From Armatimonadota bacterium (lineage in GTDB: Bacteria > Armatimonadota > Hebobacteria > GCA-020354555 > CP070648): DNA of 37,013 nucleotides. The position numbers and the translations under genes were made by a program. Below are positions 1 to 37,013 of this stretch, piece after piece; position 1 is the stretch's first letter, and the number at the start of each line of letters is the position of its first letter. The DNA lies in assembly GCA_035527535.1 (NCBI GenBank), contig DATLAK010000019.1, positions 1 through 37,013 of the forward strand, in the 5' to 3' direction. A model generated the notes under the pieces. It was not told where the DNA came from, did no database searches, and was given only the letters and a program-made list of their open reading frames with translations.

Positions 1-79
1 TGGTCTTGGCTCGCCGCCAAGATTCCAGTGTTGTGCGCTGCTCGTTCGTCATCTTCAGCGTTTTGGCTTTTTCCCACAT
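1..79 (-). CDS. IS630-family transposase, N-terminal fragment at window edge
   Basis: Reading leftwards from an ATG at 79, about 26 codons are open to the edge and give MWEKAKTLK followed by MTNEQRTTLESWRRAKT. The second part resembles the opening of IS630 transposases, where a 'T.EQR..LE.W.RA.TTPQR' segment begins the N-terminal helix-turn-helix. A second ATG at 52 is an equally plausible start. The catalytic DDE part would lie outside the window. Family assignment rests on this short motif plus the neighbouring terminal-repeat-like sequence. Confidence 0.55.
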   Translation of the reverse strand, partial: MWEKAKTLKMTNEQRTTLESWRRAKT

Positions 80-139
80 GCTCCGGAGAATAACACCATG
101 GAGCGTTATTGTCAATATATTGCTGGGACACTACACTAG
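1..139 (-). mobile_element. IS630-like insertion sequence, partial (one end)
   Basis: The left edge of the window holds the start of a transposase reading leftwards. It is preceded by an AT-richer stretch (100-135) unlike the GC-rich surroundings. The outer end reads, on the minus strand, TAGTGTAGTGTCCCAGCAA, which resembles the terminal inverted repeats of IS630/Tc1-mariner elements (from memory). This family inserts at TA, and TA occurs at 132-133 and 137-138. The other end lies outside the window, so completeness cannot be judged. The element abuts the stop codon of the following methyltransferase gene. Confidence 0.6.
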
Positions 140-672
140 TAGAGGCCGGGGATCAGGCGGGCGGTGCGGCGAGCGTAGGCGCGGTAGTCCTCGCCGAAGT
201 GCTGTTCGAGCAGGCGCTCCTCGATGGTGATGCGGTGGGCAATCGTCGGCCACATGCCGAGCACCATCACCACCGCCGCCCAGATGCTCTGGAACGCCAG
301 GGGGATGCCGAGGCAGACGATGAGCATGCCCAGGTAGGCGGGGTGGCGTATCACCCGGTACACCCCCGTGCGCACCAGCGGCTGGCCCTCCCTGATCTCC
401 GCGCGCAGCGACCACCACCGCCCCAGCGTCCGACCGGCGGCGATGCGTAGAGACAGCCCGCCTATCACCAGCACCAGCCCCGTCACCGCCAGCGCGAACT
501 GGTTGGCCCCCGCGACGAAGAACCAGCGGCGCTCCAGCCCACGCGCGGCGTACTCGATGAGCGCTACCACGACCTCACCGTAGTAGGCCAGGCGCAGCGC
601 CAGCAGGGAACCGCCGTTGCCGTCCTTGCGCTTTTCGACCATCGTCTGTCTGCGGCCGCCGGCCTCGCGCAT
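136..672 (-). CDS. Isoprenylcysteine carboxyl methyltransferase (ICMT)-family membrane protein
   Basis: A protein of about 178 residues with hydrophobic segments near residues 55-75 and 110-142. The C-terminal half carries the ICMT/PEMT signature: a G-x-YR-x-x-RHP-x-Y-x-G motif (GVYRVIRHPAYLG), then a long hydrophobic hairpin, an EERLL segment and the usual RLIPG-type end. Family members are membrane methyltransferases using S-adenosylmethionine; bacterial ones have varied, mostly unknown substrates. The ATG at 672 shares its A with the TGA stop of the upstream gene, which suggests translational coupling. An internal ATG at 642 would give 168 residues and is also possible, since neither has a clear ribosome site. 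The stop codon lies at the IS630-like end, so the last residues may be set by the insertion. Confidence 0.8.
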   Translation of the reverse strand: MREAGGRRQTMVEKRKDGNGGSLLALRLAYYGEVVVALIEYAARGLERRWFFVAGANQFALAVTGLVLVIGGLSLRIAAGRTLGRWWSLRAEIREGQPLVRTGVYRVIRHPAYLGMLIVCLGIPLAFQSIWAAVVMVLGMWPTIAHRITIEERLLEQHFGEDYRAYARRTARLIPGLY

Positions 673-1511
673 CAGCGATGCTGCTCGCCCCCGACCGTGC
701 TCTTGCTCGGCGAGGTGGGCAGGCCGGTCGCCGACGCGGAGACCTCCATCCCCGCCAGGATCTCGGCGGCGATGGTTGCGTCCTCGCGTGCCTCCTCCGG
801 GCTGAGCAGGCCGACCGCCACCGTGTCGGTGGGCTTGATCGAGTGATAGACGAAGTCGAGCCCCTCGAACGGCATGAGCCGGCCCGCCGCCAGCGGCTTG
901 ATGCACACCACCGGCTTGGGCGTGTCGCGGATGATCTTCGCCACCCAGTTGGTCTCGACATTGGACAGAAAGCCGATGACGTTGAGCGGCAGGATGTAGC
1001 ACTCGATGTCATAGCCCGCGGCGTCGCAGGCGCGCAGCGCATCCGGGCGGTGGGTGCTGACCCCCGGCGTCATCCCCAGGCTGCGCACCAGGCCGAGCAG
1101 CTTTTCCATGCCCTCGATGGTGTTGTCGGCGGTGCGCAGGTGCGTATCCGTGTAGCTGGCGTGGATGAGACAGATCGGCGCGCCCCACTGCGCAAGCTGG
1201 CGCACCTCGCGCTTCTGCCGCTCGAGGTCCACGTGGCCGTAGGTGGTGGAGATCCACACCATTTCGCGCCCGGTCTCGGCGTCATGCCGCCGCAGGGCCT
1301 GCTGCAGGCGCTCGTCGGCCGGCCCCACCAGGCCGTTGACGCTCATCTCGCTCGCGGCCGCCAGCACCTCGACCATGCGCCCGACGTCGAAATGGCGCCG
1401 CAGCCAGTGGTCGCGCGCCGCCGAAAAGTGCGAGAAGCCCAGGAAGCTGTTGCTGCCGCACACCAGGCGGCTTAGGGTCCGTCCGCCGATGCTCGTCGTC
1501 GGTATGGTCAC
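672..1511 (-). CDS. Uncharacterised TIM-barrel protein, aldo/keto-reductase-like
   Basis: About 279 residues, not matched to a named family. The start GTG at 1511 is chosen because GGGAGG (1517-1522) lies five bases upstream; a GTG at 1517 would overlap that site. The protein opens with an IGGRTLSRLVCGSNSF segment that resembles the first strand of aldo/keto reductases. It continues with alternating helices and hydrophobic strands (WISTTYG, ICLIHASY, GMTPGVSTHRPD, CYILPLN, PVVCIKPLAAGR, FVYHSIKPTDTVAVGLLS), a TIM-barrel pattern. I do not see a clear Asp-Tyr-Lys-His tetrad, so oxidoreductase activity is not assured. The stop overlaps the start of the ICMT-like gene, so the two are probably co-expressed. 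A role in modifying a small metabolite is possible but unproven. Confidence 0.65.
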   Translation of the reverse strand: MTIPTTSIGGRTLSRLVCGSNSFLGFSHFSAARDHWLRRHFDVGRMVEVLAAASEMSVNGLVGPADERLQQALRRHDAETGREMVWISTTYGHVDLERQKREVRQLAQWGAPICLIHASYTDTHLRTADNTIEGMEKLLGLVRSLGMTPGVSTHRPDALRACDAAGYDIECYILPLNVIGFLSNVETNWVAKIIRDTPKPVVCIKPLAAGRLMPFEGLDFVYHSIKPTDTVAVGLLSPEEAREDATIAAEILAGMEVSASATGLPTSPSKSTVGGEQHR

Positions 1512-1569
1512 ACCCACCTCCCACCACGTTCCGGGCGCGCCGAGGTGACTCGCCCCGCGCCGCCGACCC

Positions 1570-2151
1570 TCAGCCGCCCGGCTCGTCTTGCGGCGGCAGG
1601 TGAACGCCGCGCGAGCGCGGGCGCAGGATCTCCAGCTCGTACAGGCGCTTGCGCATGGCGGTCAGGCTCACCGCGAAGCGCTCCGCCAGCACCTCGGCCA
1701 GCGCCTCCCGGTTGGTGGCGAAGCGCCGCGCCGCCGCCATCATCGCCTCCGCGGGCATCAGCGCGGCGGTGGCGAACTTATTCGCCAGCCGCTCCAGCCC
1801 GACCTGGGACAAGGCGGTGGGGAAAGCCCGCCGTGCCGCCAGCAGCACGAACGCCTCGCGCCACGCAGCGAATGACTGGGCGGGGAGCGATTCGTAAGCG
1901 GACACGGTGATGACGTAGCCGTCGCCGCGGCGCTCCCAGCGCGCGCGCTGCGGCGGCGACACCACGCCCCGCTCGACCCCGATCCCCACTCGCGGCAGCA
2001 GCAGGCGCGGATCGCGCGGCGGCGCGCCGGCCTTGACCAACTCGGCGAAGCGCCCTGCCACCGCCTCGATGTTGTCGCGCCGCACGTAGGCGAAGCGGTG
2101 CAGCAATCGGTCGAGCTTCCGCTCCACTTGTTCGCGCGCCTCAGGTTGCAT
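1570..2151 (-). CDS. ImmA/IrrE (M78)-like protein lacking the zinc-protease motif
   Basis: 193 residues. The C-terminal half follows the M78 pattern: an E-x-x-AN-x-FA-x-x-x-LMP block at residues 120-133 (LERLANKFATAALMP), then a helical region ending in FAVS-x-x-AM-x-x-RL-x-x-L (159-174). In active members an HExxH helix precedes the E-x-x-AN block. Here the corresponding segment (about 98-110) reads FVLLAARRAF, with alanines where the metal ligands would be, so proteolysis is unlikely. Family members usually cleave repressors or respond to stress; this one may be a binding-only relative. The start ATG lies only ten bases from a palindromic repeat (2161-2215) and has just a weak GGAA ribosome site. 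No partner repressor gene is adjacent. Confidence 0.6.
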   Translation of the reverse strand: MQPEAREQVERKLDRLLHRFAYVRRDNIEAVAGRFAELVKAGAPPRDPRLLLPRVGIGVERGVVSPPQRARWERRGDGYVITVSAYESLPAQSFAAWREAFVLLAARRAFPTALSQVGLERLANKFATAALMPAEAMMAAARRFATNREALAEVLAERFAVSLTAMRKRLYELEILRPRSRGVHLPPQDEPGG

Positions 2152-2160
2152 TCTAGTTCC

Positions 2161-2215
2161 GGGGACAGTCGACTTAATTTCCGGAACGGGACTATCAATT
2201 AAGTCGACTGTCCCC
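2161..2215. repeat. GGGGACAG...CTGTCCCC palindromic element, copy 1
   Basis: A 19-base arm GGGGACAGTCGACTTAATT (2161-2179) is matched by its exact reverse complement at 2197-2215 across a 17-base loop. An almost identical element lies at 33300-33354, and a shorter relative with the same GGGGACAG ends is at 27426-27486. It sits between the chain-length protein gene and the ImmA-like gene. It looks like a REP- or MITE-type non-autonomous element; no matching transposase is in the window. Confidence 0.9.
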
Positions 2216-2237
2216 GCAATGGCTGGCGGCGCGATCG

Positions 2238-3656
2238 TCAGGCGGCGGGCTCGCGGGGGGGCGCGCCCAGCGCGGCGGCGATGGCGATCCCGAAAAACGC
2301 GCCGAAAATAAACGCCACCGCGACATTGACCAGCAACTTGGGGCGGTAGTGGCGTTCCGGGGGCACCGCCGCATCCAACACCTCGAACACCGGCTGCTCT
2401 TGCAGCGCCTTGAGCTTGGCTGCCTCCAGCTGGGACTCGAGGGTGGTAGCCACCGCCTCCCGCGCGCGCACCTCGCGGTCAAGGCGCGAGTATTGCAGCA
2501 GCCGCTGCGGCAGCGCCGCCGCCTGCGACTCCATCCGACGCACCAGTTCCCCCAACCCCCGCGCTCGCGCCTCCTGGGCCATCGCCTCCGTCTCCAGGCT
2601 CACCACCTGCTCCAGGGCGGCGGCGTACACCGGGCTGCGGGTGCGGGTTTCCGAGGTGACGGCCTTGCGCGCCTCCTGCGCCAGGCGTGTGCGCGTCTCC
2701 TCGACCTCGGTCTGCAAACGCTTGACGTCGGGATGCTCGCTGGTCAAGTTGTGGCGCGCGGCCGCCAGCTTGACCTCCAGGGCCACCAGGTTGGCGCGCA
2801 GATCGGCGATGTCGGGGTTATCGGCGGTGGTCTCGCTGCTCAGCTCCCAGGGCACGCGATAAACCGATCGCTCGCTTGCCTTGTCACCTTCCTCCACCGC
2901 CAGCCGACCCAGCTGCGCCACCGCGTTGTCGCGGCGCCGTCGCAGGGCCTCCGACTCCACCTCCGCGCGCGCCTGCTCAGTGCGCGCATCGGCGAGCTGC
3001 TGTAAGATGGGCGGCGCCTCCTCCGGCACCAGCACCGCGTCCGCGCGCTGCTGGTAGGCCTTGAGCTCCGTCTCGGCGCGCGTCAACTCGGCTGCCGCCT
3101 GCGCGCCCCGCGCCGCCAGGAACTCCCGCTCCTGGCGGGCGCGCGCGACGCTGCTGTCGCGGTAGCGGCGCTCGACCACGCGGTCATAGGCGTTGGCCAG
3201 ATCCGCGGACAGCTCGGCGTCGGTGGTGTCCACGCGGATCACGAGCAGGCCCTCGGGGGTGATGTTAACCCAGGTGGCGTCGCGCAGCTGGTTCGCCGCC
3301 TCCTGCAAGCTATCGGCCCGGAAGCGGCGCTGGAGGCGGAAGCCGCGGCAGATCTCGGCTTGCACCGAGTAGCTTTCCGCGATCGCCTTGCACAGGCCTG
3401 CTGCGGCGGAGCCTCCTGCCACGCCCCCGAGCGCTGACAGCAGCACCGGGTTCTGCCCTGCCGCTCCGAGCGCGGCGCCGAGAGCCGTCTCGCGTGATTG
3501 CGGGAAGAAGACGCTGGTCTGCGCGCGGTAAACCTTGGGCTGGAGACGGGTGACGATGCCCGCTGCCGCGACGCAGGCCACGATGATGACTGCGACCAGC
3601 CGCCGGCGATGCCACATCGCGCGCGCGAGCTCGGACAATGAGAAATCCGGTTCCAC
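2238..3656 (-). CDS. Polysaccharide chain-length determinant / Wzz-GumC-like protein
   Basis: 472 residues with the typical polysaccharide co-polymerase layout. A short cytoplasmic start leads to transmembrane segment 1 (about 20-37) and a periplasmic Wzz domain. A long coiled coil rich in Ala, Glu, Arg and Gln follows (about 165-400), and a second transmembrane segment lies near 438-462, ending in a short tail without a tyrosine-kinase domain. The 'LL..Y..L.RE...' segment before the last helix corresponds to the GNVR-type region of this family. Such proteins control length and passage of exopolysaccharide across the inner membrane. The start is a GTG two bases after the stop of the upstream exporter gene, so the pair is one operon. 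No glycosyltransferases are nearby. Confidence 0.85.
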   Translation of the reverse strand: MEPDFSLSELARAMWHRRRLVAVIIVACVAAAGIVTRLQPKVYRAQTSVFFPQSRETALGAALGAAGQNPVLLSALGGVAGGSAAAGLCKAIAESYSVQAEICRGFRLQRRFRADSLQEAANQLRDATWVNITPEGLLVIRVDTTDAELSADLANAYDRVVERRYRDSSVARARQEREFLAARGAQAAAELTRAETELKAYQQRADAVLVPEEAPPILQQLADARTEQARAEVESEALRRRRDNAVAQLGRLAVEEGDKASERSVYRVPWELSSETTADNPDIADLRANLVALEVKLAAARHNLTSEHPDVKRLQTEVEETRTRLAQEARKAVTSETRTRSPVYAAALEQVVSLETEAMAQEARARGLGELVRRMESQAAALPQRLLQYSRLDREVRAREAVATTLESQLEAAKLKALQEQPVFEVLDAAVPPERHYRPKLLVNVAVAFIFGAFFGIAIAAALGAPPREPAA

Positions 3657-3657
3657 C

Positions 3658-4785
3658 TCAGAAGACCTTGCCGCCGACCAGAAACGTGACCAGCACCTGC
3701 GCGATGCCGGTCCAGTCCTGCACGGTGGCGAGGCGGCGCTCGGGGACGAAGATGAGGTCCCCGGGCTGGAGTGGGGGCGCCGCCCGCTGCGCCCGCCCGG
3801 CCGTCAGCTCGGTGAGGTCAACGGGAATGACCGTCGGCGCGGGAGCGCCCGGGCGCACGATCGCCACCTTGTGCGGGGCGGCGCGGGTCGTCATCCCCCC
3901 GGCGGCGCCGATGTAGTCAAGCAGCGCGCGGTTGTCATCGTAGGGCCGGGCGCCCGGCTCCGTCACCTCACCCAGGACGTACACCTGGGACCGGCGGCTG
4001 CCCAAGCGCACGACGTCGCTCGCTTCCAGCAGCAGGTCCTCGCCCCCGCCCGGATGCAACAGCGCCGCGCGCAAGACGACCTCGACCGTGCGACTGCCGC
4101 GCTCGATGACCGCACGCTCTTGGTCGGCGTCCAAGGTCAGCCCACCGGCGGTCGCGATGAGGGTGGTGACGCGATCCCCGGGCAGCAGTTCGTACACCCC
4201 CGGCTCCTGCGCCGGGCCCACGACGCTCGCCCACTGCTCGCGCGCCGGAACGTAGATGACGTCGTCGGGCCGCAGCATCATGTCGAGTTCGCTCCGGCCT
4301 CGCTTGAGGATCGCGTAGAGGTCAAACGGGCCCAACGCCTGTCCCCCGCGCACCAGCGTCACCCGCCGCCACGAGGCCTGCGGCGCCAATCCGCCGGCCT
4401 TCGCGATCGCCTGCGACAGCAAGGGCCGATCGCCGGGCAGGCTCTGCTCCCCGGGTTGCCCCACCTCGCCCAGCACCGACACCTTCACCTGCTTGGGCGC
4501 TACCACCAGCACCACCGCTTGCACCGGGCCCACGTAGTAGTTGCCCAGCCCCTCGGCGATCTCTCTCTCCAGCTCGGCGGGCGTCTTGCCGGCGGCGACA
4601 AAAGCGCCGGCAGGCGCGATGGCGATGCGCCCGTCAACCGACACCACCATGCGCAACGACAGCGTGGTCTGCGCGGCGCGCACTTCGACCGCGATGTCGT
4701 CGCCGGCACCGAGGGTGTAGGCGAAACCAAGGGACGGGATCAGCGCCAGCACCGCCGCCGCCAGTGGGATTCTCACGCAGCTCAC
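3658..4785 (-). CDS. Polysaccharide export protein (Wza-like, PES + SLBB domains)
   Basis: About 375 residues. The GTG at 4785 is chosen because GGGAGG lies nine bases upstream and a strong promoter ends just before it; a longer frame beginning at 4866 would start upstream of that promoter. Residues 1-22 form a signal peptide (hydrophobic core, then FA before YTLGAGDDI). The polysaccharide export domain follows, and then three SLBB repeats marked by VLGEVGQPG, VVGPAQEPG and VLGEVTEPG. Wza-type proteins form the outer-membrane or periplasmic channel for capsule or exopolysaccharide. No lipobox cysteine is seen at the cleavage site, unlike E. coli Wza. It is followed by the chain-length gene, its expected partner. 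Confidence 0.9.
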   Translation of the reverse strand: MSCVRIPLAAAVLALIPSLGFAYTLGAGDDIAVEVRAAQTTLSLRMVVSVDGRIAIAPAGAFVAAGKTPAELEREIAEGLGNYYVGPVQAVVLVVAPKQVKVSVLGEVGQPGEQSLPGDRPLLSQAIAKAGGLAPQASWRRVTLVRGGQALGPFDLYAILKRGRSELDMMLRPDDVIYVPAREQWASVVGPAQEPGVYELLPGDRVTTLIATAGGLTLDADQERAVIERGSRTVEVVLRAALLHPGGGEDLLLEASDVVRLGSRRSQVYVLGEVTEPGARPYDDNRALLDYIGAAGGMTTRAAPHKVAIVRPGAPAPTVIPVDLTELTAGRAQRAAPPLQPGDLIFVPERRLATVQDWTGIAQVLVTFLVGGKVF

Positions 4786-4810
4786 TCGACCTGGCCTCCC
4801 GGTCACCGAG

Positions 4811-4839
4811 AGTATATGGGAACCCTCATTCGCTGTCAA
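4811..4839 (-). promoter_or_regulatory. Sigma-70-type promoter for the polysaccharide export pair
   Basis: On the minus strand TTGACA (4839-4834) is followed after exactly 17 bases by TATACT (4816-4811). This is a near-consensus housekeeping promoter. Transcription would begin near 4804, about 20 bases before the GTG start at 4785. Confidence 0.85.
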
Positions 4840-4887
4840 GGCGCGACCGGATGACATAGTCGTCACCCTAACCGAACCGCATGCGGG

Positions 4888-7185
4888 CTAGCGACTTGCC
4901 TCAGGGACAACCTCATATCGTTGGCCGCGCACGGTCGGCCAGCGCAGGTGCCCACGGTCATCCCGGGCGGTAGCCACGGGCTGACCGTCACGGGTTACGC
5001 GCAGGTCGCGGCCGCCGCCTAGCACGCACGGGCGCCCCGCGAGGCTGGTGATCGAGGCGGATTCGAGCCTCCCGTCCGCCCACGCGATGTCCACCTCGAA
5101 GCCGCCGCGAGCGCGCAGTCCGCTGACCGTCCCTTGCGGCCAGGCCGAGGGCAGCGCCGGCAGCAGGCGCATCACTTCCCCGTGGCTTTGCAGCAGCATC
5201 TCGGCGATCACCGCCGCCCCGCCGAAGTTACCCTCGATCTGAAAGATCTCCGGCGGATGCAGGTCGAGCAGGTTGCGCAGGGACTGATCGGCGATGAGGC
5301 GCACCAGGTGCTGATGGGCAAGGTCGCCCTCGCCGAAGCGCGCCCACAATGCCGCCACCCACGCCCGGCTCCAGCCGGTGTGACCGCCGCCCGCGGCCAG
5401 GCGGCGCTCCAGCGATACGCGCGCGGCTCGCCACAGCTCGGCGGTATCCGGCGTGATCTGGTCGCCGGGGAACACGGCATAGAGATGCGACAGGTGGCGG
5501 TGGCCGGGCTCGACCTCCTCGTAGTCCTCCAGCCACTCCTGCAACTGGTCGTGGCGGCCCACCTGCAGCGGCGGCAGGTCCTCGAGTATCCTCCGCCAGC
5601 GCTCGCGCTCCGGCCCGTCGCCGCCCAGCGCCTCGGCGGCGGCGATGGCGTGGGTCAAGACCTCGTGGATCAATTCGAGATCCATCGTCGCCGCCACGCA
5701 CAGGCTGATCGGGGTCGAGCCGCCGACGAACCGGTTCTCTGGCGACTGCGACGGCACCGTCACCAGCCGCCCTTGCGGGTCGCGCACCAGGTAGTCCGCG
5801 TAGAAAGCCGCGACCTGCTTGATGAACGGGTAGGCGTGGTCGCGCAGGAAATCGGCGTCTTGCGTGTACTCGTAATGCCACCACAGGTGCTGGGCAAGCC
5901 AGGCGGCGGCGCCGGTCCACACATCCCAGCACGGCGCCTCCGGGGTCGCGCGATCCCAGACATCGGTCTGAATCGGCAGCACGATGCCGCGACAGCCGTA
6001 GAGGTCTTGCGCCGCCTTGCGCCCCTGGGGCAGGGCGCGCTCGAGGTAGGCGAACAGGGGCTGGGCGCATTCCGCGAGGTTGGCGACCTCCGCCGGCCAG
6101 TAGTTCATCTCGATGTTGACGTCGTGGTGGAAATCCGCGTCCCAGGGCGGCCGCAGCTCCTCGTTCCAGATGCCCTGCAGGTTGGCGGGCTGGTCGCAGG
6201 AGCGGGAGCTCGCCATCAGCAGGTAACGGCCCAACTGGAAGTAGAGCGCGAACAGGTCCGCATCCGCGCCGCCCGCGCGCAGCGCCTGTACGCGCTCGTC
6301 GGTGGGCAGGTCCGGGCTCGCCTGGGAGGGATCGCCCAGCGCCAACTGCACACGGTCGAAAAGCACGCGGTGCTCGGCCAGGTGCGCCTCCCGCAGCGCG
6401 TCGAAGTCGTCCGGGAGCGCCGCCAGGCGGGTCACGCACGCCTCGCGGGTGGGGTCGCCGTCGAGCGAGACCTCCACCGCCGCCAGCACCAACAGTTCGT
6501 CCGCCGCCACGACGTGTAGAAGTGCGCGGCCGTCCGTCGCCGACGTGATCGCGCCGCCGCGCGCGACCACGCGCAGGCCGGCGGTGAACTCGATGCCCTC
6601 CTCGAAGCGCCCCACGAAGCCGCAGATGTCATCCTGCGCCCACGGCGCAAGCCCGCACTCGGGATCCTCCACGCGGTCGAGCGCGATCGCGGCGGTGATG
6701 CCTGCCGGTCGGTCGCAGGTCACCCGCAGGATAACCGCCTGGTGTGGCGCCGAGACGAAGCAGGTTTGCCGCCAGCACCGCCCCTGGCAGGCGTAGGTGA
6801 CGTGCGCCAGGCCCTCGGCGAGGTCGAGGGTGCGGACGTAATCGGAGGCGGTCGCGAGCTCGTGCCCCGGCGACTCCATGGTAAGGTCGCCCACGGGCTG
6901 ATAGGGCTGCACGCGGCGGTCGTGGCCGCTGAGGTGGCGGACGGCGAGCTCGGCGGCCTCCATCAACTTGCCGGCGAAGAACAGCCGGCGGATCTCCGGC
7001 AGGTGCTGGTGCTTCGCCTCGGTAGTGCGGTCGCGGGTCTTGCCGCGCCACAGCTTCTCGTGATTGAGGGCCAGGCGCGCGGTCGGCAGTCCCCCCAGCA
7101 CCATGGCGCCCAGGCGCCCGTTGCCCAGCGGGAAACCATCCATCCAGCGCCCCGCCGGCTGCTGCAAGCGAATGACCGTATGCAA
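4888..7185 (-). CDS. Glycoside hydrolase family 95 (alpha-L-fucosidase-like)
   Basis: 765 residues from a TTG at 7185, chosen because GGAGG lies a few bases upstream and the protein then opens as GH95 enzymes do ([14 protein letters not shown], residues 19-32; LNHEKLWRG, 40-48). Further family blocks are [10 protein letters not shown] (335-344), MNYWPAE (360-366), PSQSPEN (478-484, with the expected acid Glu483), [16 protein letters not shown] (562-577), GWSRAW (604-609) and FQIEGNFGG (648-656). GH95 enzymes invert and release alpha-1,2-L-fucose, or L-galactose in some. There is no signal peptide, so it appears cytoplasmic. Two positions usually Asn and Asp in the catalytic centre look like Asp355 and Glu651 here. 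Upstream 7186-7463 has no gene. No sugar transporter is adjacent. Confidence 0.9.
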
Positions 7186-7362
7186 GGGAACCCTCCATCG
7201 GAATGGGTGCCGGGCGCCGATGCCGCTCCGGCTGGGCGTCGTTACTTCGGTGCGCCCCGGGCCTCCACCTCTCCGGGGCCGCCCGGCATTGCAGGACCGG
7301 CGCCGCGGGCCGGCTATGACCTTTCCTAGGGGGATGGCTGGGTGACCCAACAGGAAATGTGG

Positions 7363-7405
7363 CCCAGCCGCCCTCGGCTGGGAGTGGGCGCAGCATGCTG
7401 CGCCC
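7363..7405. repeat. Intergenic palindromes, including a GCAGCATGCTGC element
   Basis: In the roughly 310-base gap between the divergent GH95 gene and the small protein gene at 7499 I see no coding sequence. It contains an 8-bp hairpin CCCAGCCG/CGGCTGGG (7363-7382) and a perfect 20-base palindrome GGGCGCAGCATGCTGCGCCC (7386-7405) followed by CTAC. Close copies of the second sequence lie at 8186-8201 and 15873-15892. Confidence 0.8.
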
Positions 7406-7463
7406 CTACAAGTCTGCCGGCGATCCCCACTCTCCGAGGTCATACCCCGCGCGCCGGCCCAGG

Positions 7464-7492
7464 TTGCCAGGCCGCGTCGGTATCGCTAGAAT
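7464..7492 (+). promoter_or_regulatory. Sigma-70-type promoter giving a leaderless transcript
   Basis: TTGCCA (7464-7469), a 17-base spacer and TAGAAT (7487-7492). The expected start site, about seven bases downstream, falls on the A of the ATG at 7499. No ribosome site lies between, so the mRNA is predicted to be leaderless. Confidence 0.75.
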
Positions 7493-7498
7493 GTATTC

Positions 7499-7969
7499 AT
7501 GTGGCGCAGGCGCCTGATCGCGGCGGGGATCGTCCTTCTCCTCGGCGGCGGGGGATATGCGGCGTGGCGGCTTACCCATCCGCCGCTGTCCGACCGCGAG
7601 CAGATCAACCGGCTGCTGGAGAGCATCAAGCGTGGGGTCGAGACCAAGCGCCCGCGCATGATCGTCAGCGCCATCTCCGACGACTACCGCGACGATTCCG
7701 GTCTCACCAAGCGCGACCTCCACCGCCTGAGCCTGGAGTTGCTGCGCACCCGGGGAACGCCCCAGGTCATCATCGAGGAGATGAAAGTGGTCATCCGCGG
7801 CGGCCGCGCCGACGTGCGCCTGGCAGGCGAGGCCGCGATCTACGAGCGCGGCCGCAAGACCGACCACTACTCCGCTACCGTTAACCTCCACCTGCGCAAG
7901 CGCCACGGGCGGTGGCTCATAACCAGCACCAGCGGTTGGCAGGGCAAAGTGGCGGGGGAGTTCGAGTAG
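7499..7969 (+). CDS. Small secreted or membrane-anchored NTF2-like protein
   Basis: 156 residues. A basic start (MWRRR) is followed by a hydrophobic helix (about 6-24, LIAAGIVLLLGGGGYAAW), either an uncleaved anchor or a signal sequence. The rest has a helix-rich part (SDREQINRLLESIKRGVETKR) and then beta-rich segments (IIEEMKVVIRGGRADVRLAGEAAI, YSATVNLHLRKRHGRWLITSTSGW). This order, together with the terminal strand pair ending in a W-L-I-x-x pattern, is typical of NTF2/SnoaL-fold domains. It resembles in plan the lipoprotein at 25492-25908. No catalytic residues can be named and the function is unknown. The start is fixed by the promoter at 7464-7492. Confidence 0.7.
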   Translation: MWRRRLIAAGIVLLLGGGGYAAWRLTHPPLSDREQINRLLESIKRGVETKRPRMIVSAISDDYRDDSGLTKRDLHRLSLELLRTRGTPQVIIEEMKVVIRGGRADVRLAGEAAIYERGRKTDHYSATVNLHLRKRHGRWLITSTSGWQGKVAGEFE

Positions 7970-8091
7970 CAGGGGCGAGCCCGAACCGCGATGGGACTGC
8001 CCGCGGATATGCGCGGCCAAGCCAGGCGCCGCGATCTTATTGAGTCTCGCCCATTACGTTGACAACGCCGATGGGGAAATGGCCATGGTGG

Positions 8092-8201
8092 GGCGGGCGT
8101 CTCGCCCGCCGGCATTCTCGCCCCGGCATGTCGGGGCGCCACCGGATGATTGCATCGTCAACCTACTTGGCGAAAGTCAATAGGGGCACAGCATGCTGTG
8201 C
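8092..8201. repeat. Cluster of three small palindromes upstream of the nucleotidyltransferase
   Basis: The 270-base gap 7970-8240 has no gene. It contains a hairpin GGCGGGCG/CGCCCGCC (8092-8110, three-base loop), a second CGCCCCG/CGGGGCG (8119-8138), and a copy of the GCACAGCATGCTGTGC palindrome (8186-8201) preceded by TAGGG. The first two behave like a REP pair. A TTGACA occurs at 8060-8065 but I find no matching -10 box. Confidence 0.75.
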
Positions 8202-8240
8202 ACAGCCTTTATGCCATTCCCGGTGGGCAAGGAGGGTCGT

Positions 8241-8984
8241 GTGGCCGACCAGGCGACGGTTAATCAATGGCTGGCGGAGTTCCTCGCCCGTCTGCGCCAG
8301 GCCTTCGGCCAGCGCCTGCTGTTCGTGGGCCACCACGGAAGTTGGGCGCGGGGCGAGGCGACGCCGGACAGCGACATTGACACCATGGTCATCCTCGATC
8401 ATATCGAGGCGGAGGATCTGGCCGCGTACCGGGACGTGATTAGCAACATGGCCGATGGGGGGCGGATGGCGAGCGGCCTTTTCAACTCGGTGGCGGAGAT
8501 GCAAGCGCGTCCGCGGTCGGAGGCGCCGGTGCAGTACTTCTATGGCTGCAAGGTGCTACACGGCAGCATGGCTGGCATAGTCGGGAAACCAACCAACGCT
8601 GACCTCATGCAGGATATCCGCGCGAAAGCCTCCTACAACCTGCTCGCCACGCGGCATTACTTGCTCTTCCCCCACGATTTGAGGCAGAAGGTGCACAGCC
8701 TGTGCTATCCGTTCAAGGAGTCCTTCTACGCCCTCCAGGAGTGGATACTCGTGCAGAGCAGCCAGTTCTTCGCGCGGAAGACTGACCTGTTGCAGGTCCT
8801 GAACGACGAAGATGACCGGGCCGTAGTTGCTGTGGCGCGCGACTGGCGCGAGAGCGAGGCTGACCGCACGGCAAGGCCCCTCTGCTACTTCGAGCTCCTC
8901 GAGCGCTGGAGCCGGAGCATGGTGGCGCGGGTCTCCGAACACGCCTCTCCCTCGCACGGAGAGGCTCCGACTTGTCGGGGATGA
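8241..8984 (+). CDS. Nucleotidyltransferase-domain protein with helical C-terminal half
   Basis: 247 residues from a GTG at 8241, chosen because AAGGAGG (8229-8235) lies five bases upstream. Residues 33-47 form the polymerase-beta-like catalytic motif GSWARGEATPDSDID (G-S then D-x-D), which binds Mg-NTP. The remainder is helical, with a KASYNLLATRHYLLF segment and FYALQEWILVQSSQF, somewhat like HEPN or KNTase C-terminal helices. Candidate roles are antibiotic or protein nucleotidylation; the substrate cannot be told from sequence. It stands alone, with no toxin-antitoxin partner. The last 15 or so residues are encoded by a palindromic repeat (8943-8965), so the natural C-terminus may have been altered. 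Confidence 0.75.
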   Translation: MADQATVNQWLAEFLARLRQAFGQRLLFVGHHGSWARGEATPDSDIDTMVILDHIEAEDLAAYRDVISNMADGGRMASGLFNSVAEMQARPRSEAPVQYFYGCKVLHGSMAGIVGKPTNADLMQDIRAKASYNLLATRHYLLFPHDLRQKVHSLCYPFKESFYALQEWILVQSSQFFARKTDLLQVLNDEDDRAVVAVARDWRESEADRTARPLCYFELLERWSRSMVARVSEHASPSHGEAPTCRG

Positions 8985-9038
8985 GGGTGCACCCAACCGC
9001 CTCTGACCCTCACCCATCCTCTCCCCGCAAGGGAGAGG
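8943..9038. repeat. Pair of CTCTCC/GGAGAG hairpins
   Basis: GCCTCTCC (8943-8950) pairs with GGAGAGGC (8958-8965), and CCTCTCCC (9018-9025) pairs with GGGAGAGG (9031-9038). These resemble the short dispersed 'CTCTCCC-loop-GGGAGAGG' repeat seen in many bacterial genomes. The first copy lies inside the 3' end of the nucleotidyltransferase gene. No T-run follows either, so they are not typical terminators. The remaining gap to 9165 holds no gene. Confidence 0.75.
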
Positions 9039-9165
9039 GGTTGGTCGCTGCACCCAACCGCGTGCCCGTACCCCCACATCGCGGCACAGGAACCTTGCCC
9101 CTGGCCCGGAAGTCCAAGAGCCGGTTATCGTCTGCCGAAAACGACAACGTGAGGGAGGGAGAACC

Positions 9166-10035
9166 ATGCGTACATTATGGATGGTCGGAGTATGTGTCAT
9201 GGCGCTGGCGCTGGGCGGGGCGGCGTCGGCGGAGATGGTGCAGGGGCAGGTGACGACCATCGGGCACCCGATGATGTCGGTCAGCGGCACCGGCACGGTG
9301 GAGATCGCGCCCGACACCGCGCGCGTCACCGCCAGCATCATCACCGAGGGGGAGACGGTGGAGCAGGCGCGCGAGCGCAACGCCCAGATCGCGCAGCGAG
9401 CGATGGCGGCGGTCAAGGCGCTCAAGCTCCCCAACGCCACCACCAAGACCCTCGACTATACGATGGAGCGGGTCACCCGCGACGCCCGCGTGTCGCTCAA
9501 GGTGGACCCCGCGAAATGGGACATCCCGTGGAAGGTGTCGGGGATGGAGATCCGGGACTCCAACTTCGACGTCTCGGTGCCGGTGACGCTGGGGTATCGC
9601 GCCGCCAACAGCCTGACGGTGCGGCTGCAGGGCACGCGGGAGGAGCTGTCGGCGGGAACTGGCAAGGTCATTGACGCGCTGATGGCGGCGGGCACCAACC
9701 AGATCACCAGCGTCGCCTACTCCCTGGAGAAGGACGACCGCTCCGCCATGCGCGAGGCGCTGACCAGGGCAATGAAGGACGCGCAGGCGACGGCGGAGGC
9801 GGTGGCCGCCGCCGCGGGGCGCAAGATCGTCGGGGTGCGCAGCATCAATCCCGGCTACGCCCGCCCGTACATGGAATTGCGGCAGGTGCAGGCCACTTAC
9901 GCCGGCCGCTCGGCCGAGGCCGCGGCGACCCCCACCTCCGTCACCGCGGGCATGCTCGAGGTGACGGCGACGGTCAGCGTCAGCTACGAGCTGGACTACA
10001 ACGCGGGCGACACCAAGTTCCTGCCCGCGCCATAG
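9166..10035 (+). CDS. SIMPL (DUF541) domain protein, secreted
   Basis: 289 residues. Residues 1-22 are a signal peptide ending ASA before EM. The mature part begins with the family hallmark, a strand VSGTGTVEIAPDTARVTASIITEG (about 39-62). A helix of repeated Gln/Arg/Ala follows, then strands and LTRAMKDAQATAEAVAAAAG near the C-terminus, all features of SIMPL/BP26 proteins. These periplasmic or exported proteins form oligomeric channels or rings in some species; their biochemical role is poorly known. The ATG is preceded by a GGAGGGAG ribosome site (about six bases). There is no operon partner; the next gene is convergent. Confidence 0.9.
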   Translation: MRTLWMVGVCVMALALGGAASAEMVQGQVTTIGHPMMSVSGTGTVEIAPDTARVTASIITEGETVEQARERNAQIAQRAMAAVKALKLPNATTKTLDYTMERVTRDARVSLKVDPAKWDIPWKVSGMEIRDSNFDVSVPVTLGYRAANSLTVRLQGTREELSAGTGKVIDALMAAGTNQITSVAYSLEKDDRSAMREALTRAMKDAQATAEAVAAAAGRKIVGVRSINPGYARPYMELRQVQATYAGRSAEAAATPTSVTAGMLEVTATVSVSYELDYNAGDTKFLPAP

Positions 10036-10076
10036 GGCGCAGCGGGGCCGCGTCGCAGAGACCGACGCCTCAGAGG

Positions 10077-10117
10077 ACGCGGATGGCGAGGAAGGTCACT
10101 CTTCCGCCCATCCGCGT
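10077..10117. repeat. Inverted repeat between convergent genes
   Basis: ACGCGGATGG (10077-10086) is the exact reverse complement of CCATCCGCGT (10108-10117), with further partial pairing inside. It lies between the convergent SIMPL gene and the activase gene. It could fold in RNA from either strand, but lacks a T-run, so a terminator role is only possible. Confidence 0.6.
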
Positions 10118-10127
10118 TGATCGGCGG

Positions 10128-10952
10128 CTAATTCTTTGCCCTCGCGCGCAGGGCGGCGCCGAGGGCGCCCACGAGTTGCGGGCCTTCGGGCACGCGAATG
10201 TCCACGCCCAGGCGCTCGCCGAGCAGTCGCACGATGCACGGATTGAGGGCCACGCCGCCCGCGAATACGACCTCGGGCCGCGCGCCGACGCGTCCCACCA
10301 TGATCGCCAGGCGGTCGGCGATGGCGTGATGAATGCCCAGCGCGATCTTGCGCGGGTGCTCATTCCGCGCGAGCAGCGAGATCACTTCGGTTTCGGCGAA
10401 GACGGTGCAGACGCTGCTGATGGCGACGGGGTGATCGGTGGCTAGGCCTTCGGCCGCCACGGCGGTCGCTGGCAGCGACCTAGCCGCCTCCAGCGCCGCG
10501 TCGCCGAAGGACTCGACGGAGAAGCCAAGCGCGCGCGCCATGATCTCGAGGAAGCGCCCGGTGCCGGCGGCGCAGCGGTCGTTCATCTCGAAGTCGCGAA
10601 AGCCTCCGCGCTCCTCGAGGGCGATGGCCTTGCTGTCCTGGCCGCCGACGTCAATGACGGTGCGGCACGCGGGGAAGAGATGCCGCGCGCCGAGGGCGTA
10701 AGCGGTGATCTCGGTGACGGCTTCGTGGGCGAAATCGGCGGCGGCGAGGTGGCGCCCGTAGCCGGTGGCGATGATGCGAGCGGGGTCATAGGGTTCGAGC
10801 AGCTTGCGCGCGCGCGCGGTCATGTCGGGCCCGGTGTCGGTAATCGCCGACCCGACTACCTGCCCGCGCTCCAGCACCACCACCTTGATCGTGCGCGAGC
10901 CCAGGTCCACGCCGGCGACCCCTCGGCTGCGCTCGGGGCAAGCCTGTTCCAC
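10128..10952 (-). CDS. BadF/BadG/HgdC-type activase (2-hydroxyacyl-CoA dehydratase activator)
   Basis: 274 residues of the ASKHA ATPase fold. Phosphate-1 motif GVDLGSRTIK (14-23), phosphate-2 DVGGQDSKAI (101-110), and the two cysteine signatures that in HgdC bridge a [4Fe-4S] cluster between two subunits: NDRCAAGTGRFLE (Cys127) and SVCTVFAETEVISLLA (Cys182). A C-terminal adenosine-binding FAGGVALNP follows. Such activases use ATP to inject an electron into 2-hydroxyacyl-CoA dehydratases or benzoyl-CoA reductases. No dehydratase subunit is in the window, so the partner is unknown. The GTG start at 10952 follows the purM stop by three bases, which makes it the last gene of the purine block. Its first residues (ACPERSRG) come from a dispersed DNA repeat. 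Confidence 0.88.
   Translation of the reverse strand: MEQACPERSRGVAGVDLGSRTIKVVVLERGQVVGSAITDTGPDMTARARKLLEPYDPARIIATGYGRHLAAADFAHEAVTEITAYALGARHLFPACRTVIDVGGQDSKAIALEERGGFRDFEMNDRCAAGTGRFLEIMARALGFSVESFGDAALEAARSLPATAVAAEGLATDHPVAISSVCTVFAETEVISLLARNEHPRKIALGIHHAIADRLAIMVGRVGARPEVVFAGGVALNPCIVRLLGERLGVDIRVPEGPQLVGALGAALRARAKN
10919..10943. repeat. Dispersed repeat encoding an in-frame CPERSRG peptide
   Basis: The segment reads, on the minus strand, GGCTTGCCCCGAGCGCAGCC followed by GAGGGG. It matches the style of dispersed short repeats that produce CPERSR-type peptides at protein ends in many environmental genomes (from memory). Here it forms codons 4-11 of the activase gene without breaking the frame. 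Confidence 0.55.
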
Positions 10953-10955
10953 TGC

Positions 10956-12005
10956 CTACCCTATCTCCACCGCGCGCTCGCCGCGGACGATCTCGCCCAG
11001 GTGGTAGCATGGCTCGCCGGCGCGCGCCAGGCGCTCGCAGACCTCCTCGGCCCGCGCGCCCTCCACCACGAGGACGAGGCCGATGCCCATGTTGAAGGTG
11101 TGGAACATCTCCTCGTCGGAGACCCGCGCGCGGTCGCGGATGAGGTCGAAGATGGGCGGCACGATCCACGCGCCGCGGCGGATGACGGCGCGGCAGCCCG
11201 CGGGCAGGACGCGCCGCAGGTTGTCGGGGATGCCGCCGCCGGTGATGTGGGCGACGCCGCGCACCGTGTCGTCGGCCAGCAGCGGCAGCACCGCCGGCGC
11301 ATAGCTGCGGTGGACGCGCAGCAGCTCGTCGGCGACGGTGCCGCCCAGGGATTCGACGGTATCGTCGGGCTTGTATCCCGCGATCTCGAACAGCGCCTTG
11401 CGCGCCAGCGAGTAGCCGTTGGTGTGCAGGCCATTGGAGGCCAGGCCGAGCAGTACATCGCCCGGGGCGACCTTCTCGCCGGTGATGATGCGCCCGCGCT
11501 CGACCGCGCCCACGATGAAGCCCGCGAGGTCGTATTCGCCCGCGGCATAGAACCCGGGCAGCTCCGCCGTCTCGCCGCCGATGAGGGCGCACCCGGCGTT
11601 CTCGCAGCCGCGCGCCAGGCCGGTGATGATGGCCTCGAACACATCGCCGTCGAGCTTGCCGACCCCCAGGTAATCCAGGAAGAACAGCGGCCGCGCCCCC
11701 TGGCACAGGATGTCGTTGACGCAGTGGTTGACCAGGTCCTCGCCCACCGTGTCGTGGCGGTTGGTCATGAAGGCGACCTTGAGCTTGGTGCCGACGCTGT
11801 CACAACTCGACACGAGCACGGGATCTTCAAGGTCGGGCGGCACCGCAAACAGCGCGCCGAAGGTGCCGATGTCGGCCAGCACCTGGGGGGTGAACGTGCG
11901 GCGCAGGTGGGGCTTGGCGCGGTCGAGGGCGCGTTCGGCGGCCTCGATATCCACCCCCGCGTCACGATAGGTCATGGGTTGGCCGGGCGGCTTCGCTTTC
12001 TTCAT
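10956..12005 (-). CDS. purM: Phosphoribosylformylglycinamidine cyclo-ligase (AIR synthetase)
   Basis: 349 residues, the usual length. It closes the imidazole ring, turning FGAM plus ATP into AIR, step five of purine synthesis. It begins MKKAKPPGQPMTYRDAGVDIEAAERAL, then TFGALFAV, CDSVGTKLKVA, NDILCQGARPLFFLDYLGVGKLD, the glycine-rich ATP-binding IGGETAELPG and HITGGGIPDNL, and ends EIVRGERAVEI, all canonical. The ATG at 12005 overlaps the purF stop in an ATGA, so translation is probably coupled. It lies directly after purF, following purL. Confidence 0.97.
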   Translation of the reverse strand: MKKAKPPGQPMTYRDAGVDIEAAERALDRAKPHLRRTFTPQVLADIGTFGALFAVPPDLEDPVLVSSCDSVGTKLKVAFMTNRHDTVGEDLVNHCVNDILCQGARPLFFLDYLGVGKLDGDVFEAIITGLARGCENAGCALIGGETAELPGFYAAGEYDLAGFIVGAVERGRIITGEKVAPGDVLLGLASNGLHTNGYSLARKALFEIAGYKPDDTVESLGGTVADELLRVHRSYAPAVLPLLADDTVRGVAHITGGGIPDNLRRVLPAGCRAVIRRGAWIVPPIFDLIRDRARVSDEEMFHTFNMGIGLVLVVEGARAEEVCERLARAGEPCYHLGEIVRGERAVEIG

Positions 12006-13474
12006 CCAGGTTGCTCCAGGGCCGTCTTCTGCGCCAGCAGTTCGTCGGAGACCTCGATCGGGTACTCGCCCTCGAGGCAGGCCATGCACAGCGATTCACG
12101 GGGCAAGCCGACCGCGCGCACGAGGCCGTCGGCGCTGAGGTAGCCGAGGCTGTCGGCGCCGATTTCCCGGCGGATGTCGTCGAGGCAGGAGGCGCGGGCG
12201 GCGATGAGGGTGCCGCGGGCGCTGGTGTCCACCCCGTAGAAGCACGGGTAGCGGTAGGGCGGGGCGGTGATGCGCACGTGCACCTCGGCGGCGCCGGCGT
12301 CGCGCAGCAGGCCCACGGTCTGGGCCTTGGTGGTGCCGCGGATGATGGTATCGTCAATAACCACCAGGCGCTTGCCCTCCACCTCCTGGTGGAGGGAGGC
12401 GTACTTGAGTCGTGCGCCTTGCTCGCGCATGCGCTGGTCGGGCTGGATGAAGGTGCGGCCGATGTAGCGGTTGCGGATTAGCCCCTGCCCCAAGGGTATG
12501 CCCGCGGCCTCGGCATAGCCGATGGCGGCGGGCCACCCGGTCTCGGGCACCGGAATCGCCAGGTCCGCCGCCGCCGGATGCTCGGCCGCCAGCGCGTGGC
12601 CCATACGCCGGCGCGCCTGGTGCAGCAGGACGCCGGCGATGACGCTGTCGGGCCGCGCGAAGTAGATGAACTCGAACACGCACAATGCCGGGCGCTGCGG
12701 CTCCAGCAGTTGCACCGAGCGCAGGCCGTCGCGACCCACGATGACCAGCTCTCCGCGCTCGACCTCGCGCACGAGGCGCGCGCCCAGCACCGGCAACGCG
12801 CAGCTCTCGGAGGCGATGACGCAGCGCCCCGCGTCCAGTTCGCCGATGCACAGCGGGCGCACCCCCCACGGGTCGCGCAGCGCCAGCAAGCGCCCCTCGC
12901 GGTCGCCCGGCCCGAGCCCATCGGTCAGCATGGTCAGGGAATACGAGCCCTGGCAGGCGGAGGCGGCGGCGCGAATGGCGTCCTGGAAAGTGGGCGCGGT
13001 GTCGGCCTCAAGCGCGATGAGCTTGGCGATGATCTCGCTGTCGGTGGTGGATTCGAGGTGAATGCCGGCGGCGTTCAGCCGCTGGCGCAGCTCCGGGGCG
13101 TTGACCAGGCTGCCGTTGTGGCCCAGCGCCAGGTTGGCGCCGAACCCCGGCACCGGCGTCAGCAGCGGCTGCGCGTTGGCAGGGTGGCTGCCGCCCATGG
13201 TCGAGTAGCGGTTGTGGCCGATGGCCGCATCGCCCCCGAGCAGGGCCAAGGTGTCCTCGTCGAACACCTGCATGACCAGACCCATGCCGCGGTGGAGCTT
13301 GAGCTTGCCGCCACCGGTGACCGCAATCCCCGCGCTCTCCTCACCGCGGTGCTGGAGCTGGATGAGGCCGAAGTATGCCATGCGCGCGACGTCTTCGCCG
13401 GGCGAGAAGACGCCGAAGACCCCGCAGGATTCGCGGGGGGCCTCATGTCGGGACGCAGAGCAGGGCCTGTGCAT
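12002..13474 (-). CDS. purF: Amidophosphoribosyltransferase
   Basis: About 490 residues. It catalyses the first committed step, PRPP plus glutamine to phosphoribosylamine. After a short propeptide comes the catalytic cysteine in ESCGVFGVFSPGED (Cys17). The Ntn glutaminase domain follows (LQHRGEESAGIA, GHNRYSTMG, LGHNGSLVN). The phosphoribosyltransferase domain has the PRPP loop VVIDDTIIRGTT. Cysteines in CVFEFIYFARPDS, PCFYGVDT and LCMACLEGEYP match the four Fe-S ligands of Bacillus-type PurF, so it should be a propeptide-processed [4Fe-4S] enzyme. ATGs at 13474 and 13483 are both possible starts; neither has a good ribosome site, and a GC-rich hairpin (13487-13509) precedes them. It overlaps purM by ATGA. 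Confidence 0.97.
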   Translation of the reverse strand: MHRPCSASRHEAPRESCGVFGVFSPGEDVARMAYFGLIQLQHRGEESAGIAVTGGGKLKLHRGMGLVMQVFDEDTLALLGGDAAIGHNRYSTMGGSHPANAQPLLTPVPGFGANLALGHNGSLVNAPELRQRLNAAGIHLESTTDSEIIAKLIALEADTAPTFQDAIRAAASACQGSYSLTMLTDGLGPGDREGRLLALRDPWGVRPLCIGELDAGRCVIASESCALPVLGARLVREVERGELVIVGRDGLRSVQLLEPQRPALCVFEFIYFARPDSVIAGVLLHQARRRMGHALAAEHPAAADLAIPVPETGWPAAIGYAEAAGIPLGQGLIRNRYIGRTFIQPDQRMREQGARLKYASLHQEVEGKRLVVIDDTIIRGTTKAQTVGLLRDAGAAEVHVRITAPPYRYPCFYGVDTSARGTLIAARASCLDDIRREIGADSLGYLSADGLVRAVGLPRESLCMACLEGEYPIEVSDELLAQKTALEQPG

Positions 13475-13486
13475 GCTGGACATATC

Positions 13487-13560
13487 GGGCAGGAGGCCAG
13501 CTCCTGCCCTACGCCTTTCCGTCCATGTCAATCTGCGTCATCTGCGAAATCTGCGGATCA
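13487..13560. repeat. purL-purF intercistronic palindrome and CTGCG-type repeat
   Basis: GGGCAGGAG (13487-13495) pairs with CTCCTGCCC (13501-13509) over a five-base loop immediately upstream of purF. Beyond it, 13530-13560 holds AATCTGCGTCATCTGCGAAA followed by TCTGCGGATCA, a short-period repeat also found at 15798-15816, 16003-16036 and 17145-17218. Confidence 0.75.
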
Positions 13561-13566
13561 TCTCCG

Positions 13567-15780
13567 CTACCCCATCAACCCCGGGATCGCGCCCTCGTAG
13601 GCCGGTTCCATCTCGGCCACCGGCAAGTCAATGATACCCGCGCCGGAAGCTGATTCAATGCGCAGGCTGTCGCCGCCGACCTTGCCAATGAGCGCCCACG
13701 GCGCGCCCTGGGACTCGGCGATGCGGGTTACCGCCTCCACCTCCTGCGGGCGCACCGCCAGGACGATGCGCGATTGGCTCTCGCCGAAGAGCGCGGCGTC
13801 GAGGCGAATGTCTGCCGGGCCCGCAGGGAGCCTGATTTCCGCGCCGAGGTTGCCGCGGATGCACATTTCCGCCAGCGCCACCGCCAGCCCGCCGTCCGCG
13901 CAATCGTGGGCCGAGCGCACCAGCCCCGCGCGGATCGCCGCCAGGCACGCCGCCTGCACCGCCTGCTCGCGCCCCAGGTCGAGCGCCGGGGGATGACCCG
14001 CCTCCAGCCCGTGGGCGAGGGCCAGGTACTCGCTGCCGCCCAGCTCGTCGCGGCTCTCACCGAGCAGGATAATCTCGTCGCCCGCCTCCTTGAAATCAAT
14101 CGTCGCGCGGCGCTCAAGGTCTTCGATCACCCCCACCAGGCCGATCACCGGCGTGGGGTAGATCGCGTCGGCCTGACTCTCGTTGTAGAAGCTGACATTG
14201 CCGCTCACCACCGGCAGACGGAAGGCGCGACAGGCCGCCACCAGCCCCTCTACCGCGCGGCGGAACTGCCAGAAGCGGTCGGGCTTCTCGGGGTTGCCGA
14301 AGTTGAGGCCGTCGGTGATGCCCGCCGGCTCGGCGCCGGTGCAGACGACGTTGCGCGCGGCCTCGGCGACCGCGATCTGCGCGCCGACGTAGGGATCGAG
14401 ATAGCAGTAGCGGCTGTTGCAGTCGGTGGTCACCGCGATCCCGTGGGGCGTGCCCTTGATGCGCAGCACCGCCGCGTCACCGCCGGGCAAGACGACGGTG
14501 TTAACCTGCACCATGTGGTCGTACTGCTCCCACACCCAGCGCTTGCTGGCGAGGTTGGGGCTCGCCAGCAGGTCGAGCAAGACGCGACCGTAGTCCCGGG
14601 GCAGCCGCAGCGCCGACAGGTCGCGGGCCTGTACCTCGCGCAGGTGCGGCGGCTCCTCGACCGGCATGTCATAGGTAGGCGGGCTGGCGAGCTCTTGCGC
14701 GTCCATCTCGGCCACGACCTTGCCGTTGTCGCGGACGCGCAGGATGCCGTCGTCGGTGACGCGGCCGATGACGACCGCGTTGAGGTCCCACTTGTGGAAA
14801 ATGGCGGCGACGCGATCTTCCCCGCCGGCCTTAACCGCGAGGAGCATCCGCTCCTGGGACTCCGACATCATCAGCTCGTAGGGTTCCATGCCCGCCTCGC
14901 GCCGCGGCACCAGCGCGAGATCCACATCCATGCCCGTGCCGGCGGCGGCGGCCATCTCGCAGGTGGTGCAGGTCAGCCCTGCCGCGCCCATGTCCTTCAT
15001 GCCGACGATGGCGCCGGTATCCAGCGCCTCCAGGCAGGCCTCGATCAGGCACTTCTCGGTAAAGGGATCGCCGATCTGCACCGTCGGGCGCTTCTCCTCG
15101 TCCGCGCCGAACTCGTGGCTGGCCAGCACGCTGCAGCCGCCGATGCCGTCGCGCCCGGTGGAGGAGCCGACGTACATGACCGCGTTGCCGGGGCCGTCGG
15201 CGCGGCCGAGGACGATGCGGTCGGTGGGGACGACGCCGACGCACATGACATTGACCAGGCAGTTGCCGCGGTAGCAGCGGTTGAAATAGACCTCGCCGCC
15301 GACGGTGGGGACGCCGACGCAGTTGCCGTAGAACTGGATGCCGTCCACCACGCCCGTGAAAAGGAACCGGGCCAGGCTGGTCTCCAGCTCGCCGAAGCGC
15401 AGCGAGTTGAGGCAGGCGATGGGGCGCGCGCCCATGGTGAAGATGTCGCGGATGATCCCCCCCACGCCGGTGGCCGCGCCCTGCTTGGGCTCGACCTGGG
15501 AGGGGTGGTTGTGGCTTTCGAGCTTGAACAGGACGGTGATGCCGGGGGCGATCTCGACCCCCCCCGCGTCGCCCGCGACCTGGGGTGCGAACTTGCCCTC
15601 GCGCGGCAGCAGTCCCAGCAGCGGCCGCGAGCGCGGGTAGCCGCAGTGCTCCGACCACTCGACCGAGAACATCGCCAGCTCCGTCGGCGTCGGCTCCCGC
15701 CCCAGCAACTGCTCGATTCGCTGGTATTCCTCGTCCTTGAGGCCCAACTCGCGATAGACAGCGGGTTCGATCATGTCCAT
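13567..15780 (-). CDS. purL: Phosphoribosylformylglycinamidine synthase, small-type PurL subunit
   Basis: About 737 residues, the length of the PurL that works with separate PurS and PurQ. It converts FGAR, ATP and ammonia from PurQ to FGAM. Visible family blocks: FSVEWSEHCGYPRSRPLL near the N-terminus, LFKLESHNHPSQVEP, GAATGVGGIIRDIFTMGARPIA, YVGSSTGRDGIGG, MKDMGAAGLTCTTCEMAA, then the second half with GITDGLNFGNPEKP, VVSGNVSFYNES, SAHDCADGGLAVALAEM and LFGESQSR. The usual EHCSYKSSR appears here as EHCGYPRSR, a small variation. ATGs at 15780 and 15774 are both possible starts. It lies between purQ and purF but is separated from each by repeat-filled gaps. Confidence 0.97.
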   Translation of the reverse strand: MDMIEPAVYRELGLKDEEYQRIEQLLGREPTPTELAMFSVEWSEHCGYPRSRPLLGLLPREGKFAPQVAGDAGGVEIAPGITVLFKLESHNHPSQVEPKQGAATGVGGIIRDIFTMGARPIACLNSLRFGELETSLARFLFTGVVDGIQFYGNCVGVPTVGGEVYFNRCYRGNCLVNVMCVGVVPTDRIVLGRADGPGNAVMYVGSSTGRDGIGGCSVLASHEFGADEEKRPTVQIGDPFTEKCLIEACLEALDTGAIVGMKDMGAAGLTCTTCEMAAAAGTGMDVDLALVPRREAGMEPYELMMSESQERMLLAVKAGGEDRVAAIFHKWDLNAVVIGRVTDDGILRVRDNGKVVAEMDAQELASPPTYDMPVEEPPHLREVQARDLSALRLPRDYGRVLLDLLASPNLASKRWVWEQYDHMVQVNTVVLPGGDAAVLRIKGTPHGIAVTTDCNSRYCYLDPYVGAQIAVAEAARNVVCTGAEPAGITDGLNFGNPEKPDRFWQFRRAVEGLVAACRAFRLPVVSGNVSFYNESQADAIYPTPVIGLVGVIEDLERRATIDFKEAGDEIILLGESRDELGGSEYLALAHGLEAGHPPALDLGREQAVQAACLAAIRAGLVRSAHDCADGGLAVALAEMCIRGNLGAEIRLPAGPADIRLDAALFGESQSRIVLAVRPQEVEAVTRIAESQGAPWALIGKVGGDSLRIESASGAGIIDLPVAEMEPAYEGAIPGLMG

Positions 15781-15797
15781 TATCCGCAGGAGGCGCC

Positions 15798-16036
15798 ATC
15801 CACAGATCACACAGATGGGGACAAGATCAGCCGCCGACGAACGCCGATAGACGCCGATGACAGCCACCGTAGGGGCACAGCATGCTGTGCCCGAGACGTA
15901 GGGGCGCAGTTCACTGCGCCCAATCTGGATGGGCGTGATGTCCCTAGGTCAGAGACCGGGATGGCGGCCTTGAGGCCTAGCCAAATCACACCCCTACATC
16001 TTCGCAGTCTGTGTAATCTATGTAATCTGTGGATTA
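15798..16036. repeat. purQ-purL intercistronic repeat block with inverted ends
   Basis: The 269-base gap between purQ and purL has no gene. Its ends are inverted copies of one motif: ATCCACAGATCACACAGAT (15798-15816) faces TCTATGTAATCTGTGGATTA near 16017-16036. Between them lie a run of GACGAACGCCGATAGACGCC type, a perfect palindrome GGGCACAGCATGCTGTGCCC (15873-15892), and GGGCGCAGT/ACTGCGCCC (15902-15921). The layout resembles a composite MITE or nested insertions of several short repeats. Confidence 0.8.
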
Positions 16037-16049
16037 TCCCTCCCCTGAT

Positions 16050-16739
16050 TCACAATGCCTGCAATATGCTCTCGAATATCACCCGCCCGTCGCTGGCGCC
16101 GAGGATCGCCTCGGCGCAGCGCTCGGGATGGGGCATCATCCCCAGAACATTGCGCCCCTCGTTGCAGATGCCGGCGATGTTGTCCATCGAGCCGTTGGGG
16201 TTCGCATCAACCGTCACGCGGCCATCGGGCCGGCAATAGCGAAACACGATCTGCCCGTTGTCACGCAGGCGGCGCAGGGTTCCGGTGTCCGCGTAGTAGT
16301 TGCCCTCGCCGTGGGCGATGGGGATACGCAGCACCTGCCCCTCGCGACCGGCGCCGGTGAACGGGGTCCGCGGCTGCTCCAGGCGCAGGTGGAGGTGTTT
16401 GCAGATGAACTTCTGGTTCTGGTTGCGCCGCATCGCCCCCGGCAGCAGCTGCGCCTCGAGCAGGATTTGGAACCCGTTGCAGATGCCGATGACCAGGCCG
16501 CCCGCGCGCGCGAACTCCGCCACCGCGCCCATCACCGGCGACAAGCGGGCGATGGCACCGGTGCGCAGGTAGTCGCCATAGGTGAACCCGCCCGGCAGGA
16601 TGACGCAGTCCAGCCCCGACAGGTCGGTGTCGCGGTGCCAGACATAGCGCGCCTGCGCGCCCATGGCGTGGGCGACGGCATGGTAGCAGTCGTGGTCACA
16701 ATTAGATCCGGGAAAGACCACCACCCCGAAGGTCTTCAT
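16050..16739 (-). CDS. purQ: Phosphoribosylformylglycinamidine synthase, glutaminase subunit
   Basis: 229 residues from the ATG at 16739; a GTG directly before it (16742) is an alternative. It is a class I glutamine amidotransferase that supplies ammonia to PurL. It opens [15 protein letters not shown] and has [18 protein letters not shown]. The nucleophile elbow is GICNGFQIL (Cys87), and the catalytic His-Glu pair is in [10 protein letters not shown] near the C-terminus. [17 protein letters not shown] and [12 protein letters not shown] are also typical. The upstream purS and downstream purL are its complex partners. A weak AGGA ribosome site precedes the start. Confidence 0.97.
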
Positions 16740-16756
16740 CACTGGATTCCTATGCT

Positions 16757-16837
16757 AACCGCAGATTGCGCAGATTGGAGAATGCTTCATCCCGTCTGCG
16801 GATGTTTCTCTATGTATCCTCTGCGGTCTCCGCGGTT
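16757..16837. repeat. purS-purQ intercistronic inverted repeat
   Basis: AACCGCAGATTGCGCAGATT (16757-16776) opposes ATCCTCTGCGGTCTCCGCGG (16816-16835, then TT); their outer ends are imperfect reverse complements. The sequence belongs to the same CTGCG/CTGTG family as the neighbouring junction repeats. No gene is present in the gap. Confidence 0.65.
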
Positions 16838-16848
16838 CAAATGCTCCC

Positions 16849-17103
16849 TCACCCCCCGGCGGAGAAGACCTCCACCCGGTACTCCTCGATGATGGGGTTG
16901 GCCAGCAGCTGCCGGCACATGTCCTCCACCTGGCGGCGGGCGGCGTCGGCGTCGGGGGCTTCGAGCGTGACTTCCACATGCTTGCCCATGCGCACGCCCT
17001 CCACCGTCTCAAACCCCAGGTTGTGCAGCGCCCGTTCAACCGTCGCTCCCTGGGCGTCGAGCACGGTCGGCTTGAGCGTTATCGTTACCTGCGCACGATA
17101 CAT
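16849..17103 (-). CDS. purS: Phosphoribosylformylglycinamidine synthase subunit PurS
   Basis: 84 residues, the standard size. It begins MYRAQVTITLKPTVLDAQGATVERAL, contains the diagnostic VEGVRMGKHVEVTLEA block, and ends in a helix plus NPIIEEYRVEV. PurS dimers bridge PurL and PurQ in the ammonia-channelling complex. Its presence agrees with the small-type PurL downstream. A GAGG ribosome site lies seven bases before the ATG. Confidence 0.97.
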   Translation of the reverse strand: MYRAQVTITLKPTVLDAQGATVERALHNLGFETVEGVRMGKHVEVTLEAPDADAARRQVEDMCRQLLANPIIEEYRVEVFSAGG

Positions 17104-17117
17104 TCGTATTCCTCATT

Positions 17118-17256
17118 CACCGCGGAGAGATCACGAGAAAACGTCCACAGATTTCACAGATTCCGCAGATTAGAATGAATGGTCGTTCTGAAATCTGTGT
17201 AATCTGTGAAATCGGTGGATGCTTGCCTCTGCGTCCTCTGTGTTCTCTGTGGTTGG
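17118..17256. repeat. purB-purS intercistronic long imperfect palindrome
   Basis: The core arms 17145-17175 (CCACAGATTTCACAGATT...) and 17188-17218 (...AATCTGTGAAATCGGTGG) are reverse complements over about 30 bases with a few mismatches and a 12-base loop. Outside them lies a second, weaker pair: CACCGCGGAGAGATCACGAG (17119-17138) against CCTCTGCGTCCTCTGTGTTC (17226-17245) plus TCTGTGG. In RNA it could form a long nested hairpin in the intercistronic region. Confidence 0.85.
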
Positions 17257-17266
17257 TCTCCCGCCC

Positions 17267-18595
17267 TCAAATCCCGAAGCGCGCGAATACCTGCTCCAGG
17301 TGCCGCAGGTGGCGGCGGTGGTCGAAGCAGGCCTCCAATTCCTCGGCGGACAGCGCGCCGGTAATCTCCGCGTCGGCGAACACCAGCTCCTTGAAGTTCG
17401 CTCCTTCGTCCCAGGCGCGGCGCGCGTGCCCCTGCACCAACTGATACGCCTGGTCCCGGTCATAACCTTTCCGCGTCAGCTCCAGCATCACCTGTTGCGA
17501 GCACACCATGCCCCCCAGCAGGTCGAGGTTCGCGGCCATGCGTTCCCCGTTCACTTGCAGCCCGGCCACCAGGTCGGCGAACTTGCGCAGCATGTAATCG
17601 AGCAGGATATTGGCGTCGGGCAGGGTGATGCGCTCCACCGAGCTGTTCGACAGGTCGCGCTCGTGCCAGGTGGCGATGTTCTCCAGCGCGGGGACGGTGT
17701 AAGACCGCATCAGCCGCGCCATCCCGGTCAGGCGCTCGGCGACGATGGGGTTGCGCTTATGGGGCATGGCCGACGACCCCCGCTGCCCGGCGCCGAAGGC
17801 CTCCTCGACCTCCAGCACCTCGGTGCGGGCGAGGTGGCGAATCTCGGTGGCGAACTGCTCGATGGAGCCCGCGATCACCGCCAGCGCGCACAGATACGCG
17901 GCGTGGCGGTCGCGCTGCACGATCTGGGTCGAGGCGCGCGCCGCCTGCAGGCCGAGCTTGGCGCAGACGTGTTGCTCCACCTGCGGGCTGATATTGGCAT
18001 AGGTGCCGACCGCGCCCGAGATCTTGCCCACGGCGACCTCGCCGCGCGCCTGCTCGAGGCGGCGCCGCGCGCGCTCGATGGCCCCCAGCCACACCGCGAG
18101 CTTGAAGCCGAAGGTGATGGGCTCGGCGTGCACGGCGTGGGTGCGCCCCATCATGATCGTCCACTTGTGCTCGCGCGCGCGTTCCAGCACCGCTTCATGC
18201 ACGCGCTCGAGGTCGGCCAGCAGCAGGTCCGCCGACTGCTTGAGCATGATCCCTAGCGCGGTATCCTCGACGTCATACGACGTCAGCCCCACGTGAAGGT
18301 ACTTCCCCTCGTCGCCCAGGCTCTCGCGCACGGAATGCACGAATGCCAGCAAGTCGTGGCGCAGGGGCTTGACGCCTGGCGGCGGCTCGCGGCCGGGGGT
18401 CTCGCCCTCGAGCTCGATGATGCGATCAACATCGAAGCGGGCGTGTTGGCGCATCCGGGCTGCGGCTTCCGCCGGGATCTCGCCCAACTGCGCCAGCGCC
18501 TCGGCGACCAGCAGCTCGACCTCCAGCCATGCCTGGAAGCGGTTCTCCGGCTCCCAGATGGCCCGCATTTCGGGGTATGAGTATCGTTCGATCAA
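17267..18595 (-). CDS. purB: Adenylosuccinate lyase
   Basis: 442 residues of the fumarase/aspartase superfamily. It cleaves fumarate from SAICAR and from adenylosuccinate, so serves both the IMP and AMP branches. It opens [14 protein letters not shown], has [11 protein letters not shown] (103-113), [14 protein letters not shown] (150-163, catalytic His) and the signature [11 protein letters not shown] (273-283) with the flexible-loop catalytic serine. Its start is a TTG at 18595, supported by AGGAG eight bases upstream and by the family's usual N-terminus. It is upstream of purS and separated from it by a long palindrome. Confidence 0.97.
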
Positions 18596-18665
18596 GGCAG
18601 TGCTCCTATCAGGCGAGCGTGTAACACCCTCAATCCGTCCCCCCCCGTCGAATTGGATGAAGAGG

Positions 18666-18753
18666 TGTCATTTCGACGGAGCGAAGCGACCGAGAAATCC
18701 CCTACCGGGTGGATCTGGAGGCAGGGGATTCCTCGCTGGCGCTCGGAATGACA
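18666..18753. repeat. TGTCATT...GGAATGACA palindromic repeat
   Basis: The element opens TGTCATTTCGACGGAGCGAA and closes GCTCGGAATGACA; inside, AAATCCCCTACC faces GGCAGGGGATTCC. It thus forms a long imperfect hairpin between the minimal nucleotidyltransferase and purB. The same family is repeated at 34784-34904 and 34949-35063. Confidence 0.8.
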
Positions 18754-18774
18754 GCGACCCGGGCGTCGCGCCGG

Positions 18775-19077
18775 TCAGGACGCATAGATCACCTCGGCCG
18801 TGCGCAGGATCTCCCCCCGCCGAAAGGGATCCTTGAGGCCGCCCTCCGCGACCAGGTCCACCTTGCGCCCGAAGATCACCTGCAGCTCCTCGATCATGTC
18901 CACCCAATCATAGAGGCTCAGTCCGTGGTCCGGGGCGAACTCCACCAGTACGTCCACGTCGCTATCAGGGGCGAAGTCGTCGCGCAGCGCGGAGCCGAAA
19001 ACGGCGAGCTCTTTCACCCGCCATTTGCGACAGAATCCCGCGATGCGTTCTCGATCCAAGTCAACCGCTAGCGGCAT
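18775..19077 (-). CDS. Minimal nucleotidyltransferase (MNT/MntA-like)
   Basis: 100 residues, essentially a bare nucleotidyltransferase domain. AVFGSALRDDFAPDSDVDVLVEF gives the GS (28-29) and D-x-D (40-42) catalytic motif, and a third acidic residue lies in KVDLV. Such minimal proteins are usually paired with a HEPN gene as an antitoxin that AMPylates its partner. Here no HEPN gene follows; downstream is a palindromic repeat and purB, and upstream, after 15 bases, is purE. It may be an orphan antitoxin, a remnant, or a domesticated enzyme. The start is the ATG at 19077. Confidence 0.85.
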   Translation of the reverse strand: MPLAVDLDRERIAGFCRKWRVKELAVFGSALRDDFAPDSDVDVLVEFAPDHGLSLYDWVDMIEELQVIFGRKVDLVAEGGLKDPFRRGEILRTAEVIYAS

Positions 19078-19092
19078 CTTCGTCGCCTCACC

Positions 19093-19584
19093 TCACGCCT
19101 TTTGCATTATCCGCCGCGACGCCTCCGCCAGATCTTCCGCCATCTGGCGCTTGAGCGCGTCGAGGCGGGCGCGCAGGCGGGAGTCCTCGAGCGCGAGGAT
19201 CTGCGCCGCCAGCAGCGCCGCGTTGCGCGCGCCGTTGGTGGCTACCGTCGCCACCGGTACCCCCCGCGGCATTTGCACCGTCGCCAGCAGGGCGTCCATC
19301 CCACCCAGGTGCCCCGCCACCAGGGGCACGCCGATCACCGGCAGTGTGGTGTGCGCCGCGACCGCGCCCGCCAGGTGCGCCGCCATGCCCGCCCCGGCGA
19401 TGATGACCTTCAGTCCGGCGTCGCTCGCCCCGGCGGCGAAGCGGGCTACGACCTCCGGCGAGCGATGCGCCGACATGACGTGGGCCTCGCGCTCGATCCC
19501 CAGCTCGTCGAGGGTGCGCAGGGCGTCCTGCATGACCTCCAGGTCGGATTCACTGCCCATGATCACGGCCACCACTGCGGGCAT
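19093..19584 (-). CDS. purE: N5-carboxyaminoimidazole ribonucleotide mutase (class I PurE)
   Basis: 163 residues. It moves the carboxyl group of N5-CAIR to give CAIR. It has MGSESDLEVM (9-18), the catalytic-loop MSAHRSPE (37-44, His40), GAGMAAHLAGAVAAHTTLPVIGVP and the VATNGARNAALLAAQIL stretch, all of class I. The partner ATP-grasp enzyme PurK is not adjacent. An AGGAG site precedes the ATG. Confidence 0.96.
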   Translation of the reverse strand: MPAVVAVIMGSESDLEVMQDALRTLDELGIEREAHVMSAHRSPEVVARFAAGASDAGLKVIIAGAGMAAHLAGAVAAHTTLPVIGVPLVAGHLGGMDALLATVQMPRGVPVATVATNGARNAALLAAQILALEDSRLRARLDALKRQMAEDLAEASRRIMQKA

Positions 19585-19625
19585 GGAAGGCTCCTCTCAC
19601 ATGAAAACAAGAACGACATACTTGA

Positions 19626-19704
19626 ACCACTAAGACATTGAGTAAACGAAAGCCCTGGATCGGAGATCCGAGATGCCCCCTTCGTGTCTTTGTGCCTTGG
19701 TGGT
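19626..19704. repeat. prs-purE intercistronic inverted repeat
   Basis: ACCACTAAGACATTGAGTAA plus ACGAA (19626-19650) and TTCGTGTCTTTGTGCCTTGG plus TGGT (19681-19704) are imperfect reverse complements; between them is a smaller GGATC/GATCC palindrome. The right arm matches a repeat ('TTCGTGTCTTTGTG.CTTGGTGG') that I recall as widespread in environmental genomes. Confidence 0.8.
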
Positions 19705-19717
19705 AAGCAATCCCCGA

Positions 19718-20653
19718 TCACCCGAACAGCGCGCTGACCGACTCTCCCGTATGGATGCGCTTGATCGCCTCCGCGAACAGGGACGCCACCGACAGCACCG
19801 TCACCTTATCGTCGCGCTTCTCGGGCGGGACGTGCAGGGTGTTGGTGACGACCACCTCGCGGACATCCATGTCGCGGATGCGCTCGGGCGCCGGCCCCGA
19901 CAGCACGCCGTGGGTGGCGGCGGCGTAGATGTCGCCGACGTCGAAGCGGCGAATGGCCTTGACCGTCTCCGCCAGCGACCCCGCGGCCGCGATCTCGTCG
20001 TCGAAGATGATGACGTGCTTGCCCCGCACCTCTCCCACCACGCTGCGCACCTCCACGTCGAGGTCGCTGACGCGGCGTTTGTCCACGAAGGCGAGGGGGA
20101 GGTTGAGGCGCTGCGCGTAGGCGCCGGCGCGCTTGGCGCTGCCGGCGTCGGCGGCCAGCGCCACGAAATCCGAGAGCTCGAGCTTGGCGGCGAAGTGGTC
20201 GCACAGGATGGGGGTGGCGGCGAGATGGTCGCAGGGGACGCTGAAGAACCCCTGCACCTGCGCCGAGTGCAGGGTCATGGTCAGCACGCGGTTGGCGCCC
20301 GCGCGCACGATGACATCGGCCAGCAGGCGCGCGGCGATGGAGATGCGCGGCATGTCCTTCTTGTCGGAGCGGGCGTAGGAGTAGTAGGGAATGACGGCGG
20401 TGATGCGCGCGGCCGACGCGGAGCGCAAGGTGTCCAGCAAGAGCAGCAGCTCGACGATGCTGGTCGGCGTCTGCACCGGCTGCACGACGAAGACGTCGCG
20501 CTCGCGCACGTTGTCGCCGATCTGCACGAAAAGGTTATCATTGCTGAAGGTGGAGATGGTGGCGTCACCCAGCGGCACGCCCAGGTGCGCGCAGATCTCC
20601 CCCGCGAGCTGGGGATTGGAGGTGCCCGAGAATACCTTCAGACGATCGTTCAC
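19718..20653 (-). CDS. prs: Ribose-phosphate pyrophosphokinase (PRPP synthetase)
   Basis: 311 residues from a GTG at 20653, which gives the standard N-terminus (NDRLKVFSGTSNPQLA). It makes PRPP from ribose 5-phosphate and ATP, the substrate of PurF. Motifs: FSNDNLFVQIGDNVRERDVFVVQP, YYSYARSDKKDMPR, TLHSAQVQGFF, and the PRPP loop as IIFDDEIAAAGSLAETVKAI. The loop is often DDxxxTGGT, so this variant is slightly unusual but seen in related branches. The purD stop is two bases before the start, so prs is translated right after purD. Placing prs within a purine operon ties precursor supply to pathway expression. Confidence 0.95.
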   Translation of the reverse strand: MNDRLKVFSGTSNPQLAGEICAHLGVPLGDATISTFSNDNLFVQIGDNVRERDVFVVQPVQTPTSIVELLLLLDTLRSASAARITAVIPYYSYARSDKKDMPRISIAARLLADVIVRAGANRVLTMTLHSAQVQGFFSVPCDHLAATPILCDHFAAKLELSDFVALAADAGSAKRAGAYAQRLNLPLAFVDKRRVSDLDVEVRSVVGEVRGKHVIIFDDEIAAAGSLAETVKAIRRFDVGDIYAAATHGVLSGPAPERIRDMDVREVVVTNTLHVPPEKRDDKVTVLSVASLFAEAIKRIHTGESVSALFG

Positions 20654-20655
20654 GG

Positions 20656-21936
20656 TTACCCGCCCGCCGCCGCCAGCGCCTTGCGACCGATGTCGCGGCG
20701 ATAGTGGGCGCCCTCGAAGTGAATGGCCGCCACCCCCTGGTACGCGGTCTCGATCGCCGCCGGCAGCGTATCCCCCCGGCCGGTCACCCCCAGCACCCGC
20801 CCGCCGTCGGTCCGCCACTGGTCGCCCTCGCGCCGCGTGGCGGCGTGGAATACCGTCACGCCGGGAATAGCTTCGGCATGATCCAGATCGGTGATCCCCC
20901 GGCCCTTTTCGTAGATGCCGGGGTAGCCGCCTGACGCCATCACCACGCACACCGCCGCCCGCGACGACCATTCGCACGCCACCCGGTCGAGGTGCCCCTC
21001 CACCGCGGCTTCCAGCACCTCGACCAGGTCCGCCTCCATCCGCGGCAGCACCACCTGCGTCTCCGGGTCGCCGAAGCGGCAGTTGAACTCCAGCGCCTGC
21101 AGGCCGCACTCGGTCATCATCAACCCGCCGTAGAGCACACCCGAATAGGGGCAGCCCTCCGCCGCCATGGCGCGCAGGGTCGGCCGCATGATCCGCTCCA
21201 GCGCCTCCTGGAAGAGGGCGTCGTCCATCGCCGGCACCGGCGAGTAGCAGCCCATACCGCCGGTGTTGGGCCCCTGGTCGTCATCGAAGATGGGTTTATG
21301 ATCCTGGGCGGCGGCCATGGGCACGAGATGTTCCCCGTCGGCGAAGGCCATGACCGAGACCTCCTGGCCGCTCAGGCATTGCTCGATGATGACGCGCTCC
21401 CCGGCGTCGCCGAAGGCGCGCTCGACCATCATCGCGTGCAGGGCCGCGCCGGCGTCATCCGACGTCCGCGCCACCGTCACGCCCTTACCCGCCGCCAGGC
21501 CGTCGGCCTTGACGACGACGGGCGGCTCCAGGGTGCGCAGGTGGTCGCGGGCGCGCTGGTAGTTATCGAACACGACGAAGGAGGCCGTGGGGACGCCGTG
21601 GCGCGCCATCAGTGTCTTGGCGAAGACTTTGCTGCCCTCGAGCGCCGCAGCCCCTTTGCTGGGGCCGAAGATGCGCAGGCCGCGGCGGCGAAACTCGTCG
21701 GCGATCCCCGCGACCAGCGGCGCCTCGGGACCGACCACCGTCAGATCCACCGACTCCCGCTGCGCGAAATCGGCCAGGGCTGAGACCTCCGTCGCGGCAA
21801 TGGGCACGCATTCCGCTTGTTGCGCGATGCCCGCGTTGCCCGGCGCGCAGTAGATTCTCTTCACCCGCGGGCTCTGCGCGATCTTCCACACCAGGGCGTG
21901 CTCGCGCCCGCCGGAGCCGACCACCAGGACCTTCAA
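20656..21936 (-). CDS. purD: Phosphoribosylamine-glycine ligase (GAR synthetase)
   Basis: 426 residues of ATP-grasp type. It joins glycine to phosphoribosylamine, step two of the pathway. It opens MKVLVVGSGGREHALVWKI, with YCAPGNAGIAQ, GPEAPLVAGIADEF, PSKGAAALEGSK, VVKADGLAAGKGV, IIEQCLSGQEVSVMAFADG, PNTGGMGCYSPVP and FNCRFGDPETQVVLPRM. The start is a TTG at 21936 with GGAGG six bases before it. The downstream prs gene begins two bases after its stop. Confidence 0.97.
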   Translation of the reverse strand: MKVLVVGSGGREHALVWKIAQSPRVKRIYCAPGNAGIAQQAECVPIAATEVSALADFAQRESVDLTVVGPEAPLVAGIADEFRRRGLRIFGPSKGAAALEGSKVFAKTLMARHGVPTASFVVFDNYQRARDHLRTLEPPVVVKADGLAAGKGVTVARTSDDAGAALHAMMVERAFGDAGERVIIEQCLSGQEVSVMAFADGEHLVPMAAAQDHKPIFDDDQGPNTGGMGCYSPVPAMDDALFQEALERIMRPTLRAMAAEGCPYSGVLYGGLMMTECGLQALEFNCRFGDPETQVVLPRMEADLVEVLEAAVEGHLDRVACEWSSRAAVCVVMASGGYPGIYEKGRGITDLDHAEAIPGVTVFHAATRREGDQWRTDGGRVLGVTGRGDTLPAAIETAYQGVAAIHFEGAHYRRDIGRKALAAAGG

Positions 21937-22010
21937 TCACGGCCTCCGTTCGCCCGAGATGCCTCCCGCGCCGTGCGTCGGGAGGGTGAGGCGGCACCGC
22001 GACCGCGCCG

Positions 22011-22406
22011 CTACCCCTCGCCGCCGGGAGTGGAATCCGCGGGCGGCCCGGCGGCGTCCGCGGTCTTGCCTTGCTCTGCGTTGCGCCGCTGGAGCTGCTC
22101 CAGGTAGGCCCACATCTCCGCCTCCAGCCCCTTGCGGCGTTCCCGGATGAGGCGCATCTGCGCCAGCGTCTGCGCCACCGCGAGGCAGCACGCGCCGACG
22201 AAGAGGAGCCCGGTGATCACCCACAACAGCAGCTTGACCCGGCCGAGTTCGGGTGCGGACACCAGCATGTTGGCGGCGAGGCTCATGAACGACAGCCCGA
22301 GCAGGCCGAGGTAGATGCGCTCGCGGAAGGCCTTGAAGAAGCCGATCACAAAGCACAGGCCGAGAAGCCCGGTGACCGCGGCGGCCGCGGTGCGAAAGTA
22401 GTCCAC
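22011..22406 (-). CDS. Small membrane protein of unknown function
   Basis: 131 residues from a GTG at 22406, chosen because GGGAGG lies eight bases upstream. Hydrophobic stretches near residues 6-20, 30-48 and 58-80 suggest three membrane helices (AAVTGLLGLCFVIGFF; IYLGLLGLSFMSLAANMLV; VKLLLWVITGLLFVGACCLAVAQ). A charged helical tail follows (LIRERRKGLEAEMWAYLEQLQRRNAEQ) and ends in a Pro/Gly-rich end. I do not recognise a family. It lies between dnaB and purD in the same direction and is probably cotranscribed. Confidence 0.65.
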   Translation of the reverse strand: MDYFRTAAAAVTGLLGLCFVIGFFKAFRERIYLGLLGLSFMSLAANMLVSAPELGRVKLLLWVITGLLFVGACCLAVAQTLAQMRLIRERRKGLEAEMWAYLEQLQRRNAEQGKTADAAGPPADSTPGGEG

Positions 22407-22461
22407 GGTGGTCGCCTCCCGTGTATGAACGGCGCCGGCGCCGGCGGGCCGCGCGCGGCGG

Positions 22462-23880
22462 CTACTCCACGACGTGCAGCTCCTCCAGCGGCCGGAAGCG
22501 GATATACTGCCCGAGCCAGGCGAGGCGGGCGACGCCGACCGGGCCGTTGCGCTGCTTGGCGATGATGATCTCGGTGATTCTCTGGTCGCCCACGCTGTAG
22601 TCGGGATTGGCGCGCTTGATCTCTTCCTCGCCGTAGTAGCCGGGACGATAGATGAAGGCGACGACATCGGCCTCGGCCTCGATGGAGCCGCTCTCCCGCA
22701 GGTCCGACAGCAGCGGCCGCCGCGGCGAGCGCAGCTCCACCGCACGGCTGAGCTGGCTCAACGCCAGCACCGGCACCCGCAGCTCGCGCGCCAGGGTCTT
22801 GAGGCCGCGCGCGATCTGGGAGATCTCCTGGGTGCGGTTCTCATAGCGGGCGTGGCCGTGCATGAGCTGCAGGTAATCCACGATGATCAGCCCCAGCCCG
22901 CCCAATTCCGCCTGCAGGCGGCGCGCCTTGCCGCGCATCTCCAGGATGTTCAGGCTCGCCGAGTCGTCAATGTAGATGGGGGCGTGATAAAGGGTCTCGG
23001 TCCACTTGACCAGCCTGTCCCCCACCGTCTCTCCGGTGTCGCGATTCACTACCTCATCGAGGTCGATGTCCGCTTGGCGGATGCGCTGCTGGTCCACTAA
23101 CGCCTCCGAGCACAGGATGCGCAGAGCGAGCTGCTCCTTGGCCATCTCCAGGCTGAAGATGGCCACCGGCAGCTTCTGGCGCAGCGCGACGCGGGTGGCG
23201 ACGTTGAGGGCGAAGGCGGTCTTGCCCATCGAGGGGCGCGCGGCCAGGATCACCAGGTCCGACGGCTGCAAGCCCGAGGTGAACTTGTCCACCTCGTCGA
23301 AGCCGGTGGGCAGGCCGGTGGCGGGCGCGCCCGACTGGCTGATGCGCTCGATGCGATCGTAGGTCTCGCTCAGCAGCGGCTTGAGCGAGGTGAAGGCGCC
23401 GGCGACGGTGCGCTCGCCGGCGGCGAAGACCATGCTCTCGCACTCGTCCACCAGTTGGGGGACGTTGTCGCTGTCGTCGTAGCAGCGGGAGAGGATGCGA
23501 CTGGCGGCGCCGATCATGTCGCGCAGGATGGCCTTGTCGCGCACGATGTTGGCGTAGCGCTCGGCGCTGGCGGCGGTGGGCACCGCGTCAAGCAGATGCG
23601 CCAGGTAGGCCTGGCCGCCGGCCTGGTCGAGCAGGCCGCGCACCTGCAGGCGCTCGGCGAGGGTGACCACGTCCACCCCTTGCCCCTCGTTGAAGAGGTC
23701 GGCGATGGCGTTGAAGATGTTGCGGTGAGCGTCGGTGTAGAAGTCGCCGGCCCCGACGATGCTCACCACCCGGGCTGCGGCATCGCGCTCCAGGAGCATG
23801 GCGCCCAGCGTGGCCTGTTCGGCCTCCTCGCTGCGTGGCGGCACGCGCTCCAGGACCGCGCGGTCGGCTGTGCGATCCAT
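22462..23880 (-). CDS. dnaB: Replicative DNA helicase DnaB
   Basis: 472 residues. The N-terminal domain (about 15-120, PRSEEAEQATLGAML) is followed by a RecA-like ATPase. Walker A is ARPSMGKTAFALN, Walker B is LIIVDYLQLM, the sensor-like segment is LALSQLSRAVE, and the SDLRESGSIEAEADVVAF and IIAKQRNGPVG motifs follow. It is the hexameric helicase that unwinds DNA at the replication fork. GAGGAA precedes the ATG. It follows rplI, the arrangement common in many bacteria (rpsF-ssb-rpsR-rplI-dnaB), although rpsF, ssb and rpsR are absent here. No intein is seen. Confidence 0.97.
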   Translation of the reverse strand: MDRTADRAVLERVPPRSEEAEQATLGAMLLERDAAARVVSIVGAGDFYTDAHRNIFNAIADLFNEGQGVDVVTLAERLQVRGLLDQAGGQAYLAHLLDAVPTAASAERYANIVRDKAILRDMIGAASRILSRCYDDSDNVPQLVDECESMVFAAGERTVAGAFTSLKPLLSETYDRIERISQSGAPATGLPTGFDEVDKFTSGLQPSDLVILAARPSMGKTAFALNVATRVALRQKLPVAIFSLEMAKEQLALRILCSEALVDQQRIRQADIDLDEVVNRDTGETVGDRLVKWTETLYHAPIYIDDSASLNILEMRGKARRLQAELGGLGLIIVDYLQLMHGHARYENRTQEISQIARGLKTLARELRVPVLALSQLSRAVELRSPRRPLLSDLRESGSIEAEADVVAFIYRPGYYGEEEIKRANPDYSVGDQRITEIIIAKQRNGPVGVARLAWLGQYIRFRPLEELHVVE

Positions 23881-23982
23881 GTCACGTTTCCTCGTGCTGC
23901 GCCGTTAACGGCTCGCGATCCCGCCGGCGCCGCTGGCGATTGGCGCACCCCGCCGGCCGCCCCCAGCGGGCCTCTCGGGGCA

Positions 23983-24582
23983 TCAAGCCGCGGCTGCTTC
24001 CGGTGCCCCGGCGGGCGGGGGCTCGTCCGCCCCCGGTTCCTCGCGCGCCTCCGCTGGCGCGTCTGCGCCGGGCGCGACCGGCGCCGCTGCGGGCGCCGAT
24101 GCTTCGTCCGCCCGTTCTTCCGGCTTGGAGGGTGCGGCCTCGGCGACCACCACCACCGGCAGCGACACCTGGACATCGCGGTGAAGCTGCACCTTCACCG
24201 TGTGCTCCCCCAAGACCTTGATCGGCTCGGGGATCTCGATCTTGCGCTTGTCCACTTCCATGTCGAAGGCGCGCTTCAGCTCGGCGGCGATGTCGGCGCT
24301 GGTGATTGAGCCGTAGAGACGGCCCGCCTCGCCCGCGCGGGCGGCAATGGTGATGGGGACGGCGCTGATGCGCGCGCCCACGGCCTCGGCGCCCTGCGCC
24401 AGCTTCTTCTGGCGCGCCTCGATGGTGCGCCGGTGGTGCTCGAGCTGCTTGACGTTGCCGGTGGTCGCCTGCACCGCGAGTTTGCGCGGCAGCAGGTAGT
24501 TGCGAGCGTAGCCGGTGGCGACCTCAACCACCCGGCCGGGCGCACCCAGGCTCGGCACTTCTTCGGTCAGGATTACCTTCAT
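23983..24582 (-). CDS. rplI: 50S ribosomal protein L9 with long C-terminal tail
   Basis: 199 residues from the second of two adjacent ATGs (24582), which fits the GGGAGG site better. The first 149 or so residues are L9: MKVILTEEVPSLGAPGRVVEVATGYARNYLLPRKLA, a long connecting helix, then GRLYGSITSADIAAELK and VKVQLHRDVQVSLPVVV. About 50 extra residues of Ala, Pro and Glu follow, in place of the usual end near 150. The tail has no visible fold and is probably disordered. L9 stabilises the L1 stalk region and helps reading-frame maintenance. dnaB follows after about 100 bases. Confidence 0.95.
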   Translation of the reverse strand: MKVILTEEVPSLGAPGRVVEVATGYARNYLLPRKLAVQATTGNVKQLEHHRRTIEARQKKLAQGAEAVGARISAVPITIAARAGEAGRLYGSITSADIAAELKRAFDMEVDKRKIEIPEPIKVLGEHTVKVQLHRDVQVSLPVVVVAEAAPSKPEERADEASAPAAAPVAPGADAPAEAREEPGADEPPPAGAPEAAAA

Positions 24583-24607
24583 CATTCCTCCCTCGCCGCC
24601 GCCGACC

Positions 24608-25468
24608 TCAGCCGGGCCAGCGCCGCGCGCAAACCCACGCCAGCTCGGCGCCGACGAGCGCGACGACCGATGATACATAGATCCACAGCATCAGCACCAC
24701 CACCGCCCCGACCGGGCCGTACACGCGATCGAAGTTGGCGAAGTGCGCCAGGTACCACGAGAAACCCCACCTGGCGATCTCCCACGCCACGGCGGCGAAC
24801 GCAGCTCCCACGCCGACATGCCGCAGCTTGAGCTGCGGCGCCGGCACGATCCGGTATACCGCCAGGAAGGTCACGAAGCCGACGGACAGCGGGAGCGTCG
24901 CTGACACCAAGCGCCACAAGGGTCCCAGTTCACCCAGCAGGGCCAGGACTCCTGCCGCGTTGAGGCGCGCGATGATCGAAAGCGCGGAACTCAAGGCGAG
25001 CGACGCCAACATGAGCAGGACCGCGACCAGCACCAGCACCAGCGCGCGTACCCGCGTGCGCAGCAGCGACTTGCTCCCGCTTTCCCAGATGATCCGCAGC
25101 GCGCGCGCGAGCACCGCGAAGGCGCCGGAGGCCGACCACAGGATGCCCAACAGCCCCAGGCCGCCGACGATCGCCCGGTGGGCGATGACGCTCTCGATCT
25201 GGCGTTGAATCCCCATGGTGCTCGATCCGGGGAGCGCCCGATCGAGCGCCTCTCGCACCAGCGCCAGCCCTTGCTCGGAGGACGGCAGGACGTAGCCTGC
25301 CACCGCGATGAGCACCAGCAGGAACGGAAAGAGCGCCAGGAACAGGTAGAACGCGAGCGCCGCCGCGATCATGGAGACGCCCTTGCGCGAGGAGTCGCGC
25401 CAGACCTCTCGCATCACGGCCAGGGCCGGCGCCGCGAACCCGGCGATCGCTTGCGCCACAGAGGTCAT
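24608..25468 (-). CDS. YihY/BrkB-family inner membrane protein
   Basis: 286 residues with about six membrane helices (near 32-60, 97-120, 138-165, 185-207, 217-235, 251-280). It has the family's conserved features: the AAALAFYLFLALFPFLLVLIAV opening, the LGILWSASGAFAVLARAL region, and the C-terminal FANFDRVYGPVGAVVVLMLWIYVSS block with GAELAW. Family members were once called tRNA-processing ribonuclease BN but are now viewed as transporters or envelope proteins of unknown function. rplI begins 25 bases after its stop, and the lipoprotein gene ends 23 bases before its start, so all three are probably cotranscribed. Confidence 0.9.
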   Translation of the reverse strand: MTSVAQAIAGFAAPALAVMREVWRDSSRKGVSMIAAALAFYLFLALFPFLLVLIAVAGYVLPSSEQGLALVREALDRALPGSSTMGIQRQIESVIAHRAIVGGLGLLGILWSASGAFAVLARALRIIWESGSKSLLRTRVRALVLVLVAVLLMLASLALSSALSIIARLNAAGVLALLGELGPLWRLVSATLPLSVGFVTFLAVYRIVPAPQLKLRHVGVGAAFAAVAWEIARWGFSWYLAHFANFDRVYGPVGAVVVLMLWIYVSSVVALVGAELAWVCARRWPG

Positions 25469-25491
25469 CCGATCCCTGCCGCACCACAGGT

Positions 25492-25908
25492 TCACGATGG
25501 ATAGGGGAAGCTGGGCCGCCCCCGCACATATACGACGCGCCACGCGCCCTCCTCTCGCACCGCGAGGATGGTCGCCGTGGCCGGGTCGCTCTCGACCGCG
25601 AGCGTGACTTCGGCGCGCTGCGGCCCGGTGAACTTGACGCTCGCCGACGAGAGGTTGAAGTAGGTCATGCCTTCCTTCGCCTGGCGGGTGAACTCGTCCA
25701 GCGGGTGGCGCCTGCGGGACTCGGCGCTGAGCATGGCGTGGGCCGCGGCATGGTCGCCCGCGTACAGGTGCCGCAAATAGGCAACCACGGCCCCGCGCGC
25801 GGCTTCGGCGGTCTGCGGCTGCACCGGCGGCCGAGGCACAGTCACAGGAGGCTGCTTGCGCGGGCAGCCGGCGAGCAGCGCCGCGCATGCCAGCCCCGCC
25901 GCCACCAT
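25492..25908 (-). CDS. Small lipoprotein with NTF2-like domain
   Basis: 138 residues from the ATG at 25908, preceded by GGAG at about five bases. Residues 1-15 are a lipoprotein signal with the lipobox LLAGC (Cys15). A Pro-rich linker leads into a domain with helices (AARGAVVAYLRHLYAGDHAAAHAMLSAESR), then TYFNLSSASVKFTGPQRAEVTLAVESD and ATILAVREEGAWRVVYV, the pattern of NTF2-like or DUF4878-type domains. No catalytic residues can be named. It is the first gene behind the promoter at 26045-26073, so it may head the long purine-replication transcript. A hairpin GTAGCGAA/TTCGCTAC lies in its leader (25923-25943). Confidence 0.75.
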   Translation of the reverse strand: MVAAGLACAALLAGCPRKQPPVTVPRPPVQPQTAEAARGAVVAYLRHLYAGDHAAAHAMLSAESRRRHPLDEFTRQAKEGMTYFNLSSASVKFTGPQRAEVTLAVESDPATATILAVREEGAWRVVYVRGRPSFPYPS

Positions 25909-26044
25909 TGCCACTCCGCGAAGTAGCGAAACCTCTTCGCTACCAAGCACGAACAACCAGGGCTTACCCGACGCCCGCCCGCCCGGGCGGACGCCTGAGA
26001 GTCGTCGCAATGGTGCATCCTCGCGGGGGTTTCGTCGCGCCCGT

Positions 26045-26073
26045 ATTCTAGCAGAGCCCCTTGGGGGTGTCAA
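26045..26073 (-). promoter_or_regulatory. Sigma-70-type promoter for the lipoprotein-rplI-dnaB-purine block
   Basis: On the minus strand TTGACA (26073-26068), 17 bases, TAGAAT (26050-26045). The start would be near 26038, leaving a leader of about 130 bases before the ATG at 25908. I found no comparably strong promoter between the following genes, though weaker ones cannot be excluded. Confidence 0.8.
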
Positions 26074-26214
26074 TCAACCTCGCCCGGGGGGCGGCGGTGC
26101 CCGCGTCCGGCCCCGGATCGGGGCCCGCCCCGGGCGTGCTCCGGTGGCAACCCATGAATGGCAGCCGCAGGCTACAGACCTCAGTCCGCACAGGCCGGCA
26201 GATGTCGGTCGCGC

Positions 26215-26243
26215 TTGACATATCCGGTGCGGACTCTTAGAAT
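26215..26243 (+). promoter_or_regulatory. Sigma-70-type promoter for gap-pgk-tpiA
   Basis: TTGACA (26215-26220), 17 bases, TAGAAT (26238-26243): the same two hexamers and spacing as the divergent promoter at 26045-26073. Transcription should begin near 26250, leaving a GC-rich leader of about 150 bases before the gap ATG at 26404. I recognise no riboswitch in that leader. Confidence 0.85.
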
Positions 26244-26403
26244 AGAACGCTCTGCTTGCGACCGGGCGGCGGGGCCTGTGCATCCCCTTTCGCGGTCGCG
26301 GGCGATGGAGCCAGAAGCCCGCGCTCGGCGCGGGAGACCGGGCCGCGATTCGGACCGGGGCGGCCTGCGCTCCGCAAGCCACACTACCGAGGAGGAGTCA
26401 GCA

Positions 26404-27411
26404 ATGGGTGTCAAGATCGGTATCAACGGATTCGGCCGCATCGGCCGCCAAGTTCTCAAGGCGCTGCTCGACCAGCACCCCCACCTCCAGGTGGTGGCGA
26501 TCAACGACCTCACCGACGCGCAGACGAACGCACATCTGCTCAAGTACGACAGCAACTACGGCATCTTCCCCGGCACCGTCGCCGCCAAGCCGGGGGCGCT
26601 GGTGGTCAACGGCACCGAGATCAAGGTGCTGGAGGAGCGGGACCCCGCCCAGCTGCCGTGGAAGAGCCTGGGCGTGCAGGTGGTGCTCGAGTGCACCGGC
26701 ATCTTCACCGCGGTGGAGCGGGCGCAGGCGCACATTGACGGCGGCGGCGCGCGCAAGGTGCTCATCAGCGCTCCCGCCAAGGGCGACTGCGCGACCATCG
26801 TCCTCGGCGTCAACCAGGATACCTACGACCCCGCCCGGCACCATATCATCTCCAACGCCTCCTGCACCACCAACTGCCTGGCCCCGGTGTGCAAGGTGCT
26901 GGATGACGGCTTCGGCATTGACGTCGGCTTGATGACCACCATCCACTCCTACACCAACGACCAGCGCATCCTCGACCTGCCGCACGAGGACCTGCGCCGG
27001 GCGCGCGCCGCCGCCCTCAACATCATTCCCACCAGCACCGGCGCCGCCAAGGCCCTGCACCTGGTCCTCCCCGCCCTCAAGGGCAAGCTCAACGGCATCG
27101 CCCTGCGCGTCCCCACCCCCACCGTGTCGCTGGTGGACCTGGTGGTGACACTGGACAAGGAGGCGTCGGTGGAAGAGATCAACGCCGCCTTCAAGCAGGC
27201 GGCGGCGGGGCCGATGCAGGGCATCCTCGAGTACTCGGAGGAGGAGCTGGTCTCCATGGATCTCAAGGGCAACGAGCATTCGGCCATCGTGGACGCCGGC
27301 CAGACGATGGCGCTCGGGCGTACGGCCAAGGTGCTGGCGTGGTACGACAACGAGTGGGCGTACTCGGTGCGGCTGGCGGACCTGGCCGATTTCGTGGCCA
27401 AGCGCATGTAG
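26404..27411 (+). CDS. gap: Glyceraldehyde-3-phosphate dehydrogenase, type I
   Basis: 335 residues. It oxidises glyceraldehyde 3-phosphate to 1,3-bisphosphoglycerate with NAD. Rossmann motif INGFGRIGR (7-15) is followed by AINDLTD, with the Asp (35) that favours NAD over NADP. The catalytic cysteine is in [12 protein letters not shown] (Cys154), its histidine in [10 protein letters not shown] (His181). PTSTGAAKA and the C-terminal [15 protein letters not shown] are standard. The ATG at 26404 is preceded by GAGGAGGAG at about six bases; the open frame extends upstream into the leader but without family similarity. pgk follows after a palindrome. Confidence 0.97.
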
Positions 27412-27425
27412 ATAGCGCCCGCGCA

Positions 27426-27486
27426 GGGGACAGTTCCTTCCCGCCCCGGTCCCCGGCGCTGCCCTGGGCGACGGGGAACTGTCCCC
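27426..27486. repeat. GGGGACAG...CTGTCCCC palindromic element, variant copy between gap and pgk
   Basis: GGGGACAGTTCC (27426-27437) is the exact reverse complement of GGAACTGTCCCC (27475-27486). The outer eight bases equal those of the elements at 2161-2215 and 33300-33354, but the inner arm is TTCC instead of TCGACTTAATT. It fills nearly all of the gap-pgk junction and lies just before the pgk ribosome site. Confidence 0.85.
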
Positions 27487-27502
27487 TCGGGAGCCAACGG
27501 CG

Positions 27503-28690
27503 ATGAAGAAGACGGTCGAGGATATCAATCCCAACGGCAAGCGGGTGCTGGTGCGGGTGGATTTCAACGTTCCGCTGGACGCGACCGGCCAGATCACCGA
27601 CGAGACGCGCATCACGGCGGCGGTGCCCACCATCCGCTACCTGGTGGGGCGCGGCGCGGAGGTGATCCTGGTCTCGCACCTGGGCCGCCCCAAAGGAGTG
27701 GACGAGAAGCTGCGCCTGGACCCGGTCGCCCAGGCCCTGCAGCGCCACCTGGGGCAGCCGGTGCGCAAGGTGGATGACTGCATCGGCCCCAAGGCCGAGC
27801 AGGCGGTAGCGGATCTGCGCCCGGGCGAGGTGCTGCTGCTGGAGAACGTGCGCTTCCACCCCGAGGAAGAGCACAACGACCCCGAGTTCGCCCAGGCCCT
27901 GGCCCGCCTCGCCGACATCTACGTCAATGACGCCTTCGGCACTGCCCATCGCGCCCACGCCTCCACCACCGGCGTCGCCGACTACCTGCACCCGGCGGTC
28001 GCCGGCCTCTTGCTGAGCAAGGAAATCGAGGTCATGGGCAAGGCGCTCGATGCCCCGGAGCGTCCGTTCCTGGCGATCTTGGGTGGCGCCAAGGTCGAGG
28101 ACAAGATCCCGGTGATCGAGAACCTGATCAGCCGGGTTGACGTGCTGCTGCTGGGTGGCGGCATGGCTTACACCTTCCTCAAGGCCCAAGGGTACGAGAT
28201 AGGTCGTTCCCTGCTCGACGACAAGCATCCCGACCTGGTGCGCGAGGTCATGACCAAGGCCGATCAGGCGGGCGTGCAGTGGGAGCTGCCCACCGACGTG
28301 GTGGCGGCCCCCGAGATCAGCGACGACGCCCCGTGCCAGATCGTGCCCGCCGACGCCATCCCCGCCGAGCTCATGGGCCTGGACCTCGGCCCCGACACCA
28401 GAGTGAGCTTCGCCCGCGCCATCGCCAAGGCCGCCACCGTGGTATGGAACGGCCCCATGGGGGTCTTCGAGCATGCCCCCTTCGCCGCGGGCACGCGCGC
28501 TATCGCGCAAGCGATGGCCGAGTCGTCGGCGACCACCATTGTCGGCGGCGGCGACACCGCGGCGGCGGTCGAGCAGATGGGATTCGCCGACCGCATGACG
28601 CACATCTCGACCGGGGGCGGAGCAGCGCTCGAATTCCTGGAGGGCAAGGAGCTGCCGGGGGTGGCGGCGCTCGACGATAAGGACGATTAG
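27503..28690 (+). CDS. pgk: Phosphoglycerate kinase
   Basis: 395 residues, full length. It transfers phosphate from 1,3-bisphosphoglycerate to [12 protein letters not shown] and [15 protein letters not shown] lie at the N-terminus, then [44 protein letters not shown], the hinge into the nucleotide domain, [10 protein letters not shown] and the ATP-binding [13 protein letters not shown] with [13 protein letters not shown]. The ATG follows GGGAG at nine bases. It is the middle gene of gap-pgk-tpiA. Confidence 0.98.
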
Positions 28691-28727
28691 GCGCCGGGAG
28701 CAGACACCCGGGGTGCGGGAGGTCGGG

Positions 28728-29546
28728 ATGCGCGTGCCGCTCATAGCGGGCAACTGGAAGATGCACAAGACCCAGCAGGAGGCGGCGCGCTTCGTCGCCG
28801 GCCTGGTGCCGCTGATAGCGGAGGTGGCAGGCGTCGAGGTCGCGCTGTGCCCGCCTTTCACCGCCCTGGGCGCGACCGTGGAGGCGCTGCGGGGGTCGGC
28901 GGTAGCGGTCGGCGCGCAGGACTGCTTCTGGGAGGAAACCGGTGCCTACACCGGCCAGGTCGCTCCCCACATGCTGAAGGACGCGGGGTGCAAGTACGTC
29001 ATCATCGGCCACTCGGAGCTCCGCGGCCGCTTCGGCAAGGAACCCGCCGACTGGACCTCGCAGGTGCGCGCGCTGTTCGGCGAGACCGACGCCACCGTCA
29101 ATCGCAAAGCACTGGCGGCGCTGGCGGCGGGGCTGGCGCCCATCATCTGCCTGGGCGAGACCCTCCAGGAGCGCGACCGCGGCGAGACCGACGACGTCGT
29201 GCGCGAGCAGGCGCGGCGCGCGCTGGCGGGCATGACCGCCGAGCAGGTGGCCGGCCTGGTGATCGCCTACGAGCCCGTGTGGGCGATCGGCACCGGGCGC
29301 ACCTGCGACCCCGATGAGGCGAACCGCGTGCTCGGGCTCATCCGTACCGCCGCGCGCGCGGCGTTCGCAGATGCGGCCGCTACCCTGCGCATTCAGTACG
29401 GCGGCAGCGTCAAGCCCGACAACGCCGCCGAGCTCATGCGCCAGCCGGAGATTGACGGCGCGCTCGTCGGCGGCGCCAGCCTCGAGCCGGTGGACTTCTC
29501 GGCCATCGTCGCCGCCGCCGGCGCCCGCGGGGGCGACCGGCGATGA
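28728..29546 (+). CDS. tpiA: Triosephosphate isomerase with an active-site-adjacent insertion
   Basis: 272 residues against about 250 for the family. The ATG at 28728 is chosen because GGGAGG lies five bases before it; a GTG at 28713 is less likely. GNWKMH (Asn9, Lys11), IIGHSELRG (His95) and YEPVWAIGTG (Glu182) give the catalytic set, and YGGSVKPDN with GALVGGASL close the barrel. The usual GHSERR is GHSELR here. About 15 extra residues (104-118, KEPADWTSQVRALFG) are inserted before ETDATVNRKALAAL. It follows pgk closely and its stop overlaps moaC in an ATGA. Confidence 0.95.
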   Translation: MRVPLIAGNWKMHKTQQEAARFVAGLVPLIAEVAGVEVALCPPFTALGATVEALRGSAVAVGAQDCFWEETGAYTGQVAPHMLKDAGCKYVIIGHSELRGRFGKEPADWTSQVRALFGETDATVNRKALAALAAGLAPIICLGETLQERDRGETDDVVREQARRALAGMTAEQVAGLVIAYEPVWAIGTGRTCDPDEANRVLGLIRTAARAAFADAAATLRIQYGGSVKPDNAAELMRQPEIDGALVGGASLEPVDFSAIVAAAGARGGDRR

Positions 29547-30016
29547 CCGAGGGAGCGCAGCGCACCCCGTTGCGCATGGTGGACGTCGGCGACCAGGCGG
29601 CGACGCGGCGCGCGGCGACCGCGCGCGTGGAGCTGCGCATGCGCCCCGATACGCTGGCGGCGATTGACCGCGGGGAGACCCGCAAGGGCGACGTCCTGGC
29701 CGCCGCCAACATCGCCGCCATCGCCGCCGCCAAACGCACCTGGGATCTCATCCCCTTGTGTCACCAGATCCCCCTGTCCCACGTTGACGTGTCCTTTGAG
29801 ACGCGCGGTCGCCTGGGGCGGATGATCGTCACCGCGACCGTCCGCACCACCGCCGCCACCGGCGCCGAGATGGAGGCGCTGACGGCGGCCGCGGTAGCGG
29901 CGCTCACGGTGTACGATATGTGCAAGGCCACCGATCCCGACATGGAGATAGCGCATCTCGCGCTGGTGAGCAAGCGCGGAGGCAAGAGCGGCGAATGGGA
30001 GTCGCCGGCAGAGTAG
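29543..30016 (+). CDS. moaC: Cyclic pyranopterin monophosphate synthase MoaC
   Basis: 157 residues, usual size. With MoaA it turns GTP into cyclic pyranopterin monophosphate, the first molybdopterin step. Conserved blocks: MVDVGDQAATRRAATARVEL, DLIPLCHQIPLSHVDVSFE, TGAEMEALTAAAVAALTVYDMCKATDPDMEI and KRGGKSGEW. Its ATG overlaps the tpiA stop in ATGA and its end overlaps the MOSC gene, so glycolytic and cofactor genes are translationally chained. moaA is not in the window. Confidence 0.96.
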   Translation: MTEGAQRTPLRMVDVGDQAATRRAATARVELRMRPDTLAAIDRGETRKGDVLAAANIAAIAAAKRTWDLIPLCHQIPLSHVDVSFETRGRLGRMIVTATVRTTAATGAEMEALTAAAVAALTVYDMCKATDPDMEIAHLALVSKRGGKSGEWESPAE

Positions 30017-30486
30017 AAGCGGTCTGCGTCGCCGCGCGCAAGGGCGAGCCCAAGCGCCCGGCGGCGAGCATCACCTTGGTGGCCGACCACGGCGTCGCCG
30101 GCGACGCCCACGCCGGCAGCGCCCGTCAGGTGAGCCTGCTGGCGACCGAGAGCCTCGACAAGCTGCGCGCCAAGGGGTTAGCGGTCGGCCCCGGCGACCT
30201 GGCGGAGAACATCACCACCGCCGGGATCGAGCTGTGCGCGCTGCCGGTGGGGGCGGTGCTCAAAGTCGGGGGCGCGGTGCTCGAGGTGACGCAGATCGGC
30301 AAGCAGTGCCAAGCGCCGTGCGCCATCGCGCGCCGGGCGGGGGAGTGCGTGATGCCCACCGAGGGGATCTTCGCGCGCGTGATGGCGGGAGGCGAAGTGC
30401 GCGCGGGAGAGGTGATCGAGGTGGCGCCGGAGGCGGTCGCAGGTGAGGCGGACGGGGATGAAGGTGGCGATTCTCACGGCCAGTGA
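29995..30486 (+). CDS. MOSC-domain protein
   Basis: 163 residues from the ATG at 29995, overlapping the end of moaC by 22 bases in another frame. It has the stand-alone MOSC layout: an opening VEAVCVAARKGEPK, the ADHGVAGDAHAGSARQVSLLATES block, GDLAENITTAGIELCALPVGAVLKVG, and the conserved-cysteine segment IGKQCQAPCAIARRAG followed by IFARVMAGGEVRAGE. MOSC domains bind or transfer the molybdenum cofactor sulfur; stand-alone proteins are often with moaC/moaB genes, as here. It overlaps the next gene by 29 bases. Confidence 0.92.
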   Translation: MGVAGRVEAVCVAARKGEPKRPAASITLVADHGVAGDAHAGSARQVSLLATESLDKLRAKGLAVGPGDLAENITTAGIELCALPVGAVLKVGGAVLEVTQIGKQCQAPCAIARRAGECVMPTEGIFARVMAGGEVRAGEVIEVAPEAVAGEADGDEGGDSHGQ

Positions 30487-30961
30487 CCGCTGCGCACGGG
30501 GGGTGGCGCGCGACGAGAGCGGGCAGCTCTTGTCGGCGATGATGGCGGGGCGCGGGGCCCGGATCGTCGCCTACGAGATCGTGCCCGACGACCGGCGGCG
30601 CATCGCCGACACCGTGCGCGAGATGGCGGATCAGGGCGCGCAGGTGGTGCTCACGACCGGGGGCACGGGGATCGCGGCTACCGATGTCACGCCGGAAGCG
30701 ACGCGCGATGTCATCGAGCGCGAGGTGCCCGGCATCGCCGAGGCCATGCGCGCGGCCGGCCTAGCGACCACCGCGCATGCGATGCTGTCGCGCGCGGCGG
30801 CGGGCATCCGCGGAGCGACCTTGATCATCAATCTTCCCGGCAGCCCCGCGGGCGCCCGGGAAAGCCTGCAGGCGGTGCTCCCGGCGCTGGAGCACGCGGT
30901 GGAGCTGCTGGCGGGGCCGGTTGCGGACGAGTCGCATCAGCCGCCGGCGGCGCAGCCCTAA
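30458..30961 (+). CDS. MogA/MoaB-family molybdopterin-binding protein
   Basis: 167 residues from an ATG at 30458 that overlaps the MOSC gene; a GTG at 30443 is an alternative. The molybdopterin-binding fold shows in KVAILTASDRCARGVARDESG, VLTTGGTGIAATDVTPEATRDVI and LIINLPGSPAGARESLQAVLPALEHAVEL. Such proteins adenylylate molybdopterin before molybdate insertion. I cannot separate MogA from MoaB by sequence alone. It completes a moaC-MOSC-mog trio; the next gene (histidine kinase) starts seven bases after its stop. Confidence 0.92.
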   Translation: MKVAILTASDRCARGVARDESGQLLSAMMAGRGARIVAYEIVPDDRRRIADTVREMADQGAQVVLTTGGTGIAATDVTPEATRDVIEREVPGIAEAMRAAGLATTAHAMLSRAAAGIRGATLIINLPGSPAGARESLQAVLPALEHAVELLAGPVADESHQPPAAQP

Positions 30962-30967
30962 TCAACC

Positions 30968-32098
30968 ATGGAACGGATAAGCGATCATCCCGACTTGCTG
31001 CCCCGACTGGGGGCCATTCAGCGCGACCTGGTGGCGCAGATGCACCGCCTGGCGCGCACCGCGATCGCTATCCAAGAGCTGCCTCGCGGGCGCAGCCTCA
31101 CCGAGGCGCTGTCCCTGATCCTGCGGGCCGCCTGCGAGAATCTCGGCTTCCAGCGCGCTTACGCGTATGTGGCCGACGGGGAGGCCCTCGACCTGCGCGT
31201 GGCCTGGCCACAGGGGCGCCGCAGCGCGGGATGGCTGGAGCGCAGGGCGATCGCCTGCAACGCCCCCCAGGCCAGCCGCAGCGGCAAGGCGGTGGTGGTA
31301 CCCCTGCCGCCCGCCGGGCGCGTCACCGGCGCGCTCCGGCTTGAGGGGCGCGCCCCGGGACCGCTGGCGGGGGACGCCATCGCTCCCATCATGCGCTTCG
31401 CCGAGGCCGCCGCGCTGGCGCTGGAGAACGCGAATCTGGCCGATCAGGTGCGCTCGCAGGGCACGCAGATCCAGTCTCTTTCCAGCCGGCTGGCCGAGGC
31501 CAACCATCGCATCAATAACAACCTGCAGGCGCTGGCGGGATTCCTGGCCGAGCACGCACGCGCGAAAGACGCCGCGCCCGGCGCGGGATCGCAGGCGCTG
31601 CGCGACGGCATCGGCCGCATCAAGACCATCGCCGCGCTGCACGAGGCCCTGTCCTGCTCGCACGATGATCACCCCGACCTCGGGCGGCTGACCGAACGCG
31701 TCTGCGCCCAGACCGCCGCCGTGGATCAGGACCAGGAGCGCATCACGGTGACGGTGGCGGCCGACGCCGTGCCCGCCGACCCGGGCCTGTGCCGCGCCTA
31801 TGCGCTGGTGCTGCACGAGCTGGTGAGCAATGCCCTGCACCACGCCTACGCCGATGGCGGGCAGGGCGAAGTGCGGGTCTCGCTGCGCCGCGCCGATCGC
31901 GGGGTGACGCTGGTGGTTGCCGACGACGGAGTCGGGCTGGAGGCGTCCGCCGTGCCCGCCGGCGATGCGAAGCGTGGTGGGCTCGGGCTGCACATAGCTG
32001 CCGCGATTGTCGAACACGAGCTCAGGGGGGGGCTGCAGCTCTCAAGCGCCAACGGAACCATCGCCCGGCTGGAGTTTACGCTGCCGGGTGTGCCGTAG
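30968..32098 (+). CDS. GAF-domain sensor histidine kinase (HisKA_2 type)
   Basis: 376 residues, no membrane segment, so cytoplasmic. A GAF-like sensor domain (about 40-155) includes ACENLGFQRAYAYVADGE and ends in a linking coiled coil. The H-box EANHRINNNLQALAGFL (His180) is of the HisKA_2/HWE-like type rather than classical HisKA. The ATPase has the N-box VLHELVSNALHHAYADG (Asn288), G1 DDGVGL (319-324) and G2 GGLGLHI (337-343). HisKA_2 kinases often pair with ANTAR response regulators, and one follows directly. The ligand is unknown. The start lies seven bases after the mog stop and has no clear ribosome site. Confidence 0.9.
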   Translation: MERISDHPDLLPRLGAIQRDLVAQMHRLARTAIAIQELPRGRSLTEALSLILRAACENLGFQRAYAYVADGEALDLRVAWPQGRRSAGWLERRAIACNAPQASRSGKAVVVPLPPAGRVTGALRLEGRAPGPLAGDAIAPIMRFAEAAALALENANLADQVRSQGTQIQSLSSRLAEANHRINNNLQALAGFLAEHARAKDAAPGAGSQALRDGIGRIKTIAALHEALSCSHDDHPDLGRLTERVCAQTAAVDQDQERITVTVAADAVPADPGLCRAYALVLHELVSNALHHAYADGGQGEVRVSLRRADRGVTLVVADDGVGLEASAVPAGDAKRGGLGLHIAAAIVEHELRGGLQLSSANGTIARLEFTLPGVP

Positions 32099-32152
32099 CT
32101 CAGCGGGCGATCCTCCGCTGCCAAGCAGGAGCGAGCCACGGGAAACGCGGCC

Positions 32153-32731
32153 ATGGAGAACATGCGAATCCTCATCGCCGAGGACGACAGCACCGTCGCC
32201 CATGCCCTCCAGGACGAGATCGAGAGCCTGGGGCACGCCGCCGTCGGCATCGCCCGCACCGGCGCCGAGGCGGTCAGGCTATCGCGGGAGCTGCGTCCCG
32301 ACGCCATCATCATGGACATCAAGATGCCGGAGCTGGACGGGCTCGCGGCGACGCGGCAGGTGCTGGAGCAGGCGCCCACGCCCATTATCGTCCTGACCGG
32401 ACATCTGGACCCGGAGCTGATCGAGGACGCGAGCACGGCGGGAGCGATGGCCTACCTGGCAAAGCCGGTGGCGCCGGGGGAGTTGGAGGCGGCGCTCCAG
32501 GTCGCGCGCCGGCGCTTCATGGAAACCCAGGAGCTGCGCAGCGAGGTGGCAAGTCTGCAGGAGGCGCTGCGCGTGCGCAAGGTGGTGGAGCGCGCCAAAG
32601 GCATCATCATGCGGCGCCTCAACCTCAGCGAGGCCGAGGCCTTCCGTCGGTTGCAGAAGCACGCCCGCGACCAGAACCGCAAGCTCGGCGATATCGCCCA
32701 GGGCATCGTTGACGCCGACCAGATGATGTGA
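32153..32731 (+). CDS. Response regulator with ANTAR RNA-binding domain
   Basis: 192 residues. The receiver domain (5-120) has acidic residues D11-D12, phospho-acceptor Asp55 in IIMDIKMPELDG, Thr82 and Lys104. After a coiled-coil linker, the ANTAR domain (about 135-188) reads LRVRKVVERAKGIIMRRLNLSEAEAFRRLQKHARDQNRKLGDIAQGIV, close to the family consensus. ANTAR regulators bind paired hexaloop RNA hairpins and prevent termination when phosphorylated. The kinase just upstream should be the partner. I could not identify a target hairpin pair in this window. A second ATG at 32162 is possible. Confidence 0.95.
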   Translation: MENMRILIAEDDSTVAHALQDEIESLGHAAVGIARTGAEAVRLSRELRPDAIIMDIKMPELDGLAATRQVLEQAPTPIIVLTGHLDPELIEDASTAGAMAYLAKPVAPGELEAALQVARRRFMETQELRSEVASLQEALRVRKVVERAKGIIMRRLNLSEAEAFRRLQKHARDQNRKLGDIAQGIVDADQMM

Positions 32732-32803
32732 CGGTCGCGGCAGACCGCGCGCGATGCGGCGGGGTGCGCCCGCGGCGGCGCGCGGCAGGAGAGGACCCAT
32801 ACC

Positions 32804-33289
32804 ATGGCACAGCAGCGCTCCACACGCGGCAGGAAACGCCTAACCCCCGCCATCGGCGACGAGGTGCGTGTGCCCGCCGACACTCGCAACCAGTTCTCAC
32901 GCTATGAGCATTTCGCGGCCACCGAGTGGGCGCGGCAACCGATTGACGGTCTGGTCGTGTCCATCCGCGAGATCTCCTCCGGCCAGCCGGTCAAGGTGGC
33001 GGCGGGACCCGCGCGACGCTATGTGTTCGACCTCCTGCATGACCGGACATTCGACCTCCGCGTTTCCTCCAAGGGCAACTCCCAGGGGGCGACGGCGGGG
33101 CGCCCGCAGCGCGCCCAAGCCTTCGCGCTGGTGCAACGCGCCCTGCGCCAGCTCGCGGGTCGCAGCGCCCCGGCCAGTGGCGGTGATGCGCTCGCCGGGC
33201 CGCCGCTCCAGGAGCTGCTGGACGGGTGGCGGCTGGTGCGCGTGTGCGCCGATGACGTTGAGGTGCGAGAGCCGGGGGCGCAGGAATAG
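32804..33289 (+). CDS. Unrecognised 161-residue protein downstream of the kinase-ANTAR pair
   Basis: I do not recognise a family. The ATG is preceded by AGGAGAGG at about nine bases, so it is a real gene. The N-terminus is basic (QQRSTRGRKRLTP), followed by DEVRVPADTRNQFSRYEHFAATEWARQPIDGLVVSIREISSGQPVKVAAGPARRYVFDLLHD, suggestive of a small beta-rich fold. An Ala/Arg-rich region with AFALVQRALRQLAG follows, and it ends in LQELLDGWRLVRVCADDVEV. No signal peptide or membrane helix is present. It lies 72 bases after the ANTAR gene and may belong to that signalling unit. A GGGGACAG palindrome follows its stop by ten bases. Confidence 0.65.
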   Translation: MAQQRSTRGRKRLTPAIGDEVRVPADTRNQFSRYEHFAATEWARQPIDGLVVSIREISSGQPVKVAAGPARRYVFDLLHDRTFDLRVSSKGNSQGATAGRPQRAQAFALVQRALRQLAGRSAPASGGDALAGPPLQELLDGWRLVRVCADDVEVREPGAQE

Positions 33290-33299
33290 GGCCAATTCC

Positions 33300-33354
33300 G
33301 GGGACAGTCGACTTAATTCCCAAGACACCTGGCATAATTAAGTCGACTGTCCCC
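33300..33354. repeat. GGGGACAG...CTGTCCCC palindromic element, copy 3
   Basis: GGGGACAGTCGACTTAATT (33300-33318) and its exact reverse complement (33336-33354) with a 17-base loop. Arms are identical to those at 2161-2215; the loops differ. It lies between the 161-residue protein gene and rimO. The identical arms 31 kb apart suggest recent spread or active constraint. Confidence 0.9.
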
Positions 33355-33402
33355 ATGCCCGCGGGCCAATGAGCCGCAGGCGCATGAACGAGCCGGAGGC
33401 TC

Positions 33403-34770
33403 ATGAAGGTCGGGCTCATATCGCTGGGCTGCCCCAAGAACCTGGTTGACAGCGAGGTCATGCTCGGGCATCTGCTCGCGGCGGGGCACGAGATAACACC
33501 CGACGAACGGGCGGCGGATGCCATCATCGTCAACACCTGCTGCTTCATCGAGCCCGCGCGCGCGGAAGCGGCGCGAGCGGTGGAGGGCGCGCTGGCCCTG
33601 AAGCGCGCAGGCTCCTGCCGCCTGGTCATTATCGCCGGCTGCTGGCCGCAGCGCGAGGGGGCGCGCCTGCTCGAGCAGTTCCCCGACGCCGACGCGGTGA
33701 TCGGGGTCAACGATGTTCCCCGCATCGCCGTCATCCTCGAGCAGCGGTCCGCGCCCGCGGGCGAGGCTCGCTCCCGCCGACCCGCGCTGCACCTGGCCCC
33801 GCCCGACTACCTCTACACCCACGACGCCCCCCGCCTGCTGGCGACGCCGCCGTGGACCGCCTACGCCAAGATCGCGGAGGGATGTGATCACCGCTGCTCC
33901 TTCTGCGTCATCCCCCGGCTGCGGGGGCCGCTGCGCAGCCGCGCGCTCGCCTCGGTGGTCGCGGAGGTCGAAGGCCTGGCGCGGCGCGGGGTCAAGGAGA
34001 TCAACCTCGTCGCCCAGGATACCACCGCCTATGGCCGCGACCTCTACGGCCGGCCGCGCCTGGGCGAGCTGCTGCGGCGGCTGGCGGCGGTGGAGGGCGT
34101 GCGCTGGCTGCGTCTCATGTACTGCTTCCCGACGGAGATAGACGAAGATCTCATCGGCCTGCTGCGCGATGAGCCGAAGCTATGCAAGTACGTGGACCTG
34201 CCGGTGCAGCACAGCGAGCGGGAGCTGCTGAGGGCGATGCGCCGCCCGGGCTCGGGCGCGCGCTACCTGGAGCTGATGGGGCGGCTGCGCGCGCAGGTTC
34301 CCGGCATTGCGCTGCGCACCTCCATTGTGGTCGGCTTCCCCGGCGAGACGCCGCGGCAGTTCGAGGCATTGCTGGCATTCATGGCGGCCGCTCGCTTCGA
34401 TCGCGCGGGGGCGTTTGTGTACTCGCGCGAGGAGGGCACGCCGGCCGCCCGCTTGGGGCAACCGACGCCGCCGGACGAGGCGCAGCGGCGCTACCGGCGG
34501 GTGATGGAACTGCAGCAGGGCATCTCGCTCGAACTCAACCGCGGCTGGATCGGGAAGGACCTCGAGGTGCTGGTGGAGGCGCGAGCGCCGCGACCGTTCG
34601 CGTGGGTGGGGCGCTCACCGCGTGACGCGCCGGAGATTGACGGGCTGGTTTACCTGCGCGGCGGGAAAGGCGTCGGGCCCGGCGACTTCGTGCGCGCGCG
34701 CATCACCGCCGCGCGCGAGTACGACCTGGAGGGGGAAATCATCGCCGACCAACCGGCGCCGCAGCCCTAG
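33403..34770 (+). CDS. rimO: Ribosomal protein S12 methylthiotransferase RimO
   Basis: 455 residues. It adds a methylthio group to the conserved aspartate of ribosomal protein S12. The UPF0004 domain holds three cluster cysteines (Cys10 in SLGCPKNLVDSE, Cys46, Cys80 in IAGCWPQ). The radical-SAM motif is AEGCDHRCSFCVIPRLRG (Cys161, 165, 168). INLVAQDTTAYGRDLYG, KYVDLPVQHSE, GFPGETPRQF and YSREEGTPAA are RimO-like rather than MiaB-like. A TRAM domain ends the protein (about 385-450). The start is the ATG at 33403, shortly after a GGAGG site. Confidence 0.95.
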   Translation: MKVGLISLGCPKNLVDSEVMLGHLLAAGHEITPDERAADAIIVNTCCFIEPARAEAARAVEGALALKRAGSCRLVIIAGCWPQREGARLLEQFPDADAVIGVNDVPRIAVILEQRSAPAGEARSRRPALHLAPPDYLYTHDAPRLLATPPWTAYAKIAEGCDHRCSFCVIPRLRGPLRSRALASVVAEVEGLARRGVKEINLVAQDTTAYGRDLYGRPRLGELLRRLAAVEGVRWLRLMYCFPTEIDEDLIGLLRDEPKLCKYVDLPVQHSERELLRAMRRPGSGARYLELMGRLRAQVPGIALRTSIVVGFPGETPRQFEALLAFMAAARFDRAGAFVYSREEGTPAARLGQPTPPDEAQRRYRRVMELQQGISLELNRGWIGKDLEVLVEARAPRPFAWVGRSPRDAPEIDGLVYLRGGKGVGPGDFVRARITAAREYDLEGEIIADQPAPQP

Positions 34771-34783
34771 CCCCAATGCTCGC

Positions 34784-35095
34784 GGCTGGCATCGTTGGCC
34801 TTGGGCACCCCCGGTAGGGGATTCCCGCCTTCGGCGCGCAAGCCTCGGTCGCGTCGCCCCCTCGGAATGACATCCCCGAAGCCTTACGCATAATCCGGGT
34901 TAGACCCAGATTATGCATTCCGAGCGTGAAGAGCTCACCCAACGGGTGTGTCATCCCGAGCAACGCGAGGGATCCCCTACCGGGGTTGATGGCGGCTGGA
35001 ATCGCTGATCTTGCGCATCCCCGATAGGGGATTCCTCGGGCGCGTCGCTTCCTCGGAATGACATGCCCGAAGCCTTACGCATAATCCGGGTTAGA
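34784..35095. repeat. Imperfect direct repeat with TGTCAT...ATGACA palindromes
   Basis: The 350-base gap between the convergent rimO and cdaR genes has no gene. Two related units run 34784-34904 and 34994-35095; each holds GGCTGG-ATCG, TAGGGGATTCC, CCTCGGAATGACAT and CCCGAAGCCTTACGCATAAT followed by CCGGGTTAGA. The last 45 bases of each differ at one position. A palindrome of the 18666-18753 family covers 34949-35063. GCATAATCCGGGT (34888-34900) also pairs with ACCCAGATTATGC (34904-34916) as a 13-bp hairpin with one mismatch, possibly acting as a terminator for rimO. Confidence 0.8.
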
Positions 35096-35119
35096 AGGTC
35101 CAAATGAACAGTATGGCGG

Positions 35120-35494
35120 CTACTCCTGCGGCTCGATGGCGATGTCCACCACCACCCGTGAATTGGACACGCTGATGACGCCGCGGGGCAGCGACAGCGC
35201 CACCGCGCGGAGATGGATGTCGCCCTGGGCGCCCTCAACATCAACGGGCACGGTCTGCACCTGGGTCACCTGCCGCAGTTGCCGCCCCTCACCGGCGACG
35301 GTCACCAACGCCGGGCGCACCGAGGCGCGCGCGACGCGGTATCCGGGCGCCGGCTGTCCCTCCGTGCGCAGCACCACGGGCACAGTGAAAGCCAGGGTTT
35401 CGAGCGCGCCCCGCTGCGTGATGATGACGTAGACCCACAGGGAGATGGCCAGCAGCAGGGCCAGGACCTTGTACCCCAGATTCTTACGCAGCAT
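35120..35494 (-). CDS. cdaR: CdaR/YbbR-like regulator of diadenylate cyclase, short form
   Basis: 124 residues. An N-terminal membrane helix (about 8-26, GYKVLALLLAISLWVYVII) is followed by one YbbR domain: FTVPVVLRTEGQPAPGYRVARASVRPALVTVAGEGRQLRQVTQVQTVPVDVEG and ending in SVSNSRVVVDIAIE. Bacillus CdaR has several YbbR repeats, so this is a short version. It is expected to bind and regulate CdaA at the membrane. Its ATG lies inside the end of cdaA (11-base overlap), so the two are coupled. Confidence 0.88.
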   Translation of the reverse strand: MLRKNLGYKVLALLLAISLWVYVIITQRGALETLAFTVPVVLRTEGQPAPGYRVARASVRPALVTVAGEGRQLRQVTQVQTVPVDVEGAQGDIHLRAVALSLPRGVISVSNSRVVVDIAIEPQE

Positions 35495-36317
35495 CGGCCT
35501 TCTTCCACCGGATAATGGATCGCTCGCGCTCCGGCCGCACCAGGGCGTCGAGCAGCCGCTTGCGCAGCGCGTCGTCGGTGAGGTTGGTGAACAGCCGCCC
35601 CTCGAGGGCGTAGGACACGGCGCCGCTTTCCTCGGAGACGATGACCACCGCGGCGTCGGTACGCTCGCTCAGGCCCAGCGCGGCGCGATGGCGCGTGCCG
35701 AACAGCGATCCCACATCGTCGCGCTCACTCAGCGGCAGCACGCAGCCCGCGGCGGCGACCCGCTCTCCGCCGATGATGGCGGCGCCGTCGTGGAGCGGGC
35801 TGCCGGGGAAGAAGATGGTGCGCAGCAGTTCGGTGGAGACGAGCCCGTCCACGCGCTTGCCGGTGTTGGCGATGTCGTTGAGACCGACCTCCCGCTCCAG
35901 CACCATCAGCGCTCCCACGCGGCTCTGGGCGCACAGGCGCGCGCCGCGCACCACCTCGCCCACCAGGCGCGAGACCTCCTCGCCCCGCAGATCGGTGACT
36001 CCCCCCGGCCACAGCCGCCCGCGCCCCAACCGCTCCAGCGCCAGGCGCAACTCCGGCTGAAACAGGACGATGAGCGCGATCACGCCCGGCAGCAGCATCT
36101 GCGTCACCAGCCAGTGGAACGTGTTGAGGCCCGCGGCGCGACTCACCGCCACCAGCACCAGCAGCACCCCGATCCCTTTCAAGAGCTGGATCGCGCGCGT
36201 GCCGCGCACCAGCAGCAGCAGGTAGTAGATCGCGATCGCCACCAGGGCGATGTCAATGACAGTGGCCCAGTTAACGTTGCTGCGGATCGTATCGCGCAGG
36301 AGCTGAAAGGAGTCCAT
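35484..36317 (-). CDS. cdaA: Diadenylate cyclase CdaA
   Basis: 277 residues from the ATG at 36317. It makes c-di-AMP from two ATP. Three membrane helices lie in the first 90 residues (about 18-38, 48-64, 70-86). The DAC domain carries the catalytic motifs LHDGAAII (DGA, 177-179) and FGTRHRAALG (RHR, 209-211). It also has ALMVLEREVGLNDI, VDGLVSTELLRTIFFPGSP and VVIVSEESGAVS. c-di-AMP controls osmolyte and envelope balance. In many bacteria glmM follows cdaR; here rimO is convergent instead. The promoter at 36455-36483 should drive it, with a leader of about 130 bases. Confidence 0.96.
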   Translation of the reverse strand: MDSFQLLRDTIRSNVNWATVIDIALVAIAIYYLLLLVRGTRAIQLLKGIGVLLVLVAVSRAAGLNTFHWLVTQMLLPGVIALIVLFQPELRLALERLGRGRLWPGGVTDLRGEEVSRLVGEVVRGARLCAQSRVGALMVLEREVGLNDIANTGKRVDGLVSTELLRTIFFPGSPLHDGAAIIGGERVAAAGCVLPLSERDDVGSLFGTRHRAALGLSERTDAAVVIVSEESGAVSYALEGRLFTNLTDDALRKRLLDALVRPERERSIIRWKKADAA

Positions 36318-36454
36318 GGGTGCTGCCGTCGGCCTCGGCGGACGGGTTGCGTGCACGTTTGCGCGCAGCGAGGTCGGGGGGAGCGCAGCCCCCTATGTTC
36401 GCGATCCCCGCGGCGCGTGACACCGCCAGCATCACCCGCCGTCCACACGAATAT

Positions 36455-36483
36455 AGCATACCCCGCCGCGCCACCGGTGTCAA
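36455..36483 (-). promoter_or_regulatory. Sigma-70-type promoter for cdaA-cdaR
   Basis: On the minus strand TTGACA (36483-36478), 17 bases, TATGCT (36460-36455). Transcription would begin near 36448. The leader contains a GGGGG-CTGCGCT-CCCCC hairpin near 36390-36405. Confidence 0.75.
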
Positions 36484-36494
36484 ACCGCACGCGC

Positions 36495-37013
36495 GGGTGG
36501 GTTGGGACCGGACAGGTTGATTGTTACCCCCTGGGGGAGGCGAAGGAGTTGCGGATTCTTGCTCTGAAATCCGTGGGGCCCGCGGGCGAGAAACGCTTAC
36601 GCGAGTGCTTGCCCTCCCTCGGGCTGCGCATGGTCCGGCGCGGGCGCCTCAAGCCGGCGGCGCCGGAAATCATCGAGCCGGGAAGGAAACGCTTGCCAGT
36701 TGAGCATATCTGGGCTGCATGCCATCTCCCACTCAAAGTCACAGCCCACCGCCGCTCACGTATCCGCAGATGATCCGCCAAGTCAAAGACAAATACGATC
36801 TGCGCCTGCGCCTGGTGCAGTCAGTCCGCCAGCTCGGCATCAAACCGACAGCCCGGCTCTACGGCACCAGCCCGCAGACGGTGCGCAAGTGGTTGCGTCG
36901 CTTCGAGGCGGGCAAGCGCGCCGCCCTGGCCGATCGCTCCCATGCGCCCCATAGTTGCCCCCACCAGACCCCGGCCGCCGTTGAAGCGCAGATCATCGAG
37001 GCGCGTGAGCGCT
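36495..37013 (+). mobile_element. Probable IS481-like insertion sequence, left part
   Basis: The transposase begins at 36719 and runs off the window. The 200 bases before it carry no convincing gene but probably hold the element's left end. A candidate border is the TGATTGTTACCCCC stretch near 36522-36535, in sequence unlike the cdaA leader. Without the right end the terminal repeat cannot be confirmed, so the left limit given is approximate. Confidence 0.45.
36719..37013 (+). CDS. IS481-like transposase/integrase, N-terminal part (cut by window edge)
   Basis: 98 codons are open from the ATG at 36719 to the end of the window without a stop. After a Pro/Ser-rich start comes a helix-turn-helix: KDKYDLRLRLVQSVRQLGIKPTARLYGTSPQTVRKWLRRFEAGKRAALADRSHAPHSCPHQTPAAVEAQII, in residue range 23-95. 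The 'TVRKWLRRF..G...L.DRS..PH..PH.T' pattern is typical of IS481-type transposases, whose integrase catalytic core would follow outside the window. An ATG at residue 18 is an alternative start. Confidence 0.75.
   Translation, partial: MPSPTQSHSPPPLTYPQMIRQVKDKYDLRLRLVQSVRQLGIKPTARLYGTSPQTVRKWLRRFEAGKRAALADRSHAPHSCPHQTPAAVEAQIIEARER

Follow-up and report, generated by a model that had tools for sequence, protein, structure and literature searches.

A stand-alone dehydratase activase in an Armatimonadota genome and a candidate iron-sulfur route to preQ1

The activase locus

The window analyzed here is a 37,013-nucleotide stretch of DNA from an Armatimonadota bacterium (contig DATLAK010000019.1). 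On its reverse strand, at 10128-10952, an open reading frame of 274 amino acids with a GTG start encodes an intact acyl-CoA-dehydratase-type activase, which matched both TIGR00241 (CoA_E_activ; 220.1 bits, cut-off 125.4) and PF01869 (174.1 bits, cut-off 31.5) over its full length. The protein also matched the solved activases 4eht (E 3e-48) and 1hux (E 7.1e-44). Alignment to these structures placed residues C127 (in NDRCAAGTG, 10572-10574) and C182 (in SSVCTVFAE, 10407-10409) on the CAAGTG and CTVFAE motifs, whose cysteines are presumably the ligands of the inter-subunit [4Fe-4S] cluster, and located the nucleotide-binding motifs DLGSRTIK (10884-10907) and DVGGQDSK (10629-10652), all on the reverse strand. 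An initial sequence-only reading of the window had credited the gene with all activase motifs and both cluster cysteines, and had placed its start three bases after purM; the profile scores, the alignment, and the junction itself (...TAG GCA GTG..., in which the activase starts three bases past the purM stop) bear out both points. HgdC and HadI (PDB 1hux and 4eht) share the family, length, ATPase motifs, and cluster cysteines of the window activase, but the latter has approximately 16 additional residues ahead of the second cysteine, no adjoining dehydratase subunits, and a repeat-derived N-terminus. The NCBIfam equivalogs for benzoyl-CoA reductase A/D/Q and methanogenesis marker 15 scored 95.5-120.5 bits, below their cut-offs of 312.85-578, and assignment to an HgdABC system is not indicated either, as no two HGD-D subunits lie beside the gene and the genome's one PF06050 protein is encoded on another contig.

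A 25-base repeat that is dispersed through the genome (GCTTGCCCCGAGCGCAGCCGAGGGG, 10919-10943, reverse strand) is read in frame at the N-terminus, with 10920-10943 encoding ACPERSRG as residues 4-11. This repeat DNA is present in a single copy within the window, and its 18-base core, with two or fewer mismatches allowed, matched 17 places genome-wide compared to 5 for the reversed control. Flanks were examined at 10 of the 17 places, including that of the window, and GCYTGYCCYGAGYGNAGYCGARKGG was common to 7 of these and absent in 3. The sequence-only reading had proposed a repeat-derived N-terminus, which holds for a dispersed repeat joined in frame, but not for ACPERSRG being the very first residues. 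The activase of the sister genus (genome G001) instead has the repeat-free sequence MQEGKPTVAGLDLG, and because this N-terminus is different, it is probable that the window's lineage acquired the repeat as a new start of the gene.

Three purine genes precede the activase on its strand: purL (13567-15867), purF (12002-13531), and purM (10956-12089; TIGR00878, 391.5 bits), the last a direct neighbor with only putative membership in the system. The gene order around stand-alone activases was compared across genomes. The activase search covered 101 genomes, including the window's own, and produced a match in 54; the highest-scoring stand-alone activase was taken in 26 (L001 and L086-L110), leaving out lower-scoring short-frame matches such as those of G002, G004, G006, G026, G039, G052, and G065. 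For the 25 other than the window's, flanks extended to approximately 7 kb, or less at contig ends. Among the 26 genomes, purM was beside the activase only in the window genome and in G001, where approximately 220 bp separate the two genes. The G001 activase (L133:6852-7625, reverse strand) contains an internal TAG and changes near the cluster motif, and thus appears to be either a broken gene or the product of a sequence error. A conserved purM-activase operon was therefore ruled out; the purM link is local, and the tie to purine synthesis drawn in the sequence-only reading finds no support as a conserved link.

On the forward strand of the window, a SIMPL/DUF541 protein (9166-10035) converges on the activase, and a nucleotidyltransferase-domain protein (PF01909) is encoded at 8193-8984, with weak matches to aminoglycoside nucleotidyltransferases that fall far below cut-off.

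A candidate partner encoded on another contig

A PF06050 profile search of the whole genome (G000), the window contig included, returned one match, at C182:1439-2389, in keeping with the earlier observation that no dehydratase subunits lie in the window. This protein, here termed Q-HgdB, is the genome's sole HGD-D protein (contig C182, L005:1415-2410) and scored 114.8 bits on PF06050 against a gathering cut-off of 28.4. It belongs to a single-gene HGD-D subfamily other than that of the dehydratases activated by HgdC and HadI, with approximately 330 residues and three invariant cysteines (C52, C78, and C281, invariant across 16 aligned Q-HgdB proteins). The first 16 kb of contig C182, whose end lies 1.4 kb from the Q-HgdB gene, yielded no activase. 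The window activase is likewise the genome's one stand-alone activase, apart from a long fused protein on contig C90. Because each is the only one of its kind in the genome, we paired the two, and propose that the window activase may supply electrons to Q-HgdB in an ATP-driven manner. The activase is thus probably not partnerless: between the two options of the sequence-only reading, a distant partner is favored by the sole PF06050 protein and the lack of an activase in the part of its contig searched, and a different electron-transfer role is less favored. Of the partner types for which that reading had suggested a search, one HGD-D protein was found, and DUF2229 (PF09989) occurs within the fused protein.

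The fused protein on contig C90 (L172:5566-10062) has 1499 amino acids and contains PF01869 and PF09989 (DUF2229) domains; many other members of the phylum encode long fused relatives.

The proposed pair resembles DCCP/DCCP-R (PDB 6eno and 7yyl) in consisting of one HGD-D protein and one activase, and the Q-HgdB profile matched 7yyl at 5e-15. Of the HGD-D proteins that adjoin the tree neighbors of the window activase, L137 was the one compared with 7yyl (E 1.7e-144). However, a double-cubane protein as the partner was ruled out by NCBIfam score and cysteine columns. Q-HgdB scored 29.2 bits on the DCCP model NF040772, against a cut-off of 350. Of the seven cysteine columns invariant in such neighbor-type HGD-D proteins (7 of 12 were used in this comparison), Q-HgdB keeps three in 18/18 rows, with a fourth cysteine in 15/18. 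A Q-HgdB search of phages and viral contigs returned no match.

When the 101 genomes were searched with Q-HgdB, 14 scored at 322 bits or more and were counted as positive, while four matches under 22 bits were counted as negative. Each of the 14 positive genomes also encodes a high-scoring activase that stands alone, no HGD-D protein having been found next to it. The remaining 12 of the 26 stand-alone activases adjoin an HGD-D protein, and their genomes lack a strong Q-HgdB match. The Q-HgdB and activase genes lie on different contigs in the window genome and approximately 29 kb apart in G001, where the Q-HgdB frame is open while that of the activase is interrupted. A tree of the activases did not support one dedicated clade, as the orphan label changes four times, indicating that orphan activases arose or persisted more than once. 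The window and G001 activases group with activases that mostly adjoin HGD-D proteins.

Queuosine genes and the absence of QueF

In the window genome, QueC, QueD, and QueA scored over their NCBIfam cut-offs and QueH was recognized by PF02677 (175.2 bits), with no family assigned by NCBIfam. QueE was not found within the stretches examined, and QueF (PF14489) had no match in the genome. The same pattern extends to all 14 Q-HgdB genomes: QueC (presence line 60 bits or more) and QueA were each found in 14/14, QueG in 4, and QueH in the other 10, with no strong QueF in any of them (one, G099, gave 20.9 bits, below cut-off). Across the 101 genomes, QueC was present in 60, QueA in 93, and QueF over cut-off in 45, of which 44 were counted as QueF-positive at 98 bits or more and G091 (27.5 bits) was left out. 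Among the 58 genomes with both QueC and QueA, Q-HgdB was present in 14 of the 24 without QueF and in none of the 34 with QueF (Fisher p 1.9e-7, with relatedness ignored), and it was found in 0/41 genomes without QueC. The 14 Q-HgdB genomes fall into six families and the 44 QueF genomes into fourteen, with zero overlap. Among the six genomes of family f20 in the set, G074 and G093 are without QueC, Q-HgdB, and a stand-alone activase, G093 additionally being without QueA; the other four have all three.

Ten genomes with QueC and QueA have neither QueF nor Q-HgdB, implying that the absence of QueF has at least one other solution. Seven of these (G003, G005, G007, G009, G010, G011, and G012) form one family in the window's class and all have QueH; the other three (G018, G044, and G065) have no QueH. 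In one member of family f3, G012, a DUF366-queE pair is kept, and no HGD-D protein was recognized among the open reading frames after it. These ten genomes must use another route, possibly a third way to preQ1, or else their QueF escapes the model.

The surroundings of the Q-HgdB genes also point to queuosine synthesis. A radical-SAM queE-like gene adjoins or overlaps Q-HgdB in 12 of the 14 loci, all from the same phylum, the two exceptions being the window genome and its sister G001; beyond it there is a DUF366 gene at 8 loci and queD at 4. For the adjacent radical-SAM genes that were scanned (two of the 12, as well as that of a further Armatimonadota genome, G101), the best matches were QueE models, at scores below their cut-offs.

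Two other genes recur at these loci. DUF366 is present in L163-L170 (e.g., L164:7708-8277, reverse strand), with PF04017 found in the one scanned and a solved relative in 2ddz; it also lies beside queE in G012 (L223), and may be an uncharacterized queuosine-related protein. The tyrosine--tRNA ligase gene tyrS, confirmed as such in the two checked, lies near Q-HgdB in 7 of the 14 loci (L158, L163, L164, L167, L169, L170, and L171); tRNA-Tyr is a queuosine tRNA.

A wider set of genomes, reached by using 50 of 80 activase loci, was also searched with Q-HgdB. Of these 48 genomes, five scored at 208 bits or more: an Armatimonadota, a Planctomycetota, a Dehalococcoidales, a Deltaproteobacteria, and an uncultured bacterium. 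A QueF search of 42 of these genomes, leaving out six reached via archaeal loci, gave scores over cut-off in 0/5 with Q-HgdB compared to 25/37 without it, G141 giving 26.2 bits, below cut-off. QueH was found in four of the five. In G101, the Armatimonadota genome, queE-like and queD genes adjoin Q-HgdB as well; no queE-like gene lies beside it in G106, G119, G124, or the two contig-end pieces of G141. The activases that led to G106, G119, and G124 (L010, L042, and L051) have HGD-D neighbors of their own, so their pairing with Q-HgdB is tentative, and among the activases from the further Q-HgdB genomes only L084 was labeled orphan in the tree, with L010, L042, L051, and L076 labeled "other". 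L084 fell next to a same-class genome there, a position that suggested Armatimonadota for the window.

The strongest single clue comes from the plasmid collection, in which the one Q-HgdB record was pILYOP01 of Ilyobacter polytropus DSM 2926. Here, a Q-HgdB gene (ILYOP_RS11680; 41% identical) and an activase gene (ILYOP_RS11675) are neighbors inside the preQ0 gene set, in the order Q-HgdB-activase-queD-queE-folE-queC on one strand. Two Clostridia replicons, from Lachnospira eligens and Monoglobus pectinilyticus and chosen from the 40 QueF-bearing records in the collection, have the order queD-queE-folE-queC-queF. The Ilyobacter record, which covers the megaplasmid only, is not among these 40. 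The window and Ilyobacter activases, however, are only 29% identical.

We also looked for preQ1 riboswitches. At gathering level, Rfam returned no match on the window or across 12 loci; in 11 more loci it returned three tRNA, one tRNA-Sec, and one TPP riboswitch, and no preQ1 riboswitch. Upstream of the Ilyobacter Q-HgdB gene there is a structured leader (L236:7865-7980, forward strand; z -4.43) with terminator-like hairpins. It has a full-length, sub-threshold match to PreQ1-I (12.3 bits compared to a threshold of 39; E 1.7 to 3.3) that is gone at E of 5 or less when a wider stretch is searched. A preQ1 riboswitch was thus set aside as support, with the Ilyobacter match regarded as a hint and left uncounted.

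A proposed ATP-driven preQ0 reductase

Based on the distribution and gene order described above, it appears reasonably likely that the activase and Q-HgdB together constitute an ATP-driven iron-sulfur reductase that converts 7-cyano-7-deazaguanine (preQ0) to preQ1 in place of QueF. From these comparisons we infer the pairing in the window genome, the step catalyzed (the missing one), the cluster type, and the chemistry. In known activases, the dimer holds one [4Fe-4S] cluster, and ATP hydrolysis drives low-potential electrons one at a time. The proposed dimer would likewise bind one [4Fe-4S] cluster with C127 and C182 from both subunits as ligands, and ATP hydrolysis would deliver low-potential electrons singly to a three-cysteine [4Fe-4S] cluster of Q-HgdB (C52, C78, and C281), where the nitrile of preQ0 would be reduced to give preQ1. 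PMC5372742 describes QueF as carrying out a four-electron reduction of preQ0 with NADPH; a stepwise route would take four ATP-driven transfers. According to PMC11971306, the BzdO active site holds a [4Fe-4S] cluster on three cysteines and a water or hydroxide, and its authors describe how new functions can arise when a double-cubane ancestor loses a sub-cluster. With this precedent and the three invariant cysteines of Q-HgdB, the simplest reading is an open-site, three-cysteine cluster fed by the activase. The class I benzoyl-CoA reductase BzdNO may be comparable in this respect: BzdO has a three-cysteine [4Fe-4S] cluster and Q-HgdB three invariant cysteines, but BzdNO is a heterodimer with an extra double-cubane subunit, a CoA substrate, and a catabolic role.

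QueF catalyzes the reaction proposed here. It contains no metal, uses no ATP, and has a fold unrelated to that of the proposed enzyme; PMC5372742 describes it as a T-fold enzyme that forms a covalent thioimide. Non-homologous enzymes at one queuosine step have a precedent in QueG and QueH, which act at another step and have other folds. These two are unrelated epoxyqueuosine reductases.

Several other explanations could account for parts of these data. The window activase could be a relic or general-purpose protein derived from a double-cubane (DCCP) type operon and serving another acceptor, with the link to Q-HgdB a coincidence of orphans. This would fit the position of the window and G001 activases in the tree, the interruption of the G001 copy, and the separation of the two genes in both genomes. 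However, the window copy is intact, no second PF06050 gene occurs in a genome that is 95.75% complete, and Q-HgdB co-occurs with 14/14 orphan activases compared to 0/12 of those with their own HGD-D neighbor, and we consider this explanation unlikely. It is improbable that these genomes encode a QueF that PF14489 misses because of its divergence, or that preQ1 is salvaged, with Q-HgdB and queE making another deazaguanine product. The ten relatives that keep QueA and QueC without QueF and Q-HgdB do show that unseen routes exist, but PF14489 detects QueF in 44/101 and 25/42 genomes with scores of at least 72 bits, none of them with Q-HgdB, and no family is common to the six with Q-HgdB and the fourteen with QueF.

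The co-occurrence and neighborhood data would also fit if Q-HgdB and the activase acted at another queuosine step, such as epoxyqueuosine reduction in tRNA, and enzymes of the HGD-D superfamily typically remove an oxygen function reductively. Nevertheless, that step is already covered by QueG or QueH in all 14 genomes, the conversion of preQ0 to preQ1 is the searched step for which no enzyme was detected in any of them, and the Ilyobacter genes sit among those forming preQ0, which makes this option quite improbable. We regard it as very improbable that the activase instead supports the 1499-amino-acid protein on contig C90: although that protein, with its activase and DUF2229 domains, is present in the genome and has relatives in many others, it has activase domains of its own, and G005, G007, and G009 show long-frame matches only, with no stand-alone activase.

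Returning to the preQ0 reductase reading, we know of no member of the HGD-D superfamily reported in tRNA-modification biosynthesis, and Q-HgdB would be the first. Literature searches, whose coverage excludes most subscription journals, returned no report of double-cubane or 2-hydroxyacyl-CoA dehydratase proteins in queuosine synthesis, and no other title among those listed names such an enzyme. For a double-cubane cluster and a nitrile, they returned only a computational study of, by its title, synthetic cubanes. In 2017, PMC5372742 described the QueF reaction as the only known biological nitrile reduction. A more general proposal, which we hold to be slightly better than an even prospect, is that a second nitrile reductase exists, an ATP-dependent, presumably oxygen-sensitive HGD-D enzyme with a three-cysteine [4Fe-4S] cluster that works with this activase to supply preQ1 in QueF-less lineages of several phyla.

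Replacement of QueF is a role outside the two options of the initial sequence-only reading, and the Ilyobacter gene set makes the idea testable in a named strain. If correct, Q-HgdB and its activase would represent a second natural way of nitrile reduction, a two-protein system in which ATP-driven transfer of low-potential electrons is tied to nitrile chemistry. A non-homologous iron-sulfur route would then fill the preQ1 gap in QueF-less genomes that have the queuosine pathway, and a branch of the HgdB/DCCP superfamily would gain a physiological substrate.
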